Positions 1 through 64,000 of a stretch of 64,000 bases of DNA are shown here, one piece after another. Both the position numbers and the translations under genes were made by a program. Under the pieces are notes generated by a model, which did no database searches, was not told where the DNA came from, and saw only the letters and a list, made by a program, of their open reading frames with translations. Source of the DNA: Chitinophagaceae bacterium LGM1 (lineage in GTDB: Bacteria > Bacteroidota > Bacteroidia > Chitinophagales > Chitinophagaceae). Location of the stretch: NCBI GenBank assembly GCA_018604165.1, contig CP075895.1, positions 558,001 to 622,000 of the forward strand. Direction: 5' to 3'. Within the stretch, counting starts at the first letter, position 1. Each line of letters starts with the position of its first letter.

Positions 1-368
1 TTTACAGCATCACTAAGCGGTGTAGCCGATGTCAGCTTTACGGTTTTGATGTTTTTCATTGCCTTGTACTGGCTGATAAAAGCAGCAGCTATTTCAGGCA
101 TGTTCGACTCACGGCCTTTGCTTACCATTAGCTTTAGGAAACCTTGTGTGATAGGCTGCAATTTGTTGCCAAGTACCGCATTAATAATATCCTGCTTTTT
201 GTCTGCTTTGATAATAGGGCTACGAAGCATATTGGCAAAGTCGCTGCTTTGTTTGCAAATAGCATCCATCAATTGGATGTCTTGCAATGTAGGCTCTACT
301 GCATTTTGTTCTACAGCAAGGTCCAACAGTGCTTTTGCATAACGTGAAGCGAGACGTGGATTTGGCAT
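1..368 (-). CDS. atpH: F1F0 ATP synthase subunit delta (partial, C-terminus outside window)
   Basis: This is the stator subunit that joins the F1 head to the peripheral b stalk at the cytoplasmic face of the membrane. The reading frame opens at the ATG at 366-368 and runs off the left edge after 122 codons. The start MPNPRLASRYAKALLDLA is the family's typical N-terminal alpha-helical domain. It is followed by a stretch (LQPITQGFLKLMVSKGRE) matching the conserved core of the OSCP/delta family. The gene lies 46 nt downstream of atpF on the same strand, in the usual atpB-E-F-H order. The missing C-terminal part binds subunit b. Identification is by sequence and context, and both agree. Confidence 0.95.
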   Translation of the reverse strand, partial: MPNPRLASRYAKALLDLAVEQNAVEPTLQDIQLMDAICKQSSDFANMLRSPIIKADKKQDIINAVLGNKLQPITQGFLKLMVSKGRESNMPEIAAAFISQYKAMKNIKTVKLTSATPLSDAV

Positions 369-414
369 TTTATATCAATTCAAAAGTCAAAATTCAAAAA
401 AACTAGCTTATCGC

Positions 415-909
415 TTAGTTCATTTTTATGTCTTCAGCCAGCATTTGCGCGTAGCCGTTTTGGCTATCTGCTGTTGCCAACTCTTTGCGAATTACTTTTT
501 CAGCTACTTCTACAGCCAGTTTACCGATTTCGTTTTTCACCTCGGTAAGTGCAGCCATTTTCTGTTGCTGTATTTGTTGCTGTGCTTCTGCGATCATCTT
601 GTCGGCAACGGCTTTTGTTTCTTCCTTCGCCTTGTTGATGATGCTCTCCTTCATTTCTTTCGCCTCTTTCAGCATCTGCGCGCTTTGTGCACGTGCTTCC
701 ATCATCAGCTTTTCGTTCTCAGCCTGCATTTGGCCCATTTCTTTCTTCACACGGTCTGCCGATGCAATAGATTCAGCAATACCTGTTTCGCGCTCGTGCA
801 GCGATTTCAGTATCGGCTTCCATGCAAACTTGCGCAGGATGAAGAATACAGCCAGAAACGCGATGAGCGTCCATACGAATAAACCGAGTTCGGGGGTCAA
901 CAAATCCAT
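415..909 (-). CDS. atpF: F0 ATP synthase subunit b
   Basis: Peripheral stalk subunit, anchored in the inner membrane, that holds the F1 head against rotation. The 164-residue protein has one N-terminal membrane segment (about residues 7-27, following MDLLTPELGLFVW). A long charged alpha-helical region rich in Glu, Lys, Ala and Gln follows, typical of the b-dimer coiled coil. The length fits the family (about 155-170). The start is an ATG at 907-909. Upstream lies a 132-nt gap to atpE that contains a strong hairpin. This gap is longer than the others in the operon and may set the b:c expression ratio. Confidence 0.96.
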   Translation of the reverse strand: MDLLTPELGLFVWTLIAFLAVFFILRKFAWKPILKSLHERETGIAESIASADRVKKEMGQMQAENEKLMMEARAQSAQMLKEAKEMKESIINKAKEETKAVADKMIAEAQQQIQQQKMAALTEVKNEIGKLAVEVAEKVIRKELATADSQNGYAQMLAEDIKMN

Positions 910-981
910 AATGCGTTATGATTTGGTATTTATTATATAATTCAAATTTTTTTTAATCTACTCCGTTGCTGGAGATTTTAA

Positions 982-1018
982 TAATCACACCCATCGCCCT
1001 GTGCTTTGGGTGTGATTA
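982..1018 (-). promoter_or_regulatory. Intercistronic hairpin between atpE and atpF
   Basis: A perfect 11-bp stem (982-992 pairing with 1008-1018) with a 15-nt loop lies in the 132-nt gap between the atpE stop and the atpF start. In the transcript direction (minus strand) it is followed by an AT-rich tract rather than a clean U-run. It is therefore more likely an attenuator, or a processing or 3'-end stabilising structure, than a full terminator. Subunit c is needed in many more copies than b, so a structure here would fit stoichiometry control. That role is inference. Confidence 0.6.
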
Positions 1019-1041
1019 ATGCTTTGTGTTACCTACTGTAA

Positions 1042-1335
<294 letters not shown>

Positions 1336-1377
1336 TTAATTAAAAAAACTAAGTTGTTATTATTCGTTTCAGATGTA

Positions 1378-2505
1378 TTAGTGGTGGCCTGCTTCTGCAT
1401 GTGCATGGTCGTCGTGATGCGCTTCTTCAATAGCCTGGCCGAGGAATACCGCCGTCAGGTTGGTAAAGATAAACGCCTGAATGGCTGCTACCAGCAATTC
1501 GAGGAAGAACATGAATATGGAGAACGCCAGCGACACCGGCACAAAGCCCCATCCGGCAACTTTGCTCAATGCACCGAAAATGAATATCATTGATATTACA
1601 CTGAGGATAACGATGTGCCCTGCCAATATATTGGCGAACAGACGTATCATCAACGCGATTGGTTTAATAAACAGCGAGATAAACTCGATAGGTACTAACA
1701 GGAACTTAATACCCAGAGGTACACCCGGCGGGTTGAACAAGTGTCCCCAGAAATGCTTGTTGGCATTAAACAACATAACGATAAACGATACCAACGCAAG
1801 GCAAGCCGTTACAGCAATATTGCCCGTAAAGTTGGCACCACCAGGCAACAAGCCCAGCAGATTGTTTATCCATATAAAGAAGAATACCGTGAGCAGCAAT
1901 GGCATAAAGCGCATGTACTTATTACCCAGATTCGGCTTACCTACTTCATCTCGTATAAAAGTAACTACAGGCTCCAATGCATTCTGGAAACCGGTAGGGG
2001 CTACCATGGTACCGTTCTTTTTATATTTTTTAGCAACGCTCAACATTATCCACAGCAGCAACACTACTGAGATAATCATAGAGAGTACGTTTTTAGTAAT
2101 AGAGAAGTCTATAATAGCAGCACCATCTTCAGAAACGATTTTTTCTTTCATTCCTTTCTCTATCTGGTAGCCATTATAGCTTTCGTGTCCGTGGTGGAAT
2201 TTTGAAGCAGAGAACATTTCCACACCTTTGGTAGGGTGGTAAATGATAACAGGTAAAGACAGGCTCACTGGATGTTCGTTTACATCAAACAAATGCCAGT
2301 AGTGAGAATCGCCAATGTGGCCGAATATTACCTCAGAAGCGTTAAATCCTTCCTTTTTTTCTTCGTGGTTGCCCTCATGCGCGGCAGTAGCCTCTGTGGC
2401 ATGAGCATTTTCATGATTTTCTTCGTGTTGGGCAAAAGTAAAAACAGGTGCGCTCGATAGCGCGAAAGTCAATGCCAGTAAGGAAAATAAACGTCCGGAT
2501 CTCAT
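1378..2505 (-). CDS. atpB: F0 ATP synthase subunit a (long Bacteroidota form)
   Basis: Membrane subunit that forms the proton half-channels against the c-ring. At 375 residues it is much longer than the enterobacterial form (about 270). It starts with a signal-peptide-like segment (to about residue 25), then a His/Glu-rich stretch and an extra domain of about 100 residues before the first core membrane helix near 140. This extension is common in Bacteroidota. The essential arginine is Arg288, in ALMIRLFANILAGH. The C-terminus is also His-rich (HHDDHAHAEAGHH). It is the first gene of the visible operon. A TAnnTTTG promoter lies 23 nt upstream of the ATG at 2503-2505. Confidence 0.96.
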   Translation of the reverse strand: MRSGRLFSLLALTFALSSAPVFTFAQHEENHENAHATEATAAHEGNHEEKKEGFNASEVIFGHIGDSHYWHLFDVNEHPVSLSLPVIIYHPTKGVEMFSASKFHHGHESYNGYQIEKGMKEKIVSEDGAAIIDFSITKNVLSMIISVVLLLWIMLSVAKKYKKNGTMVAPTGFQNALEPVVTFIRDEVGKPNLGNKYMRFMPLLLTVFFFIWINNLLGLLPGGANFTGNIAVTACLALVSFIVMLFNANKHFWGHLFNPPGVPLGIKFLLVPIEFISLFIKPIALMIRLFANILAGHIVILSVISMIFIFGALSKVAGWGFVPVSLAFSIFMFFLELLVAAIQAFIFTNLTAVFLGQAIEEAHHDDHAHAEAGHH

Positions 2506-2527
2506 TATGCAGCCCTGAAAATTTGCG

Positions 2528-2535
2528 CAAAGATA
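2528..2535 (-). promoter_or_regulatory. TAnnTTTG -7 element for the atp operon
   Basis: The minus strand reads TATCTTTG followed by CGC, a perfect match to the Bacteroidota -7 consensus, 22 nt before the atpB ATG. It sits between the terminator of the upstream gene and atpB, which marks the atpB-E-F-H run as its own transcription unit. Confidence 0.7.
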
Positions 2536-2550
2536 CGGGTTTAAATTTCA

Positions 2551-2587
2551 AAAAAAAGGGCGATTCGTTTTTTTACGAAATCGCCCT
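2551..2587 (-). terminator. Intrinsic terminator of the CpeT-like gene
   Basis: Arms 2558-2568 and 2575-2586 pair (GGGCGATTCGT with its complement, one bulged base). In the minus-strand transcript a run of seven U follows. It lies 20 nt after the stop of the CpeT-like gene and just upstream of the atp promoter, so it separates the two units. Confidence 0.85.
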
Positions 2588-2606
2588 CATAAATCTGTCT
2601 GCTGCA

Positions 2607-3230
2607 TTATTCTTTAATAAATATATAGCCCCCTTTCTCTGCGCCCCACACTTGTTTGTCTGCTGCATCCCAACCCCTGTCCCAGCTTACCAATCTGTCT
2701 TTTTTTATCACTACCTCACTAGTGGCGTAGGTAGCACCGCGCAAGTTGCTCAGGCATTCTTTGCCCGGTGTGCTGCCATGGTAGTCGCCGTCTTTGTTTT
2801 TCTTCAGGTAGATGGCGCATCCCTGCCTGTCTATCAGCGAGTCTTTGGTGAGCGTCCTGAATTGGGTTGCATCTTTCCATGCACCTGCAAAGCGCAAAGG
2901 TTCTTTCATTTCGTACACTTTGCTTACTAATGTTTCGTTGTCTTGCTTATATACATGGTATATGCGCTGGCGGTAGGGTTTTTGCTGCATTTGCGCTACA
3001 GCCTGCTCTACATACAGCCAATAGCCGTCTTTGTCATCGTTCCAAATCTGCTTCATGTGCAGTACTATATTGAAATAGCTGCTGTCTGTAGCGGCCTGTT
3101 CTTTGCTGCTGTAGTTACCTTCCATACGCTCTTTCAGTATTTGCAGGTCTTTTTTGTTGAGCTTTTCCTGTGCTGTAGCTGCAAAAGCATATACATTGAG
3201 TATGATGGCTATATAAATTATCTTTTTCAT
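2607..3230 (-). CDS. Secreted CpeT/CpcT-family protein
   Basis: A 207-residue member of the CpcT/CpeT family (DUF1001). The family is best known from cyanobacterial phycobilin lyases, which attach chromophores to phycobiliproteins. The family motifs are clear: GYWLYVEQA, PYRQRIYHVY, the GC in DRQGCAIYL, then ATSEV, SWDRGWD and QVWGAEKGGYIF. A signal peptide is present (MKKIIYIAIILNVYAFAATAQ). The ATG at 3228-3230 was preferred over a longer frame to 3293, because the signal peptide starts there and a TAnnTTTG box at 3251-3258 lies inside the longer version. Nothing here suggests phycobiliproteins, so the real substrate is unknown. It has its own terminator. Confidence 0.85.
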   Translation of the reverse strand: MKKIIYIAIILNVYAFAATAQEKLNKKDLQILKERMEGNYSSKEQAATDSSYFNIVLHMKQIWNDDKDGYWLYVEQAVAQMQQKPYRQRIYHVYKQDNETLVSKVYEMKEPLRFAGAWKDATQFRTLTKDSLIDRQGCAIYLKKNKDGDYHGSTPGKECLSNLRGATYATSEVVIKKDRLVSWDRGWDAADKQVWGAEKGGYIFIKE

Positions 3231-3250
3231 CCTTTTTATACTGTTTGCGG

Positions 3251-3258
3251 CAAATATA
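3251..3258 (-). promoter_or_regulatory. TAnnTTTG -7 element for the CpeT-like gene
   Basis: The minus strand reads TATATTTG followed by CCGC, 20 nt upstream of the ATG at 3230. It decides the start: the alternative at 3293 would lie upstream of the promoter. Confidence 0.65.
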
Positions 3259-3338
3259 TAGGTAAACGAACAGGCTTTAATAGCTACCCGCAAATAAATT
3301 ACGTCCTTACAACTGTGCGCGTTGTATTTTAGCGGCAG

Positions 3339-4529
3339 ATGTCATCAGCAGGTACATGGCAATTAGTAAGGCAGTATGTGTTGCAACCACGGGTAGTGTG
3401 GTGGGTGTACCTGCTTACGGCTATTGCTGTAAGCCTGCAAATGTACCTGATGCCTGCAGACCGCAGTTTTATGGGACATCTGTACACCCATTACAACAAC
3501 TACGCCATCTTCAAACAGTCGTTTTTCAATCTGCTGCAAGGCAAAGACCTGTATATATTATACCCCGATGCCTATTGGGATTTGTATAAATACAGCCCCG
3601 CGTTTGCCCTGTTTATGGGTAGTATCGCATACCTGCCCGACTGGGCTGGGCTGATATTGTGGAACTTACTGAACGCTATGGTATTGTATAAAGCCATACG
3701 TATGCTGCCCATACCAGAGGGCAGGCAGACACTGATGCTTTGGTTTGTATTAGTAGAGTCTATTACTTCCATGCAAAGCTCTCAGAGCAATGGCTTGCTG
3801 GCAGGGCTTATTATGATGGCTTTTGCCATGATGGAAAAGAAGCAACTGGTGCTTGCTACACTGATGCTGGTAATGGCTACATTTATAAAAGTATATGGTG
3901 CTGTAGGTTTTGTTTTGTGGCTGTTTTATCCTCAAAAGCCTAAGTTTATTGTTTGGGCTGCTGTATGGGTAGTGTTTTTTGCGTTGATACCTATTATAGT
4001 TACCCCGCCGGCTACTTTGATGATGCAATACGAAAGTTGGGTACAAATGATGTCGGCAGACCAGGCAGCATCTTATGGTTTTTCGGTAATGGGTTGGCTG
4101 CATAGCTGGTTTGGATTGGGCAACCTGAAGAATTTGGTAACTATTGCTGGGGTATTGCTGTTTTTCTTACCACTCATCAGGTTTGGCAGGTTTAAAGATG
4201 TAGAGGGTCGGATGCTGTTTTTGGCGCATCTGCTGTTGTGGGTTATCATATTTAATCATAAAGCAGAGTCGCCTACATTTATTATTGCCATAGCAGGGGT
4301 TGCAATATGGCATCATATTACACAAACAAAGAATGTGGTGAGAAATACCCTGCTGCTATTGGCATTTATATTTACTTGTCTTTCCCCGACAGAATTATTT
4401 CCGTTGTATGTGAGGCATAATATATTAGTTCCTTATGTAATAAAGGTTGTTCCTTGTATTATTATATGGCTGGTGATTGTTGCTGAGGCTTTACTGCCGC
4501 CCAAGCCTTCCAAAGTACTTGTCGGCTGA
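3339..4529 (+). CDS. GT87-type membrane glycosyltransferase (DUF2029)
   Basis: A 396-residue integral membrane protein with about nine or ten hydrophobic segments. The pattern matches glycosyltransferase family 87, polyprenyl-phosphate-sugar dependent alpha-mannosyltransferases. Supporting motifs are the periplasmic YNNYAIFKQSFFNLLQGKDLY and YWDLYKYSPAFALFMG near residues 50-95, SSQSNGLLAGLI near 150, and FNHKAESPTFII near 305. The catalytic Asp is probably in the first loop region. The real acceptor (lipid-linked sugar or surface glycan) cannot be told from here. It is divergent from the CpeT-like gene. A weak -7 box (TATTTTAG, 3325-3332) lies 6 nt before the ATG. Confidence 0.8.
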   Translation: MSSAGTWQLVRQYVLQPRVVWWVYLLTAIAVSLQMYLMPADRSFMGHLYTHYNNYAIFKQSFFNLLQGKDLYILYPDAYWDLYKYSPAFALFMGSIAYLPDWAGLILWNLLNAMVLYKAIRMLPIPEGRQTLMLWFVLVESITSMQSSQSNGLLAGLIMMAFAMMEKKQLVLATLMLVMATFIKVYGAVGFVLWLFYPQKPKFIVWAAVWVVFFALIPIIVTPPATLMMQYESWVQMMSADQAASYGFSVMGWLHSWFGLGNLKNLVTIAGVLLFFLPLIRFGRFKDVEGRMLFLAHLLLWVIIFNHKAESPTFIIAIAGVAIWHHITQTKNVVRNTLLLLAFIFTCLSPTELFPLYVRHNILVPYVIKVVPCIIIWLVIVAEALLPPKPSKVLVG

Positions 4530-4600
4530 CGGTGTATATTAAATTTTGAAACCAGTGGCAGATGTTATCAAATTATTACCTCTCGAAGCATTTTATGTAG

Positions 4601-4608
4601 TATTTTTG
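4601..4608 (+). promoter_or_regulatory. TAnnTTTG -7 element for pckA
   Basis: TATTTTTG followed by CCGCC, 35 nt upstream of the pckA ATG. This gives a leader of about 30 nt. Confidence 0.7.
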
Positions 4609-4643
4609 CCGCCTCAACTTTTTTGTAACAAAAGATAATTTCT

Positions 4644-6257
4644 ATGCAGGAATTTGGTAAGAAAAACCCTTCAGCTAATCTTAGTAACATAGGGCTGAAT
4701 GTTGCCGTTGCTCACTGGAATCTCTCTCCTGAAGAGCTGACTCAAAAAACAATAGAACTGGGACAAGGCGAACTGAACGATACAGGTGCGCTTTGCGTAA
4801 GCACTGGCAAATTCACAGGCCGTTCTCCCAAAGACAAATTCACGGTAAAAGACGCTATCACTGAGCACAGTGTAGATTGGGGTGATGTAAATATCCCTTT
4901 CGCGCCAGATGCGTTTGATAAGCTGTATGATAAAGTAACAGCCTATTTGGGTGGTAAAGAAGTGTGGGTACGCGATGCTTATGCATGTGCCGACCCTACA
5001 TATCGCCTGAACATCCGCGTGGTAAACGAAACGCCTTGGGCCAACCTGTTTTGTAACGACCTATTCTTGCGCCCATCAGCACAGGAAATAGAAACACAAA
5101 CACCCGACTGGCATATTATACAAGCCCCCAGCTTTCAGGCAGACCCTGCAGTTGACGGCACACGTCAGGCAAACTTCACCATCGTAAACTTTACCCGTAA
5201 AGTCATTCTGATTGGTGGTTCGGCATATACGGGCGAAATGAAAAAAGGCATCTTCGGCGTACTGAACTTTGTACTGCCGCACGACCATAAAGTATTGAGC
5301 ATGCACTGCTCTGCCAACGAAGGTAAAAGCGGCGATGTAGCCCTGTTCTTCGGTCTGAGTGGTACGGGTAAAACTACCTTGAGTGCAGACCCTAACCGTG
5401 CACTGATTGGCGACGACGAGCACGGCTGGGCAGACGGTTCTGTTTTCAACTTTGAAGGTGGGTGCTATGCAAAATGTATAGACCTGAGTGCAGAAAAAGA
5501 GCCGCAAATTTTCAACGCTATCAAACCAAATGCACTGCTTGAAAATATCAAGTTCAATGCAGGTACTAAAACAGTTGACTATGCTGATGGCAGCATCACC
5601 GAAAATACACGTGCTGCTTACCCCATCTACCATATAGAGAATGCAAAAGAACCATCTTACGGTGGCGACCCGAAAAATATATTCTTCCTTACTTGCGATG
5701 CGTTTGGCATCCTGCCCCCCATCAGCAAGCTGACTAAGGGACAAGCTATGTACCACTTCATCAGTGGCTATACTGCAAAAGTTGCGGGTACAGAAGTAGG
5801 CGTTACAGAACCGCAAACTACATTCTCTGCTTGCTTTGGCCGCGTATTCCTGCCATTGCACCCAACAAAATATGCTGAGCTGCTGGGTAAGAAACTAGAA
5901 GAGCATAGCGATGTAAACGTATGGCTCATCAACACAGGCTGGAGTGGCGGCGCGTATGGCACTGGTAGCCGTATGAGCCTGAAATATACACGTGCTATGA
6001 TAACAGCCGCCATGAATGGTGAACTGAACAACGTAGAGTACAAAGCGCACCCAACTTTCGGTGTATTAGTGCCGCAGAGTGTACCAAACGTACCTGCTGA
6101 AATACTGAACCCACGCGATACTTGGGCAGACAAAGAAGCATACGATAAGAAGGCTAACGAACTGGCACAACTGTTTGTGAAGAACTTTGATAAATATGCT
6201 GCTCAAGCCAACGAAGAAATACTGGCAGCCGCACCTAAAGTAATGCAGAACGCTTAG
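4644..6257 (+). CDS. pckA: Phosphoenolpyruvate carboxykinase (ATP)
   Basis: Cytosolic enzyme that converts oxaloacetate and ATP to PEP, CO2 and ADP, the entry to gluconeogenesis. In some anaerobes and Bacteroidota it also runs toward CO2 fixation. The 537-residue length is normal for the ATP-dependent class. Visible motifs are the substrate loop GRSPKDKF around Arg60, the kinase-1a P-loop GLSGTGKTTLS at 237-247, and the metal-binding DDEHGW starting near 257. NTGWSGGAYGTGSRM follows in the C-terminal half. It is monocistronic, with its own promoter and a terminator at 6305-6330. A stop-rich AGTAGTAAGT-like tract follows the stop codon. Confidence 0.98.
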   Translation: MQEFGKKNPSANLSNIGLNVAVAHWNLSPEELTQKTIELGQGELNDTGALCVSTGKFTGRSPKDKFTVKDAITEHSVDWGDVNIPFAPDAFDKLYDKVTAYLGGKEVWVRDAYACADPTYRLNIRVVNETPWANLFCNDLFLRPSAQEIETQTPDWHIIQAPSFQADPAVDGTRQANFTIVNFTRKVILIGGSAYTGEMKKGIFGVLNFVLPHDHKVLSMHCSANEGKSGDVALFFGLSGTGKTTLSADPNRALIGDDEHGWADGSVFNFEGGCYAKCIDLSAEKEPQIFNAIKPNALLENIKFNAGTKTVDYADGSITENTRAAYPIYHIENAKEPSYGGDPKNIFFLTCDAFGILPPISKLTKGQAMYHFISGYTAKVAGTEVGVTEPQTTFSACFGRVFLPLHPTKYAELLGKKLEEHSDVNVWLINTGWSGGAYGTGSRMSLKYTRAMITAAMNGELNNVEYKAHPTFGVLVPQSVPNVPAEILNPRDTWADKEAYDKKANELAQLFVKNFDKYAAQANEEILAAAPKVMQNA

Positions 6258-6296
6258 TTGGTAGAAAGTAGTTAGTAAAAAGTAGTAAGTAATACT
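6256..6296 (+). repeat. Stop-rich AGTAGTAAGT-type tract after pckA
   Basis: Directly after the pckA stop the sense strand is a degenerate run of AGTAGTAAGT/AGAAAGTAGTTAGT units with TAG, TAA or TGA in all frames. The same kind of tract follows rlmN, fabH and fabG in the sense of those genes. Confidence 0.6.
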
Positions 6297-6304
6297 TGAA
6301 GATA

Positions 6305-6330
6305 AAACCCCGACCATTTGGTCGGGGTTT
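6305..6330 (+). terminator. Terminator of pckA
   Basis: A perfect 11-bp stem (AAACCCCGACC, 6305-6315, with 6320-6330) and a 4-nt loop. The 3' arm ends in TTT and is followed by GCTTATAT. The stem is symmetric, but only the plus-strand gene needs it. Confidence 0.85.
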
Positions 6331-6389
6331 GCTTATATACCTATACTATACTTTGATATACCTATTGCTGTCACACGCTCTATGCTTCA

Positions 6390-6397
6390 TATCTTTG
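6390..6397 (+). promoter_or_regulatory. TAnnTTTG -7 element for the FrnE-like gene
   Basis: TATCTTTG followed by CAT, with ATTG at 6364-6367 as a possible -33 part. The next in-frame ATG (6406) starts only 8 nt after the box, so the transcript would have almost no leader. Confidence 0.65.
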
Positions 6398-6405
6398 CAT
6401 AGTAA

Positions 6406-7236
6406 ATGATATGCAAACCATTTCTGTTGGCAGTTGTATTGTGTATGTGTGTTGCAATGCCTGTTGCGGCGCAACGAGCTGTACAAAAACTACCTCAAAG
6501 CAAGCAGGAAAAAACAATCGGTAAAAAGATGAAAGTAGATATCTGGAGTGATGTGATGTGCCCGTTTTGCTACATAGGAAAACGCAAGTTTGAAGAAGCA
6601 TTAGCTCAGTTTGCCAACGGTAAAGACATAGCTATAGAATGGCATAGTTTTCAATTAGACCCTGATGTGCAGGCACAACCCGGCAGGGATGTATATAGTT
6701 ATCTTGCAGAACGCAAGGGCATATCTCCGGCGCAAAGTAAGCAGATGCACGAAAACGTAGTAGAGATGGCAAAAAGCGTAGGGCTGCAATACAATTTTGA
6801 CAAAGCGATAATTGCTAATTCATTTGACGCGCACCGAATAGGGCACCTTGCCAAAAAGTATGGTAAAGGTGATGCGATGGAAGAGCAACTGTTTCGCGGA
6901 TATTTTACAGAAGGCAAGGACATAGGCAACCACGATGTGCTGATAGCCATGGCAAAAGCTATAGGCATTGATGAACAGGAAGCTGCCGAAGTATTGAAGA
7001 ATAATACCTATGCAGATGCAGTGCAGGCAGATATACAACAAGCAGCGCAAATAGGTGTAAGAGGTGTACCGTTTTTTGTACTCAATAACAAATATGCTGT
7101 AAGCGGCGCGCAAGCACCCGAAACTTTTTTACAGGCACTGACACAGGCTTGGAAAGAATATGAGCAAGATAACCCTACGCTGCAAGTAGTTGGGGGTGAT
7201 GCTACTGTATGCGAACCGGGTGGCGAGTGTAAATAA
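6406..7236 (+). CDS. DsbA-family thiol oxidoreductase, FrnE type, with signal peptide
   Basis: A thioredoxin-fold protein of the FrnE branch of DsbA. It has the active site Cys52-Pro-Phe-Cys55 inside DVMCPFCYIGKRKFEEAL, and the cis-proline loop RGVPFFVLNNKYAVSGAQ. A C-terminal CEPGGEC gives a second cysteine pair (CX5C), reminiscent of the CX4C pair in Deinococcus FrnE. Most FrnE proteins are cytosolic and would begin at MKVDIWSDVMCPFC, here Met42. In this gene the frame opens 41 codons earlier with a hydrophobic signal-like stretch (LLAVVLCMCVAMPVAAQ), which suggests export. The alternative is that translation really starts at Met42. Confidence 0.85.
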   Translation: MICKPFLLAVVLCMCVAMPVAAQRAVQKLPQSKQEKTIGKKMKVDIWSDVMCPFCYIGKRKFEEALAQFANGKDIAIEWHSFQLDPDVQAQPGRDVYSYLAERKGISPAQSKQMHENVVEMAKSVGLQYNFDKAIIANSFDAHRIGHLAKKYGKGDAMEEQLFRGYFTEGKDIGNHDVLIAMAKAIGIDEQEAAEVLKNNTYADAVQADIQQAAQIGVRGVPFFVLNNKYAVSGAQAPETFLQALTQAWKEYEQDNPTLQVVGGDATVCEPGGECK

Positions 7237-7264
7237 TAGGTACAAACTGATTTCTCTTTTCCCG

Positions 7265-7272
7265 TATCTTTA
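7265..7272 (+). promoter_or_regulatory. -7 element (TATCTTTA) for the exonuclease/GIY-YIG gene
   Basis: TATCTTTA, one base off the consensus, lies 7 nt before the ATG at 7280 and implies a near-leaderless transcript. Confidence 0.5.
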
Positions 7273-7279
7273 AATACGG

Positions 7280-8656
7280 ATGCTGTATGCCATTGTAGAT
7301 ATTGAAACCACAGGTAGCTATGCCGCGGGAAACGGCATTACGGAGATTGCTATTGTAACACACGATGGCAAGCAGGTGGTAGATTTCTACGAAACACTCA
7401 TCAACCCGAGGCAGCAAATACCTTATTTTATAGAACGACTTACAGGTATAAGCAATAGTATGGTAGCCAATGCGCCGGGCTTTAGCGATGTAGCAGCGCG
7501 GATATACGAGCTACTACAGGATAAAGTATTTGTAGCGCACAATGTCAATTTCGATTACTCTTTTCTAAAACATCACTTAGAGGCTTGCGGATATACCCTC
7601 GGGGCAAAGAAACTATGCACGGTGCGCATGGCGCGAAAGATAGTACCGGGTATGAGCAGCTACAGCTTGGGGAAGTTATGTAATCAATTAGGTATTAATC
7701 ATGCCAACCATCACAGGGCAGGTGGCGATGCGATGGCTACTGCAGACTTGTTTGCCATGCTGGTAGCTAATGATAAAGATGGTGTGATAGATACGATGCT
7801 GAAAGGGCGCAACAGAGAGCAATACCTACCACCGCACTTGCCTGTGCAGCAGGTAGATAGCTTGCCGCCTGTACCGGGGGTTTATTACTTCTATAATGTG
7901 GCAGGCAAAGCCGTGTATGTAGGCAAGGCTAAAAACCTGAAACGCAGGGTAAAGAGCCACTTCAGCAATAACAAAGCAGGTAAGCAGAAGCAGGATTTTC
8001 TGCGCGATATACACCGCATCAGCTATAAAGAATGTGCTACCGACCTGATGGCGCATATACTGGAAAGCACAGAAATACGCCGGCTATGGCCTATGTACAA
8101 TCGCAGCCAACGGGGCTACTTGCCTAAATTCGGGCTATATGTGTATGAAGACCAACAAGGGTATAAACGCTTTGCCATAGAGAAAAACAAACAGGTGTAC
8201 AAACCGATACATACTTTCAACACACTGATAGAAGGGCATAACAGAATACGCGAGATGATAAGCGAGTTTGGCCTATGTGCCAGACTGTGCAACCTTGCTA
8301 AAGGTGCTGATTGTGCAAACGGTATATTTGCCGAAGGCTGTACAGGGCAATGCACAAAACTGAAAGCAAAAAGATATAACCGCCGTGTAGATGATGCCAT
8401 CAAATGGCTGCATAAACAACTGCCTACATTTGCCTATGTTGATAAGGGCATCAGCGATGATGAGCAAAGCTGCATATTTGTAAACAAAGGTGCTTTTTAT
8501 GGTATGGGGTATCTGCATGATGGTGTGTTGCCCGATAATATTCTGGAGCTACAGGAAAAACTGGAGCCCATGCCCGATAACGATTACATCCGCAATCTGG
8601 TATATAAGCACGCTGCTGCATTTCCTGAAAAATGTATCAGTTTCTCTAAGCAGTAA
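7280..8656 (+). CDS. DEDDh exonuclease fused to GIY-YIG (UvrC/Cho-like) nuclease
   Basis: A 458-residue two-domain nuclease. Residues 1-165 are a DnaQ/PolIII-epsilon-type 3'-5' exonuclease: Asp7 and Glu9 in VDIETTG, Asp92 in NVNFDYSF, and His145 and Asp150 in HHRAGGDA. This completes the DEDDh set. Residues about 198-280 are a GIY-YIG endonuclease domain: GVYYF, VYVGKAKNLKRRV, and a likely catalytic Glu near 262 in LESTEIRRLWPMYN, as in the UvrC N-terminus. The C-terminal third is Cys-containing (CARLCNLAKGADC) and resembles the corresponding part of Cho-like proteins. A role in repair of damaged DNA is inferred. This fusion is known in Actinobacteria and Bacteroidota. Confidence 0.9.
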   Translation: MLYAIVDIETTGSYAAGNGITEIAIVTHDGKQVVDFYETLINPRQQIPYFIERLTGISNSMVANAPGFSDVAARIYELLQDKVFVAHNVNFDYSFLKHHLEACGYTLGAKKLCTVRMARKIVPGMSSYSLGKLCNQLGINHANHHRAGGDAMATADLFAMLVANDKDGVIDTMLKGRNREQYLPPHLPVQQVDSLPPVPGVYYFYNVAGKAVYVGKAKNLKRRVKSHFSNNKAGKQKQDFLRDIHRISYKECATDLMAHILESTEIRRLWPMYNRSQRGYLPKFGLYVYEDQQGYKRFAIEKNKQVYKPIHTFNTLIEGHNRIREMISEFGLCARLCNLAKGADCANGIFAEGCTGQCTKLKAKRYNRRVDDAIKWLHKQLPTFAYVDKGISDDEQSCIFVNKGAFYGMGYLHDGVLPDNILELQEKLEPMPDNDYIRNLVYKHAAAFPEKCISFSKQ

Positions 8657-8666
8657 TAAATGTAAT

Positions 8667-10697
8667 TTATTGTGCCAGCCAGTATTTGCGTAGCAGCCAT
8701 TCTGCAATGGCAAATACAAGTATCAGCAGAAAATACCATTTCCAGTCTATCAGTGGTACGGCGCGTATATTACTCTGAATAACGGGCTTGATGTTGGCAT
8801 TCTTTTGAATGCTATCTGCTAATGATGTTATTGATGTTGCCGGTACGAACCCACCATTGTATTTATCTGCCAAGGTGTAGAGCATATTGTAGTCTGCACC
8901 CGTTTCCATCTGTTCCAGTGGCATGTGTTCTACCGTAAAGCTGCCATTGGCAGTATGTGTAGTGCCATTGTACACGGTGCGTGCTGTGTAGCTGTAAGTG
9001 CCTGCTGGCCACACACCCATATTCAGGCGGTAGCTGCTGCCATTGCGTTCAAAAGAAAAGTTTTGTTTTTTGCCACTGCTATCGGTTATGGCTATTTGTA
9101 CATCGGCGGCATTCACTTGTTGGTTGGCGGCATTCAACAGGTAGGCATTCATGCCTATGTTTTCACCATCGCTCCAAACGTATTTGGGTAGCTGTACGGC
9201 AAAAGGCTTGTCGTTGGTATTGGTTGCCAAAAAAGCTACCGTCTGCCTTATGCATTCATCAATGGTGTTGTGTGTATTGAAGTTCTTGTACTCATACATA
9301 CGCCAACGCCAAATGCCTTCACCTGTTGTAATGGCTGTTGACGGGCTACCTTGACGCAATGCCCACAAAGGCATTTGCTCACCATCGCGTTGGCGAAATA
9401 ATACGTCTGCATCGGGCATGGCATACATATTGCCTTGTGGTACACTTAGTGGCGGCATTTTATCGGCTACTGCCTGTATGTTTTGCGGCAAAGTAAAACT
9501 GCTGAATGTGGGATTGTATGCAGGATATACATCGCGCGAGGCAAGAGGGTTGATACTAAGCCGCAAGGGAGATGATAATTGCATAATGGCAGCAGGGTTT
9601 GTTTGGCTACCTAGTATATGCCATACAGGTTTTTTAACCGCTTCTATATCTCTGCTATTGTTCAGCAACTGAGATGGTAGTTGGTGCAGTATCACTACTT
9701 GGTAGTCGAACATAGAAGGCATTTCATTTGCCATCTTTACCATTACCTTATAGCTTTCCATACTGCTAAGTGCTTCTTGTATGGCTTTGATGTCGGGGTG
9801 GGGTGCGGCGGCGGCTATCAGTATTTTTTTCTGTTCATCTACTACTTCTATAAAAACATCTTTGCGATTGTTGGCAGTGTTTACTTCGCCATCTGTTGCG
9901 GGTATATTGATGGTATAGTGGTGCAAGCCCGCTTTTGCAGCTTTGATGCTGAAAGAAATGGTGCGGTCGTACTGTTGTGTATATACAGACATTACGGCGG
10001 TAGCTACCGGTTGTCCGTTTTCGGTAAGTTGTATGCTATTGTTATAACCATTGCACAGGCTTGCAACAACATCTGCCCTTATCTCAAAACTGCTGTTGAG
10101 TGATACTGTTTTATTGTGATATACCTGTGCTATGCGTATATCTTTCTGCTTGCTACTGTCGCCAATACCAACTGTGTATAGCGGGCTTTGCAAAGCCAGT
10201 TGTTGAAACACGGGATTACTACCCTGATTGTATTTGCCATCCGTAGCCAGTATTACAGCACCCAGGTTTTGTGTGCCGTAGTATTCTTGTACACTGGCAA
10301 GGGTTGTAGCAAGGTCGGTGCTTTGTTGGGTATAGTGGAAGAGGCTGTCTGTTGTTGTATTACCATGCAGGCCCCATGTTATTACTTTATAGTCAGCAGC
10401 TAATTTGTCAATCAGCGATTGCGTATTCTTTTTATACGTATTGCTGTCTTTACCCAATGCATTGGCTATGGATGCGGAATTATCCTGTACGAAAACAACG
10501 ATGGGTTTCTGTGTTTCGTTGTTGGTGATGCTGATGACGGGCGCAAGCAGCAATAACAAAGTAAGCAGTACCACCACCCCACGCAACGATGCCGTGAGCC
10601 AAGGATGGGGCGTACCGCGCTGCTTATCTGCCCGATATACCCAATACCCTGCCCCTGCAGATAGTACTATTGCTATGCACCATAATAGTAGTTGCAT
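8667..10697 (-). CDS. VWA-domain membrane protein
   Basis: A 676-residue membrane protein. Two N-terminal membrane helices (about 3-20 and 37-56) are followed by a von Willebrand A-like domain with a MIDAS-type motif DNSASI and a later ATDGKYNQGS. Ig-like regions follow, then a final C-terminal membrane helix (WKWYFLLILVFAIAEWLL). Similar Bacteroidota proteins are annotated only as VWA-domain or BatA-like conserved proteins. The bulk of the chain should be periplasmic. It is convergent with the exonuclease fusion (10-nt gap) and stands alone. No function can be given. Confidence 0.75.
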   Translation of the reverse strand: MQLLLWCIAIVLSAGAGYWVYRADKQRGTPHPWLTASLRGVVVLLTLLLLLAPVISITNNETQKPIVVFVQDNSASIANALGKDSNTYKKNTQSLIDKLAADYKVITWGLHGNTTTDSLFHYTQQSTDLATTLASVQEYYGTQNLGAVILATDGKYNQGSNPVFQQLALQSPLYTVGIGDSSKQKDIRIAQVYHNKTVSLNSSFEIRADVVASLCNGYNNSIQLTENGQPVATAVMSVYTQQYDRTISFSIKAAKAGLHHYTINIPATDGEVNTANNRKDVFIEVVDEQKKILIAAAAPHPDIKAIQEALSSMESYKVMVKMANEMPSMFDYQVVILHQLPSQLLNNSRDIEAVKKPVWHILGSQTNPAAIMQLSSPLRLSINPLASRDVYPAYNPTFSSFTLPQNIQAVADKMPPLSVPQGNMYAMPDADVLFRQRDGEQMPLWALRQGSPSTAITTGEGIWRWRMYEYKNFNTHNTIDECIRQTVAFLATNTNDKPFAVQLPKYVWSDGENIGMNAYLLNAANQQVNAADVQIAITDSSGKKQNFSFERNGSSYRLNMGVWPAGTYSYTARTVYNGTTHTANGSFTVEHMPLEQMETGADYNMLYTLADKYNGGFVPATSITSLADSIQKNANIKPVIQSNIRAVPLIDWKWYFLLILVFAIAEWLLRKYWLAQ

Positions 10698-10848
10698 TAT
10701 CCTTGCAATCTAATGAAAAATGAGGTGCAATAACATTCGCAAAAAGGGTGATATGTGTAATAGCCTTGTTAAAAAAACGAATCGGATGTGTTGATAGGGA
10801 TATAAATATTTTGCTTTCAGCAATACAAGTAAGAAAAAAGTGAATTGC

Positions 10849-10856
10849 TAATTTTG
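10849..10856 (+). promoter_or_regulatory. TAnnTTTG -7 element for the GNAT-like gene
   Basis: TAATTTTG lies immediately upstream of a cluster of ATGs at 10858, 10861 and 10867. With initiation a few bases after the box, the third ATG is at least as likely a start as the first. Confidence 0.6.
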
Positions 10857-10857
10857 C

Positions 10858-12015
10858 ATGATGAGAATGCATACGGTAACGACCGAAGCCGACAAACAGG
10901 CATTTTTAGCATTAGCCGTTACAATCAATCAAAACAACCCCAACTGGATACGCCCGTTGGATAAGGATATAGAAGACGTATTTGACCCGGAGAAAAATAA
11001 ATTCTTCAAAAAAGGGACGTGTGAACGCTGGTTGCTGCAAGATGATAATGGCAAAGTAATAGGGCGTATAGCAGCTTTTGTGAACCAGCAATACAAAAAC
11101 GAGCAACCAACTGGTGGTATTGGTTTCTTTGAATGTATCAACGACCAACAGGCAGCCAATTTCATGTTCGACTATTGTAAAGAATGGTTGCAGGAAAGGG
11201 GCATGGAAGCAATGGATGGCCCTATTAATTTTGGAGAGCGCGATAAATGGTGGGGGCTATTGGTAGAGGGCTATCAAGAGCCTTTGTATTGCATGAACTA
11301 TAACCCCGATTATTATAAAGAACTTTTTTACAACTATGGTTTTCAGGTGTATTACGAGCAGATATGTTTTTCGTTGAAAGTAAAAAACCGCTTGCAGGAT
11401 AAATTTTACGAAGCCTACGAACAATACAGCAAAGACCCTGACTACACTGCCATACATATCCGAAAAAACCAATTAGAAAAATTTGCCAAAGACTTTGCAT
11501 ACATCTACAACAAAGCATGGGCAAAACATGGTGGTGGTAAAGAACTGGAAGAAAAGACCGTGATAAAAATGTTCCGTACCATGAAGCCTGTGATAGATGA
11601 AAGCATACAATGGTTTGTGTATCACAAAGGCGAGCCGATAGGCTTTTGGGTGAACCTGCCCGATTTGAATCAATATTTCAAACACCTGAACGGCCAGTTT
11701 GGCTTATGGCAAAAACTGCAATTTCTTTGGTTAAAGAAATTCGGTAAGTGTACCCGATTTGTAGGGCTTGCTTTTGGTGTCATACCCGAGTTTCAGGGGA
11801 AGGGCGTAGATGGCTATATGATAATGAGTGGCGCGAAAGTAATACAGGCAGCCGCGAAATATGAGGACTATGAAATGCAATGGATTGGCGACTTCAACCC
11901 CAAGATGATAAACATAAGCGAAAGCCTCGGCACCTATAGAAGCCGTAAGCTACAAACGCTACGGTATTTGTTTGATAGGAGTAAGGAGTTTAACAGGCAT
12001 CCTATGCTTGGGTAA
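10858..12015 (+). CDS. GNAT-like acyltransferase family protein (YghO-like)
   Basis: A 385-residue cytosolic protein of a conserved bacterial family with distant similarity to GNAT acetyltransferases. The order of features is an N-terminal domain with NNPNWIRPLDKDIEDVFDP, a central MDGPINFGERDKWWGLLVEG, and a C-terminal GNAT-like region. In the latter, FGVIPEFQGKGVDGYMI resembles the acetyl-CoA-binding motif A (about residues 305-322). The substrate is unknown. Three closely spaced Met codons follow the -7 box; 10867 (MHTVTTEADKQ) is an equally good start. The 3' end overlaps the convergent DUF1493 gene by 14 bp. Confidence 0.65.
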   Translation: MMRMHTVTTEADKQAFLALAVTINQNNPNWIRPLDKDIEDVFDPEKNKFFKKGTCERWLLQDDNGKVIGRIAAFVNQQYKNEQPTGGIGFFECINDQQAANFMFDYCKEWLQERGMEAMDGPINFGERDKWWGLLVEGYQEPLYCMNYNPDYYKELFYNYGFQVYYEQICFSLKVKNRLQDKFYEAYEQYSKDPDYTAIHIRKNQLEKFAKDFAYIYNKAWAKHGGGKELEEKTVIKMFRTMKPVIDESIQWFVYHKGEPIGFWVNLPDLNQYFKHLNGQFGLWQKLQFLWLKKFGKCTRFVGLAFGVIPEFQGKGVDGYMIMSGAKVIQAAAKYEDYEMQWIGDFNPKMINISESLGTYRSRKLQTLRYLFDRSKEFNRHPMLG

Positions 12016-12343
12016 TAGTTTCTTCATCAAGTTTGCCGAGTTCTATTCCCTTTTGTAGATTGATTACACGAAGCGTTTTGTTGCGTTCTTTTAGCTTTCC
12101 AGTAACAAGCTTGTCTATAAAAGACATTATATTAGAACCTTCGCCGTCAAAATAATCTGCAAGCATAAAATTTGATACATTGACATTGAATTTTTTGCCA
12201 TAAGCTATAATAAATTCTACAGCATCATCACCATATATACTTAAATCTTCTTGTAATCTGGCGTTTGGAGTAATATCTTTTTCATACAGTCCCATAAGGT
12301 CTGACATGAATTTTGTTAATTCTTCAGATATTTCTGTTTTCAT
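12002..12343 (-). CDS. DUF1493 family protein (acyl-carrier-like)
   Basis: A small acidic protein of 113 residues matching DUF1493. The match is ITPNARLQEDLSIYGDDAVEF followed by NVNVSNFMLADYFDGEGS. The DUF1493 fold is compared with acyl carrier proteins, but no Asp-Ser-Leu phosphopantetheine site is visible here. Its role is unknown. The ATG at 12341-12343 was chosen because the longer form needs a TTG start inside folP. With this start the folP stop and the ATG are separated by one base (TAGTATG), so the two are probably translationally coupled. Confidence 0.75.
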   Translation of the reverse strand: MKTEISEELTKFMSDLMGLYEKDITPNARLQEDLSIYGDDAVEFIIAYGKKFNVNVSNFMLADYFDGEGSNIMSFIDKLVTGKLKERNKTLRVINLQKGIELGKLDEETITQA

Positions 12344-12344
12344 A

Positions 12345-13202
12345 CTAATCAAATATTGTTTGATAAAGCTTTATTACCTCTCTCGCTTCTTTTACATCAT
12401 GTACCCGCAATATATTAGCACCTTGTTGCAGGGCTATTATGTGCAGGGCTGTAGTGCCGTTGAGTGCACCATTGGGGTCGGTGTCAAGTGCTTTCCATAT
12501 CATGCCCTTTCGCGATAAGCCTGCTAATATGGGTTTGCCTATCATGCGTAGGGTGTGCATATTGCGCAGCAGTTCGTAGTTGTGTTCCAGCGTTTTACCA
12601 AAGCCAAAACCCGGGTCTATAATGATGTCTTTTATACCTGCTGCTTCGCATTTATCTACCGTCTGTTGCAGATAGTTTAGTATGTCTTGTGTTATGTTAC
12701 GGTATTGCGGGTTTTGCTGCATGGTAGCAGGTGTACCTTGCATGTGCATGGCTATATAAGGTACTTGCAGTTTGGCTACGGTAGCTATCATATTACTATC
12801 TATACTACCACTGCTAACATCGTTTATGATGGATGCACCTGCATCTACTGCTTCTGCCGCTACTAGGCTGTGGTAGGTATCAACTGATAGCCATGCATCG
12901 GGGAATCGTTGATGAATAGCCTGTATAACGGGTATTACCCGCTTTAGTTCTTCTTCTTGCGCTATAATGTTGCTGCCCGGCTTAGTGCTTGCCCCGCCTA
13001 CGTCCAGTATTGCAGCACCCTCTTTCAGCATACGCTCAGCATTGCGCAATATGCTGTCTGTATCGCTATCCCGCCCCTGATTATAGAAGCTGTCGGGCGT
13101 GGCATTGAGAATACCCATTACAACGGGTGTGGATATATCCAGCAATCTGCCCTTACTTTGCAGGGTAGTTTGTACGGGTAAAACTGTATTTTTGAAACTC
13201 AT
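12345..13202 (-). CDS. folP: Dihydropteroate synthase
   Basis: Folate pathway enzyme that condenses p-aminobenzoate with 6-hydroxymethyl-7,8-dihydropterin pyrophosphate in the cytosol; it is the sulfonamide target. The 285-residue length is normal. Conserved loops are visible: GILNATPDSFYNQG (about 30-43, Asn33), DVGGASTKPGS (about 67-77, Lys where many have Arg), IINDVSSG, DIIIDPGFGFGKT and PILAGLSRKGMI. The start is the ATG at 13200-13202. It is divergent from the DUF1599 gene with only 15 bp between start codons, and that gene's promoter lies inside folP. Confidence 0.96.
   Translation of the reverse strand: MSFKNTVLPVQTTLQSKGRLLDISTPVVMGILNATPDSFYNQGRDSDTDSILRNAERMLKEGAAILDVGGASTKPGSNIIAQEEELKRVIPVIQAIHQRFPDAWLSVDTYHSLVAAEAVDAGASIINDVSSGSIDSNMIATVAKLQVPYIAMHMQGTPATMQQNPQYRNITQDILNYLQQTVDKCEAAGIKDIIIDPGFGFGKTLEHNYELLRNMHTLRMIGKPILAGLSRKGMIWKALDTDPNGALNGTTALHIIALQQGANILRVHDVKEAREVIKLYQTIFD
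13187..13194 (+). promoter_or_regulatory. TAnnTTTG -7 element for the DUF1599 gene
   Basis: TATTTTTG followed by GAAAC, 23 nt before the ATG at 13218. It lies within the first codons of the divergent folP gene. Confidence 0.6.
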
Positions 13203-13217
13203 AGCACTACAAAGAAA

Positions 13218-13790
13218 ATGCAGGATAGCGTAAGCGCCAACACAATGACCAATACTTTAGCACAATACAGGACGGTAGTAGGCCGCTGCAAAGATATGTA
13301 CGTTAAGAAAGCCAGAGATTATGGCACATCTTGGCGGGTATTGCGTGGCATATCTATTGTTGACCAACTATATATAAAAGCATGGCGCATACGCCAGATA
13401 CAGGAAACTGGACAGCAAAAAATAGGTGATAGCATAGAGAGCGAATTTGTTGGTATTGTCAACTATGGCATCATAGCATTGATACAATATGCCATGCCTG
13501 CCGATGCGCCGACAGACCTGAGCTACGAAGAAGCCAAACATTGGTACGAGTTGAAAGCACAGGAAATAGAAGACTTGATGCAGCAAAAGAACCATGACTA
13601 TGGCGAGGCGTGGAGAGAACTTTCGCAACAATCGTTTGTTGACCTGATATTGGTAAAGCTGCTCCGTATTAAACAAATTCTTGCTAACGACGGACAGACA
13701 ATAGTATCTGAAGGTGCAGATGCAAACTTTTGTGATATTGTAAACTATGCCATATTTGCCTTGATAAAAATGGATGAAGCAAATACATAG
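13218..13790 (+). CDS. Tandem DUF1599 protein
   Basis: A 190-residue protein made of two copies of DUF1599 (nucleotide-modification-associated domain 1). Copy one, about 20-95, has CKDMYVKKARDYGTSW, then SEFVGIVNYGIIALIQ. Copy two, about 110-185, has MQQKNHDYGEAW, then ANFCDIVNYAIFALIK. Both copies share the K/N-DYG-W and (V/I)NY-I-ALI motifs, so an internal duplication is plain. The family is linked to modified-nucleotide metabolism by genome context elsewhere, but a reaction has not been shown. The neighbourhood folP-DUF1599-DoxX is common in Bacteroidota. Confidence 0.85.
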   Translation: MQDSVSANTMTNTLAQYRTVVGRCKDMYVKKARDYGTSWRVLRGISIVDQLYIKAWRIRQIQETGQQKIGDSIESEFVGIVNYGIIALIQYAMPADAPTDLSYEEAKHWYELKAQEIEDLMQQKNHDYGEAWRELSQQSFVDLILVKLLRIKQILANDGQTIVSEGADANFCDIVNYAIFALIKMDEANT

Positions 13791-13819
13791 GGTTTAACAG
13801 TTTATTACAAACTCATTTA

Positions 13820-13827
13820 TAAATTTG
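13820..13827 (+). promoter_or_regulatory. TAnnTTTG -7 element for the BT_3928-type gene
   Basis: TAAATTTG, 32 nt upstream of the ATG at 13860. Confidence 0.65.
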
Positions 13828-13859
13828 GTAGTCAATACATACGCATAAACCAACAAAAT

Positions 13860-14981
13860 ATGAAGTACATACTTTGGCTTATAAGAATAGTAGTAGGTGT
13901 TCTGTTCATTTTCTCCGGGCTTGTAAAAGCCAACGACCCGCTGGGGCTTAGCTACAAGATGGATGAGTTTTTTGAAGTATGGAAAATGCACTGGATGATG
14001 CCTTATTCTCTATCCTTATCTGTACTGATGATAGCGTTTGAAATCATAGCAGGTGTGGCGGTATTGTTGGGTTATGCGCAAAAACTATTTTCGGTATTGC
14101 TGCTATTGCTCATTGTTTTCTTCACCTTCCTTACAGCTTATGTATTGTTTAGCGGTAAGATAAAAGAGTGCGGTTGCTTTGGCGATTGCATCAAAATAAG
14201 CAATGAAGAAACTTTCTGGAAAGATGTAGCGTTGACGGTACTTGGGTTGATACTATTCATATACCGCAAAAAAATACAGCCCGTATTTAGTGGCAAGATA
14301 AGTACACCTCTGATGGTGCTGACTGTCATCTTCTCTTTCGGTGTGCAGTGGTACGCATTGGGACATTTACCTTTCCACGATTGCCTGCCTTATAAAATAG
14401 GTACAAACATTCATCAAGACCGCCAGATACCACCCGGTGCTACGCCCGATGTGTATGAAACTGTATTGGTGTATGAGAAAGATGGTGTGAAAAAAGAATT
14501 CAATACCCAAAACTTCCCTTGGCAAGATACTACTTGGAAGTATGTAAGCAGCGAGTCGAAACTAGTTAAAAAAGGCAATGCCGAACCGAAAATCAAAGAC
14601 TTTATTATATCCGACTACGATGGTAATGATGTAACAGAAAGTGTATTAACTGCACCGGGCAATACGCTGCTGCTGTTTGTAAAAGACGTTACCAAAGCCA
14701 ATACAGCCAATATGGACAGACTGCATAACCTTATAGAAGATGCAGAGAAAAACAATGTGCCTACGTATATATTATGCTCTGCTACTAAAGAAGATGCCAT
14801 GGCATTTCGCAAAGCGAATAATATAGAGAAAGGTATGCTGTACATGTTTGATGGCACTGTAAGTAAGACTGCGATGCGTGCAAATCCCGGGCTGATGCTG
14901 TTGGAACAAGGTACGATACGTGGCAAATGGAGCTATAAAGATTATCCTGCTACGTTGGCGGATGCAAAATCTGGTAAATAG
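13860..14981 (+). CDS. BT_3928-type DoxX/MauE membrane protein with thioredoxin-like tail
   Basis: A 373-residue inner-membrane protein. The first 155 residues hold four membrane helices of the DoxX/MauE type (IVVGVLFIFSGLVKANDPLG, then KIKECGCFGDCIKISN between helices). This loop keeps a CGCFGDC cysteine cluster typical of quinone-linked redox relatives. A fifth hydrophobic segment near 145-165 leads to a soluble C-terminal half (about 170-373) with a thioredoxin-like pattern (NTLLLFVKDVTKAN, PTYILCSATKEDA, PGLMLLEQGTIRGKWS). The redox partner is unknown. The final A of its stop codon precedes the permease GTG by four bases, so the two genes are probably co-transcribed. Confidence 0.8.
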   Translation: MKYILWLIRIVVGVLFIFSGLVKANDPLGLSYKMDEFFEVWKMHWMMPYSLSLSVLMIAFEIIAGVAVLLGYAQKLFSVLLLLLIVFFTFLTAYVLFSGKIKECGCFGDCIKISNEETFWKDVALTVLGLILFIYRKKIQPVFSGKISTPLMVLTVIFSFGVQWYALGHLPFHDCLPYKIGTNIHQDRQIPPGATPDVYETVLVYEKDGVKKEFNTQNFPWQDTTWKYVSSESKLVKKGNAEPKIKDFIISDYDGNDVTESVLTAPGNTLLLFVKDVTKANTANMDRLHNLIEDAEKNNVPTYILCSATKEDAMAFRKANNIEKGMLYMFDGTVSKTAMRANPGLMLLEQGTIRGKWSYKDYPATLADAKSGK

Positions 14982-16036
14982 TGTTACGCTTCCTGGCAAA
15001 GCGCATACGGTATAGCTTGCTGGTGCTGGCAGGTGTTATTACAGTCGTCTTTTTTCTATTCAACGTATTGCCCGGAGACCCTGCCAGGCTTACGATGGGG
15101 CAACGTAGCGACCTAGCCTCTGTAGAAAATGCAAGGCGTGAAATGAACCTCGACAAGCCATTGGTAACACGTTATCTGCTTTACCTGAATGATATTTCAC
15201 CCATTGGCTATCATAAAAGAGATAGTGCCGATAAAGCCAAATACAGTTACACAACCATACTGCCACTTGGCAACCATGCACTTGGCATCAAATGGCCATA
15301 CTTAGGGCGCAGCTATAATACCAAACGAGAAGTGAATGCCGTACTAACAGAAGCACTACCCGGCACTATCATACTGGCACTTGCTGCCATGCTCATAGCT
15401 ACTGTGTGTGGTATATTGCTGGGCATAATGGCAGCGTTGAAAAAAGGCACATGGATGGATACATCCGCCATTGTAGCGAGTGTTGCGGGGGTGTCAATGC
15501 CATCTTTCTTTGCTGGGTTGGTAATAGCCTACTTGTTTGGCTACGTATTGCACCGCTATACGGGGTTGAATATGACAGGTAGCCTGTGGGAATATGATGC
15601 AGTCAGTGGACGCTACCTTGCATTGCAAAACCTCGTGTTGCCTGCCATTGCATTGGGCATACGCCCATTGGCAATTATTACACAACTTACACGTAGTGCA
15701 CTGCTCGATGTACTGTCGCAAGATTATATCCGTACCGCTTATGCCAAAGGGTTATCTACCACACAAGTGGTTTTTCGCCATGCACTGCCCAATGCGTTGA
15801 ATCCAGTCGTTACTGCCATTTCAGGTTGGCTGGCAGAGTTGCTGGCAGGTTCTTTTTTTGTAGAGTATATTTTTGGATGGAAGGGCGTAGGTAAAATAAC
15901 CGTTGACGCACTCGATAAATTTGACTTCCCACTCGTGATGGGGGCTGTGTTGCTCACTGCTTTTATCTTTATCATCGTCAACCTGATAACAGATATGCTC
16001 TACGGTTGGCTCGACCCGAGGGTGCGATTGAGCTAA
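14981..16036 (+). CDS. Dipeptide/oligopeptide ABC transporter permease, DppB/OppB type
   Basis: A 351-residue inner-membrane permease with the family N-terminus (RFLAKRIRYSLLVLAGVITVVFFL) and FNVLPGDPARLTMG. A periplasmic insert (about 60-110) follows, then the C-terminal permease core with the EAA-type loop DYIRTAYAKGLSTTQVVFRHALPN, read here in two parts around residue 245. It should form a heterodimer with a DppC-like permease and dock ATPase subunits, but none lie in this window, so it is an orphan half here. The start is GTG, because the codon two triplets upstream is a stop in frame. It overlaps the end of the DoxX gene. Confidence 0.85.
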   Translation: MLRFLAKRIRYSLLVLAGVITVVFFLFNVLPGDPARLTMGQRSDLASVENARREMNLDKPLVTRYLLYLNDISPIGYHKRDSADKAKYSYTTILPLGNHALGIKWPYLGRSYNTKREVNAVLTEALPGTIILALAAMLIATVCGILLGIMAALKKGTWMDTSAIVASVAGVSMPSFFAGLVIAYLFGYVLHRYTGLNMTGSLWEYDAVSGRYLALQNLVLPAIALGIRPLAIITQLTRSALLDVLSQDYIRTAYAKGLSTTQVVFRHALPNALNPVVTAISGWLAELLAGSFFVEYIFGWKGVGKITVDALDKFDFPLVMGAVLLTAFIFIIVNLITDMLYGWLDPRVRLS

Positions 16037-16039
16037 GTC

Positions 16040-16561
16040 CTAATAACGTAAGTAAACAGTAGTACTGTCTTTATAGAAATTACCATTTACAGATGTTGCT
16101 TCTGCGCAGAAAGTATATAATCCCTCTTTCAGCTCTTTATTGGGCATTGGCTTTGTGATAGCCACATACATGGCATCCGCATAACCAACTTCGTAGGCAT
16201 AGTCTTGGTAACTGATTGAAAAGTATTTGGATGATATGCTTGTCAGGTCTGCCATTGCGCTAATAGTAATATCGGGTAATGAAATAGCTGATGAACAATA
16301 CATTTTCACATCACCACGCATGATGCCATTACTTATTTTACTCGTATTTAGACAAGTATTAGCAGCAGGATAATCTTTATCTCTGATGGCAAATAAACTT
16401 AGTATTGTTTGTGGCTTGATGATTGATGTATCGTCTGTTCTTGCATCAATACCCGAATAAGTGTAGGTTCTTACAGGAGTTTCGCAAGTTTCTTTCTTTT
16501 CACAAGCTACGAAAGGAGTTAATACTATGAGCAGTGTAAATATTAAGTTAGTACGGGACAT
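16040..16561 (-). CDS. Lipoprotein of unknown function
   Basis: A 173-residue protein with a lipoprotein signal peptide: hydrophobic IFTLLIVLTPF, then lipobox FVAC with Cys20. The residues after the Cys (EKKETC) are charged, which in some Bacteroidota helps lipoproteins reach the cell surface. No known domain is recognised. Several further Cys residues (positions near 25, 70, 90 and 150) could form disulphides. It is convergent with the permease (3-nt gap). Confidence 0.65.
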   Translation of the reverse strand: MSRTNLIFTLLIVLTPFVACEKKETCETPVRTYTYSGIDARTDDTSIIKPQTILSLFAIRDKDYPAANTCLNTSKISNGIMRGDVKMYCSSAISLPDITISAMADLTSISSKYFSISYQDYAYEVGYADAMYVAITKPMPNKELKEGLYTFCAEATSVNGNFYKDSTTVYLRY

Positions 16562-16661
16562 GTAGGTGCGTTTTGTTTATAACGTATATACCCTCAGGAA
16601 TAGTATAAACTCTCTTGTATTTATAGTAGTAGTCGGTTTTTGAATTGTTTACAAAACAACT

Positions 16662-16689
16662 TTAACTCCAATGTTACCAAATCATTAAC
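16662..16689 (+). promoter_or_regulatory. Pho-box-like triple direct repeat upstream of the porin
   Basis: Three TTAAC/TTACC units start at 16662, 16674 and 16685, one helical turn apart. The element ends 38 nt before the start of the -7 box at 16727. The same 28-bp arrangement, 20 of 28 bases identical, lies at the same distance upstream of the DUF47-PiT operon. Repeats of TTAAC-like units with an 11-bp period are the known layout of PhoB/PhoP operators. Assignment to the phosphate response is inference. Confidence 0.55.
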
Positions 16690-16726
16690 TCTTGTTTATT
16701 TATTTCTTAGGGAATTGTTACCAAAA

Positions 16727-16734
16727 TACTTTTG
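16727..16734 (+). promoter_or_regulatory. TAnnTTTG -7 element for the porin
   Basis: TACTTTTG followed by CCCGC, 20 nt upstream of the ATG at 16755. It rules out the longer frame that would start at 16692. Confidence 0.7.
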
Positions 16735-16754
16735 CCCGCATTAAAAACAGCAAC

Positions 16755-17978
16755 ATGCGTCAAGCATTTAAAACAAGTATTGCGGTATTAGCGGCTATAT
16801 GCGCCTTTAGTACTGCCTTCGCTCAAAAAGGTGACCAAATGGAACTGAAACAAGATGCCAACAAAAAGAAATGGTACGAGTCTTTCAGCATCAGGGGTTA
16901 TGTACAGGCAAGATACAACCGTGTACTGGAAACAAACCAAAAACTAAGTTGCGAACAGTGTGACCGTAGTTGGGGCGAAAACGGCGGGTTCTTTCTCAGG
17001 CGTATTCGTGTTATCTTGTTCGGGCAGATAAGCAAACAAGTGTATTTCTACTTCCAACCAGACTTTGCCAGTTCGGCTTCTACTACAGGCTTACACTTCG
17101 GGCAGATAAGGGATATGTACTTTGATTTGGGTGTGGATAAGAAAAATCGCTTCCGGTTCCGTGTTGGGCAAAGCAAAATACCTTTTGGCTTTGAAAATAT
17201 GCAATCGAGCCAAAACCGCTTGCCGCTTGACCGTGCCGATGCTCTGAACAGTGCATTGAGCAACGAGCGAGATTTGGGTGTGATGTTTTACTATGCACCA
17301 ACAAAGGTTAGAGAATTATATGCCAAACTGGTAAGCGATGGACTGAAAGGCTCCGGCGACTATGGTGTTTTTGGCGTTGGTGTCTATAACGGGCAGACGG
17401 CTAACCGCCCTGAATTGAATAACGACCGCCATTCGGTAGCAAGGCTTACCTACCCCTTCAAAATAGGTAACCAGATAATAGAGCCGGGCATACAAGGCTA
17501 TACAGGCTTCTACACCATGCCAACAGACCAGTTGTCTACAGGTACAAAAGTGAGAAAGGATATGACTTATATAGATAAGCGTGTAGCAGCTACGTTTGTT
17601 CTATACCCCAAACCATTCGGTATATTGGCTGAATATAATATAGGTAAAGGCCCTGAATTTAATACACAGACAGACAGTATAGAAGCGCGCGACCTGACGG
17701 GTGGCTTTGTAACCTTGAACTATATGCTGAAGTATAAGAGCCACATCTTTATACCCTTTACCCGTATGCAATACTACGAGGGTGGCAAGAAACATGAACG
17801 CGATGCCAGAAGCTATAAAGTAAACGAGGTGGAAGTAGGCGTAGAATGGCAGCCTGTAAAGCAGTTTGAACTGGTGGCTATGTACACTATCTCATCGCGC
17901 AGGTTCGAGGATTTTGCCAAGCAAAACAACTTGCAACAAGGCTCGTTGATGCGTTTACAAGCACAGATAAACTTCTAA
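16755..17978 (+). CDS. Phosphate-selective porin (OprO/OprP family)
   Basis: Outer-membrane beta-barrel for phosphate or polyphosphate entry. The 407-residue protein has a signal peptide (MRQAFKTSIAVLAAICAFSTAFAQ) and then the family opening FSIRGYVQARYNR. Alternating strands follow, including FRVGQSKIPFGFENMQSSQN and a C-terminal strand ending in an aromatic residue (LQAQINF), as outer-membrane insertion requires. The start at 16755 fits the signal peptide and promoter; an upstream in-frame TTG at 16692 lies before the promoter. Downstream are the DUF47 and PiT genes, so the region forms a phosphate uptake locus from outer to inner membrane. Confidence 0.88.
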   Translation: MRQAFKTSIAVLAAICAFSTAFAQKGDQMELKQDANKKKWYESFSIRGYVQARYNRVLETNQKLSCEQCDRSWGENGGFFLRRIRVILFGQISKQVYFYFQPDFASSASTTGLHFGQIRDMYFDLGVDKKNRFRFRVGQSKIPFGFENMQSSQNRLPLDRADALNSALSNERDLGVMFYYAPTKVRELYAKLVSDGLKGSGDYGVFGVGVYNGQTANRPELNNDRHSVARLTYPFKIGNQIIEPGIQGYTGFYTMPTDQLSTGTKVRKDMTYIDKRVAATFVLYPKPFGILAEYNIGKGPEFNTQTDSIEARDLTGGFVTLNYMLKYKSHIFIPFTRMQYYEGGKKHERDARSYKVNEVEVGVEWQPVKQFELVAMYTISSRRFEDFAKQNNLQQGSLMRLQAQINF

Positions 17979-18013
17979 GCATTAAAGCGTAGTGATTATA
18001 TAATTAAATAATA

Positions 18014-18041
18014 TTAAAGCCAAGGTTAAGGAATTATTAAG
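18014..18041 (+). promoter_or_regulatory. Pho-box-like triple direct repeat upstream of the DUF47-PiT operon
   Basis: TTAAA/TTAAG units start at 18014, 18026 and 18037, with the same 12 and 11 spacing as the element before the porin. The element ends 38 nt before the -7 box at 18079, exactly as there. Conserved spacer bases include CCAA between units one and two. Confidence 0.55.
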
Positions 18042-18078
18042 CATTCTGCCCTTATTCTATAGCTTTGATAAACAAAAA

Positions 18079-18086
18079 TACATTTG
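18079..18086 (+). promoter_or_regulatory. TAnnTTTG -7 element for the DUF47-PiT operon
   Basis: TACATTTG followed by CAAAC, 23 nt upstream of the ATG at 18110. It rules out the TTG start at 18065. Confidence 0.65.
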
Positions 18087-18109
18087 CAAACTATTCAATT
18101 CGTACTAAT

Positions 18110-18757
18110 ATGGCTTTTGCATCAATAATGAAGATTTTCCTGCCGAAAGACAGGGTATTCTATGGCTTGTTTGAAGAAGTGAGCAGCAACCTCACGCAGA
18201 TGAGCGATATTTTCAACAAAGCAGTTGCAGAAAAAGATGTAACAGCCCGCCACACCCTGCTGAAAAGCCTGGAAGAATGGGAACATAAAAACGACGAGGT
18301 AACACATAAGATATTTATAGAATTGGGTAGAAACTTCATCACCCCGTTCGACCGTGAGGATATACACTACCTCGCCACATCGCTCGATGATATTGCCGAC
18401 TACCTATGGGGTGCATCTAAGCGTGTGATGAACTATGGCATTGACGACATTGATGATATTACACAAGATTTTGCGCTGATTATCGCTAAGTCCATCAAAG
18501 CCCTGAACAAGGCTATTTATGGCTTGCGCGATATGAAAGATATACGCTCGCTGACAGAGGCTTGCGTACTCATCAACAGCTACGAAAATGAAGGGGACGA
18601 TACGCTGGATAAGGGTATGGTAAACCTGTTTACTTCAAGCATCAACCCGGTAGAAATCATCAAGAAAAAAGACCTGTACCAGATGCTGGAAATTGTTACC
18701 GATAAATGTGAGGACGCGGCTAATGTGATTGAGTCAATCATTATCAAATACGTGTAA
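18110..18757 (+). CDS. DUF47/PhoU-like phosphate transport regulator
   Basis: A 215-residue all-helical cytosolic protein of the DUF47 family (PhoU-like, TIGR00153 type). These proteins are nearly always encoded beside PiT phosphate transporters and are thought to gate or regulate them. Family stretches are MKIFLPKDRVFYGLFEE, EWEHKNDEVTHKI, TPFDREDIHYLATSLDDIADYL (in two parts), YENEGDDTLDKG and DKCEDAANVIESIIIKYV. The acidic E/D..DE motifs form the metal-binding sites of PhoU-like bundles. It is followed after 24 nt by the PiT gene. Confidence 0.9.
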   Translation: MAFASIMKIFLPKDRVFYGLFEEVSSNLTQMSDIFNKAVAEKDVTARHTLLKSLEEWEHKNDEVTHKIFIELGRNFITPFDREDIHYLATSLDDIADYLWGASKRVMNYGIDDIDDITQDFALIIAKSIKALNKAIYGLRDMKDIRSLTEACVLINSYENEGDDTLDKGMVNLFTSSINPVEIIKKKDLYQMLEIVTDKCEDAANVIESIIIKYV

Positions 18758-18781
18758 AACCATCGGTACAAAACAGACGAT

Positions 18782-20458
18782 ATGTTTACTTTTTTAGTAG
18801 TCATTATTATACTAGCCTTGGTGTTCGACTACATCAACGGCTTTCACGACGCTGCCAACTCTATCGCAACAGTCGTTTCTACCAAAGTACTTACCCCTTT
18901 TCAGGCGGTGGTATGGGCGGCAGCATTCAACTTCGTTGCATACTTTGTGTTTCAAGACCACGCTGTTGCAAATACGATAGGCAAAACGGTTTATCCTGAA
19001 TTCATTACCCTACCCGTAATATTTGCAGGGCTTATAGCCGCCATCGCATGGAATTTGCTGACGTGGTGGTACGGTATTCCCTCATCATCATCGCATACGT
19101 TGATAGGCGGGTTTGCAGGGGCAGCCGTTATGCACGCTTACATGACCAAAGGCCTTGTTGCATTCAGCTCTATCGTAGAAATTGAAAAAATATCTAAAAC
19201 CGTACTGTTTATATTTCTCGCGCCGCTTATTGGTATGCTCATATCCATGTTCATAACATTGGTAACCATCATGCGCAATGTATGGGCAAGGATAGGTATT
19301 ATTATAATTGTTACTGCAGGTACATGGATGCTATTCAACACTTTTGAGCAGAACAAGATTAAAGAGAATGTTGATAAGCTCTATAAGGTTGACAAATACG
19401 AAAAGGAACTGAAAAAGCACCCAGAAGACGAAAAGCTCAAAGAGAAATTAGACAAGGCCAAAGGTGAGGCAAAAGAAGTAATGGCTATTGCCAAATATTA
19501 CGATGCGTTGGGTGCAGAAGCTATTGCAGACAGTATGCAGGTATTGGGGCTTACCAAATCTGTAGGCGCTAACAAGGCAAAAGATGAAGTGAAAAAAGTA
19601 TATGGCCTGGACAGCATCAAAGCAGTATCTATTGCCAAGCCAGCATTGAAGCCATTGGCAGACAGCCTGAATGAAGTAGTAGAAAGCGTGAAGAAACTGA
19701 CCAAGATGTATGGAGCAGTGCCAAACGAACAATTGGCAGATAGCATTGCTACGGTATTGGGCATGACGGAAAAACAACATGCCAAGCTTACAAAAGGCAT
19801 AGATAAAATAGATGTACAGAAAGATGTGGTGAAGACATTGAAAAAAGGCGACAACTCATTTTTGATGTACGCGTTGATTGCCGTAGTATCTATATTCATC
19901 CTAAGCTATATATATGTTGATGCCCTGCGCGACCCGAGTGCCAGCCGCAAAGCCAATATGTTCAAGCGTTTACAGTTATTATCATCTGCCGCATTCAGCT
20001 TAGGGCATGGTGGTAATGATGCGCAAAAAGTAATGGGTATTATAGGCGCAGCATTTGTTGCTTACAATACACAGAAATATCCGGATGTTGGCGCGGCATT
20101 AAAAGACCTGGGTTGGGTGCCATTGGCTTGTTACACAGCCATTGCGGCAGGTACGCTTAGCGGTGGTTGGAAGATTGTAAAAACAATGGGCTCGCGCATT
20201 ACCAAAGTTACCCCGCTGGAAGGTGTTAGTGCCGAAACAGCCGGTGCGCTCACCTTGTTTATGACAGAGCAGATGGGTATTCCCGTGTCAACAACACACA
20301 CCATCACAGGTTCTATAATAGGTGTAGGTGCTACCAAACGCCTGTCTGCCGTGCGTTGGGGTGTAACTGTCAACCTGCTGTGGGCGTGGATATTGACAAT
20401 ACCGGTGAGTGCTATTATAGCAGCCATCGTATATGCTATCACATCATTGTTTGTATAA
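18782..20458 (+). CDS. PiT-family inorganic phosphate transporter with large cytosolic insert
   Basis: An inner-membrane low-affinity phosphate permease, usually proton- or sodium-coupled. The 558-residue chain has the two PiT signatures, DYINGFHDAANSIATVVST near residues 16-34 and SLGHGGNDAQKVMGII near 405-420. A VSTTHTITGSIIG stretch lies near the C-terminus. Between the two membrane halves lies a charged helical insert of about 168 residues (about 189-357). It is Lys/Glu-rich and repeats short ADS...LG motifs (AIADSMQVLGL, LADSIATVLGM). The insert is much longer than in many PiT proteins and may contact the DUF47 partner (inference). A terminator follows. Confidence 0.93.
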   Translation: MFTFLVVIIILALVFDYINGFHDAANSIATVVSTKVLTPFQAVVWAAAFNFVAYFVFQDHAVANTIGKTVYPEFITLPVIFAGLIAAIAWNLLTWWYGIPSSSSHTLIGGFAGAAVMHAYMTKGLVAFSSIVEIEKISKTVLFIFLAPLIGMLISMFITLVTIMRNVWARIGIIIIVTAGTWMLFNTFEQNKIKENVDKLYKVDKYEKELKKHPEDEKLKEKLDKAKGEAKEVMAIAKYYDALGAEAIADSMQVLGLTKSVGANKAKDEVKKVYGLDSIKAVSIAKPALKPLADSLNEVVESVKKLTKMYGAVPNEQLADSIATVLGMTEKQHAKLTKGIDKIDVQKDVVKTLKKGDNSFLMYALIAVVSIFILSYIYVDALRDPSASRKANMFKRLQLLSSAAFSLGHGGNDAQKVMGIIGAAFVAYNTQKYPDVGAALKDLGWVPLACYTAIAAGTLSGGWKIVKTMGSRITKVTPLEGVSAETAGALTLFMTEQMGIPVSTTHTITGSIIGVGATKRLSAVRWGVTVNLLWAWILTIPVSAIIAAIVYAITSLFV

Positions 20459-20487
20459 TATTCATATTAACAGGAATTTAATTGCAG

Positions 20488-20512
20488 AAGGCGCTCAAAT
20501 GAGCGCCTTTTT
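20488..20512 (+). terminator. Terminator of the DUF47-PiT operon
   Basis: A 7-bp GC-rich stem (GGCGCTC, 20490-20496, with 20501-20507), a 4-nt loop and five T. The next promoter begins 5 nt later. Confidence 0.85.
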
Positions 20513-20516
20513 CCGT

Positions 20517-20524
20517 TACTTTTG
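20517..20524 (+). promoter_or_regulatory. TAnnTTTG -7 element for the SNF2 gene
   Basis: TACTTTTG followed by CAGAT, 57 nt upstream of the ATG at 20582. Confidence 0.6.
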
Positions 20525-20581
20525 CAGATTGCCTTTTTCAGAACGGAAAAGCCGCATCGCTGAACACAGAGATACAAGAGA

Positions 20582-23500
20582 ATGTCATTACCTGCACTGC
20601 TAAAGCACGTATATAACCATGGAACGGAAGAAGTTGTACGCCGTGGTAAAAAAATATTCTACACTGCCGGTGTGCAGATGTTGGATGTAGACCACCTGCT
20701 GGAACAGGTGCGCTTTCGCGTACGCAATGATGTGTACCAGAACTACTACACCGTAACCATCAACAAATACCTTGATAATAAAAATCTGGCTGTGCGTTGT
20801 CAATGCCCCTACAATATGGGCGATATATGCAGGCATGAAGTAGCAGCCCTGTTTCAACTGAACGATATACTGCAAAGCGGCTTTTTTGAGAACGCGGATA
20901 TTACCTACGACCAAAAACACTCTGTAGTGCGTATGCGGCAGGTGAGCCTGCAAATGCTACGCGTATTCGCATCGCCCGAAATAATAGACAAGGCAACCAT
21001 TTGGGCGAACAATAAGAAAGTAATATACACAAGTAATAAAGCAGACCGTGTAGAGGGCGAAGTGCCAGATGAAGAGATGACCTACAAAGTAGTGCTGAAA
21101 CAAAATGATGAACGCTACTTCGATACATCTTGCGGATGCGGTGAAAAGAAATTCCCTTTGTGTGTACACAAAGCTGCCTTGTTTATACAAGTACTCAACG
21201 AACATGGTTCGCAATACTTTCAAACCGTGCGCGATTGGGACGAGCAGAAAAACAAACTGCTGGCACTCTACGGTTACAGCCTGAAAGACGACCTGACGGG
21301 CAAGTTTGAATTTATATACCAAAATGGCAAGCCTTTTTTGCGCGTACTGGATACCACTATAAAGAAAGTAACCACACAGCCTGTATATCATGCAGCTGGG
21401 AATGCCACTACTGTTGTAAAAAAAGAACCACAAGAAGTAGAACGTCACCCAATAGCACCCACCAAACGATTGGGTATAGTGTTAGACCCTGCCGTTAATT
21501 GGTATCCGTTTGTCAACATCATGCTGGTAGCAGGCGAAACCGATGAAGATGGTACGAAGTACCTGAATGGTGTGCAACAGGTGGATTTGCAGCAGTATGT
21601 AAACCCCATGCAGTTTCGGGAAGAGGAACGGGAGTTGATACCCGTGATACGCAAATTTTCGCCCGAAGAAACATTGCGCTACCTGAAAAAGAATTTGCCG
21701 TTTGGCGATTTTCTGGATGACTATAATGCCGTGCTGAAAGAAACACCTGCCGAAGAAGTGAGTGAACAGGTATGGGAATATCTGTTGCCTAAGTATCAAA
21801 AACTATTAGAGCGATACAGGGACCACACACTGAGTTTTGTAAAAGGCAGCGGCAAACAGCTTAGCTCTAAGAGCCTTGAACCGGTTGCGTTTTCGGGGCA
21901 TAAAGTACAGGCACAGTTAAGTGCAATAAAACTGGCAAACGGTGATTACAACATACAGCTATCGTGGATAATAGACGATAAATACGTGCCTTTCAAAGAA
22001 GCAACCGTGCTGAATGCGGGGCTTATCATGTACGATTACACCATTCACCCCATAGCCAGTGTGCAACAGGTGCGGCTGATAGAACAGTTTTTGCCAGATG
22101 GTGAAATAGCTGTGAGTGCTGCCGAATGGCCCGTTTTCTTGCAAGATAAGCTGATGCAGTGGAGCCAGATGATGCACGTAAACTTTGGCGATGATATTGT
22201 AGAAAATGTTGACACGGTAAAACCGCAATATCGTTTATATCTCACCGAGCGCGAACAAGTGCTGGTGTTACAGCCTGCATTTTTGTACAACGGTGTAGAA
22301 ATAAAATGGGGCTTCTTTGGTGATGTGATAGAACCGCACAACGGCGTAGTGAAAGTGGTGAAACGTGCAGAGGCAGAAGAACAGGAATACATCAATATGC
22401 TACGCACGTTGCATACGGATATGCAGCACAATGTGAAAGAACATTACTTCTACATGGCAGCCACATCGGTACTGGCCAATAATTGGTTCTTCCGTTTTGC
22501 AGAGGTGATGAAGGAATGGGGAGTGGAGCTATATGGTTTTGAAAACCTGAAAAACCTACGCATCAGCACTTACAAGCCCGATACACGCATACAGGTAAGC
22601 AGTGGTATAGATTGGTTTGACGCTACAGTAGAAGTAGTATTCGGCGAGCAATCAGTGTCGTTGATAGAGGTGAAGCGTGCTCTGGCACAGAAGCAAAACT
22701 TTGTACGCCTGGGCGATGGTAGTATTGGTTTGTTACCAGACGAGTGGCTGAAAAAATATGCCCTGCTCATAAAGATGGGCGATACTAAAGGCGATAAAGT
22801 ACGCCTGAAGAAATACCACTTCAGTGTGCTGGATGAATTACTGGCAGATGTAGATGAAGAAGAACTACAGGAAGAACTGGAAGCCAAGAAAGCACACCTT
22901 ACCAATATTATAGACAACGACTATAGCAATGTTACAGCACCGTCCGATTTAAAAGCCGTGCTTCGTCCATATCAATTAGCGGGTTTCCAATGGTTGCTGT
23001 TTCTGAAAGAAGCAGGTTGGGGCGGCATACTGGCAGACGACATGGGTTTGGGTAAAACCGTACAAACCCTTGCTTTTTTCCTGCATTATAAGAAAGACCA
23101 CCCCAGTGCAAAATTCATGGTGATATGCCCCACCACGCTTATGTATAATTGGGAGAACGAGATAAAGAAATTTACTCCATCGCTCACCCACTTCATACAT
23201 CACGGGCCTAAACGTATGGCATCTGTAAAAAACTTTGAACCATACGACATCATCATCACTACCTACGGCACGATGCGAAGCGACATCAAAATCTTCAAAG
23301 ACATGGAGTTTGATTACGCTGTGCTGGATGAAAGCCAATCTATCAAAAACCCGCAATCGCAAGTAGCAAAGGCATCGCTGCTGCTGAATGCCAAACACAG
23401 GCTGGCACTAAGCGGTACGCCCGTGCAGAACAACACATTCGACCTGTTTGCACAGATGAACTTCCTGAACCCCGGTATGTTGGGCAGCAGAGAGTTTTTC

Positions 23501-24349
23501 ATGAATGAATTTGCCACACCAATAGATAAGTTTCAGGAAGATGAAGTGAAGCAACAATTGCGCAAACTCACTTATCCTTTCCTGCTACGCCGCACAAAAG
23601 AACAAGTAGCTAAAGACCTGCCTGAAAAAACAGAGATGATACTGTATTGCGAAATGGGTACAGAGCAGCGCAAAATATACGATGCCTACCGCAACACTTA
23701 TCGCGAACAGATAATGGGCATGATAGAAGAGCGTGGTGTAGAGCGTAGTACCATGCACATACTACAAGGGCTTACCCGCTTACGACAAATATGCGATTCG
23801 CCTGCAATACTCAACGAGGCAGAACGTTTCCACAACTACAGTGTGAAGCTGGATGAACTGACGCGCGAAATAGATGAGAATGTGGGCAAGCACAAAGCAC
23901 TCATCTTCTCTCAATTCCTGGGTATGTTGGGGCTGATACGCAAAGAGCTGGAAGCAAAGAATATACCCTATGTGTATTTTGACGGTAGCAGCAGTGCTAC
24001 GGAGCGGGAAAAAGCTATACAGGAATTTCAGAACAACCCCGATTGCAGGGTATTCCTTATATCGCTGAAAGCAGGTGGTATAGGTTTGAACCTGACCGCT
24101 GCCGACTATGTATATATCGTTGACCCGTGGTGGAACCCCGCTGTGGAACAACAAGCTATAGACCGTACACACCGTATTGGGCAAACAAAAAACATATTTG
24201 CCTACAGGCTGATATGCAAAGACACTATAGAAGAAAAGATGCTGATATTGCAAGAGCGCAAACGCGCCCTTGCCAATGAATTAGTATCTGACGATAACGC
24301 ATTCCTCAAACGCCTGACGAAAGAAGATATAGCGTATCTGTTGAGTTAG
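20582..24349 (+). CDS. SWIM zinc-finger SNF2-family DNA-dependent ATPase
   Basis: A 1255-residue protein of the bacterial SNF2/HepA-like group, which move along or remodel protein-DNA or polymerase complexes using ATP. An N-terminal SWIM zinc finger is visible (Cys73, Cys75, Cys83, His85). A second Cys-rich SWIM-like site, CGCGEKKFPLCVHKAAL, lies near residues 182-198. After a long middle region come SNF2 motif I (DDMGLGKT, about 819-826), motif II (DESQ at 916-919) and LSGTPVQNN. Helicase C motifs follow: IFSQF, LKAGGIGLNLT, DPWWNPAVEQQAIDRTHRIG. Its partners are unknown. It is convergent with the LamG protein (5-nt gap). Confidence 0.92.
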   Translation: MSLPALLKHVYNHGTEEVVRRGKKIFYTAGVQMLDVDHLLEQVRFRVRNDVYQNYYTVTINKYLDNKNLAVRCQCPYNMGDICRHEVAALFQLNDILQSGFFENADITYDQKHSVVRMRQVSLQMLRVFASPEIIDKATIWANNKKVIYTSNKADRVEGEVPDEEMTYKVVLKQNDERYFDTSCGCGEKKFPLCVHKAALFIQVLNEHGSQYFQTVRDWDEQKNKLLALYGYSLKDDLTGKFEFIYQNGKPFLRVLDTTIKKVTTQPVYHAAGNATTVVKKEPQEVERHPIAPTKRLGIVLDPAVNWYPFVNIMLVAGETDEDGTKYLNGVQQVDLQQYVNPMQFREEERELIPVIRKFSPEETLRYLKKNLPFGDFLDDYNAVLKETPAEEVSEQVWEYLLPKYQKLLERYRDHTLSFVKGSGKQLSSKSLEPVAFSGHKVQAQLSAIKLANGDYNIQLSWIIDDKYVPFKEATVLNAGLIMYDYTIHPIASVQQVRLIEQFLPDGEIAVSAAEWPVFLQDKLMQWSQMMHVNFGDDIVENVDTVKPQYRLYLTEREQVLVLQPAFLYNGVEIKWGFFGDVIEPHNGVVKVVKRAEAEEQEYINMLRTLHTDMQHNVKEHYFYMAATSVLANNWFFRFAEVMKEWGVELYGFENLKNLRISTYKPDTRIQVSSGIDWFDATVEVVFGEQSVSLIEVKRALAQKQNFVRLGDGSIGLLPDEWLKKYALLIKMGDTKGDKVRLKKYHFSVLDELLADVDEEELQEELEAKKAHLTNIIDNDYSNVTAPSDLKAVLRPYQLAGFQWLLFLKEAGWGGILADDMGLGKTVQTLAFFLHYKKDHPSAKFMVICPTTLMYNWENEIKKFTPSLTHFIHHGPKRMASVKNFEPYDIIITTYGTMRSDIKIFKDMEFDYAVLDESQSIKNPQSQVAKASLLLNAKHRLALSGTPVQNNTFDLFAQMNFLNPGMLGSREFFMNEFATPIDKFQEDEVKQQLRKLTYPFLLRRTKEQVAKDLPEKTEMILYCEMGTEQRKIYDAYRNTYREQIMGMIEERGVERSTMHILQGLTRLRQICDSPAILNEAERFHNYSVKLDELTREIDENVGKHKALIFSQFLGMLGLIRKELEAKNIPYVYFDGSSSATEREKAIQEFQNNPDCRVFLISLKAGGIGLNLTAADYVYIVDPWWNPAVEQQAIDRTHRIGQTKNIFAYRLICKDTIEEKMLILQERKRALANELVSDDNAFLKRLTKEDIAYLLS

Positions 24350-24354
24350 ACTGA

Positions 24355-24585
24355 CTATTTATCTACCCTGAAGCGGATGGTATTCACACCATCTGCAGCA
24401 TACATGCGCAGCAGATAAATGCCGCTTGCTACTTCAGGTAGTATGATGTTTTCCTTAATCGCACCATTCACAGGATGTAGCTGTTTTGTATACACCAGTT
24501 GCCCTATAGCATTATATATCTCCGTTTGTATCGGTTGTGCTGACGCAGTGTTGCCCGTAAGTATAAAGCTTCCATTGTTGGGGTT
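24355..24585 (-). repeat. Near-identical 3' segment shared with the neighbouring paralogue (copy 1)
   Basis: The end of this gene, coding for the T9SS sorting domain, matches 25787-26018 of the next gene with only scattered base changes, many of them silent. The rest of the two genes has drifted much further. This looks like recent duplication or gene conversion of the tail. Confidence 0.8.
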
Positions 24586-25725
24586 GGGGAATAGTTGAAT
24601 GTTATACAGACTGGATATTTTGCTGACACTACTGGGTTTTATCTCAATATTTACGCCATTATCCGGCATACGCGATGCCGCGTTGGTGCTTACTATTCTT
24701 ATTCTGTAACCTGTACCGGGTGCAACGGTAGTAGGTATTGTACATATTATTTGGCCCGCTACTGTAGAAGTAAGAGAGCCTATAACAGTTGGAGAGGCAA
24801 AACTGCCACTCGCATTTGATAACTCTATGCTGAAAAGATTACCAGTACTATACAAGGTAGGGTTTACAGGTGTATAATTTACATGAAGTGTATCTCCTCT
24901 ATAAAGAATGCGGTTATTGAAGTTAATATTAATAAGCCCCCATAAGTAATCATAGATGGATTGCACGTTTGCATCTGTCAACACAGTATTAAACAAAGCA
25001 ATTTCATCCATCGTACCGTTAAACCAATATCTGAATGGAGGGTTTTGAGTACCACCAATTCTTATATCATCAGTGTTTGTTCCTAGTGCTGTGCTAAGGC
25101 TGTTGGTAGATATTGTAGATATGCCTGTTGTATAAACAGTGTCTATCATAGGAACCATATATCTTTTTACAGTAGCACCGTCAAAAGTTATTGTCATCAT
25201 ATACCAACGACCAGTATCTACGGTGTGTGTACTAAACGTGTAAGATCCTACTATAGGTCCTGCAAAATCCAACTTTATTGTACTTGGCGAAACAATACTG
25301 CAATTGCCATCATCTTCTGTAAGGTTCATAGCCCAACAACCCGATTGATGATAGCTGAAGCTCTTATATATGATATTATTGCTTTGGCAATTGCCATTAT
25401 AAAAGCCAGATGCTTTTATTAATGCAACGATAGAAATATTGCTAGGGCTTAAGAGTGTGCTATGTGGTACTACTGCTATGCTATTCGTGCCATTGAAACT
25501 CATTGCCCTATTGGCAAGGTTACGAAAACCAGTGCCGGTTGTAATGTTTGCAGTAGTGCCATTGTTGCCATTGCCGCTTACATCTGTAAGAGTGGTAACG
25601 GTGCCTGAATTGGTAAAATCCCAACGTGCAATGCAGCCAGAAATGCCTGTAGGATAACTTGTTTGAGCTATTGTAACAACTGATGTTAATAATACAATAG
25701 CATAGGTAAGGAAAAACTTGTTCAT
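24355..25725 (-). CDS. LamG-domain secreted protein with T9SS sorting domain (short paralogue)
   Basis: A 456-residue exported protein. The order is a signal peptide (to about residue 21, ...VVTIAQ), a laminin-G/concanavalin-like domain (about 25-265: ARWDFTNSGTVTTLTDVSGN to GTMDEIALFNTVLTDANVQS), and a beta-sandwich region (about 270-370). A type A Por sorting domain ends it (about 380-456: LFPNPNNGSFILTGNT, SGIYLLRMYAADG). It should be secreted by T9SS and attached to the surface. It is a close paralogue of the next gene but lacks that gene's block of Ig-like repeats. The last 230 bp are almost identical in the two genes. No clear -7 box was found; TATCCTTA lies about 20 nt upstream. Confidence 0.85.
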   Translation of the reverse strand: MNKFFLTYAIVLLTSVVTIAQTSYPTGISGCIARWDFTNSGTVTTLTDVSGNGNNGTTANITTGTGFRNLANRAMSFNGTNSIAVVPHSTLLSPSNISIVALIKASGFYNGNCQSNNIIYKSFSYHQSGCWAMNLTEDDGNCSIVSPSTIKLDFAGPIVGSYTFSTHTVDTGRWYMMTITFDGATVKRYMVPMIDTVYTTGISTISTNSLSTALGTNTDDIRIGGTQNPPFRYWFNGTMDEIALFNTVLTDANVQSIYDYLWGLININFNNRILYRGDTLHVNYTPVNPTLYSTGNLFSIELSNASGSFASPTVIGSLTSTVAGQIICTIPTTVAPGTGYRIRIVSTNAASRMPDNGVNIEIKPSSVSKISSLYNIQLFPNPNNGSFILTGNTASAQPIQTEIYNAIGQLVYTKQLHPVNGAIKENIILPEVASGIYLLRMYAADGVNTIRFRVDK

Positions 25726-25786
25726 AGATTTTTTAGTGTAAGGATATAAATAAAGAAAACATTGTGTACTTGTTCAGTGAATTCAA

Positions 25787-26018
25787 CTATTTATCAACCC
25801 TGAAGCGGATGGTGTTCACACCATCTGCTGCATACATACGTAGCAGATAAATGCCGCTTGCTACTTCAGGTAGTGTGATAGTTTCCTTAATCACACCATT
25901 TACAGGATGTAGCTGTTTTGTATACACCAATTGCCCTATAGCATTATATATCTCCGTTTGTATCGGTTGTGCTGACGCAGTGTTGCCTGTAAGTGTAAAG
26001 CTTCCGTTGTTGGGATTG
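25787..26018 (-). repeat. Near-identical 3' segment shared with the neighbouring paralogue (copy 2)
   Basis: Partner of the segment at 24355-24585, in direct orientation, 1.4 kb apart. Recombination between the copies would delete or fuse the two genes. Confidence 0.8.
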
Positions 26019-28462
26019 GGCAGGAGTGCTATATCCTTCGCATTGGCAGCATTGTTAATGCCTGCAGGCGGTATTATGTTTACAAAAATACAGTCACTTT
26101 TAGCCTTCAATGGGTCTGGGCAAAGGTAGTCACTTGTTATTTCAACACATATTGTGTCTTTGTCTTGCAGTGTACTGGCACCCCATACATTGCTGATGGC
26201 ACCAACTACATTTTTACTATTTCTTATCCATTGATACCCTGGCTTACTACCCGCATTGGTTGGTGTAGCAGTAAAATTGATGAGAGTACCGCTTGGCACT
26301 AATCCTGTAGGGTTAGCTGCTATAGATACTGACGGAGCTAATGTAGGCAGTACTTTTACCGTAATGGTTATACATGTATCTTCTCTTGTTGCACTACCAC
26401 AAATCTGGTTATTCGTCATCACGCAATAAAACTGGTCATTATTAGATACAGCAGTACCTGCATTGTACGCAATGCCTGTAGCTCCGGGTATCAGTACATT
26501 GTTCTTATACCATTGATAGGTAGGTGATGGCCCCGCATTAACCGGAACGGCTGTAAACCGTATGCTTCCACCAATACATATACTGTCTTTAGGGCTTGGG
26601 TACACATTCAGGCGTGGCCCGGCAACAACATTGACAATTGTATTTGCACTAACAGACTGACAACCGTTAATGACTGATACTACGCTGTATGTACCCGCAT
26701 CTGCAGCCGTCATACCGATACGCGATGGGTTTTGCAATGTAGATGTAAATCCATTCGGCCCCGTCCAGCTGTAAGATGCATTTGTAACAGTGCTTGCAGT
26801 TAACAATAATGTACTGCCTGTACACACAGCGCTGTTAGAGCCTGCTGTGGGTGATGCAGGTATGGGGTTGACAATAACATTGGTAGATGCTGATGGTGAT
26901 AAACAACCATTAAGTGATGCACGCACACTGTAACTGCCGGTATGGTTAGTGGCAGCAGGGGTTCGGCTGGGTGTTTGCGATGTGGAACTAAAGCCTGCCG
27001 GGCCTGTCCATACATAAGTAACGCCGCTAGTGCCGCTAACAGCAGACAGGTTGATAGCAGCACCAACGCATACAGGGCTATTGCTGCTGGCAGCAGGGGT
27101 TGAAGGTATAGCATTGATGTTTACTACTTCAGTATCTGTAACAGTAGCGCATCCTGTAGTGAGGGTAGCGGCTAATATATAGTTGCCTGCATTAACACTT
27201 GATGTGTTAGGAATAATCGGGTTTTGTAATGTAGATGTAAAGCCATTAGGCCCTGTCCAGCTATAGTTTACACTGCTACTGGTAGAGTTGCCAAACAGGC
27301 GTAACGTATCGCCGATACACAATGGGCCGTTTGATGATGCCGAAAAATTGAGTGGTTGCAGATTGATGCTCATGTTTGTACCGTTATCGGGCATTTTAGA
27401 GCGTGCATTACTGCTGGTAATACGTATTCTGTAACCGGCACCGGATGTTATACCCGATGGTATAGAACAAATAATAGTGCCTGCAGTAGTAGATGTAACA
27501 GAACCTATGACAGTAGGCGATGCAAAGCTGCCGGATGCGTTTGATAATTCTATCCTGAATATATTGCCGGTACTATACAAGGATGTATTTACAGGTGTGT
27601 AATTTACGTGCAGGGTATCGCCTGTGCATAATGTACGATTGTTGAAACTGATTCTTATCAACCCCCATAAATAATCATATACAGATTGTATCTCTGTAGT
27701 GCTTGCTTGTTTGTTGAACAAAACGATTTCATCCATCTTGCCTGTTACCCAATAAGGAAAAGAAGGGTTGAGGTGGTAACCGATACTGATATTTGCAGAG
27801 CCGCTTCCTAAAGAGTTGCTGCCTGTAATATCATATATGGGCATAATGTTGCCATAGTAATTATTGGTATCCATTTCTACCTGATAATACTTGATGTTTG
27901 TACCGGAATAGGTTACTGCAGTGAAATACCATTTACGTAGTTGCACATAATTGCCTGCAGTTACCGAGTGCGAAAAAGTACCCATTTGCGCATTCAGCTG
28001 CATATTGTTGGGGCTGTATATACCGCAACCGGCATCAAATGCATTGTCGCCAAAACCTAAGCCATATCCACCTGCTATATTGTGTGGCTGCCCTTTACAA
28101 ATGATTTGCGAAAGCTGACAGCTGCCTGAGTAGAATGTATCAAGGTTTGTTACCGCTACTATTGATACGGATGATGGTGATAACAGCGATGTACCAGTTA
28201 CAATGGCATTGCTGGTGCTGCCATTGAACTGCATACCCGCATTGGTAATATTCCGGAAGCCCGTAGCTGTAGTAATATTATTGGTAGTGCCTGTATGCCC
28301 GTTGCCACTAACATCGGGCAATGAAGTAACAGTGCCTGAGTTGGCGAAATCCCACCGGGCTATGCAGCCTGTTACGCCACTGGGGTAGGTTGTTTGCGCT
28401 TTTACCTGTATTGCAGATACTACCACCAACGGTAGTATATAGGATATAAGTTTAGAAAACAT
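25787..28462 (-). CDS. LamG and Ig-repeat secreted protein with T9SS sorting domain (long paralogue)
   Basis: An 891-residue surface protein. It has a signal peptide (about 1-22), a LamG domain (about 27-272), a beta-sandwich shared with the short paralogue (about 278-375), then about five Ig/PKD-like repeats (about 378-800). Three of the repeats carry a variant of SWTGPNGFTSTLQNPSR and each has a Cys pair (PLCIGDTL...GCATV and PVCVGAAI...GCLSP). A type A T9SS sorting domain follows (about 812-891). LamG domains bind carbohydrate or protein ligands, so adhesion is a reasonable guess. A -7 box lies 14 nt before the ATG. Confidence 0.87.
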   Translation of the reverse strand: MFSKLISYILPLVVVSAIQVKAQTTYPSGVTGCIARWDFANSGTVTSLPDVSGNGHTGTTNNITTATGFRNITNAGMQFNGSTSNAIVTGTSLLSPSSVSIVAVTNLDTFYSGSCQLSQIICKGQPHNIAGGYGLGFGDNAFDAGCGIYSPNNMQLNAQMGTFSHSVTAGNYVQLRKWYFTAVTYSGTNIKYYQVEMDTNNYYGNIMPIYDITGSNSLGSGSANISIGYHLNPSFPYWVTGKMDEIVLFNKQASTTEIQSVYDYLWGLIRISFNNRTLCTGDTLHVNYTPVNTSLYSTGNIFRIELSNASGSFASPTVIGSVTSTTAGTIICSIPSGITSGAGYRIRITSSNARSKMPDNGTNMSINLQPLNFSASSNGPLCIGDTLRLFGNSTSSSVNYSWTGPNGFTSTLQNPIIPNTSSVNAGNYILAATLTTGCATVTDTEVVNINAIPSTPAASSNSPVCVGAAINLSAVSGTSGVTYVWTGPAGFSSTSQTPSRTPAATNHTGSYSVRASLNGCLSPSASTNVIVNPIPASPTAGSNSAVCTGSTLLLTASTVTNASYSWTGPNGFTSTLQNPSRIGMTAADAGTYSVVSVINGCQSVSANTIVNVVAGPRLNVYPSPKDSICIGGSIRFTAVPVNAGPSPTYQWYKNNVLIPGATGIAYNAGTAVSNNDQFYCVMTNNQICGSATREDTCITITVKVLPTLAPSVSIAANPTGLVPSGTLINFTATPTNAGSKPGYQWIRNSKNVVGAISNVWGASTLQDKDTICVEITSDYLCPDPLKAKSDCIFVNIIPPAGINNAANAKDIALLPNPNNGSFTLTGNTASAQPIQTEIYNAIGQLVYTKQLHPVNGVIKETITLPEVASGIYLLRMYAADGVNTIRFRVDK

Positions 28463-28476
28463 ACTTAAGGTTTTGA

Positions 28477-28484
28477 CAAAGATA
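28477..28484 (-). promoter_or_regulatory. TAnnTTTG -7 element for the long LamG gene
   Basis: The minus strand reads TATCTTTG, 14 nt upstream of the ATG at 28462. Confidence 0.65.
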
Positions 28485-28505
28485 TATAAACAAGTATATG
28501 AACCA

Positions 28506-28535
28506 AAACCCCCGATGTTTTTTGTATCGGGGGTA
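28506..28535 (-). terminator. Terminator of the SurA-like gene
   Basis: An 8-bp GC-rich stem (CCCCCGAT with its complement) with an A/T loop lies 22 nt after the SurA-like stop. In the minus-strand transcript a short U-rich stretch (TTTTGG) follows. Confidence 0.75.
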
Positions 28536-28556
28536 GGAGTATATATTAAATATAGG

Positions 28557-29933
28557 TTATTTGCTGTTCTTCACGTAGTTATCCAATTGCTTGCAGGTGG
28601 CAAACTCAGGGGCTATCTTCACGTAGTATGTGGGCGATTTTTCGGCAACCCAATCCAATAGCTTTTTCGATTTCTTTTGTTGCAATGCTATATCCTGTAT
28701 GCGGGCATAATCATCTACCAGGTTGGCTTTATGTGGCTTGGTGATGTTTTTCATATACACAATGCGGCAAGATTTGTCGCCACGCCCGTTATCAAACACC
28801 TGTGGTTGAGAATAGCTGCCTACTTTCATGGTGTCTATCATCAAGGCGATGGCAGGGTCCAGCTTTTCAATTTCCATGAGCGACGAGTTGGTTTGTGCAT
28901 CCAGTATCATACCGCCTGTACGTGTACTCATTTCGTCTTGCGAATATTTGCCTACCGCCTCTTGAAAAGAGTATTTGCCCGCTATCAGTTGAGAGCGTAT
29001 AGTATCCAGTTTCAGGAAGGCAGCTTTATAGTCGGCAGAGGTGTGTTCTTGTTTTATAAGTATATGCCTTACATCTGCTTCGTCGCCACGGCGTTTTACC
29101 ATTTGTATAATGTGGTAGCCGAATTGTGTTTTTACAATCGGCGATACTTCACCGTTTTGCAATTTGAAGGCTGCAGCTACAAACTCCGGAGCCCATCCGC
29201 CGCCTTTACGGCTTACACCATCGTAGCGGCCACCATTATCGCGGCTACCGGGGTCGTCACTGTTCATGCTCGCCATCGTTTCAAAGCTTTTGCCGTTCTC
29301 TACAATGTCTTTGCGTATGCCTTCCAGCTTGGTACGTGCATACATATCCAGTTCGGGGTTGGTAGGTGGGTTGATGACTATTTGCCCCATCTCTACCATG
29401 GCGGGAAAGTAGGGTAGGCTATCAACAGGTATGGTATTGAAGAAAGCCCTCACTTCAGCAGGTGTTATCTTCACGCTCTGCAATAGTTGCCCCTGTACAC
29501 GCTCTGCCATCATATTCTCACGCGTCATATCACGGTAGCTTTCTTTCAGTTGAAAGATGGTTTTACCAGATACTTCTTCCAGTTTTTCTTTAGAGCCCAG
29601 CATACCTACAAAATAGCGTACCCTGTTATCCAATGCGGCCTCTACATCTTCTTCGCTCACCACCACACTATCGCGCTCTGCCTGTTCTACCAGCATTTTT
29701 TGCAATATCATCTGCTCCATTATCTCGCATCGCACTGCTGCCTCGTCAGCATCGGGTGTGTTTTGCATGGTAGATGCCACCTGTGCATCTACTTCAGATT
29801 GCAGGATGATGCGGTTTTTGCCCACTACGGCAGCTACTTTATCCAGCACCTGTGCATGGGCATTATTGCCAAGCAGTGCAGTCAGCAATACCATTGCGGT
29901 GCAAAATGCCTTGTATATGTATCGGTTATTCAT
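28557..29933 (-). CDS. SurA-like periplasmic peptidyl-prolyl isomerase (parvulin type)
   Basis: A 458-residue exported foldase/chaperone. A signal peptide (to about residue 28, NNAHAQ) is followed by a SurA N-terminal domain (VLDKVAAVVGKNRIILQSEVD). Two PpiC/parvulin domains come next. The first (about 180-280) has VEMGQIVINPP, SDDPGSRDNGG and GYHIIQM. The second (about 285-395) begins DVRHILIK and has KYSQDEMSTRTGGM. It probably escorts outer-membrane proteins through the periplasm. The start is the ATG at 29931-29933. A TPR protein gene lies 90 nt upstream with its own promoter. Confidence 0.9.
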   Translation of the reverse strand: MNNRYIYKAFCTAMVLLTALLGNNAHAQVLDKVAAVVGKNRIILQSEVDAQVASTMQNTPDADEAAVRCEIMEQMILQKMLVEQAERDSVVVSEEDVEAALDNRVRYFVGMLGSKEKLEEVSGKTIFQLKESYRDMTRENMMAERVQGQLLQSVKITPAEVRAFFNTIPVDSLPYFPAMVEMGQIVINPPTNPELDMYARTKLEGIRKDIVENGKSFETMASMNSDDPGSRDNGGRYDGVSRKGGGWAPEFVAAAFKLQNGEVSPIVKTQFGYHIIQMVKRRGDEADVRHILIKQEHTSADYKAAFLKLDTIRSQLIAGKYSFQEAVGKYSQDEMSTRTGGMILDAQTNSSLMEIEKLDPAIALMIDTMKVGSYSQPQVFDNGRGDKSCRIVYMKNITKPHKANLVDDYARIQDIALQQKKSKKLLDWVAEKSPTYYVKIAPEFATCKQLDNYVKNSK

Positions 29934-29956
29934 TATTGGTTTTCTCTGAAAATCTT

Positions 29957-29964
29957 CAAAAATA
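29957..29964 (-). promoter_or_regulatory. TAnnTTTG -7 element for the SurA-like gene
   Basis: The minus strand reads TATTTTTG, 23 nt upstream of the ATG. Confidence 0.6.
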
Positions 29965-30023
29965 AGCAGCCAAACGTTAAGGTTTTTATATTTAAGTAGC
30001 CCTGTGTTGCCGCCTTATTATCC

Positions 30024-31139
30024 TTATTTCTTCTTTTTCTTTTTACCGTCATCTCCATCCTTTTGCAGGAAGATGCCCTTTACCGCTTTATCATTATAAA
30101 AATCGGCAGCAGTAGGGCGGTAGGGGTGTTCGTTCAGCCACTGTTCTATTTTTGGCATCGCATCACCATGAAACTTTGTCCATGCTTCAAACTGTTGCGG
30201 GTTGTCTATATGCCCGAAAACCCATTGATTGTATATATCAAAGTACCCATTGCGCAGCATATCTTCCATACGGGTGAACATACTGAAAGGATAACGCTTG
30301 ATGTATGTGCGTTGCCACTCCATAATGAAGCGTGTGCGAAGCATTATCAGGTTTTCTGCATTAATACCATCGCTGACGATGGGTGATAGCTTGAGATAGA
30401 TATTATAGGCTGCTGTTTCAAAACCAGATGATGTTTGTGTATTGGTAGCCGTCCCTTTATACTTAGGTACGTTTACCTGCCCCATACGGTCGTACAGGCG
30501 CATATAGGCACCCAGCAGCATATCTTTTGTTTCTTCTGCCCGTTGGGTATGCTGCTCTATATTCAGAAAAATCTCTGCATATATAACTGCCCATATCGGT
30601 TTGCTGGTACCCATGTACAGGCGGGCAGCCTCGTAATAGCTCATGTGGTAGGCAGGGTCTTGCTGTATGGCAGTGAGCCACATAGCCAGCGCACCTTCCA
30701 CATCGCCTTCCTGCTCTGTTTGCTTCGCCAGTTGGTTGTATAATATACCCGAATGGGGGTAGCGTTTCACGGCATCTTGCAGCAATAGTTTGGCTTTCTT
30801 ACCCTCGTTTTTGGCAAGGTAGCAGGCAGCAGCCGTTTGGTATGCCTGGTCGTCTGCCTCTCCGCTTTTCAGGATGGGGTCGAGCGTTTGCAGGGCTTCG
30901 TCAATTTCGGATGACAGGTATTGTGCATGGGCAAGGTCTCGGTACAGTATCATTTTTTCGGGTGCCAGTTGGATGGCCTGCCTGTATATGATGATGGCCT
31001 GCTTCAGGTTGCCGTTCATCATCTGTTCTCGGGCATTATGGTACATCTGCTCCACCTCTGGCGATGGCCACTGGTCTTGCGCCATACCTGCAAGGGGTAG
31101 CAGGCAAACAGACAGTATGACAAATAATCGTTTCAACAT
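30024..31139 (-). CDS. Secreted TPR-repeat protein
   Basis: A 371-residue exported protein with a signal peptide (MLKRLFVILSVCLLPLAGMAQ). Three or more tetratricopeptide repeats lie in about residues 28-190 (AREQMMNGNLKQAIIIYRQA, QTAAACYLAKNEGKKAKLLL, EQEGDVEGALAMWLTAIQQD). The C-terminal half is not recognised. The chain ends in a strongly basic KKKKKK tail. The ATG at 31137-31139 was chosen because the longer frame to 31262 adds a non-signal sequence and passes through the promoter-like box. It probably acts in the periplasm as a scaffold. No specific function can be given. Confidence 0.75.
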   Translation of the reverse strand: MLKRLFVILSVCLLPLAGMAQDQWPSPEVEQMYHNAREQMMNGNLKQAIIIYRQAIQLAPEKMILYRDLAHAQYLSSEIDEALQTLDPILKSGEADDQAYQTAAACYLAKNEGKKAKLLLQDAVKRYPHSGILYNQLAKQTEQEGDVEGALAMWLTAIQQDPAYHMSYYEAARLYMGTSKPIWAVIYAEIFLNIEQHTQRAEETKDMLLGAYMRLYDRMGQVNVPKYKGTATNTQTSSGFETAAYNIYLKLSPIVSDGINAENLIMLRTRFIMEWQRTYIKRYPFSMFTRMEDMLRNGYFDIYNQWVFGHIDNPQQFEAWTKFHGDAMPKIEQWLNEHPYRPTAADFYNDKAVKGIFLQKDGDDGKKKKKK

Positions 31140-31154
31140 CTTTAAAAACCAGCG

Positions 31155-31162
31155 CGAAAGTA
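31155..31162 (-). promoter_or_regulatory. -7-like element (TACTTTCG) for the TPR gene
   Basis: One base off the consensus, 15 nt upstream of the ATG at 31139. It supports the shorter start. Confidence 0.45.
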
Positions 31163-31277
31163 CGCTGAAAAACGCGGTGAAGTAATAAAAAATGCCATAG
31201 AATATATATTTATGATGAGTGTTTAACATTTTATTATTGAAACCCATAGCCATACAAAACATTTTTCACGTTAATTT

Positions 31278-31598
31278 GTGGTAGTGAAACACTGGCTCGC
31301 ATATAGTTTTTTATTCATATTCAGCTTTCAGGTGCTGCCTGTCAAGCAGTTGGGGCAGTGGCTATACAAAGGACAACTGACTGAAGAGGTATATGAAGCA
31401 GATGGCAAGACAAATGAAAGTGAGCAGGAAAAACAGATAGCCACGAGCATTGATAAGCAATGTGTAACATATACACACCATGTTAATGAACTGCTATACA
31501 GCAACTATGCTGTACATACAGCCATACATTTTACAGAAATGATACCCGTATCGTACGTAGCAGAGCTATTCAGCCCGCCGCCCAACATGTTTGCATAG
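31278..31598 (+). CDS. Small membrane-anchored protein upstream of the SulP transporter
   Basis: A 106-residue unrecognised protein with one N-terminal hydrophobic segment (about 5-22, WLAYSFLFIFSFQVLPV) and a polar remainder. The remainder has several His residues and a single Cys (KQCVTYTHHVNELLYSN). No ATG is available at the N-terminus. Translation must begin at GTG 31278 or GTG 31284, just after an imperfect TTAATTTG box. The 61-nt gap to the SulP gene suggests co-transcription. Function unknown. Confidence 0.5.
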   Translation: MVVKHWLAYSFLFIFSFQVLPVKQLGQWLYKGQLTEEVYEADGKTNESEQEKQIATSIDKQCVTYTHHVNELLYSNYAVHTAIHFTEMIPVSYVAELFSPPPNMFA

Positions 31599-31659
31599 CC
31601 TTTTGAGCTTCCATACAGTTGTGTGTGGCTTTTTACATCATTGAATCTCCCCCCAAGTA

Positions 31660-33315
31660 ATGAATAAACATAACAGCAATTTATTTGCTCATATAAAGTA
31701 TGATGCCATATCCGGCCTTATTGTCTTTCTCATAGCATTGCCATTGTGCCTGGGCATTGCATTGGCATCTGGTGCACCTCTTTTCTCAGGTATTGTAGCG
31801 GGTATAATTGGTGGCATCCTTATTGGTTTTTTAAGTGGGTCTAACCTCAGCGTTACAGGCCCTGCAGCCGGGCTTACAGCCATTGTGCTGGCTGCGCTGG
31901 GCGAACTGAAAGCATTTGATATTTTTCTTTGCAGTGTCATCATAGCAGGTGTAGTGCAGTTTGTACTCGGTATATTAAAGGCTGGTACTATTGCCAACTA
32001 CTTCCCCAATAGTGTGATAGAGGGTATGCTGGCAGGTATCGGGCTTACCATCATCATCAAGCAGATACCCGACGCCGTAGGCTATACCAAACAAAACCAC
32101 GATAGCATGGTAGATGCTGAAGACGGCTTCAGCCTGCAGATTATTGAAGACTCACTGAAACATATAGAAATGGGCGCAGCTATCATATCGCTGTTAGGGC
32201 TTACATTATTAGTGCTGTGGCAAACAAAAGCATTCAGCAAACTAAAGATGGTGCCCAGCGGGCTGATAGTAGTGGTACTGGGTGTGGTGATGAATGCAGT
32301 ATTCAAAGGCGGTGGACTATATCTTGATGAAACACATCTGGTAAGCCTGCCCGTGGCAGATAGCTTTGGTGGTTTTGTAAACAACTTTATGCTGCCCGAT
32401 TTCAGTGGCTTTATGAACCCTGCCGTGTGGCGTATTGGCGTGGTAATAGCCGTTGTAGCATCTATAGAAACCCTGCTGTGTATAGAAGCTACCGACAAGC
32501 TGGACCCTTTTAAAAGATACACGCCAACCAACAGAGAACTACGCGCGCAAGGATTGGGTAATATAGTAAGCGGTTTGATTGGCGGCTTGCCTGTAACGTC
32601 CGTTATCGTTCGCTCGTCTGCCAACATAAATGCAGGGGCTCGTACCAAACTTTCCACCATCGTACATGGGGTTTTGTTGCTGGTATGTGTGGCTACGATA
32701 CCAGTAGTGCTTAATCTGATACCCAAAGCATCGCTGGCTGCTATATTGATATATACGGGCTACCGCCTGTGCAAGCCTGCGGTGTTTATACATATGTGGA
32801 AGCATGGTGGCTGGCAGCAGTTTATACCCTTTGTAGCTACTGCTTTGTGTGTAGTATCGCTCGACCTGCTAAAAGGTGTTGGTATAGGTATGGTCATCAG
32901 CATCTTCTACATACTACGCAACAATATGCGCGTGCCATACTACTACCATCGCAGTACGTATGATGATGGCGAACTGGTGAAGCTGACACTGGCACAAGAA
33001 GTGTCTTTCCTGAACAAAGCAAGTATTAAAGAAACGCTTGAAAATCTGCCGGAAAATACCAATGTTGTAATAGATGCCAGCCAAACGGAGTATATAGATT
33101 TTGATGTGCTTGACCTCATTAAAGATTTCCACAACACACGTGCTGCCGATAAAAATATCAAGATGTCGCTAGTAGGGTTTAGGAGCAGCTACAAGATACC
33201 GGTTGAGGCGGCAGACAGAGATGTGGTAACCGAACTGGAAAAAGGGAAAGGCCCTGCTGCACGTAGTGCAGGTGGGTATAAAAAGCTATTGAAACAACTG
33301 ACGCAGAATAACTAA
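31660..33315 (+). CDS. SulP-family anion transporter (probable bicarbonate transporter)
   Basis: A 551-residue inner-membrane transporter with about 11-12 membrane segments. It opens with DAISGLIVFLIALPLCLGIALASGAP and has the SulP signature SNLSVTGPAAGLTAIVLAAL (in two parts). A cytosolic STAS domain forms the C-terminus (about 430-545, VVIDASQTEYIDFDVLDLI). SulP proteins carry sulfate, bicarbonate or dicarboxylates. The adjacent carbonic anhydrase, 26 nt downstream, makes bicarbonate the most likely substrate here, as in known SulP-CA pairs. That is inference from context. Confidence 0.88.
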   Translation: MNKHNSNLFAHIKYDAISGLIVFLIALPLCLGIALASGAPLFSGIVAGIIGGILIGFLSGSNLSVTGPAAGLTAIVLAALGELKAFDIFLCSVIIAGVVQFVLGILKAGTIANYFPNSVIEGMLAGIGLTIIIKQIPDAVGYTKQNHDSMVDAEDGFSLQIIEDSLKHIEMGAAIISLLGLTLLVLWQTKAFSKLKMVPSGLIVVVLGVVMNAVFKGGGLYLDETHLVSLPVADSFGGFVNNFMLPDFSGFMNPAVWRIGVVIAVVASIETLLCIEATDKLDPFKRYTPTNRELRAQGLGNIVSGLIGGLPVTSVIVRSSANINAGARTKLSTIVHGVLLLVCVATIPVVLNLIPKASLAAILIYTGYRLCKPAVFIHMWKHGGWQQFIPFVATALCVVSLDLLKGVGIGMVISIFYILRNNMRVPYYYHRSTYDDGELVKLTLAQEVSFLNKASIKETLENLPENTNVVIDASQTEYIDFDVLDLIKDFHNTRAADKNIKMSLVGFRSSYKIPVEAADRDVVTELEKGKGPAARSAGGYKKLLKQLTQNN

Positions 33316-33341
33316 TAAATTAATCTCTTAAAACATAAATA

Positions 33342-33974
33342 ATGAAATCCTACAACAGATTATTACAACACAATAAAGAATGGGCTGCCGAACATGTAAA
33401 AAAAGACCCTGAGTTTTTTGATCGGCTGAAGAACGTACAGCATCCCGAATTTTTGTGGATAGGCTGTAGCGACAGCCGTGTACCACCCAACCTGATAACA
33501 GGTACCGAGCCGGGCGAAATATTCATACACCGCAATATTGCCAATATGGTGGTGCATACAGACATCAATATGCTGAGCGTACTGGAGTATGCCGTAACGG
33601 TACTACAGGTAAAACACGTAATAGTGTGCGGACACTACGGATGCGGTGGTGTAAAAGCTGCAATGGGCAACCATAGTCTTGGTATCATCAACAAATGGCT
33701 GCGCAACATAAAAGACGTGTACCGCATACACCGCAATGAAGTAGACGGGCAAGGAACAGAAGAAGAGTCTGTAAACAAGCTGATAGAACTGAATGTGATG
33801 GAGCAAGTAATGAACCTTGCCAAAACATCCATTATTCAAAAAGCATGGAAGTATAACAATGCGCCCTACCTGCACGGCTGGGTGTATGGGCTGGCAGATG
33901 GCCTCATCAAGCCATTGCTTGAAGTGCCGCCTCATACCCACTTGGATGAACTGTATGAGTTTGACAATTTGTAA
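33342..33974 (+). CDS. can: Beta-class carbonic anhydrase
   Basis: Cytosolic zinc enzyme that interconverts CO2 and bicarbonate. The 210-residue chain has all the beta-class ligands: Cys42, Asp44 and Arg46 in GCSDSRVPP, and His98 and Cys101 in CGHYGCGGVKAAM. The length is normal. It follows the SulP gene closely, so the pair probably brings in bicarbonate and equilibrates it in the cell, supporting carboxylations such as fatty-acid synthesis. Confidence 0.95.
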   Translation: MKSYNRLLQHNKEWAAEHVKKDPEFFDRLKNVQHPEFLWIGCSDSRVPPNLITGTEPGEIFIHRNIANMVVHTDINMLSVLEYAVTVLQVKHVIVCGHYGCGGVKAAMGNHSLGIINKWLRNIKDVYRIHRNEVDGQGTEEESVNKLIELNVMEQVMNLAKTSIIQKAWKYNNAPYLHGWVYGLADGLIKPLLEVPPHTHLDELYEFDNL

Positions 33975-34080
33975 AAAAAATGCTGTCTGTTACAACCTTT
34001 TTTAAAATGGCTTGTTATAATTGACAGTGAGAAATGCATATCAGGCTTATTGCGAGGGGGCTTTAAGGCTGGAAAGACGA

Positions 34081-34106
34081 AAGCTGCTACTGATGTAGTA
34101 GCTTTT
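34081..34106 (+). terminator. Terminator downstream of the SulP-CA pair
   Basis: A 10-bp stem with one G-T pair (34081-34090 with 34095-34104) and a T-rich end, about 110 nt after the carbonic anhydrase stop. The stretch between them (33975-34080) holds no gene I can support. Confidence 0.65.
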
Positions 34107-34147
34107 TGTTTTATAGCACTATACGCATCTACAGCACAGCAATACAT

Positions 34148-34155
34148 TATCTTTA
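34148..34155 (+). promoter_or_regulatory. -7 element (TATCTTTA) for the DUF1801 gene
   Basis: Only 4 nt before the ATG at 34160, implying a nearly leaderless transcript. It rules out the longer frame from 34106. Confidence 0.55.
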
Positions 34156-34159
34156 CCCT

Positions 34160-34507
34160 ATGCTGCGCCCGATAGATAGTTTTTTTCTGAACCTTGAAGA
34201 GCCGATAAAAAGCACCATGCTTTTTTTGCGTAGCCATATACCCACCCTCAGCGATGACATTACAGAAGAGTGGAAGTACAAGCTGCCATTCTACTACTAC
34301 AAGGGCAAGATGTTTTGCTACCTGTGGATACACAAAAAATATAAACAGCCCTATATAGGCATTGTGCAAAGCGACAAACTTGACTACCCCGAGCTGCTGC
34401 TGGAAAAACGTGCTAAGATGAAAATACTACTGATAGACCCTGAGGCAGATATAGATGTGAAAAGGGTAACCACGATACTGAAAGATGCCATGCGGTTTTA
34501 TAAATAA
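34160..34507 (+). CDS. DUF1801 (YdhG-like) protein
   Basis: A 115-residue cytosolic protein of the DUF1801/YdhG-like fold. It is recognised from SHIPTLSDDITEEWKYKLPFYYY, read as two parts, then YIGIVQSDKLDYPEL and a C-terminal helix after AKMKILLIDPEADI. Family members have a frataxin/YdhG-like fold but no established reaction. The start at the ATG 34160 fits the promoter. It stands alone before a bidirectional terminator. Confidence 0.75.
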   Translation: MLRPIDSFFLNLEEPIKSTMLFLRSHIPTLSDDITEEWKYKLPFYYYKGKMFCYLWIHKKYKQPYIGIVQSDKLDYPELLLEKRAKMKILLIDPEADIDVKRVTTILKDAMRFYK

Positions 34508-34525
34508 GCACTACTACGGGGCATA

Positions 34526-34560
34526 AAAATGGCTGTACACGATATGCATACAGCCATTTT
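34526..34560 (+). terminator. Bidirectional terminator
   Basis: Arms AAAATGGCTGTA (34526-34537) and its complement (34549-34560), with an 11-nt loop and A- and T-rich flanks on both sides. It serves the convergent DUF1801 gene and small lipoprotein gene. Confidence 0.8.
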
Positions 34561-34566
34561 ATTATG

Positions 34567-34773
34567 TTAGTTTATGATGGCACAAGCCTTACCTGTGCTT
34601 GTATTCGATTTGGCAACACAGCTTACTTGTGCAGCATCTTTATTTGCACCCTTCACTTGTGTTACTGTTGTAGTACCGTTCGACTCTGAACAAGTACAGT
34701 CGTATTTTTTACCACAAGATGTGCCGAGGGTTACTAGTGCTGCAAGCGCTACAATTGATAAAACTTTTTTCAT
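34567..34773 (-). CDS. Small lipoprotein
   Basis: A 68-residue protein with a lipoprotein signal (KKVLSIVALAALVTLGTSC, lipobox LGTSC, Cys20). A short Thr/Ser-rich mature part carries four further Cys (YDCTC, VSC, KAC). Small Cys-rich lipoproteins of this kind are common in Chitinophagaceae and unassigned. A weak TACCTTAG box (34805-34812, minus) may be its promoter. Confidence 0.65.
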   Translation of the reverse strand: MKKVLSIVALAALVTLGTSCGKKYDCTCSESNGTTTVTQVKGANKDAAQVSCVAKSNTSTGKACAIIN

Positions 34774-34856
34774 ACAGTTTATTATTTGGGATGATTAATA
34801 TATTCTAAGGTATTACTAATACTGCGCAGATGCAAGTCTATGGCGTTAGTTTATTG

Positions 34857-35198
34857 TTATTCAATACGGTATTTGTCTGCCAGCTTTTTAGGGGCTACGG
34901 TGCAGTAGGCTACCGTCAATATATCTTGCAGCATTTCTTTGCGTATGGTTTGCAGGTTTACATGTGTCCACCCTTGCTTGCCCCAAGCATTGGGTACGGG
35001 GTAAACGACCATAGCATCGAACGTGCAGAAAACATCCTGGTCGGCGGCAGATAGCTTGATGGTCATGCGCTTTTCGGGTTCGTTCATAGTGGCAAATATC
35101 TTCTTCTTCACTCTAAAGGATGTCACCTCAAAATGCGGCTCTTCGGTTACTTCATCAAAACCCATAGCCATTTTGCGTGCGGTAGTGGTGGTTGGCAT
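34857..35198 (-). CDS. MmcQ/YjbR-family protein
   Basis: A 113-residue YjbR-like (MmcQ) protein with a CyaY-like fold. Recognised by FEVTSFRVKKKIFATMNEPE, the aspartate-rich middle, and a C-terminal GWTHVNLQTIRKEMLQDIL followed by a VAPKKLADKY helix. Some relatives bind DNA; the role is not established. It starts 4 nt after the upstream lipoprotein stop, so it is probably the second gene of an operon. Confidence 0.8.
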   Translation of the reverse strand: MPTTTTARKMAMGFDEVTEEPHFEVTSFRVKKKIFATMNEPEKRMTIKLSAADQDVFCTFDAMVVYPVPNAWGKQGWTHVNLQTIRKEMLQDILTVAYCTVAPKKLADKYRIE

Positions 35199-35202
35199 AG
35201 TG

Positions 35203-35700
35203 CTATTGCATTTTATAGAAGTGTACCGTATCTGAGTAAAACTTCGGATTGTTCATATTGCTAATGATGCGTTTCCTTAGTATGTCTGCAGATGTTATTT
35301 TATACATTGTGGTATCGCCCACCACAGCAGCTGTAAACTTCGACATATCTTCATTCGCCGATAATATTTTCAGGAAACCATATTGCTTTGCACCAACCTC
35401 TTCAAAATATGGTACGTTGATAAAGCGAACGCCGTTTATATCTGAAAAGTGCATATTAGATTCGTAGGTGGGGTTAGTGCCACCCCTGTTCCAGAAGCGT
35501 ATATGGTATTGGTGTGGGTAGTCTTTATGTGCAATATATACTTCGTAAAAATTATGACTGTTGGTATCTTCTTCAAACTGCCATCTGCCAATTATACGTG
35601 CATCAGTAGCCTTTGCATCAGGCGGTGCAATGGGGAAGTTGGCAGCATTGTCGCAGCCTGTCAATAGCACAATCATTATGCTTACAAGTATAGTTCTCAT
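35203..35700 (-). CDS. Lipoprotein of unknown function
   Basis: A 165-residue protein with a lipoprotein signal (MRTILVSIMIVLLTGC, Cys16). The mature part contains IIGRWQFEEDTNSHNFYEVYIAHKDYP, read in two pieces. This is similar in type to small lipocalin-like domains that start with a GxW motif. The ATG at 35698-35700 was chosen over a frame extending to 35775, since the signal peptide begins here. It lies just upstream of the YjbR gene. Confidence 0.6.
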   Translation of the reverse strand: MRTILVSIMIVLLTGCDNAANFPIAPPDAKATDARIIGRWQFEEDTNSHNFYEVYIAHKDYPHQYHIRFWNRGGTNPTYESNMHFSDINGVRFINVPYFEEVGAKQYGFLKILSANEDMSKFTAAVVGDTTMYKITSADILRKRIISNMNNPKFYSDTVHFYKMQ

Positions 35701-35777
35701 ATATGCTAATATATGAAATGTTATTGTGATTAATGTCTTTAGGAAACTCTTGACAATACAACTAAAGCTGTGCAATA

Positions 35778-35818
35778 CACCCTACAACTTTCTACTTACT
35801 ACTCACTACTTTCTACTA
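35778..35818 (-). repeat. Stop-rich AGTAGTAAGT-type tract after rlmN
   Basis: Reading on from the rlmN stop on the minus strand: TAGTAGAAAGTAGTGAGTAG then TAAGTAGAAAGTTGTAGG, with stops in all frames. It matches the tracts after pckA, fabH and fabG in both sequence type and position. Confidence 0.65.
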
Positions 35819-36862
35819 ACCCTTCCCATCCACATTTGCTAACTGGCCGCAAGCAGCATCTATGTCTTTGCCCCGGCTACGGCGCAGGCGGGCGTTTACA
35901 CGTTTGCTTTCAAGGTATGCCATAAAGCGGTCGGTAGTGTCCTCGTCCGGTTTGCTGAAGTCTGCTTTCTCTATGGTATTATATTCTATAATATTCACCA
36001 AGTCAACAGGTACACGGCGGTATAGTTTTATCAGTTCATCCGCGTCTTGCAGGCTGTCGTTGAATTTGTTGAACAGGATGTATTCAAACGTTATTTCGTT
36101 CTTCGTTTTTTGGTAAAAATAGTTCAGCGCATCTACCAAGTCTTCCAAGTTGCTGGTTTCGTTGATGGGCATTATCTCATCGCGCTTTTTATCGTTTGCT
36201 GCATGCAGGGATAGAGCCAGTTTAAAACGCACCTCATCATCACCCAGTTGGCGTATCATCTTGCTGATGCCGGCGGTAGATACCGTTATGCGGCGTGGGC
36301 TCATACCCAATCCATCGGGGGCAGGTGCGGTTATCTTGTCTATTGCTTTCAGCACATTGCGGTAGTTGAGCAGTGGCTCGCCCATACCCATAAATACGAT
36401 GTTGGTAATGCCTTTGCCAAAATGCTCCTCTGCTTGTGCATTGGCAAGCGTTACTTCGTCCACTATCTCGTCAAAATCCATATTGCGCTTGCGTGGCAGA
36501 AAACCCGTAGCGCAAAACTTACATGCAAGCGAGCAGCCCACTTGGCTGGATACACAAAGTGTGATGCGTTTTTCGGTAGGTATCAGTACACTTTCTACAA
36601 AATGCCCGTCGTGCAGCATCAGGCGGTTTTTAATAGTGCCATCGCTGCTATACTGGCTGTGGTGTGTTTTTACTTTGGGTATGTGGTAGGCAGCAGCCAG
36701 TTTTTCTCGCAGGGTTTTGGGCAGGTTGCTCATCTCATCTATACTACCTGCATGTTTTTGCCATATCCACTCATACACCTGCTTGCCCCTAAATTTGGGT
36801 TCGCCCATGCTAACCAACAGTGTTTCAAGGTCTTGCAAAGTGCAGTTGCGTATGTTTTTCAT
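35816..36862 (-). CDS. rlmN: Dual-specificity 23S rRNA/tRNA (adenine-C2) methyltransferase
   Basis: Radical SAM enzyme that methylates C2 of A2503 in 23S rRNA and A37 in tRNAs. The 348-residue chain has the iron-sulfur cluster motif CX3CX2C (Cys110, Cys114, Cys117 in GCSLACKFCATGF), and GMGEPLLNYRNVLKAI for SAM binding. The mechanistic C-terminal cysteine is Cys338 in DIDAACGQLA. The start is an ATG only 5 nt after a perfect -7 box, so the message may be leaderless. It is monocistronic. Confidence 0.97.
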   Translation of the reverse strand: MKNIRNCTLQDLETLLVSMGEPKFRGKQVYEWIWQKHAGSIDEMSNLPKTLREKLAAAYHIPKVKTHHSQYSSDGTIKNRLMLHDGHFVESVLIPTEKRITLCVSSQVGCSLACKFCATGFLPRKRNMDFDEIVDEVTLANAQAEEHFGKGITNIVFMGMGEPLLNYRNVLKAIDKITAPAPDGLGMSPRRITVSTAGISKMIRQLGDDEVRFKLALSLHAANDKKRDEIMPINETSNLEDLVDALNYFYQKTKNEITFEYILFNKFNDSLQDADELIKLYRRVPVDLVNIIEYNTIEKADFSKPDEDTTDRFMAYLESKRVNARLRRSRGKDIDAACGQLANVDGKG

Positions 36863-36867
36863 ATATG

Positions 36868-36875
36868 CAAAGGTA
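36868..36875 (-). promoter_or_regulatory. TAnnTTTG -7 element for rlmN
   Basis: The minus strand reads TACCTTTG followed by CATAT and then the ATG at 36862. It is the clearest candidate for a leaderless transcript in the window. Confidence 0.7.
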
Positions 36876-36996
36876 CGCTATGGCTGGTAAATGGGTTGAT
36901 ACCTCATTACCAGAAGATTAAACTTTATTAAAAATGACATAAGGGACTATAAGTTCCACAAAATATTTTCTACATTTCGGGCAAACATTATGCAAT

Positions 36997-38007
36997 ATGA
37001 AAAAAGTATTACGTTTTCTCGGGATACTCGTCCTGATTTTAATTGTAGGTTTCCTGGTACTGTGTATGGCAACGCCCGCAGAGTTTACAATGGAACGCTC
37101 AACAACCATCAACGCACCCAAAGCTGTGGTGTGGGAACAGATGGTGAAATTCAGCAACTGGACTAACTGGAGCCCATGGGAAGAACAAGACAGTACCATG
37201 AAGTGGGATGTGAGTGGCACGGATGGTGAAGTAGGTAGCGTGTACCATTGGGTAGGTAACGACAATATATCTGGTGAAGGTAAGATTACCAATACAGGCG
37301 TTACAGATGGCAAAATGACCTATGGTATGCAATTCATGAAACCATTTGAAGGTACATCTGACGGCTTTGTGCAGGTAGAAGAAAAGGATGGTAAAGTAGT
37401 AGCTACATGGCATTTTCATGAAACAATGGGCTTTATATGGCGTGGAATGGGTGCGCTGATGGGTATGAAAGGTATGATGCAGAAAAGCTTCGACCGTGGG
37501 TTGGAACTGCTTAAAACCTACAGCGAAGCACATGCCAATGATGCTGTTGGTGGTGGTTCTTTCAACATAGAAGAAACACAGTTTGCAGCACATACTTATG
37601 CAGGTGTGCGTCAAGTAATAAAGTGGGCAGATATGATGGCGTTTTATGACAAGACTTATGCAGACATGGGTAAGAAATTAGGCAGCCGTATTGCAGGTCC
37701 ACCATCAGACATTGTATATAAATGGGACGAAGCCAATCAACAGGCAGATATGCACGTAGGCTTTCCTGTGGCAGATAACAAACCCGTAGAGGGCGGTACG
37801 ATAGTAGAAGTAGCAGCCAGCCCCGCGTACATGATAAAATATACAGGTGGCTACAGTGGTAGTGCCAACGCACACGTAGCACTGGGCGAGCATATGGGCA
37901 AAAGTGGTAAGAAAATGGGCTTGGTGATAGAAGAATACATCAAAGGCCCGGGCGATACAAAGGATAGTAACCAGTATGTAACCAACATCTACTACCTGTA
38001 TCAGTAA
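36997..38007 (+). CDS. SRPBCC domain protein with GyrI-like effector-binding domain
   Basis: A 336-residue protein with an N-terminal membrane anchor (about 5-24, FLGILVLILIVGFLVLCMA). A polyketide cyclase/START-like SRPBCC domain follows (about 28-175, ERSTTINAPKAVVWEQMVKFSNWTNWSPW). The C-terminal half (about 190-336) is GyrI-like (effector-binding), with GGTIVEVAASPAYMIKYTGGYSG-type strands. Both domains form hydrophobic ligand pockets. The ligand is unknown. An imperfect -7 box (TACATTTC, 36971-36978) lies upstream. Confidence 0.8.
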   Translation: MKKVLRFLGILVLILIVGFLVLCMATPAEFTMERSTTINAPKAVVWEQMVKFSNWTNWSPWEEQDSTMKWDVSGTDGEVGSVYHWVGNDNISGEGKITNTGVTDGKMTYGMQFMKPFEGTSDGFVQVEEKDGKVVATWHFHETMGFIWRGMGALMGMKGMMQKSFDRGLELLKTYSEAHANDAVGGGSFNIEETQFAAHTYAGVRQVIKWADMMAFYDKTYADMGKKLGSRIAGPPSDIVYKWDEANQQADMHVGFPVADNKPVEGGTIVEVAASPAYMIKYTGGYSGSANAHVALGEHMGKSGKKMGLVIEEYIKGPGDTKDSNQYVTNIYYLYQ

Positions 38008-38036
38008 TCTGTTTTTTCGACCAACCAATTAATACA

Positions 38037-38068
38037 AGCCGCGTGTACCCAGTATGCGCGGTTTTTTT
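38037..38068 (+). terminator. Probable terminator after the SRPBCC-GyrI gene
   Basis: A short GC stem (CCGCG with CGCGG) with a 13-nt loop, followed by seven T, 30 nt after the stop. Confidence 0.6.
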
Positions 38069-38091
38069 TAACTACTCTAAAATAACATGAC

Positions 38092-38526
38092 ATGGTAGAT
38101 GTTGTAACTGATATTGTTATCGGCAAGCCATTGGCAGAAGTAGCAGCCTATGCTGCCAACCCCGATAATGCACCCGTATGGTATGTCAACATCAAGTCGG
38201 CAATATGGAAAACACCTAAGCCGCTTGCGGTAGGTACGCTTGTAGATTTTACGGCGCACTTTCTTGGGCGCAAGCTGGCTTATACTTATGAGATTACCGA
38301 ATACATACCGAATGAAAAGCTGGTGATGCAAACAGCGCAAGGACCCTTCCCCATGCGTACTACTTATACATGGGAAGCGATAAATAATACAAGTACCCTG
38401 ATGACACTACGCAACACAGGCGAGCCGAAAGGTTTTTCAAAACTGTTCAGTCCCTTTATGGCAGCTATGATGCGCAAAGCAAATATGAAAGACCTGCAAA
38501 TGCTAAAACAAATACTGGAGAAATAG
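38092..38526 (+). CDS. SRPBCC family protein
   Basis: A 144-residue single-domain SRPBCC (START-like) protein. Features are [60 protein letters not shown] and a long C-terminal helix ([20 protein letters not shown]), the usual helix-grip layout. It is predicted cytosolic and to bind a small hydrophobic ligand. The ligand is unknown. Confidence 0.8.
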
Positions 38527-38625
38527 TGCCATTATTTTCTTCATAAAATTGTCATTTCCTGTATTTGTCGTCTACAATACATAATGTAGTAACGGCATAA
38601 ATTATATTAGCTAATAATCGCAGAT

Positions 38626-39537
38626 ATGAAAAGGTTTTACATCCTGTTAATGTGGTTAGTAAGTATAGGTAACAGCTATGCGCAAGGCTGTGCCGATGCC
38701 GGCTTTTGCAGTGTTGGTGCTATGCAGCATGGCAAGCAGAAAGAAGATACACTACATAACAGTGTAGGGTTTTCGGCAGCAGTAGCCAGTGGCGAAAAAC
38801 TGTCTTGGGTTATAAGCCCGCAATTAGAAATAAAAACTTTTTTAGATAGGAGAAGTTACCTTGAAGTAAAGTTGCCATTGCAAGTAGTTACCGGCAATCT
38901 GGGTAGTAATTACGGCATAGGCGACCTGATAAGCACCTACACACACCGCATCAAAACCCGTAAGGCAGACAGGCAATTATATTATACCATCGGTGCGCGT
39001 ATAGGGCTTAGTAATGCAGACGACCAAATAAATGGCAAGCCATTGCCTATGGCATACCAAATAGGCTTGGGTACTACAGACATAATACTGGGCGTAAATA
39101 CTAATATAGGTAAGTATATAGTGCTTGCCGCTGGTGTGCAGCAGCCACTGCTGCAATACAATCGCAATGAGTACCATACTACCGAAAACAGAGATAGCAT
39201 TGAAACGGCATATTTTTCGTCTCGAAAGCTACGCCGTGCAGGTGATGCTTTGCTGCGTGTAGAAGCTAAAAAAGATTGGAAGCGCAGTGGCATACATGGT
39301 GGCCCTTTGGTACTATACCACCTTGCCAACGACAAGAGCACATTGGCTAACGGCACAGAAATAACATTACAAAACAGTGCAGGGTTTACAGTCAACATCA
39401 ACCTCGGGTTCTATTATCGTACAGATAGCTGGATTTTTGATTTTACCATTGCAGGCCCAGTATATGCCCGTGAAAACCGACCAGACGGGCTGACACGTAA
39501 TGCCATCGTCATACCAAGGCTTACGTTTAATTTGTAA
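38626..39537 (+). CDS. Outer-membrane beta-barrel-like protein
   Basis: A 303-residue exported protein with a signal peptide (to about residue 19, IGNSYAQ). The conserved Bacteroidota opening QGCADAGFCSVGAMQ has two Cys residues. About ten or more amphipathic strands follow, ending LTFNL with a terminal hydrophobic residue, as expected of a barrel. Barrel proteins with this start are found across Bacteroidota without assigned function. No neighbour suggests a substrate. Confidence 0.65.
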   Translation: MKRFYILLMWLVSIGNSYAQGCADAGFCSVGAMQHGKQKEDTLHNSVGFSAAVASGEKLSWVISPQLEIKTFLDRRSYLEVKLPLQVVTGNLGSNYGIGDLISTYTHRIKTRKADRQLYYTIGARIGLSNADDQINGKPLPMAYQIGLGTTDIILGVNTNIGKYIVLAAGVQQPLLQYNRNEYHTTENRDSIETAYFSSRKLRRAGDALLRVEAKKDWKRSGIHGGPLVLYHLANDKSTLANGTEITLQNSAGFTVNINLGFYYRTDSWIFDFTIAGPVYARENRPDGLTRNAIVIPRLTFNL

Positions 39538-39559
39538 CGAGTGTATAAAATATAAGCAA

Positions 39560-39590
39560 TAAAAAAGCCCCGCAATATGCGAGGCTCTGA
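39560..39590 (-). terminator. Terminator of fabH
   Basis: In the minus-strand transcript, GCCTCGC, a 5-nt loop and GCGGGGC (one G-T pair) are followed by six U. It lies about 50 nt after the fabH stop. Confidence 0.8.
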
Positions 39591-39596
39591 TATCTT

Positions 39597-39642
39597 AACT
39601 TAGTACTTTATACTTATCACTTACTACTAATTACTCTCTACT
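39597..39642 (-). repeat. Stop-rich AGTAGTAAGT-type tract after fabH
   Basis: The minus strand after the fabH stop reads AGAGAGTAATTAGTAGTAAG-type units, then GTGATAAGTATAAAGTACTAAG, with many stop codons. It runs up to the terminator. Confidence 0.65.
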
Positions 39643-40654
39643 TCAAGCTATAAGCAGCCCCATCATACGCCCACCTGATGTAGGTAGCACCCCATGTAAA
39701 GCCACCACCAAATGCTGCGAGGACGATGTTGTCACCTTTCTTCAGTTGCTTTTCATAGTCCCAAAGGCAGAGGGGTAGTGTACCGTTGGTGGTATTGCCG
39801 TAGCGTTCTATGTTTATCATTACCTTCTCTATAGGCAGCCCCATACGCTCGTAAGTAGCAGCTATAATGCGCAGGTTTGCCTGATGCGGTACAAGCCATT
39901 GTATATCGTCTGCCACAAGGCTGTTGCGCTCCATTATCTGTGCGGCAACATCTGCCATATTCTTCACCGCAAACTTAAAAACCGTTTGCCCTTCCTGATA
40001 CACAAAATGCTCTTTGTTCATTACTGTTTCAACCGTAGCAGGTTTTACAGAGCCGCCTGCTTTCTGGTGCAGGTGTGCACGGCCAGCCCCATCACTACGC
40101 AGTACGCTGTCTATCAGTCCGTAGCCATCGGTATCGGGCTCCAGCAATACAGCACCGCCACCATCACCAAATATGATGCAGGTAGTACGGTCTTCGTAGT
40201 TCAGTATCGAGCTCATTTTATCAACACCTACTACTATTACTTTTTTGTATGTGCCATTGGCTATAAACTGCGCACCTGTGGTAAGCGCAAACAAAAAGCC
40301 GCTACAGGCGGCATTCACATCATACCCGAAGGCATTCTTCAAACCAGCTTTATCGCATATCACATTCGCCGTTGCGGGAAACTGAAAATCGGGCGTTGTA
40401 GTAGCGCATATCAGCAGTTCTATATCATCGGCAGTAACATCGGGGCGTTTCCTGAATATTTCTTTTACCGCTTCGGTAGCCATATCGCTGCTGCCCTTGC
40501 CTTCACCCTTCAGCATACGGCGTTCTTTGATGCCTGTACGGGTGGTTATCCACTCATCGGTAGTATCAACTATCGTCTCCAGTTCTTTATTCGTCATTAC
40601 GTAGTCGGGTATATACCCGCCCACCGCTGTAATAGCAGCCGTTATCTTCTGCAT
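39638..40654 (-). CDS. fabH: Beta-ketoacyl-ACP synthase III
   Basis: Starts fatty-acid elongation by condensing acetyl-CoA with malonyl-ACP in the cytosol. The 338-residue chain has the full Cys-His-Asn triad: Cys117 in NAACSGF, His257 in VPHQANLRI and Asn287 in RYGNTTNGTLP. The C-terminal GGGFTWGATYIRW is typical. The nearby fabG is on the same strand but has its own promoter. A TAACTTTG box at 40675-40682 serves fabH. Confidence 0.97.
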   Translation of the reverse strand: MQKITAAITAVGGYIPDYVMTNKELETIVDTTDEWITTRTGIKERRMLKGEGKGSSDMATEAVKEIFRKRPDVTADDIELLICATTTPDFQFPATANVICDKAGLKNAFGYDVNAACSGFLFALTTGAQFIANGTYKKVIVVGVDKMSSILNYEDRTTCIIFGDGGGAVLLEPDTDGYGLIDSVLRSDGAGRAHLHQKAGGSVKPATVETVMNKEHFVYQEGQTVFKFAVKNMADVAAQIMERNSLVADDIQWLVPHQANLRIIAATYERMGLPIEKVMINIERYGNTTNGTLPLCLWDYEKQLKKGDNIVLAAFGGGFTWGATYIRWAYDGAAYSLK

Positions 40655-40674
40655 TAAAAAATCTTTATGAATTG

Positions 40675-40682
40675 CAAAGTTA
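40675..40682 (-). promoter_or_regulatory. TAnnTTTG -7 element for fabH
   Basis: The minus strand reads TAACTTTG followed by CAATT, 20 nt before the ATG at 40654. Confidence 0.6.
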
Positions 40683-40780
40683 GTTGAAATTAGTAGTAAG
40701 TAGATAGTAACAAGTAGTAAGCTGTAGATAGATAAATATGATAATTATGCATCCTCAACAATTGCAGATAAGCAGTTTCA

Positions 40781-40825
40781 CCATTCAACTTTCTACTTTA
40801 TACTTTCTACTTAATACTTCGTTTA
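40781..40825 (-). repeat. Stop-rich AGTAGTAAGT-type tract after fabG
   Basis: The minus strand after the fabG stop reads GAAGTATTAAGTAGAAAGTA then TAAAGTAGAAAGTTGAATGG, with stops in all frames. A related plus-orientation stretch (TTAGTAGTAAGTAGATAGTA) sits at 40690-40735 between fabG and fabH. Confidence 0.6.
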
Positions 40826-41569
40826 TGTACTCATTGCCCCACAGGCGTTTATTACCTGTCCGCTTACATAGCTGCTCATATCGCTGGCAAGGAACAGGGC
40901 TACGTTGGCTATCTCTTCGGGCTTGCCGAAGCGTGCCATAGGTATTTGCTGAAACCATTTTTCAGCACCGCCGTCTTGCAGGTAGTGTGTCATGTCTGTT
41001 TCTATAAAGCCCGGTGCTATGGCATTGCAGCGTATGTTGCGGCTGCCCAGCTCTTGTGCTATACTTTTGGTAAAGCCAATAATACCCGCTTTGGATGCCG
41101 CATAACTGCTCTGCCCGCCATTGCCCTCTACACCCACTATACTGCTCATATTGATGATGCTGCCCGTACGTGCTTTCATCATGGGCTTTATCACCTGACG
41201 GGTGAGGTTATAGACAGATTTCAGGTTGGCTTGTATCACATCGTCCCACTGTTCAGGGGTTAGGCGTAGCAGCAGGTTGTCTTTAGAGATGCCTGCATTG
41301 TTAACACATATATCTATCGTACCGAAGTCTTTCAATACATCATTGCCCAATTGTTCGGCGGCTGCATAGTCGCCCGCGTTGCTTTTATAGGCTTTGGCAT
41401 TTACACCGTAGCTTTTCAGTTTAGCCTCTAATGCCTGCGCTTTCTCGTCGCTGCTTAGGTAGGTGAACGCCACATGCGCACCATGCTCTGCAAACTTTAC
41501 GGCGATAGCCTCACCTATACCTCGGCTTGCACCCGTTACCAGGGCTACCTTATTTTCTAATAGTTTCAT
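40823..41569 (-). CDS. fabG: 3-oxoacyl-ACP reductase (SDR family)
   Basis: NADPH-dependent reductase of the fatty-acid elongation cycle. The 248-residue classical SDR has the cofactor motif TGASRGIG (12-19), NNAG (90-93), a catalytic Ser near 142-143 (NMSSIVG), and Tyr156 and Lys160 (SSYAASKAG). The assignment as FabG rather than another SDR rests on the closeness to FabG sequences and the neighbouring fabH. It has its own -7-like box. Confidence 0.9.
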   Translation of the reverse strand: MKLLENKVALVTGASRGIGEAIAVKFAEHGAHVAFTYLSSDEKAQALEAKLKSYGVNAKAYKSNAGDYAAAEQLGNDVLKDFGTIDICVNNAGISKDNLLLRLTPEQWDDVIQANLKSVYNLTRQVIKPMMKARTGSIINMSSIVGVEGNGGQSSYAASKAGIIGFTKSIAQELGSRNIRCNAIAPGFIETDMTHYLQDGGAEKWFQQIPMARFGKPEEIANVALFLASDMSSYVSGQVINACGAMST

Positions 41570-41593
41570 CAGAAAGTAGTGGATTTGTGGGGA

Positions 41594-41601
41594 CTAAAGT
41601 A
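41594..41601 (-). promoter_or_regulatory. -7-like element (TACTTTAG) for fabG
   Basis: 24 nt upstream of the fabG ATG; one base off the consensus. Confidence 0.45.
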
Positions 41602-41706
41602 ATAAAATATAGTGGATTGACAGAGAGGTAGCAAGCATTTGTATGAATGATAGTTTACAGCCAATACACACCTCACTTCTTGTTAATAATGAGTTATTAA
41701 CGTATA

Positions 41707-42915
41707 ATGAATTGTACTATAAGATTTGAATTATTAGCATTGCAGGGTACTAATTTGAAACAGCTGATGCCCACACAAACAGATGGGTTGAAAATAAACT
41801 GGCGTATCATCAATGCGATGCGTGGTATTGCCGCTTTGGGGGTGGTGCTAAACCATGCCCGTGGATGGCTCTTTACCAACGATAGTATATATGCCACCCA
41901 AGTACATGGCAAAGAAAGCTGGGCTTGGTGGGAAAGGCTGATGATAGACTGTATGCAAATGACCAGCTTGGGGGCAGAGTTCGTTATCATGTTCTTTCTG
42001 TTATCGGGGTTTTCTATAGCGCATAGTGTGAAGAACAGCAGCAGTATTTGGGGTTTTCTGAAACGCAGGGCAATACGCCTGTACCCCACTTATATAGCTG
42101 GTTTGTTTTGGGCTTTTCTGGCGTTTAACGCCGCGAGGCTGTTTGCACCACAGGCTTTTTACGATGGCATACAGGGCTACCCACCCATCTTGGCAGACTA
42201 TCAGGCTTTTGCAGGGTTGGCAAACATACTATGGTCGCTGGTGTATGTGCATGAACATAACTATCTGACACACCAATACTGGTCGCTACCGTTAGAGGTG
42301 ATATTTTACCTGCTTGCCCCGTGGCTTATAAAGTATTGGCGTATCTGGGCGGTACTATCTTTAGCAGGCATCGTACTTGGTGTGCGCCTTACGGGTATTT
42401 ATTTTCATGAAGAGGATGATTTCAATTCCATCCTGCTGTTTGTGTACGACTACAGTGCTTTCTTTTTGGTGGGTGTGTTGCTCTATAATTACAGAGAGAA
42501 GCTGGTGCAATTATTCCCTGTGGGCAAATGGGCGTTTTACATTATCACTCTTGTAGCGTTTGTACTATTTGTATGGGTAAAGGGACATCTGTTTCATGAA
42601 GTATCTAACAAGGTAACGGCTGTAATATCCGTAGTGTTTACCACATGGCTGCTGTTTGGTGCTATGCGGCATGGGGTAGTAGTAGGCTGGCTCGACAAGT
42701 TGGGGCATTACAGTTACACACTCTATGTAACACACCTTGCCAGCATCTTCTGTGTAAAAATCATCAGCTACCGTATGGGTTGGGGTTTTTATAGTATCAA
42801 CAATCTGTTTGTATGGATGCTGGGTGTGGTAGCATCTGTAGCCATAGCCTACCTGCTATACCTTTTAGCCGAACGCCCCAGCATACGCTGGCTGCAAAAA
42901 ATGCGGATGGGGTGA
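41707..42915 (+). CDS. Acyltransferase family 3 membrane protein
   Basis: A 402-residue integral membrane O-acyltransferase of the Acyltransferase_3 (OafA-like) type. It has about ten membrane segments, the early MRGIAALGVVLNHARGWLF holding the conserved Arg and His, FVIMFFLLSGFSIAHS, RRAIRLYPTY and a mid-chain YWSLPLEVIFYLLAP. Such enzymes acetylate or acylate surface polysaccharides or lipids. The acceptor is unknown. Two starts are possible: the ATG at 41707, or the ATG at 41767 (MPTQTDGLKINWR) just before the domain. The second is closer to the usual length before the first helix. Confidence 0.85.
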   Translation: MNCTIRFELLALQGTNLKQLMPTQTDGLKINWRIINAMRGIAALGVVLNHARGWLFTNDSIYATQVHGKESWAWWERLMIDCMQMTSLGAEFVIMFFLLSGFSIAHSVKNSSSIWGFLKRRAIRLYPTYIAGLFWAFLAFNAARLFAPQAFYDGIQGYPPILADYQAFAGLANILWSLVYVHEHNYLTHQYWSLPLEVIFYLLAPWLIKYWRIWAVLSLAGIVLGVRLTGIYFHEEDDFNSILLFVYDYSAFFLVGVLLYNYREKLVQLFPVGKWAFYIITLVAFVLFVWVKGHLFHEVSNKVTAVISVVFTTWLLFGAMRHGVVVGWLDKLGHYSYTLYVTHLASIFCVKIISYRMGWGFYSINNLFVWMLGVVASVAIAYLLYLLAERPSIRWLQKMRMG

Positions 42916-42932
42916 TTGCACACATTACATAG

Positions 42933-42975
42933 CACATCCCCCTGATACTGCTGCACGCAGTATCGTCCCCCTTCA
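42933..42975 (-). repeat. REP-like GC-rich repeat, inverted copy
   Basis: Read on the minus strand it begins TTCCCCCTTTGAAGGGGGAC, then a stem-loop (GATACTGC-type arms), then GGGGGATGTG. It has the same frame as the copies at 43035-43084 and 47919-47971 but a different central stem. Confidence 0.75.
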
Positions 42976-43034
42976 AAGGGGGAATATGGCATTTCCCCTT
43001 TGAGGGTTGTTGATATGTGTAAATCGGAACGTGT

Positions 43035-43084
43035 TATTCCCCCTTTGAAGGGGGGGCCGCAGGCGGGGGATGTACACTCGCGAA
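43035..43084 (+). repeat. REP-like GC-rich repeat, left direct copy
   Basis: ATTCCCCCTTTGAAGGGGGG, then CCGCAGGCGGGGGATGT and ACACTCGCGAA. It is almost identical to the copy at 47919-47971, in the same orientation, 4.8 kb away. Together with the inverted copy it forms a GC-rich patch between two genes. Confidence 0.8.
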
Positions 43085-43096
43085 TGAAGAAAACCA

Positions 43097-43747
43097 CTAA
43101 CCTATGCGCGATGTAGTAGTTCTGCTGAACCTGTATGCACCCTTGCCAGTGCGCAAGCCATCTATAGCGTTTAGTTTGGCGTTGTATTTTTCGGCGGTTG
43201 CGCCTTTTAGTTTTTTACCGTTTATGCGTATGGCATCACCTTTCCATACCATGCGCATATTGTTGGCATCTTTTATCAAACCCTCGGCAGCCATTTCTCC
43301 TATAACCTGCCAGTAGCGTTCAGAGGTTGCTTGTTGTTTTTCTCTGGCAGCTTCGTCTCTAACTGCTGTGCGGTAACTACCTTCTTCATCCAGTAAAGCG
43401 TCTACATTTAGTTTGTCTGACATTACAGAAAAGCTGGCATCAGGATGCTCTGTTTTAGCCAACAATGTTTTCATCTTTTCTGCATACTGTGTATTGTAAG
43501 GCTCGGGCAGTGCTTTGTTGTTGATGGTTACTACACCTTTGGCATAGCTATATGCAAAGCCTTTTTCGGGTTCAATAAAACCATCGCGTAGTGCATCCGC
43601 CAATATGTAGTAGGTATTGCCTGATGCATACATCTCGTTGCTGATGTTGGTTAAAGTTGTCGCATCGGGCTTGTTGCCTGCGTAGCTGCATAGTGGCAGC
43701 ATTAAAACAATAAGCAGGCTTTTGAAAATACGTGTTACAGGTATCAT
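43097..43747 (-). CDS. Secreted protein with two BlaR1-tail-like repeats (paralogue A)
   Basis: A 216-residue exported protein (signal peptide to about residue 23, CSYAG). Two copies of a roughly 45-residue motif are visible. The first (about 49-95) has LADALRDGFIEPEKG ... INNKALPEPYNTQY. The second (about 145-195) has IGEMAAEGLIKDANN ... INGKKLKGATAEKY. Each reads: helix, DG(F/L)I, strand pair, IN-K, Y. The motif resembles the extracellular tail repeats of Bacteroidota M56/BlaR1-like proteins. It is clearly related to the gene at 46938 (both begin MIPV and share DATLT..SN..Y..GN..Y). Function unknown. Confidence 0.65.
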   Translation of the reverse strand: MIPVTRIFKSLLIVLMLPLCSYAGNKPDATTLTNISNEMYASGNTYYILADALRDGFIEPEKGFAYSYAKGVVTINNKALPEPYNTQYAEKMKTLLAKTEHPDASFSVMSDKLNVDALLDEEGSYRTAVRDEAAREKQQATSERYWQVIGEMAAEGLIKDANNMRMVWKGDAIRINGKKLKGATAEKYNAKLNAIDGLRTGKGAYRFSRTTTSRIG

Positions 43748-43829
43748 AGTCGTTGCGTGTTTATACGAATATAAGAAAAAAGTAAGGCTACAGATGCTGA
43801 TTAAAAAGATTTAATCTCTAAGCTGCTTC

Positions 43830-44561
43830 TCAATTATAATATATTCGCCTATATAGCACCCTGTACAGCCGTTTGTCTATATAATGGTTGCGCTTAGTGT
43901 AGTTGCCTCTGTTATCCATTGTGTAGGTATAGGTATGTATGGCGGTGAGGGTATCGTGTACGTAGTGTTTTTCTTCTACAGGCAAGCCTTGCGGGTTGTA
44001 TGTGTATGTAATATATAAAGGTGTTTCGTTCATACCTGTACGCCACATAGCAGTCAATATTCCTTTATCATCGTACCGGCGTATCTGTTTATCAACCATA
44101 TTGGGTGCAAGTTGCATGATGATGGTATCGGTACGTGTTACTGTATTGTAGCAATTATGTACTATTAACGTATTATTGCTGTAGTTATCTTTCTTCGTTT
44201 CCCCCTCATCGCAATACCAATATGCATATACGGTGGGTGCTTTACTACCCCGAAAATAAGAGTACCTGTTTGCCACCCTGCCATTAGCAGTAATATACCA
44301 GTCCTCAGTATCTACCTTTCCGAACATATACTTAGTAGTATGCAAAGTATCTGCACCTCGGTAGCGGGCTATGGTACTGTCAAGTTGCTTATACGTGCTT
44401 TCATCTGCCTCGTTGCCAAGTGGCCATGCCATCAGGGTAACCTGTATGGTAGAGTCTGCCATGTTGCGCAGCGCATCGGGTTTGTGCATATCATGCCTTT
44501 GTGCACGGGCAGATAGTGTTGTGAAAAACAAATAGCAAAACAACAGGTAACGGTGCATCAT
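43830..44561 (-). CDS. Secreted protein of unknown function
   Basis: A 243-residue exported protein with a signal peptide (MHRYLLFCYLFFTTLSARAQ). The C-terminal third shows beta-hairpin strings of the type seen in RHS/YD-like or MORN-like wall proteins (RRYDDKGILTAMWR, YTYNPQGLPVEEKHY, YTYTMDNRGNYTKRNHY). No enzymatic motif is visible. A TATTTTCG box lies just upstream (44567-44574, minus), one base off the promoter consensus. Confidence 0.6.
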   Translation of the reverse strand: MMHRYLLFCYLFFTTLSARAQRHDMHKPDALRNMADSTIQVTLMAWPLGNEADESTYKQLDSTIARYRGADTLHTTKYMFGKVDTEDWYITANGRVANRYSYFRGSKAPTVYAYWYCDEGETKKDNYSNNTLIVHNCYNTVTRTDTIIMQLAPNMVDKQIRRYDDKGILTAMWRTGMNETPLYITYTYNPQGLPVEEKHYVHDTLTAIHTYTYTMDNRGNYTKRNHYIDKRLYRVLYRRIYYN

Positions 44562-44624
44562 ATACGCGAAAATAAGCTAAGCGAAAGACATAGAAAAATA
44601 TTACTTATTATGCATTAATAATTG

Positions 44625-44632
44625 TATTTTTG
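44625..44632 (+). promoter_or_regulatory. TAnnTTTG -7 element for the Lin1244-type gene
   Basis: TATTTTTG, 39 nt upstream of the ATG at 44672. Confidence 0.6.
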
Positions 44633-44671
44633 TACTAATAAAAAACATCTTTTTACCTAAAAACAACACAC

Positions 44672-45673
44672 ATGAAAAAGAAAGATAACCACTGGTTTGC
44701 CCACGACAAGAATGCCATGAACCAACCCGCGCTGATGTCGCTGAAAGCCGTATATGGCATGAAGGGCTACGGTATATGGTGGGCATTGATGGAAACACTA
44801 CGCAGCAATGAGGGCTACCGTTACAACATCAAAGAAGAGTTTGCCTACGTACACTTATCAAAATTGCTGGAAGAAATGAACCCCGAAGAAGTACGTGTTT
44901 TTATTGACGATTGCATACACCGCTTCAAGCTGCTGAAACTGAAAAACGGTTACATCTATCAGGAAGAAATGACCGAACAATTGCGTGCTTTGGATAGAAA
45001 AAGAAAGACGATGAGTGAGGGCGGTAAAAAAAGTGCAGAAGCCCGTAAGAGAAACGTATTGACAGACAATGAGTTATGCAACCCCCTTGAAAGCACCTTG
45101 CAGCTACCTTGCAACAAGGAGAGGAAAGAAGAGGAGAGTATAGAAAAGAACACAACAGCAAAGGATAGTACACCTACCGAAGTAGCTAAGGTTTTTGTTG
45201 TTGATGATGGTGGTAATTTTAAATCTGTAAATACAAGTACACATAACACACAAGCCCTACATACCCAAGAAACACATTATACACTGGAACAACTCTGCGC
45301 CCGCAGCATGGCCGATATAGACTTCAATCTGGCGACTACGGGCATAAAACGCATAACAGAAGCACAACTATTCGACTGGCTTACTGCTTTCAACAAATGG
45401 CTGCGATATACTGCCGAAACACATAAGACGGATACTGAATACCGCAAACACTTCCGTAGTTGGTTGGGCTATCATGACACCGCTACCGAAAATCCTACAA
45501 CCTACAACCCCGCTGCCGATACCAAACCACTACGCGGCAGGCGTGTACTACCATCTCCACCATCAGGTACACCTATAGAAGAAGCCCTGCGACTGCAACG
45601 CGAAGAAACAGAACGCGCCCTACGCCGCCTGCGTAGTACTGATGATGGTGAGCAGTATAAAGCAAGTGCGTGA
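44672..45673 (+). CDS. Lin1244/Lin1753 (DUF4373) phage-type replication protein
   Basis: A 333-residue cytosolic protein. The N-terminal domain (about 5-95: DNHWFAHDKNAMNQPALMSL, KGYGIWWALMETLRSNEGYRY) matches the Lin1244/Lin1753 N-terminal domain found in DnaD-like replication initiation proteins of phages and mobile elements. A charged linker (about 105-160, RKRKTMSEGGKKSAEARKRN) follows. The C-terminal part has FDWLTAFNKWLRY and HFRSWLGYHD, as in related phage proteins. No other phage gene is near it, so it is either a domesticated gene or a remnant. Confidence 0.75.
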   Translation: MKKKDNHWFAHDKNAMNQPALMSLKAVYGMKGYGIWWALMETLRSNEGYRYNIKEEFAYVHLSKLLEEMNPEEVRVFIDDCIHRFKLLKLKNGYIYQEEMTEQLRALDRKRKTMSEGGKKSAEARKRNVLTDNELCNPLESTLQLPCNKERKEEESIEKNTTAKDSTPTEVAKVFVVDDGGNFKSVNTSTHNTQALHTQETHYTLEQLCARSMADIDFNLATTGIKRITEAQLFDWLTAFNKWLRYTAETHKTDTEYRKHFRSWLGYHDTATENPTTYNPAADTKPLRGRRVLPSPPSGTPIEEALRLQREETERALRRLRSTDDGEQYKASA

Positions 45674-45908
45674 TAACTGCCCATTGAGAAGAGTCTGCCT
45701 GCGTTAATCAAGAATAGGTACTGTCAGGTTAGTTATAAAAATATTCCACTAAAAACATTTAACCACCAAGGAATGAAAGAAAACAATCGTCTTAGCTATA
45801 GGATGTGAATGGATAATAGCATCGCCTGCCAGCAAAAGACAGTTGCCTTACTCATTATCTGCGTTATATAAATTAACCTATGTTAATTTTTAATGCGCAA
45901 GCCACTGT

Positions 45909-45916
45909 TAGCTTTG
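45909..45916 (+). promoter_or_regulatory. TAnnTTTG -7 element for the 45959 lipoprotein
   Basis: TAGCTTTG followed by CATTCG, 42 nt upstream of the ATG at 45959. The rest of the 285-nt gap from 45674 shows nothing further that I can support. Confidence 0.6.
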
Positions 45917-45958
45917 CATTCGTTCATAAAAAAGTAGCTACTAAAAAAACATATAGAG

Positions 45959-46384
45959 ATGAGAACAATTCCTGTTAAGCGGTTGGTATTTGTAACATTG
46001 GCCATATTTGCCTTACAATCAGCATTTACAGCCTGCAAAAAAGATGACGATAACAGCAACCCAACTACGCCTGCCCCTGCAGCCTATCCCAAAACTGTTA
46101 CTATTGAATACAACTTGGTAAGCGAAAGTGGTGTTGATACCGCCAGCTCTATTGCCTACACCAACGAAACAGGTGGTAACAGCAGTGTTACCAACATCAA
46201 ATTGCCATTCAGTAAAAAAATAACCCGCACTGTAAATCGTTACGACAATGTAGGATTTGGATTCAGCACCTATGGTGTAGGTACGTTACGTGTAAAAATA
46301 CTGGTAGATAGCAAAGTGGTAAAAGAGCAGGCATTCAGCGGTACAACTGTAATATCAGGCACAGTTCCGTATGTATTTCCATAG
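45959..46384 (+). CDS. Lipoprotein with possible surface-export signal
   Basis: A 141-residue protein with a lipoprotein signal ending AFTAC (Cys26). KKDDDN follows, which fits the K-(D/E)2-type lipoprotein export signal described in Capnocytophaga. After a Pro/Thr/Ala linker comes a beta-sandwich of about 90 residues (KTVTIEYNLVSE ... VGTLRVKILVDSKVVKEQ) with the look of MmpS-like or small Ig-like folds. Function unknown. A weak terminator follows. Confidence 0.65.
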   Translation: MRTIPVKRLVFVTLAIFALQSAFTACKKDDDNSNPTTPAPAAYPKTVTIEYNLVSESGVDTASSIAYTNETGGNSSVTNIKLPFSKKITRTVNRYDNVGFGFSTYGVGTLRVKILVDSKVVKEQAFSGTTVISGTVPYVFP

Positions 46385-46482
46385 TAAATAGTATGTACAA
46401 AACACAATAAATCGGTACGTGTAACAAAACATAATCAACAAAACGGTTACAGCAAAGAGGATAACGTATCGCTTTGTATAAA

Positions 46483-46521
46483 GAAAGCACCTGCACTTAT
46501 ATACTGTGTCAGGGCTTTTTT
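46483..46521 (+). terminator. Probable terminator of the 45959 lipoprotein gene
   Basis: An imperfect stem (AAAGCACCTGCAC with GTGTCAGGGCTTT) ending in six T. It overlaps the 3' end of the convergent gene at 46509. Confidence 0.5.
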
Positions 46522-46796
46522 ATTGTGCTATTGCCTCGCCTGCCGGCTACAAAACTGTACACAAAATAACCCGCATTGATAATAAACTGTGCAGAGGATA
46601 GCAGCACAAGAAAAAGATAACTGCCCAATTTATCGCCCCACACTTTCCATGCAAAGAAACCGTAGTATAGCCATGCACTGTATATGGCAAATATGATGAG
46701 GTTGACGATGACAAACCGCTTGCTGTATTTGTAGTTTGCCAATATACCCAACAGGCACCCGATGCTGAACATCGCTAATATCGGATTGTCGCTCAT
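46509..46796 (-). CDS. Small integral membrane protein
   Basis: A 95-residue protein with three hydrophobic segments (about 5-20, 27-47 and 57-80) and a basic C-terminus (AGRRGNSTIKKP). No family is recognised. The ATG at 46794-46796 (MSDNPILAMFSIG) is preferred over the frame to 46838, because a GTTTGCCGC stretch typical of promoter regions here lies between the two candidate starts. Confidence 0.55.
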   Translation of the reverse strand: MSDNPILAMFSIGCLLGILANYKYSKRFVIVNLIIFAIYSAWLYYGFFAWKVWGDKLGSYLFLVLLSSAQFIINAGYFVYSFVAGRRGNSTIKKP

Positions 46797-46937
46797 AGTA
46801 TTATGTTGTTGGTATGCTGCAACAGCGGCAAACACCATGCCAAATTGCAGTCGCCCTTATTGTGCATATTTTAACAACAACAAATGTACAAATGACAAAT
46901 AAGCTATGTATTTTTAGTACAACTAAACATACCTGCT

Positions 46938-47561
46938 ATGATACCTGTAATACGTACAATCAAATGCCTTTCATTGGCTATCTTATCTCCGCTGCTTGTA
47001 ATGGCTGGCAGCAAAACAGATACCGCAACACTTACTGCCACCAGCAACACTTTGTATAATGCAGGCAATGCCAATTATGTATTGGTAGATGCTGTAAAAG
47101 ATGGCATACTGCATGAGGGGGAAGGGTACAATTTTTCTTACAATGAGGGTATGATGCTGTTCAACCACAGGCCTTTGCACGAACCTTTGAAGACCAGATA
47201 CGAAATGAAATTCAAAGATTTTCTGACAGCCAATAAATATGGTGACAAATACCAGACCAACCGTGTGAGTGGTTCATTGCGAGTGTCCAGCTTATTGAAA
47301 GAAGATACTAAAAGGCATGAGGTTACAACTAAGTCAAACGATTACTTGCAGCACATAGTTGCAGAGCTGGCTAAGGATGGGCTTGCAGATACTGCTAAAG
47401 CACTACGCCTGGTGTGGAACAACAGAGGTGTATATGTAAACAAGAAACAGTTAGTAGGCGATGCCGCTAAGAAATACAATGCACTGTTTGAGGCAGGTGC
47501 AGGCTTTGTACCACGCAAAATAGATGATGGAGTGATATACAGGCGTGGAGAGAAAGAGTAG
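46938..47561 (+). CDS. Secreted protein related to 43097 (paralogue B)
   Basis: A 207-residue exported protein with a signal peptide (MIPVIRTIKCLSLAILSPLL, VMAG). It is related end to end to the protein at 43097. Shared positions include TLT..SN..Y..GN.NYVLVDAVKDGI, the INxK/FNHRPL-EP turn, and a second motif IVAELAKDGLADTAKALRLV ... VNKKQLVGDAAKKYN. The two genes lie 3.2 kb apart in opposite orientation and bracket the accessory block. A TATTTTTA box (46909-46916) is upstream. Function unknown. Confidence 0.65.
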   Translation: MIPVIRTIKCLSLAILSPLLVMAGSKTDTATLTATSNTLYNAGNANYVLVDAVKDGILHEGEGYNFSYNEGMMLFNHRPLHEPLKTRYEMKFKDFLTANKYGDKYQTNRVSGSLRVSSLLKEDTKRHEVTTKSNDYLQHIVAELAKDGLADTAKALRLVWNNRGVYVNKKQLVGDAAKKYNALFEAGAGFVPRKIDDGVIYRRGEKE

Positions 47562-47628
47562 GATTTTTAGGAACAAATGGTGTAAGATTACTTAAAAGTA
47601 ATTGCAGTAAATTGCATTATCTTATTTT

Positions 47629-47886
47629 ATGAAGATAGTCCGTGCAATAGTTGAAGCAATTTATTGGGTGAACATATTTATTGTACCCTTAGTATTCTTA
47701 GGTGTTTTGGGCTATGTAGTCAATTATCATGTACACAATACACTAAGTTTCATATTCTTTATAGTATGTCTTGTTTCAGGTGCATTATTAGGTATTATAT
47801 GGGCAGAAAGGGTAAGGAAGAAAGTAGGGTGTGTCAACTACATCAACAGAATTTTTGAAACCAACGATGTAAAAGAAACTGAGTAA
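47629..47886 (+). CDS. Small two-helix membrane protein
   Basis: An 85-residue protein with two hydrophobic helices (about 8-30 and 38-60). A short basic loop (ERVRKKVG) and polar tail (RIFETNDVKETE) follow. No family is recognised. A weak TATCTTAT box is 3 nt before the ATG. The downstream intergenic region carries the right-hand REP-like repeat. Confidence 0.5.
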   Translation: MKIVRAIVEAIYWVNIFIVPLVFLGVLGYVVNYHVHNTLSFIFFIVCLVSGALLGIIWAERVRKKVGCVNYINRIFETNDVKETE

Positions 47887-47918
47887 TGGCAACTTGGTTA
47901 AGATGTAAAATGCATCCG

Positions 47919-47971
47919 TAATTCCCCCTTTGAAGGGGGACGCCGCAGGCGGGGGATGTAACACTCGCGAA
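47919..47971 (+). repeat. REP-like GC-rich repeat, right direct copy
   Basis: AATTCCCCCTTTGAAGGGGG, then ACGCCGCAGGCGGGGGATGT and AACACTCGCGAAG. It matches the copy at 43035-43084 over nearly its whole length. The CCCCCTTTGAAGGGGG core is a perfect palindrome and CCGC-AGGC-type bases could form a second hairpin. Confidence 0.8.
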
Positions 47972-48083
47972 GCAACACGAAGTAGTTTCCTACGCTGCTT
48001 TTTACAATAATGATATAAATAATTTCAATTATTTGTAGCTGCTTTTGCAGGGTGTAGACAGCCCAAATTCAAAAAACAAAACC

Positions 48084-48091
48084 TACCTTTG
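48084..48091 (+). promoter_or_regulatory. TAnnTTTG -7 element for panD
   Basis: TACCTTTG followed by GCGGCGCT and the ATG at 48099: a 7-nt gap. It shows that the longer frame from 48045 is not the gene start. Confidence 0.7.
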
Positions 48092-48098
48092 CGGCGCT

Positions 48099-48443
48099 AT
48101 GCAAATAGAAGTATTAAAATCGAAAATACACCATGTAAAGATTACGGAAGCTAATCTCAACTACATCGGCAGTATTACGATAGATGAAGACCTGATGGAT
48201 GCCGCCAACCTCATAGAAAATGAGAAGGTGCAGGTGCTGAGTATGGACAACGGCGCACGTTTGGAAACTTACGTTATAAAAGGCAAGCGCGGCAGTGGTA
48301 TGATTTGCATGAACGGCCCTGCTGCACACCGTATAGCCGTAGGCCACACAGTCATCGTTATCTCTTACGCGCACATGGACTTTGAGCTGGCAAAGCAATA
48401 CAAGCCCGCTATCATCTTCCCCAAAGAGGGTAATAAACTATAA
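48099..48443 (+). CDS. panD: Aspartate 1-decarboxylase (proenzyme)
   Basis: Makes beta-alanine for pantothenate and coenzyme A from aspartate. It is a pyruvoyl enzyme that cleaves itself between Gly24 and Ser25 ([16 protein letters not shown]). The 114-residue length, the start [11 protein letters not shown] and the downstream [17 protein letters not shown] and GPAAHR are all family-typical. It is followed after 18 nt by the flippase-like gene, which has its own weak promoter box. Confidence 0.96.
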
Positions 48444-48447
48444 TCAT

Positions 48448-48455
48448 TATCTTTA
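48448..48455 (+). promoter_or_regulatory. -7 element (TATCTTTA) for the flippase-like gene
   Basis: 6 nt before the ATG at 48462, one base off the consensus. Confidence 0.45.
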
Positions 48456-48461
48456 GCTGAT

Positions 48462-49466
48462 ATGAAGAAGAAAGCCCTGCTCACAGCGTTGCAATACGTT
48501 ATCTTTCTGGGGTTGGGTGTCGGTATCATCTGGTGGATGTTCAGTAAAATGACACCCGAGCAGATAGATGTGATGATGGGTTCTATCAAGCAAACACGCT
48601 TACTGTATCTGATACCTATTTTCATAGCAGGTTTCCTGTCGCACTACTTCCGCGCACTACGCTGGAAGCTGATGCTGGAGCCGATGGATATACACCCCTC
48701 TACTACCAATACTTTATTTGCCGTAATGATAGGTTACATTACAAACCTTGTGTTGCCACGAGCAGGAGAGGTAGCGAAGTGCACCGTACTGGCGCGTTAC
48801 GAAAAAGTACCTGCCGATAAAATGATAGGCACCATCGTAGCTGAAAGGGCTTTTGATGTAGTATGCCTCGGCATCATCACCCTGCTGGCTTTCGTGTTGG
48901 AAGCCGATGTGATAGGGCAGATGCTCAACGATACATTCGGTGGTATGGCAGGCAACACATCGCTGCTCATATTGCTATTGGTAGCGGCAGTAGGTGGTAT
49001 AGGCTCGGTGGCGTTTGTATATATACGCTACAAGGAATCTAAGATAGGTAAGTTCATAGGTGGCTTGTTGCAGGGTGTTATGTCAATACTGCAATTGCGC
49101 AAGCGTGGTATGTTCCTGCTCTACACGGTGCTGATATGGGGTATGTACTGGTTTCTGGTAGTGCTGGGCTTTTGGGCTATGCCTGCGGTAGAGCATCTGG
49201 GCTTATCGGTAGCGTTGGTGGTGCTGATAGTGGGCAGCGTTGGTATTATAGCCACCCCCGGTGGTATTGGTGCTTACCCTGCATTGGTAGCGCAGGCGTT
49301 GGCGGTATATGGTATAGATGCCAATACACACGGGCAGGCATTTGGTTGGGTATCGTGGACGGTGCAAATGGGTATCATCGTTATACTGGGTGTACTGTCT
49401 ATTGTATTGTTGCCGATAGTAAATAAAAAAATACAGAATGGAAAAGATACAGTGGATAGAGCGTAA
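48462..49466 (+). CDS. Flippase-like/LPG synthase transmembrane-domain protein
   Basis: A 334-residue integral membrane protein of the lysylphosphatidylglycerol synthase TM (PF03706, UPF0104-like) family with about eight helices. Motifs are FRALRWKLMLEPM, GYITNLVLPRAGEVAKCTVLARYE in two parts near residues 85-110, AERAFDVVCLG and ATPGGIGAYPALVAQAL near the C-terminus. Members without the aminoacyl transferase half are thought to move lipid-linked molecules. The substrate is unknown. It overlaps the next gene by 29 bp, so they are co-translated. Confidence 0.87.
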   Translation: MKKKALLTALQYVIFLGLGVGIIWWMFSKMTPEQIDVMMGSIKQTRLLYLIPIFIAGFLSHYFRALRWKLMLEPMDIHPSTTNTLFAVMIGYITNLVLPRAGEVAKCTVLARYEKVPADKMIGTIVAERAFDVVCLGIITLLAFVLEADVIGQMLNDTFGGMAGNTSLLILLLVAAVGGIGSVAFVYIRYKESKIGKFIGGLLQGVMSILQLRKRGMFLLYTVLIWGMYWFLVVLGFWAMPAVEHLGLSVALVVLIVGSVGIIATPGGIGAYPALVAQALAVYGIDANTHGQAFGWVSWTVQMGIIVILGVLSIVLLPIVNKKIQNGKDTVDRA

Positions 49467-49932
49467 GATAATAAGCGACAGAGATACCTTGCTGCGCCAA
49501 GCCAATACATGGCGGGCTACGGGCAAAAAAATAGTATTTACCAACGGCTGTTTTGATATACTGCATCACGGGCATCTCGATTTATTGGCACGTGCTGCCG
49601 ATATGGGCAATGTACTGATAGTGGGGCTGAATACAGATGCATCTGTAAAACGCCTGAAAGGTAACGACCGCCCCATAACACACGAGCAAGACAGGCTGTT
49701 TCAATTAGCATCGCTGCTGTGTGTAGATGCTGTTTGTCTGTTTGACGAAGATACCCCCGAACAACTTATTCAAACCATTCGCCCCGATGTACTGGTAAAA
49801 GGTGGCGATTATAGCATAGACACCATCGTTGGTGCATCGTTTGTAACGGGCTATGGTGGCAGTGTACAGGTAGTACCCTTCGTACAGGGATACTCTACCA
49901 CTGGGCTGATAGCGAATATTAAGAAATTGTAA
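49438..49932 (+). CDS. rfaE2: D-glycero-beta-D-manno-heptose 1-phosphate adenylyltransferase
   Basis: A 164-residue nucleotidyltransferase that activates heptose 1-phosphate with ATP to ADP-heptose for lipopolysaccharide. It has the cytidylyltransferase-type motif FTNGCFDILHHGHLDLL with HxGH, LIVGLNTDASVKRLKG, and RPDVLVKGGDY. It ends with the family's GYSTTGLIANI. It is the stand-alone C-terminal domain of HldE; the kinase (rfaE1) half is not in the window. It begins inside the 3' end of the flippase-like gene. Confidence 0.93.
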   Translation: MEKIQWIERKIISDRDTLLRQANTWRATGKKIVFTNGCFDILHHGHLDLLARAADMGNVLIVGLNTDASVKRLKGNDRPITHEQDRLFQLASLLCVDAVCLFDEDTPEQLIQTIRPDVLVKGGDYSIDTIVGASFVTGYGGSVQVVPFVQGYSTTGLIANIKKL

Positions 49933-49982
49933 AATCTGCTTTTACTATCTTCATGCCACAGGCAATGCAGGGTATCAACTAT

Positions 49983-49990
49983 TACTTTTG
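49983..49990 (+). promoter_or_regulatory. TAnnTTTG -7 element for ppk1
   Basis: TACTTTTG followed by CCC. An ATG lies 3 nt later at 49994 and another at 50015; the box argues against the TTG at 49988 and favours 50015. Confidence 0.6.
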
Positions 49991-50014
49991 CCCATGCTTA
50001 AATTGCCCGTTAGA

Positions 50015-52084
50015 ATGAAGAATGTGAAACAGACTATTGTAAGAGATATAAGCTGGTTGTCTTTCAATGCAAGGGTATTGCAGGAAGCAAAAGATACATC
50101 CAACCATATATACGACCGCCTTCGGTTTTTAGGCATTTTTTCCAACAATCTCGATGAGTTTTTTCGGGTACGCGTAGCCACGCTCAACCGTATGTTGCGC
50201 ATTGGTAAAGTAGCGCGCATACATCTGGAAACAAACCCCGATAAAATCCTCTCTCAAATACAGCAAGTAGTCATCAGCCAGCAAGCAGAGTTTGATGCCA
50301 TCTATACCGATGTGATAAAGGAACTGGATAGGAAAAACATCTTCATCAAAAACGAAAAGCAACTAACCAAAGCACAGAAAGAATTTATCAGCATCTATTT
50401 TGATGAGCAGGTACGCACACAGATTGTGCCGTTGATGATAGAGAGCATACCGCATATACCCTTGTTGCGCGATAAGTCTATATACCTTGCCTGTGTGTTG
50501 GGCGATGTAAAGAACCCCATGCTGCAACGTTACGCGCTGATAGAGATACCATCTAAAGTATTGCCACGTTTTGTGATACTGCCGTCAGAGGGAAAGAACA
50601 AAGACATCATCCTGCTCGAAGATATTATCCGTTTCAATCTGCCCAATCTGTTTGCGCCATTTGGTTTCAACAGGTTTTTGGGTTACATCATCAAAGTAAC
50701 GCGCGATGCGGAATTGGAAATGGATAACGATGTAAATACCAACCTGATAGATGAGTTAGAAAAAGGATTGAAGAACAGGAAGAAAGGCCGTGCCACACGT
50801 TTTGTGTTCGACAGGCATATAGATGCCAACCTGCTCGATTATCTCATCAAACGCCTGAACCTTTCAAAGAAAGACAACCTGATACCCGGTGGGCGTATTC
50901 ATAATTTCAAAGACTTTATGAATTTTCCATCACAGGTGTTTACAGACCTTAAGCAGCGCGCCAAACCATTTGTACACCCGCTGTTGAAGCAGCCCTGCCG
51001 TATAATGGAAGTGATAGACAAGCGTGATGTGATGCTGCACATGCCTTACCATTCTTTCGACTCTATTATAGACCTGTTGCGAGAGGCAGCGATTGACCCG
51101 TTTGTACAGAGCATTAAGATAACGGCATACAGGCTGGCTAAAGACTCTAAAGTCATCAACGCCTTGCTGAATGCGGTACGCAACGGTAAGTCTGTAACGG
51201 TGATGATAGAGCTACGTGCAAGGTTTGACGAAGAAGCCAACCTGCAATGGAAAAAACGACTGGAAGAAGAGGGGGTGAAAGTAGTGTTGGGGCTGCCCAA
51301 TATGAAAGTGCATGGCAAGCTATGCATCATCAAAAAAAGAGAGTTCAATAAAACCAAACAATACGGTTTTGTATCTACAGGCAACTTCAACGAGGGTACA
51401 GCCAAGTATTACGGCGACCATTGCCTGCTGACAACCAACCGAAGCATACTGGCAGACATCAACCGTATATTTACATTCCTTGAAGCTGCTGCACCCAGGC
51501 TCGATAGCTTGAAAGCCTGCACTACACTGCCTGTAGCACCTGTAAATATGCGCAAGTTTTTTGGCGATATGATAGCCAAAGAAATAAAAGCAGCTAAGAA
51601 AGGCAAGCCTGCATCTATCATCATCAAATCAAACAGTCTGGTAGACCAGATACTGATAGGCAAGCTATACGATGCTGCAAAGGCAGGGGTAGAGGTGAAA
51701 CTGATACTACGTGGTAGCTGCTGTGCTTATACACAAAATAAATCTTTCAAAGAGCCTATAAAAGCCATCAGCATCATAGATGAGTATTTAGAGCACGCAA
51801 GGGTATTTGTGTTTCATAACGAGGGTGCACCTAAAGTTTATATCTCGTCTGCCGACTGGATGGTACGCAATCTGGATCACCGTATAGAAGCCGCCTGCCC
51901 CGTGTTTGATGCCGATATTCAAAAAGAATTGATAGACATTCTCAATATTCAGCTTGCGGAAAATGTGAAAGGGCGTATATTAGATAACGAACAGCGTAAT
52001 ACCTACGTGGAACGCAAAAAAGGAGAGCAGCAAGTTCGCTCTCAAGTAGCTATTTACGGGTATTTGCGCAATAAACGTTACTAA
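50015..52084 (+). CDS. ppk1: Polyphosphate kinase 1
   Basis: Polymerises the gamma-phosphate of ATP into polyphosphate. The 689-residue protein has the N-terminal helical domain (ISWLSFNARVLQEAKD, NLDEFFRVRVATL) and the two phospholipase-D-like C-terminal domains. The autophosphorylated histidine is His433 in MKVHGKLCIIKK, almost at the Escherichia coli position. FVSTGNFNEGTAKYYGDH and YISSADWMVRNLDHRIEAACP, in two parts, complete the signature. The start at 50015 (MKNVKQTIVRDIS) is preferred; 49994 is possible and would be leaderless. The exopolyphosphatase gene follows 4 nt after the stop. Confidence 0.95.
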   Translation: MKNVKQTIVRDISWLSFNARVLQEAKDTSNHIYDRLRFLGIFSNNLDEFFRVRVATLNRMLRIGKVARIHLETNPDKILSQIQQVVISQQAEFDAIYTDVIKELDRKNIFIKNEKQLTKAQKEFISIYFDEQVRTQIVPLMIESIPHIPLLRDKSIYLACVLGDVKNPMLQRYALIEIPSKVLPRFVILPSEGKNKDIILLEDIIRFNLPNLFAPFGFNRFLGYIIKVTRDAELEMDNDVNTNLIDELEKGLKNRKKGRATRFVFDRHIDANLLDYLIKRLNLSKKDNLIPGGRIHNFKDFMNFPSQVFTDLKQRAKPFVHPLLKQPCRIMEVIDKRDVMLHMPYHSFDSIIDLLREAAIDPFVQSIKITAYRLAKDSKVINALLNAVRNGKSVTVMIELRARFDEEANLQWKKRLEEEGVKVVLGLPNMKVHGKLCIIKKREFNKTKQYGFVSTGNFNEGTAKYYGDHCLLTTNRSILADINRIFTFLEAAAPRLDSLKACTTLPVAPVNMRKFFGDMIAKEIKAAKKGKPASIIIKSNSLVDQILIGKLYDAAKAGVEVKLILRGSCCAYTQNKSFKEPIKAISIIDEYLEHARVFVFHNEGAPKVYISSADWMVRNLDHRIEAACPVFDADIQKELIDILNIQLAENVKGRILDNEQRNTYVERKKGEQQVRSQVAIYGYLRNKRY

Positions 52085-52088
52085 GGTT

Positions 52089-52973
52089 TTGATATTAGCC
52101 GCCATAGACATAGGCTCCAACGCTGCCCGACTGCTTATTACAGAGGCATCGGTATATAAAGACGGTACGGTAGATTTTACCAAGCTGAACCTGCTGCGCA
52201 TACCCCTGCGTTTGGGTTTTGATGTATTTGCCAATGGCTTCATCAGCGAAGAGAAGAAACGTAAAATGATAGACACCATCAAAGCATACAAGCTGCTGAT
52301 GGATATATACAAAGTAGAAGCCCTGAAAGCCTGTGCCACATCTGCCATGCGCGATGCATCAAACGGCGCACAGGTATTGGCAGATATAAAAAGAGAAACG
52401 GGTATTGATGTACACATCATCTCGGGGCAAGACGAGGCGAATATTATTTACGAAACGCACATAGCCGAAAAGCTGAATACTGATAAGTCTTACATGTATG
52501 TAGATGTGGGTGGTGGTAGTACGGAAGTAACACTGTTTGCCAACGACCATATTGTGTTCAAAGAGTCATTCAATATTGGTACCATCCGCCTGCTAAATGG
52601 CAGTGTTACAGACGAGCAGTGGGAGCACATGAAGTGGTATATTAAAAACCACACAAAAGATTTTCAGCCCGTAGAGGCCATTGGTAGCGGTGGTAACATC
52701 AACAAGATATTTTCTATATCCAAACGCAAAGAGGGTAAGCCCCTGCCGCTCGATTTGCTGAAAGATTACTACAAAGAACTGGGGCTGAACAGCGTAGAAG
52801 AACGCCAGCACCTCTACAACCTGCGCAGCGACCGTGCCGATGTGATAGTACCCGCCTTGCAGATATACATAGCCGTAATGCGCTGGGCAAATGCAGATGA
52901 GATATACGTACCCAAAATAGGCCTTGCCGATGGCTTGGTGAAGATGCTGTACAAAGAAATGATGGAGAAGTGA
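52089..52973 (+). CDS. ppx: Exopolyphosphatase (Ppx/GppA family)
   Basis: Removes terminal phosphates from polyphosphate, or pppGpp in the GppA branch. The 294-residue ASKHA-fold protein covers the catalytic Ppx/GppA domain only. It has AAIDIGSNAARLLI at the N-terminus, the ATSAMRDASNG motif, YVDVGGGSTEVTLF and AIGSGGNINKI. It lacks the C-terminal HD domain of long Ppx. The start is an unusual TTG (52089-52091), because no ATG or GTG precedes the conserved DIGSN. Synthesis and breakdown of polyphosphate are thus encoded together. Confidence 0.92.
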   Translation: MILAAIDIGSNAARLLITEASVYKDGTVDFTKLNLLRIPLRLGFDVFANGFISEEKKRKMIDTIKAYKLLMDIYKVEALKACATSAMRDASNGAQVLADIKRETGIDVHIISGQDEANIIYETHIAEKLNTDKSYMYVDVGGGSTEVTLFANDHIVFKESFNIGTIRLLNGSVTDEQWEHMKWYIKNHTKDFQPVEAIGSGGNINKIFSISKRKEGKPLPLDLLKDYYKELGLNSVEERQHLYNLRSDRADVIVPALQIYIAVMRWANADEIYVPKIGLADGLVKMLYKEMMEK

Positions 52974-52980
52974 TACCTGC

Positions 52981-53260
52981 TTAGCGGCTATCAAAATGTT
53001 CTTTGCGGTATATCATTTCATTTATTTGCAAAACTTCGTTTGTCTGTTGTTTTCTTTGCTTGCTTTTTCTGAAAAATACGAGCACGAATACTAAGAAATG
53101 AACTAAGGGCACATCCATACTATATAGCTTTATAGGGCGAAAGATGGGGTAACCATGCTTCTTACTATTATAGACGAGTATGCCAATTATTAGGTTGGAA
53201 TACAGGCATATCTTGTAGAACTTGTTATATTTTTGAAAAGATTATAGCATATAATGGCAT
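52981..53260 (-). pseudogene. Small two-helix membrane-protein gene with an apparent 1-nt frameshift
   Basis: The 348-nt gap between ppx and the next lipoprotein holds an open minus-strand frame ending at the TAA at 52981-52983. Its only ATG (53118) would give 45 residues, but the frame is open back to 53237 and reads like protein: KFYKICLYSNLIIGILVYNS, then KKHGYPIFRPIKLYSMDVPL and VHFLVFVLVFF, two hydrophobic helices and a basic tail. An ATG at 53258-53260 in another frame gives MPLYAIIF and joins it if one base of the T4 run (plus-strand A4, 53236-53239) is dropped, for 92 residues. It may be a frameshifted pseudogene, a sequencing error or programmed slippage. Confidence 0.45.
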
Positions 53261-53289
53261 TTTATTTGCATTAATAGCTGCAAGAACAA

Positions 53290-53297
53290 TATTTTTG
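53290..53297 (+). promoter_or_regulatory. TAnnTTTG -7 element for the 53322 lipoprotein
   Basis: TATTTTTG followed by CATC, 24 nt upstream of the ATG. Confidence 0.65.
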
Positions 53298-53321
53298 CAT
53301 CATTAAAAAAAACCGTAAAGA

Positions 53322-53774
53322 ATGAAAAAGCAATCATTATTACTATTGGCCGGTGGTATGCTGGCACTGGCATCTTGCCAAAACGAAGCGGCTGCCCCTG
53401 CAGCAGGCCCGTCTGACGCACAGATAGATTCTATGGTGAATGCACGTGTAGAAACTATACGTATGGAGCTGATGGCGTCTAATGACTCGCTGATAAACGC
53501 ACTGGCACAATGGAAAGCAGACTCTATGATTGCTGCTATGAAAGGTGGCAAACCAGTTGCGAAACCAAAGCCTGTTGCAAAGTCTAAGCCAAGCAACAAT
53601 GATTTTGGCAACAACGGCGGTACTACGCAAGCAGGTACAGGTAGCGGTACAGTAGGCAATGGCAAACCAAGCATGAGCAGCAACCAATCAGGTACCGTAG
53701 GCAATGGTAAACCAACGATGAAAGATGATAAGCAAGATGGCAAAACTGGCAACGGCAAACCAACAATGAAATAG
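53322..53774 (+). CDS. Low-complexity lipoprotein with GNGKP repeats
   Basis: A 150-residue protein with a lipoprotein signal (MKKQSLLLLAGGMLALASC, Cys19). A helical segment follows (about 30-75, DAQIDSMVNARVETIRMELM), suitable for a short coiled coil. Then comes a disordered Lys/Pro tract (KPVAKPKPVAKSKP). The C-terminus has three repeats of (T)VGNGKPxM or TGNGKPTM. The repeats are in tandem and could vary in number between strains. It may be an envelope spacer; function unknown. Confidence 0.65.
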   Translation: MKKQSLLLLAGGMLALASCQNEAAAPAAGPSDAQIDSMVNARVETIRMELMASNDSLINALAQWKADSMIAAMKGGKPVAKPKPVAKSKPSNNDFGNNGGTTQAGTGSGTVGNGKPSMSSNQSGTVGNGKPTMKDDKQDGKTGNGKPTMK

Positions 53775-53800
53775 TAAAATATTTCACAGAAGGTATAATA

Positions 53801-53838
53801 AAATAATAAAGGGGAGCAATTGCTCCCCTTTATTATTT
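53801..53838 (+). terminator. Perfect palindromic bidirectional terminator
   Basis: A 19-bp perfect inverted repeat without spacer (53801-53819 with 53820-53838): AT-rich outer part, GGGGAGC inner part. The T-rich ends on both strands suit the two convergent lipoprotein genes. Confidence 0.85.
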
Positions 53839-53854
53839 TGCATATTGTATGCAA

Positions 53855-54349
53855 TTATTTGCTACCGTTGAAAGTGCAAGAATTGCTAACAGCACCTGTA
53901 GTAATAGTGTATGTTACTTTCAATGCGCTGCCTGTCAGTTCGCCAGTACCTGTATAGGTAGTAGTGCCTGAAGAACCGCTGAACGTGAAAGTGTTTTTAC
54001 CTGTAACACTACCAACAGCAGAGAAACCTTCGTTGTACAGGTTTGTCATAGTCAGTTTAATGTTATCAGAGTTTGAAGCGATGGTGATGCTGTAATTGTC
54101 TGTACCTACAGTACAAATTTCAGTACCTACATACGTGCCGATGAATTTATCGCGGCTCTTAGTTTCGCAGTTAGTACCTTCATAACCTGTAGGGCAAGTA
54201 CAAGTACCGTTTGTACAAGTACCACCATTTTGGCATACTACGTCTTTACACTCGTCTTTGTTACAAGATGTGTACGTGATGGCACTGAAAGCACCGATTG
54301 TCAGAAGCGTTGACAAAGCAACGTTGCGGAATGATTTCATAGAAAACAT
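53855..54349 (-). CDS. EGF-like domain lipoprotein
   Basis: A 164-residue protein with a lipoprotein signal ending TYTSC (Cys29). NKDEC follows, matching the K-(D/E)2 surface-export pattern. A single EGF-like domain comes next (about 33-63: CKDVVCQNGGTC, TCPTGYEGTNC) with six Cys. The C-terminal beta-rich domain (about 67-164) is Thr/Ser/Gly-rich. EGF domains are rare in bacteria but recurrent in Bacteroidota surface lipoproteins. The ATG at 54347-54349 is used; the ATG at 54338-54340 (MKSFRN) is equally good. Confidence 0.75.
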   Translation of the reverse strand: MFSMKSFRNVALSTLLTIGAFSAITYTSCNKDECKDVVCQNGGTCTNGTCTCPTGYEGTNCETKSRDKFIGTYVGTEICTVGTDNYSITIASNSDNIKLTMTNLYNEGFSAVGSVTGKNTFTFSGSSGTTTYTGTGELTGSALKVTYTITTGAVSNSCTFNGSK

Positions 54350-54377
54350 AATCAGAAAGTTTTTTAATGTTAACAGA

Positions 54378-54397
54378 CAAATTTAGTGCCAAAAATA
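54378..54397 (-). promoter_or_regulatory. Two overlapping-range -7 candidates for the EGF lipoprotein
   Basis: On the minus strand, TATTTTTG (54390-54397) followed by GCAC, and TAAATTTG (54378-54385). The first has the GC follow-up seen at other boxes. Confidence 0.5.
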
Positions 54398-54551
54398 CGG
54401 TTGCTATGTGGTTTATCAAAACATCGGGCTTTGAATTTATTATCAATTACATACAGCATAGCTTGTTGTAGTATTTATTCTATGAAAAATACGGGTGGCA
54501 TTGAAAATAAACAGATATTAATCAGATAACAGCCTGTTTTACAATTAATAG

Positions 54552-54559
54552 TATTTTTG
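54552..54559 (+). promoter_or_regulatory. TAnnTTTG -7 element for the 54566 TPR gene
   Basis: TATTTTTG followed by CCATAT and then the ATG at 54566, a 6-nt gap. The TTG at 54557 lies inside the box and is not a start. Confidence 0.65.
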
Positions 54560-54565
54560 CCATAT

Positions 54566-56053
54566 ATGCCTGTAAGATATTTTTTGATAGTAGTATGCTT
54601 TTTCACCGGTATCCTGCCATCTTTTGCAGTCAATTATCATTTCAATTACAGTACGCAATGCCACAAAGCGTATACACATTATATGTCTTTGCAGTTTGCA
54701 GAGGGTAATGCCGCCATCAAAGCAGAGATGAAAGCAGACCCGGGCAACCTGATGGCAGTATATATAGCCAATTATGCAGACTGTATGCTGCTGCTTTTCA
54801 ATGGCGATAAACAGGATTATAACAAACTACATCATCACTTGGGGCAAAGAGCCGATTTGCTGGACCGTGGTAGTACCAATACCCCATGGTACAGGCTATG
54901 CAAAGCAGGCTTGTATATGCAATGGGCTTTTATACACATACGCATGGGCGAAAACCTGAAGGCTGCCACCAACTTTCGCAAATCGTACGTATTGCTGAAG
55001 GAAAACAGCAAACAATTCCCCTCTTTTGAATACAATGATATTTTCTTCGGGCTGGAGCAGGCAGTGGTAGGCACTGTACCAGACGACTATCGCTGGATAG
55101 TCGCTGTTTTCGGGCTGAAGGGGGATGTGAAAAAAGGGGTAGCTAAAATCAGCCGCTTTGTAGCAACCCATACGGCTGCCGACCCGCTCTTTTACGATGC
55201 ATTAATTTATCAGGCATACCTGCGTTTCTATTTGCTGTCGGAGCAAGAGCAGGTGTGGCAATCGCTCAACAGCCCTGTATTTCCTGCCAAAGACAATCTT
55301 TTGTTTTCATTTGTAAAAGCCAATATAGCCATCAACTATCGCAAGGCCGATGCTGCTATAGCAACGTTGGAGCAGATGCGGCAGATGAAGGGCTATAAAT
55401 ACATACCCGCTTTCGGTTACGAGGTAGGTAGCGCCCTTTTGTATAAACAGGATACTAATGCAGCAACCCATTTGCAGGCATTTGTTAATACCTACAAAGG
55501 CAGGCTGTTTGTTAAAGATGCCCTGCACAAACTGGCGTATATACACTACCTGAACGGTAATACCACACAGGCGCAGCACTACCGTATACAGATACAAAGC
55601 AAGGGTAGTACAGATGTGGATGCAGACAGGCGTGCAGCACGTTTTGCAGGGGGCAGCACATGGCCGCACCAAGCCCTGCTGCGCGCCACATTGCTGATAG
55701 ACGGGGGGTATAACACAGCCGCATTGCAGCTATTGATGCGCTATAAAGAAGCAGACTTTACTGCAACGGCAGACAAGGCAGAGTATAACCTGCGTGCAGG
55801 CAGGGCGTTTGATGAGCAAGGCAATGCTGATAAAGCCCTGCAATACTATGCCCGCAGCATAGCCATCGGCAGCAATGGCAAAGAGTATTTTGCTGCCCGC
55901 GCAGCATTACAAACAGGCTTTATATACGAGCGTAAAGGGCAGGTACAGCAAGCCCTTGCAGCCTACCGCCAATGCCTAGATATGCCTGTACAAGACTATA
56001 AAAATGCCATCAAACAGCAGGCAAAAGCAGGTGTCAACAGGCTGGGTGGGTAG
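54566..56053 (+). CDS. Secreted TPR-repeat protein
   Basis: A 495-residue exported protein with a signal peptide (PVRYFLIVVCFFTGILPSFA). Alpha-helical repeats follow throughout. Clear TPR-like units lie near the C-terminus (EYNLRAGRAFDEQGNADKAL, QTGFIYERKGQVQQALAAYR), with earlier ones around residues 100-150 and 325-350 (KLAYIHYLNGNTTQAQHYRI). It is probably a periplasmic or surface scaffold. The start was set by the promoter and signal peptide. It is divergent from the EGF lipoprotein gene. Confidence 0.75.
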   Translation: MPVRYFLIVVCFFTGILPSFAVNYHFNYSTQCHKAYTHYMSLQFAEGNAAIKAEMKADPGNLMAVYIANYADCMLLLFNGDKQDYNKLHHHLGQRADLLDRGSTNTPWYRLCKAGLYMQWAFIHIRMGENLKAATNFRKSYVLLKENSKQFPSFEYNDIFFGLEQAVVGTVPDDYRWIVAVFGLKGDVKKGVAKISRFVATHTAADPLFYDALIYQAYLRFYLLSEQEQVWQSLNSPVFPAKDNLLFSFVKANIAINYRKADAAIATLEQMRQMKGYKYIPAFGYEVGSALLYKQDTNAATHLQAFVNTYKGRLFVKDALHKLAYIHYLNGNTTQAQHYRIQIQSKGSTDVDADRRAARFAGGSTWPHQALLRATLLIDGGYNTAALQLLMRYKEADFTATADKAEYNLRAGRAFDEQGNADKALQYYARSIAIGSNGKEYFAARAALQTGFIYERKGQVQQALAAYRQCLDMPVQDYKNAIKQQAKAGVNRLGG

Positions 56054-56647
56054 TATTTCCTGTATTTTCTTCATTATTTCTGTTTCGGTATGCCTTTTTA
56101 CCGTTTCATCGGCTACGATTTAATATATATGTACAGCGTATATATTTTTAAATTGCCGTAAAAAGTATGATACGAGTGGTGAGAATGGGCTACTTTTTAC
56201 GTTTTTTCAAATCCGAATGCCCTTTTAACTCGTAGTTAATTAATAATCAGGCAAATGCGTGTGTTTGAAAAAAATAATTAAAAATGCTGAACAGAAGATT
56301 GTTTTGTGAGATATAATCTTTAATTTACAATCTGTGTTTTTGTTAAATAATAGCAAAAATCGGTAAAAGCATTTATTAAATAGCATTAATAAAAAGTTAC
56401 GCGTCTATATGAAATATTTTACAAAAACTATCCTCCGTCTTCGCAGCGTTACAGCAGCGGTTATCAGGGGGCTACCCGTAAAAACTGCGGCTATGCCACC
56501 ACCAATGCCTTTGCTGGCAAGGGTTGCAGAAAATGACCGAGTCAGTCACCAACAAGTACTTAGACAATAACTAATTGAAAAAAATTGCGACGATTACTTA
56601 AAACTTTAATAACAATTTTTTTACAGAAACAATAAACAGCGATATAA
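56054..56647 (+). other. 594-base intergenic region with a GC-richer core
   Basis: Strongly AT-rich ends enclose a more GC-rich stretch at about 56425-56560. Two overlapping frames are open there. One is an ATG frame 56409-56570 (53 residues, MKYFTKTILRLRSV...LLARVAENDRVS), basic and without a known domain. The other is a start-less frame 56393-56533 with a secreted-protein-like composition (YPPSSQRYSSGYQGATRKN...). Neither can be called a gene on sequence alone. A structured leader RNA or a gene remnant is possible. No clear TAnnTTTG box was found before the large gene at 56648. Confidence 0.35.
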
Positions 56648-59600
56648 ATGAAACACGTTAACTATCTAAAACAAGTGGTACTGCCGGTATTGCTGATGCT
56701 GACAGGAGCACTGTCTGTAAACGCACAGCCGCTGAACGGTACTTACACCGTAGGTACGGGCGGTAACTATGCCAGTTTGAGTACGGCTATTACGGCACTG
56801 AACAATAATGGTGTCAACGGTCCGGTTGTAATGAACATTCTGCCGGGTACATGGTCTGGCTCTGCATGGCAAGGTACACTGAACGCTATAACAGGCGCCA
56901 GCAGCACCAACACCATCACATTCCAGGCACAAGGCGGTGCAGGTACTTCTACACTCAGCCCTTCGGCCATTTCTACAACCAACAACTTCGTATTCAGCCT
57001 CAATGGTGCGAGCTGGATAAGGATTCAGAACCTGACGCTCAGCAACAATGGCACATCTATGGGTGTGGATATTGACATGCAGGGTGCGGCTTCAAACAAC
57101 ATTGTACAAAATTGTATTTTAACAGGTAACTCAGGTTTATCTACCAGCAGCTTCAAGTCGCGTATATACGCCAACGGCGTTACGGGTAGCAACAACAGTT
57201 TCCTCAACAACAGTATACCATTGGGTACATCATATGGTATTTATATGTATGGTAACAGCGGCACAAGGCCTGTTAACTGGGTATTCCAAGGCAACACGGT
57301 AAACGCGTACTACGGCTCTGTATATGCATATTTTGCAAATGACCTTAAAATACGCAGCAACACCTTCACACCTACAAGTACCATATCTTATCAGGGTATC
57401 AACCTGTATGAGTGTGATAACGCGTTGGAAATTATAGGTAATACACAAGCTACTACAACATCAAGTGTGTTGTATTCGCTGTATATGTACTATTGTAATG
57501 GTACATCTTTTGCCAACAAAGCACAAATTATCAATAACACATTTACAATAGCGAATTCTTCGTCAAGCATGAATCCTATTAACATGTGGTATTGCGAAAA
57601 TGACTCTTTCGTTAATAATAATTTTACAGCTACTACCACTTCTTCCCTTAATAACTACAATTACTATTGTCAGAATATGACATTCAAAAACAATATGATA
57701 AACATGACTGCCGGTTTCAGCACCATGTATGTATTGTATGGTTATGCTTGGGGTTATGCAGGAAATATGACATTTGAGGGTAATACTTTCTTGGGTAGCT
57801 CTACAGGGTCTGCTACACCATATATGTTCCCTATTTATTATGGCGACTATGGTAAGTTCAACAACAACGTTTGTTCGCTGACCACCAATACAGGACAAGC
57901 TTATTGTTATCCTATTTATTATTCTAACAATAGCGAATGTAAAGGCAATACATTCTATTCAAACAGTAACAGCAGCGTAGCTTACGGCGCATTGATATAC
58001 TTCAACCCGAGCGGTGGTGCTGCCAACTCTGTTGTAGCCAATAACAAAGTATTTGCACGTAGTGGTACTAGTGCCGTATATGGTTTGTTTGTTGGTTATG
58101 GTAATGTTACGTCTATATATAATAATAGTGTAACGGTAGTAGGTAGTGGTAACACTACGGTATATGCATTTGCATCTACCTACAACTACGGCCCTACGCA
58201 GGTTTACAACAACTCTGTGTACGATGGTTGTACAAGTACATCTACAGACCACTACACGGTATTTGGATATAACTATGGTAGCTATGGTGGTTTCACTACC
58301 TGGCGCAATAATACATTTGTAAAAGCAAGTGCCAATGGTCGTCCTGTATTTTACGGATACGACAACAGCAACTACAACGATTTAGATTATAACAACTACA
58401 GCACACCAACAGGCGGTTCTATAGCTGGCTTTGCAATAGGTGGCGCATATTCTACACTTACAGCATGGAAAGCATCTAAAACAGATAACAGAAACTCGCT
58501 GAACTATGCACCTGCATTTACGAATCCTACAAATGGTGATTTGACGCCGGATGTTAACTCTCCGGGCTGCTGGGCACTAAATGGTCGTGGCGTGCATATT
58601 GCGGGTAACAATCTGGATTTGAATAACGTAAACCGCCATGTGGTAACATCATCTGGTGTACCTGATATAGGCGCATACGAATTTACACCTGCTAATACTA
58701 CTATACCACCATTGTGCGCCGTAACACCTGCAGTACCTGTTGCTGGTGGTACACAAACATATACCTTGGGTGAAGATACTGTATGTACAGTGGCATGGGA
58801 TGCTGCTGCAACCGTACCGGCTACAGCTCCGGATGTAAGGCAGTACACAGGTACTGTACCGCCGGGCTTGGTAAGCATCAACCCTACAAATATGTATTTC
58901 TACACAGACATCAGCTCTGGTACATCTGCAGATTATGTAGCTAACATATACTATAAAGACCCCTGGATGGGTACTATCGCTTCTGAATCAGCATTGCGTC
59001 TGGCTAAGAAAGATGGTTCTAACCCATGGATAGGTTATGCATCTACAGTGAGTGGCTCAAATACTGTTCGCAACTTTATCTATAGCCCTGCAAGCCCTAA
59101 ACTGAATAACTATGGCTTGTACACTGGTATAGATGTTCCGAACAACGCCAGTGCAGATGCAATTATTGAACCAGCAGGTACTTTCTGCCCTGGTACATAT
59201 ATTGTAAAACTGCGCATCAAAAACACAGGTAATAACAACATCAACCCGGTAAATGTAAACTGGCAGGTAGATGGTGGCCCTGTGGTTACTATACCATATA
59301 CAACAGTGCTACCTTTCAACAACGGTACACCGGGCATCAACGAAGCGGTAATAACGCTGGGTCCTGTAACATTTGGTGTAGCCGCCCGCAACATCAAAGC
59401 ATGGACATCATTGCCAAACAATGTAACTGACCCTGTACCTGGTGATGATACACTGAACATCAACCTGCGCTCTGCATTGGCTGGTGACTATACAGTAGGT
59501 GGTGTAACACCAGACTTTGCTACACCTGCTATTGCTGTAGCTACACTGCAATCGGCAGGTATGTGCGGACCTGTAACGTTTAAAGTACGTGCAGGCACAT

Positions 59601-62482
59601 ACGTGGGCCGTTTGGATATTGCAAACATTCCGGGTTCAAGCCCTGTAAATCGCCTGACAATAAGGGCTGATGACGGTGTACCTGCAAGCTCTGTAAATAT
59701 CAACTATGCTGCAACCGGTACTGGTGACAACTATGTTATCAGGTTGAACAACACATCTCATATAAGCATCAAAAATGTATCAATAAATGCTACTGCTGCT
59801 ACATACGGTATCGGTATCAGAATTAACGGTACATCTAATAATGACAGTATAGTAGGTTGTAACATCACAAACCTCAATAACTCAACATCTACATGGATGA
59901 GTGGTATTGAAGGTTACAACTCTCGTTACGACAATTTTGTATTGCAGAACAACAATATCACAGCTTCTATCGGTACTTACCTGTTCTCAAACACACCTGC
60001 TACGCCTGGTTTGTTGATAGAAGGTAATAATATAACATCTTGGTACTTTGGTATGTACTATATATACAACTTTGTACACGCTAAAGTGAGGAACAATACA
60101 ATAGAAGCCGCTACCGGTTCTCCATCAGCATTCTATGCATTGGGCTTCTGGTACAGAAACACTAGTGCAGGTCCGAATATTATTGACTTCTCTAACAATA
60201 AAGTTCACAACTTCCAGTACGGTGTGTATGATGTAGAATACCCTATAGGTACTGCTACAGATAAAGCAAAGATTACGAACAACGTAATTACGTATGAAGG
60301 TACAGGTACAGGTTACTATGGCTTCGGCTTCCTGTATTATCCTACACATACCAACTTTATGAATAATACAGTTGTGTTGAAAGGAACAAATTATACGTTT
60401 GGTTATGCGTTGATGTCTTATGTTTACACAGGTAGCAACGATAGCTTCTACAACAACTTGCTGGCCAACTACGCTACTGGTTATGCATTGTACACTATAC
60501 TATACTCAGGCTACAACAACAGGATGGATAACAACAACCTGTTTACAACCGGTACAAACCTGGCATACGATGGTGCCGGTACATTTACTACACTTACAGC
60601 ATTGCGTACTTCAGCGTATGCTACAGGTAATGGTAATGCACACCGTAATTCAATATCTTTCGATCCGGGTGTAGCTGCAAAAGGTGTGCCTGACCCAAGT
60701 AGCCCTAATGTATGGTCGCTCAATGGTCGTGCATTGCAAACAGCGTCTGTAAACGCAGATATCCTTGGCAACCCGAGGGTTACTGTAAGGCAGAATGGTG
60801 TACCTGATATTGGTGCTTACGAAGTAGAACCTTCGTCTGCTCCACCGGTTTCTACAGCAGTACCTAACGTACCTGCTCCGGGTGTTACACAAGTATTTAC
60901 TTTCGGTCAAACACCTGTTGCAACAGTTAAATGGAATACACAGCTTGCGCTTACCAGCCAACTGGCTGTAAGACAATACAGCGGCGAGGTAGCACCTGCT
61001 AACTTCCCTGTAGTAAGCCAGAATAAATATCCATATTTCTATACTAACATCAGGCCTGCAGGTGTAGGTAGCACGTATGACTTTGACCTGACAGTGAACT
61101 ATTATGACTTCTGGTTGGGTAAAATACCTAATGAAGCAAATATGAAACTGGCTCACTTGTTCGGTACTACTCCTTGGGTTTCTTACAACGAAGCTAACAG
61201 TAGCTCGAATGTTGCAAACGACAACATATTCGCAGCAGGTGTTACCAGCTTCGGAGACTTCACAGGTATTGACGATGGTGTTAACTTCTCTGCTAACGTT
61301 AAAGCAGTAGGTTCTACCGTAATATGTACTGGCAACAGCGTAACGCTGAATGCAAGCCCTGTATCGAGCGGTTCTACTACTTATACTTATCAGTGGAAGC
61401 GTAATGGTGTAGATATTGGCGGCGCAACTGCAAACTCACTGGTGGTAACAATGGGTGGCGATTACACAGTAGCTATTACAGCTACCAGTGTAGTACCAAA
61501 CAAAACAGCTGAGTCTATCCCTGTAACAGTAACTGCTGTGGCTCCGCCAATGGCTGTTGTTGCTGCAAGCGGCGCACTTACTTTCTGTACTGGTAGCAAT
61601 CTGGTGCTGAACGCAGGTTCTGTTCCGGGTGTTACTTACCAATGGCAATTGAATGGTGGCAACATACCTGGTGCTACTAACAATACCTACAATGTAACAG
61701 GTGCAGGTACTTACAGTGTTATTGTTAAGAACATAGGTTGTGCTACAACATCTAGCAACACTATCATTAATGCAGGTCCGATAATGGTAGAGCTGGGTCA
61801 GGATATAGCAGGTTGTGAAATCAAAAACACACCTTATATATTGGATGCAGGCTATCCTGGTGCTAAATACACATGGAGCACAGGCGATACTACACAGACA
61901 ATTGAAGTGTACAAAGGAAGCGGTGTTTATAGCGTAACAGTTGATGCCGGTCCTAACTGTATCGGTGCAGACCAGATTACAGTAGCACTTGACCCACTGC
62001 CTAGCGCAACAGGTATCTCTTACCTGCGTAATGGTAACATGTACTACTTCAGCCCAAGTGGCGATAAGAATGCTACAACTTACCAATGGTTATTCGGTGA
62101 CGGTACTACCAGCAACTACAAAACTGTTAACAAAGCTATTGATGGCAGCATGACAGTAAGGTTGGTACTTGGTAACCCTTGCGGTAACGATACTATAACT
62201 ATGGCACATTGGGCTACTGGTATCAATAACACAGTTAACGAAACACTTGAAGCAGATGTATATCCAAACCCTGCTAAAGAGAAAGTAACGTTGAGTGTGA
62301 AAGGTGCTACACTGAAAGATGTAACTATACTGAATGTACTGGGTGAAGTGGTTTACCGTACCGAACTGGATGGTAAAGAAGCTGAACACAGCATTAATGT
62401 AGGTGCACTGGCAGCAGGCCGATACATCATCCGTGCTAATACTACGGAAGGTACTATCAACAAGCCTTTCAATGTACAATAA
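56648..62482 (+). CDS. Giant T9SS surface protein with duplicated beta-helix modules
   Basis: A 1944-residue secreted protein. A signal peptide (to about residue 27, SVNAQ) is followed by module 1 (about 28-930): GTYTVGTGGNYASLSTAITAL, a long Asn/Tyr/Ser-rich right-handed beta-helix, VPDIGAYEF near 671, then a sandwich with VRQYTGTVPPG. Module 2 (about 944-1545) repeats this order: GDYTVGGVTPDFATPAIAVATL, helix, VPDIGAYEV near 1382, VRQYSGEVAPAN. Ig-like domains (about 1555-1715, TYQWKRNGVDIGG and YQWQLNGGNIPGA), a PKD-like domain (TYQWLFGDGTTSN) and a type A T9SS sorting domain (about 1870-1944, VYPNPAKEKVTLSV) complete it. An adhesin or polysaccharide-binding role is inferred. Confidence 0.85.
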   Translation: MKHVNYLKQVVLPVLLMLTGALSVNAQPLNGTYTVGTGGNYASLSTAITALNNNGVNGPVVMNILPGTWSGSAWQGTLNAITGASSTNTITFQAQGGAGTSTLSPSAISTTNNFVFSLNGASWIRIQNLTLSNNGTSMGVDIDMQGAASNNIVQNCILTGNSGLSTSSFKSRIYANGVTGSNNSFLNNSIPLGTSYGIYMYGNSGTRPVNWVFQGNTVNAYYGSVYAYFANDLKIRSNTFTPTSTISYQGINLYECDNALEIIGNTQATTTSSVLYSLYMYYCNGTSFANKAQIINNTFTIANSSSSMNPINMWYCENDSFVNNNFTATTTSSLNNYNYYCQNMTFKNNMINMTAGFSTMYVLYGYAWGYAGNMTFEGNTFLGSSTGSATPYMFPIYYGDYGKFNNNVCSLTTNTGQAYCYPIYYSNNSECKGNTFYSNSNSSVAYGALIYFNPSGGAANSVVANNKVFARSGTSAVYGLFVGYGNVTSIYNNSVTVVGSGNTTVYAFASTYNYGPTQVYNNSVYDGCTSTSTDHYTVFGYNYGSYGGFTTWRNNTFVKASANGRPVFYGYDNSNYNDLDYNNYSTPTGGSIAGFAIGGAYSTLTAWKASKTDNRNSLNYAPAFTNPTNGDLTPDVNSPGCWALNGRGVHIAGNNLDLNNVNRHVVTSSGVPDIGAYEFTPANTTIPPLCAVTPAVPVAGGTQTYTLGEDTVCTVAWDAAATVPATAPDVRQYTGTVPPGLVSINPTNMYFYTDISSGTSADYVANIYYKDPWMGTIASESALRLAKKDGSNPWIGYASTVSGSNTVRNFIYSPASPKLNNYGLYTGIDVPNNASADAIIEPAGTFCPGTYIVKLRIKNTGNNNINPVNVNWQVDGGPVVTIPYTTVLPFNNGTPGINEAVITLGPVTFGVAARNIKAWTSLPNNVTDPVPGDDTLNINLRSALAGDYTVGGVTPDFATPAIAVATLQSAGMCGPVTFKVRAGTYVGRLDIANIPGSSPVNRLTIRADDGVPASSVNINYAATGTGDNYVIRLNNTSHISIKNVSINATAATYGIGIRINGTSNNDSIVGCNITNLNNSTSTWMSGIEGYNSRYDNFVLQNNNITASIGTYLFSNTPATPGLLIEGNNITSWYFGMYYIYNFVHAKVRNNTIEAATGSPSAFYALGFWYRNTSAGPNIIDFSNNKVHNFQYGVYDVEYPIGTATDKAKITNNVITYEGTGTGYYGFGFLYYPTHTNFMNNTVVLKGTNYTFGYALMSYVYTGSNDSFYNNLLANYATGYALYTILYSGYNNRMDNNNLFTTGTNLAYDGAGTFTTLTALRTSAYATGNGNAHRNSISFDPGVAAKGVPDPSSPNVWSLNGRALQTASVNADILGNPRVTVRQNGVPDIGAYEVEPSSAPPVSTAVPNVPAPGVTQVFTFGQTPVATVKWNTQLALTSQLAVRQYSGEVAPANFPVVSQNKYPYFYTNIRPAGVGSTYDFDLTVNYYDFWLGKIPNEANMKLAHLFGTTPWVSYNEANSSSNVANDNIFAAGVTSFGDFTGIDDGVNFSANVKAVGSTVICTGNSVTLNASPVSSGSTTYTYQWKRNGVDIGGATANSLVVTMGGDYTVAITATSVVPNKTAESIPVTVTAVAPPMAVVAASGALTFCTGSNLVLNAGSVPGVTYQWQLNGGNIPGATNNTYNVTGAGTYSVIVKNIGCATTSSNTIINAGPIMVELGQDIAGCEIKNTPYILDAGYPGAKYTWSTGDTTQTIEVYKGSGVYSVTVDAGPNCIGADQITVALDPLPSATGISYLRNGNMYYFSPSGDKNATTYQWLFGDGTTSNYKTVNKAIDGSMTVRLVLGNPCGNDTITMAHWATGINNTVNETLEADVYPNPAKEKVTLSVKGATLKDVTILNVLGEVVYRTELDGKEAEHSINVGALAAGRYIIRANTTEGTINKPFNVQ

Positions 62483-62512
62483 TACAAGGGGGTAATACCT
62501 CGCTATAACAGA

Positions 62513-62546
62513 AATAATGCCACCGATTTCGGTGGCATTATTTTTT
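62513..62546 (+). terminator. Terminator of the giant T9SS gene
   Basis: A 13-bp stem (AATAATGCCACCG with its complement) and a 4-nt loop, followed by T6, 30 nt after the stop. Confidence 0.9.
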
Positions 62547-62590
62547 GGTAGTCGCTTTTACAGAGAGTTGGTCAATACAATATGTTGAAC

Positions 62591-62623
62591 AAAGAAGCCA
62601 ATGCACACTGCATTGGCTTCTTT
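62591..62623 (-). terminator. Terminator of the lspA-zapA unit
   Basis: A perfect 15-bp stem (62591-62605 with 62609-62623) and a 3-nt loop, 22 nt after the zapA stop. The U-tract on the minus strand is short (TTTGTT), as on the plus strand. Confidence 0.75.
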
Positions 62624-62645
62624 GTTATTTCGGTAAGCAATAAGT

Positions 62646-62936
62646 TTATTCGTTTATGATGGCATCTATTTTGCCGATAATATCTGTAAGTTCTTTTTTA
62701 AATACAGGGTTGTGGGCATTGCCTTCTATAGCAGCATCTGCAGCGTATGTAAGCAGGCACATGGCAAGAAAATCCTGGTCATCTTTGCCTGCATATTGGT
62801 TGCGCAACTCTGTAATCTTATCATCGGCTACTTTTACAGATTTACGTACTGCTTCTTCTTCCTCGGGCTTGATGCGTATGCGGTAACTGCGACCTGCGAG
62901 CCATACGTTGATAGATAAAAGATTGCTTTCTTCCAT
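62646..62936 (-). CDS. zapA: Cell division protein ZapA
   Basis: A small cytosolic protein that binds and bundles FtsZ at the division ring. The 96-residue chain has the ZapA N-terminal strand-turn-helix (LLSINVWLAGRSYRIRIKPEEE) and the C-terminal coiled coil with DFLAMCLLTYAADAAIE. The length is normal. It begins 15 nt after the lspA stop and is probably its operon partner. Confidence 0.92.
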   Translation of the reverse strand: MEESNLLSINVWLAGRSYRIRIKPEEEEAVRKSVKVADDKITELRNQYAGKDDQDFLAMCLLTYAADAAIEGNAHNPVFKKELTDIIGKIDAIINE

Positions 62937-62951
62937 AATGCTTTTCAGTCG

Positions 62952-63590
62952 TTAAGATGTTGTAGTAGTGGTTGTGTTTTCTTCCTGCTTTTTGTGTATC
63001 AGCTTTTTTTGAAAGAAAACCAATACCAAAACACCTGTAGATATAGCCGCATCGGCAATATTGAATACAGGCTCAAAAAATACAAAGTTTTTGCCACCCA
63101 TTAAAGGAACCCATGTAGGTAGGGTGGTATCTACCAAAGGGAAGTAGAGCATATCTACCACCCGCCCATGAAATAGCTTGCCATAGCCTTGCCCCCATGG
63201 CACTAATTTGGCTACATGAAAACTGCTTTCGGTAAATATCATACCATAAAAGATACTGTCTATCAGGTTGCCTAAAGCACCTGCCAGTATCAATGCACCG
63301 CATATAATAGCGCCCTTACTGTATTGTTTATTAACCAAACGCTTTAGCAGGAAGAAGCCAAAAACCACTGCTACTAAACGAAAGAGTGTCAATATGAGTT
63401 TACCAGTGGGGGCTTCGTTCAGCTTCATACCGAAAGCCATACCCTCATTTTCTATAAAATGCAGCTTAAACCATGTGCCGAGTACATTTACTTCCTCGCC
63501 ATAATAGAAGTGTGTTTTGATATAAAACTTCACCCATTGGTCTATAATGATGATGAAAAGAATAATAAATATAGCGTTACGATATTTCAC
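62952..63590 (-). CDS. lspA: Lipoprotein signal peptidase (signal peptidase II)
   Basis: Inner-membrane aspartyl protease that removes lipoprotein signal peptides; it would process the several lipoproteins in this window. The 212-residue protein has four membrane helices and the catalytic aspartates Asp111 (GNLIDSIFYG) and Asp180 (FNIADAAIS). A longer loop than in Escherichia coli (about 120-168) and a Lys/Thr-rich tail are present. The start is GTG (63588-63590, GTGAAATATCGT), as no ATG is available upstream before the promoter box. Confidence 0.96.
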   Translation of the reverse strand: MKYRNAIFIILFIIIIDQWVKFYIKTHFYYGEEVNVLGTWFKLHFIENEGMAFGMKLNEAPTGKLILTLFRLVAVVFGFFLLKRLVNKQYSKGAIICGALILAGALGNLIDSIFYGMIFTESSFHVAKLVPWGQGYGKLFHGRVVDMLYFPLVDTTLPTWVPLMGGKNFVFFEPVFNIADAAISTGVLVLVFFQKKLIHKKQEENTTTTTTS

Positions 63591-63616
63591 CTGCTTTGGT
63601 TAATTATTTGAATGGA

Positions 63617-63624
63617 TAAAGATA
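63617..63624 (-). promoter_or_regulatory. -7 element (TATCTTTA) for lspA-zapA
   Basis: 26 nt upstream of the GTG at 63590, one base off the consensus. Confidence 0.5.
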
Positions 63625-63672
63625 CATCGTAGCCTGTTAGTTATTCTTTAAAAAATAGCGCATATCTAAAGG

Positions 63673-64000
63673 TTACTTTACACATATGCCTTTCTGTTTT
63701 AATTTGATGATGAGCGTATTGTACAATACCAGATAGTCTTCTGCCTCTATTGCATTGCCTTTCATAAAATGGTAGTCATAACCTGTTTTGTAGAAAGCCA
63801 ACTCATCAGTATGCGTTACCCCTACCTCGGTTAGTAGCTTTTTGTTTTCTGTAAGCAAGCTGTTTGTCAATGTATCATTATGTGTTTTTACAACTAAGCC
63901 CAATATCGTGTTATTGATATTAAATACCCTGCTCTTTATACGCTGCGACAACCAATAGCTTTTGGCAATATGCAGGTAGTGTAGCGCACTGTCGTATTGT
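63673..64000 (-). CDS. TPR-like protein (partial, N-terminus outside window)
   Basis: The frame ends at 63673 and is open to the right edge of the window, so the gene starts outside it. An internal TTG at 63951 is not the likely start, since the frame upstream continues as QYDSALHYLHIAKSYWLSQR, which has the look of a tetratricopeptide helix pair. The visible 108 residues are mostly helical (LTENKKLLTEVGVTHTDEL, AIEAEDYLVLYNTLIIKLKQ). The family cannot be named from this piece. Confidence 0.6.
   Translation of the reverse strand, partial: QYDSALHYLHIAKSYWLSQRIKSRVFNINNTILGLVVKTHNDTLTNSLLTENKKLLTEVGVTHTDELAFYKTGYDYHFMKGNAIEAEDYLVLYNTLIIKLKQKGICVK

Follow-up and report, generated by a model that had tools for sequence, protein, structure and literature searches.

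Operators and regulons of phosphate-responsive regulators

The half-site of the E. coli Pho box is TGTCA, and the PhoP box of Bacillus subtilis is composed of TTAACA repeats. The elements described here share with the E. coli box the head-to-tail half-sites at 11 bp and a regulator with a very similar recognition helix, and differ from it in the half-site itself; with the Bacillus box they share TTAAC-type half-sites at about 11 bp. The E. coli box stands 10 bp upstream of the -10 box, compared with about 37 nt from the -7 box here (PMC1906773). According to the accessible part of the same source, the cyanobacterial SphR Pho box is a tandem of CTTAACCT (8 bp with 3-bp linkers, three repeats), which resembles our elements in its 11-bp period, its three repeats and its TTAA core, but belongs to another phylum and another promoter class, and the family core defined below has two half-sites (PMC1906773).

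Within Bacteroidota, DAP-seq of PhoP from the PhoPR system of Riemerella anatipestifer returned 583 peaks, self-regulation and an ArcA-like motif, TTTAACA (PMC9603813). This system is of the same phylum as ours, its regulator binds its own promoter, and its motif can be set beside TTAACAAT at the phoB promoters of the present family; the likeness lies in the core letters only, and the available part of that report mentions neither an operator for phosphate transport nor a constant distance from a -7 box (PMC9603813). In B. fragilis, the pstC promoter is a binding target of PhoB, and phoB and phoR rise more than 10-fold in low phosphate (PMC3547664). The phosphate permease BF3715 and the porin O gene BF0375 are PhoB-dependent there, as we propose for their counterparts here: in low phosphate, BF3715 changes -52.2-fold in the phoB mutant, and BF0375 changes +3.55 in the wild type and -2.70 in the mutant (PMC3547664). 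A second porin O gene (BF2289) and the transporter BF4351 fall under low phosphate. The B. fragilis regulon differs from that of the present family in that the pst genes are strong targets, and the consulted part of the report defines no binding sequence (PMC3547664). In F. johnsoniae, the OprP gene beside phoBR was not induced by phosphate depletion (-1.3, FDR 0.25), and phoB was up 3.06, which fits autoregulation (PMC8115612).

A search of open-licence titles and abstracts revealed, among the matches listed, no Pho box described for Chitinophagaceae, and most subscription papers lay outside this search. A Bacteroidota version of the operator had been called poorly described in a first-pass annotation of this DNA, which holds for the family but less so for the phylum, where a PhoP motif has been published for Riemerella (PMC9603813) and a PhoB regulon for B. 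fragilis (PMC3547664), as far as the accessible parts of these reports go. As far as these searches go, the kind of operator is known and the variant is new.

Two matching repeat elements at the phosphate locus

The window, a stretch of 64,000 nt of Chitinophagaceae bacterium LGM1, lies in a genome of 3.32 Mb in one contig. It carries a porin O/P family gene followed by a DUF47-PiT operon, with the following features (scores are those of the matrix described below).

16662..16689, + strand: triple repeat on the porin side (units TTAAC at 16662, TTACC at 16674, TTAAC at 16685)
16669..16691, + strand: conserved 23-nt putative operator core of the porin promoter, CAATGTTACCAAATCATTAACTC (score 27.9, maximum 31.1)
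16727..16734, + strand: -7 box of the porin promoter, TACTTTTG
16755..17978, + strand: porin O/P family gene (PF07396)
18003, + strand: extra TTAAA, 11 nt before the DUF47-PiT triple repeat
18014..18041, + strand: triple repeat on the DUF47-PiT side (units TTAAA at 18014, TTAAG at 18026, TTAAG at 18037)
18021..18043, + strand: conserved 23-nt putative operator core of the DUF47-PiT promoter (score 21.6)
18060..18067, + strand: alternative TAnnTTTG box, TAGCTTTG, 20 nt from the DUF47-PiT core
18079..18086, + strand: -7 box of DUF47-PiT, TACATTTG, at a spacing that agrees with relatives
18110..18757, + strand: DUF47 gene (PhoU_div, PF01865)
18782..20458, + strand: PiT phosphate permease gene (PHO4, PF01384)

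The pattern TTAM-N8-TTAM-N7-TTAM occurs at two places only in the window, the porin and DUF47-PiT promoters. The unit starts of both triplets are exactly those given in the first-pass annotation, and recomputation returned the same identity between the two 28-mers (20 of 28 bases) and the same position of the -7 boxes, which begin 38 nt past the last base of each 28-mer in both promoters. The second TAnnTTTG at 18060 had gone unmentioned; the box at 18079 is preferred over it because the spacing in relatives peaks at 37-40 nt. An RNA element was considered for the locus and rejected, with no Rfam match between 16400 and 18400 and the site lying upstream of the -7 box. The divergent gene adjoining the porin (16040-16561, - strand, 173 aa) is without any Pfam match.

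Judged from the sequence comparisons that follow, both elements are most likely operators (Pho boxes) of the one PhoB-like regulator of the OmpR family in this genome, and a PhoB-type regulator very probably controls the phosphate uptake genes through this site.

Conservation upstream of DUF47-PiT in the family

DUF47 is present in 139 of 147 family genomes (149 matches, with a second match in 10 of the 147). Upstream DNA was read for 148 of the 149 copies, the second copy of G090 being left out; at least 150 nt were available for 147 of these 148, and 138 of the 139 main genes were scored. The combination of TTA-N8-TTA with TAnnTTTG at 34-41 nt was found in 86 of the 147 upstream regions. Five dinucleotide shuffles averaged 0.4, a control that does not take away the kinship of genomes related by descent. 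The -7 box by itself was present in 102 of the 147 regions, compared with 30.4 after shuffling.

The 86 aligned promoters (80 main genes and 6 second copies) gave the consensus CAATrTTAAgAAATTATTAAtT. The distance from the second TTA to TAnnTTTG was 37 nt in 43 promoters, 38 in 22, 39 in 14, 40 in 5 and 34 in 2, so that 84 of the 86, searched at 34-41 nt, fall at 37-40 nt. Since the bases upstream of the core and most of the stretch from core to box carry little information in these promoters, what is conserved is the site together with its distance. A matrix was built from the same alignment, with a cut at the 1% level of mononucleotide shuffles. It matched upstream of 117 of the 138 main DUF47 genes (118 of 138 by two-fold cross-validation), and two of the remaining 21 genes carried a reversed site. 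In several promoters that have no exact box, a variant such as TAATTTCG was seen by eye at about the same distance. The orthologous promoters keep the site, as the first-pass annotation had anticipated for an operator of the PhoB/PhoP type working with the Bacteroidota -7 box, and such an operator is accordingly still what we predict from these alignments; it would be present in most of the 138 genomes sampled, which cover up to 95 genera of one family.

The layout originally proposed needs correction in part. Direct repeats with an 11-bp period, one of the marks of a Pho box, are present, but the conserved unit in the family is a pair of half-sites 11 bp apart and not the triplet with its 12-bp spacing. 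Only 4 of 117 promoters, including that of DUF47 in this genome, have a further TTA placed 12 nt ahead of the core pair, and the 12/11 triplet is therefore mainly local to this genome's two promoters. Reversed sites at a fixed distance, described below, also depart from the layout first given. A third TTA stands 11 nt before the first core TTA in 29 of 117 promoters, and one 22 nt upstream in 14 of 117 is perhaps enriched as well (0-11 promoters at the other offsets between 6 and 30). Where it is present, in roughly one promoter in four, the third half-site at -11 may make binding stronger.

In six genomes (G113, G014, G045, G127, G112 and G013) a PstS-like gene lies about 0.5-2 kb from DUF47 on the opposite strand. 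The site at DUF47 is missing in five of these six, which perhaps have a different layout of the phosphate locus.

Porin and PstS loci

Among porins directly upstream of DUF47, counted as tblastn matches to the window's porin on the same strand, nine of ten have the site, five in forward and four in reversed orientation. For the reversed porin sites, the box is 33 nt away in G132 and G042, and in G025, G053 and G032 the site was found at the porin and none at DUF47. Six of the 147 genomes, the present one not among them, encode a PstS that exceeds the curated cut-off (7 genes); a PstS-like match at 1e-15 occurs in 77 of 147, that of this genome reaching 81.4 of 206.6 bits. Six PstS loci were read, the seventh (the second copy in G020) being left out. 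In three of them (G088, G020 and G082) a reversed site precedes a porin-like gene followed by pstS, and no site was found in the other three. The gene in question is a porin by Pfam in two of these loci and has no Pfam match in G082. TAnnTTTG stands 33 nt from the site in G088, and no exact box was found in G020 and G082. Conservation before phosphate uptake genes, a further mark of a Pho box, is thus seen at DUF47-PiT, at the porin and at some porin-pstS loci.

Promoter geometry and proposed mode of action

The sigma-A promoter class of Bacteroidota includes a -33 element. In the 86 aligned promoters no such element was found: of the 30 columns that precede the box, only ones among the last 7 nt rise above 0.2 bit. 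The promoters do carry the TAnnTTTG box, which is the Bacteroidota -7 consensus and occupies positions -12 to -5 (PMC9723704). An arrangement of the E. coli type, with the operator about 10 bp upstream of a -10 hexamer, is not what is found here, the distance being 37-40 nt, or 33-35 nt for reversed sites.

The operator unit would be the 23-nt core with its two half-sites (rTTA) 11 bp apart, to which two PhoB protomers may bind in head-to-tail arrangement, both on the same face of the DNA. With the box placed at -12 to -5, the pair of protomers would be centred about 52-57 bp upstream of the transcription start. From there, bound PhoB may recruit RNA polymerase to a promoter that has no conserved -33 element and, as an activator, would substitute for the missing polymerase contact from a position further upstream than that of E. 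coli PhoB. Phosphate shortage would in this way raise phosphate uptake through the porin and PiT, as well as PhoB itself. We infer the role of activator from the position of the site and from the need of BF3715 and BF0375 of B. fragilis for PhoB.

Repression has to be weighed against this scheme. Other bacteria use PiT for low-affinity uptake, and in the orfA-pit operon of Sinorhizobium PhoB represses the low-affinity route. A PhoB operator that represses DUF47-PiT in the same manner would agree with this known role of PiT. The Na+-dependent phosphate transporter BF4351 of B. fragilis also fits such a role, since it changes -101-fold in low phosphate in the wild type, with no change listed for the phoB mutant in the part of the report available (PMC3547664). 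Against it, the site is placed upstream of the -7 box and not over it, a similar geometry recurs at phoB and at the porins, and the B. fragilis permease BF3715 requires PhoB (PMC3547664). Moreover, PiT may be the main uptake route in this family, because PstS over the cut-off is confined to 6 of 147 genomes, even if 77 have some match at 1e-15. Repression of DUF47-PiT is, on balance, improbable.

With activation by PhoB as the preferred reading, the family is predicted to meet phosphate starvation largely through the porin and PiT. To our knowledge, little has been established about how activators act with the unusual Bacteroidota -7 promoter. Since a clear consensus, a named candidate regulator, a fixed spacing, two orientations and occurrence in most genomes come together here, the geometry of activation is open to direct testing.

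The PhoB-like regulator and its own promoter

The genome encodes seven OmpR-family regulators. A site within 400 nt upstream was found for one of the seven only, the PhoB-like one (score 13.7, the others at most 0.1).

G000:C1:1227137-1227826: PhoB-like OmpR-family response regulator, with a PhoR/PnpS-like kinase downstream

The best model of this regulator is TIGR02154 PhoB (213.9 bits, cut-off 296.2); it reaches 208.2 bits against the Bacteroidota PhoB model (cut-off 270), and the kinase reaches 249.4 of 400 for PnpS and 223 of 334.2 for PhoR. The names PhoB and PhoR/PnpS accordingly stand for best match and context, because these scores lie below the cut-offs. The recognition helix, VWGTDVIVGDRTIDVHIRKIRQKI, is close to that of E. 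coli PhoB; its DVHI is missing in the other six regulators, and 28 orthologous recognition helices are nearly identical.

An orthologue of the regulator occurs in 141 of 147 genomes (these regulator counts exclude a 41% match in G074 and the extra matches of G115 and G124). Its promoter was compared in 48 genes, a sample that was not random and consisted of the 30 closest and 20 hand-picked ones, mostly with the regulator near DUF47, minus L341 and L362 at a contig end. The score was at least 6 in 39 of these 48 promoters, compared with 1.8% of 960 mononucleotide shuffles, so that a site at the regulator's own gene, suggestive of autoregulation and a third mark of a Pho box, is predicted for 39 of 48. 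At a looser cut (1.5), 42 of the 48 phoB promoters carry a reversed site; its distance from a TAnn(A/T)TTG box is 33-35 nt in 35 of the 42 and 22-24 nt in 7 of the 42, both the cut and this form of the box having been chosen after viewing the sequences. The seven closer ones (L357, L358, L360, L361, L366, L453 and L459) differ by about one helical turn. By eye, the reversed phoB site overlaps a terminator-like hairpin and T run of the upstream gene in several genomes (L337-L349), and this overlap could explain part of the conservation at some phoB promoters. The hairpin was not seen in L353-L358, L360 and L361, where the site is kept.

Direct repeats of the GTTAA type with an 11-bp period are common to the OmpR family and by layout alone name no regulator, and the site may therefore be asked to belong to another member of it (ArcA-, RprY- or CusR-like), the more so as the Riemerella PhoP motif has itself been noted as ArcA-like (PMC9603813). 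Site and PhoB-like regulator are only weakly associated across genomes, which favours this alternative: 114 genomes have both, 18 the regulator only, 3 neither (G075, G090 and G134) and 3 the site only (Fisher p = 0.045). Two of the last three are less than 80% complete, and the third is G074 with its 41% match. However, the 400 nt upstream of each of the other six OmpR-family genes are free of the site, its conserved targets serve phosphate transport, and the PhoB-like regulator alone has the DVHI recognition helix. The regulator, the only one examined in this respect, is also a neighbour of DUF47, no more than 20 kb away in 39 of 133 genomes (upstream and on the same strand in 38 of the 39), which we take by judgement to be far above chance in genomes of 2-8 Mb. 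Ownership by another OmpR-family regulator thus appears slightly less probable still than repression by PhoB.

If the site is that of the PhoB-like regulator, it may further define a Pho promoter class peculiar to Bacteroidota, in which a PhoB dimer, oriented either way and helix-phased (33-35 or 22-24 nt at reversed phoB sites), sits at a single fixed distance of about 41-45 bp from the -7 box and activates promoters that have no -33 element, with the family regulon shifted from Pst to a small set of porin, DUF47-PiT and PhoB. We give this broader proposal an even chance.

Genome-wide distribution of the pattern

The genome scan had been expected to return hits before other phosphate genes, and did so in part. 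The bare triple pattern gave 17 matches in the whole genome and 12 in its reversed control; enrichment is not clear, and the pattern is unusable as a scanner alone because it is so near its control. When the box was added to three TTA units spaced 12/11, the resulting composite had the porin and DUF47-PiT promoters as its only exact matches in the genome. With up to two mismatches it gave 48 matches (46 beyond the two exact ones), compared with 34 in the control. One of the two-mismatch matches falls 20 nt ahead of this genome's second DUF47 gene, which had been found independently.

G000:C1:849518-850239 (L065, L212): second DUF47 gene, preceded by a site of its own (score 15.1, units spaced 11/11), with the box TATTTTTG again at this distance

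In addition to this promoter, recovered by the composite, the core pattern recovered that of the phoB-like regulator. Since the composite scan exceeds its control and finds the second DUF47 promoter, the two elements at the locus are more than chance, on the evidence of spacing and conservation and not of the repeats alone. That two AT-rich promoters should be alike by accident, or that one promoter was copied within the locus, is scarcely credible: the bare triple pattern would allow it, but most sampled DUF47 promoters retain the core with its spacing and not the flanking bases, a local copy would not yield sites at phoB or porin-pstS, and as a full explanation both are refuted by the conservation of the DUF47 promoters together with the sites at phoB.

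Searched blind in 147 genomes, a composite pattern gave 68 matches. Of these, 39 stand within 400 nt upstream of DUF47 (37 genomes), 3 at a porin before DUF47 and 26 elsewhere, the last not above a reversed control of 37. The F. johnsoniae phosphate-depletion data (PMC8115612) motivated a check of five related Flavobacterium genomes, F. johnsoniae not being included. The composite was not found there above control (2 matches compared with 1), which counts against the operator reading, and Flavobacterium PhoX-like loci (PhoX-family matches in 3 of 12 genomes) had no matrix match above 3.

The core pattern gave 63 matches in five genomes, compared with 36 in the control. Of 50 loci 45 were examined, the other five being the known DUF47 and porin sites; most were boxless, with TAnnTTTG absent within 70 nt in 38 of the 45, and many of the 45 score above 10. 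L419 in G026 (22.6) and L449 in G094 (19.5) are such sites without a box, followed by a beta-propeller-like gene and a gene without a Pfam match, respectively, neither with a known role in phosphate metabolism. The operator matrix is usable for mapping the regulon, but used alone it is not specific: without the box it gave seven matches of at least 6 in the 64-kb window, three of which reach at least 20 (porin, DUF47 and pckA).

4560..4582, + strand: third candidate site in the window (score 20.1), with TATTTTTG 22 nt further on (4560-4608 overall)

This candidate precedes the gene for an ATP-type PEP carboxykinase (pckA, 4644-6257), with the box nearer than at DUF47. Because 38 of the 45 core loci have no nearby TAnnTTTG and some boxless sites score high, pckA is the sole candidate that we name for a wider regulon. 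Elsewhere in the window, positions 49907-49936 match the DUF47 element in 19 of 28 bases (matrix score 12.4, no box at the usual distance), and this match stands about 50 nt before a polyphosphate kinase frame that begins at 49988.
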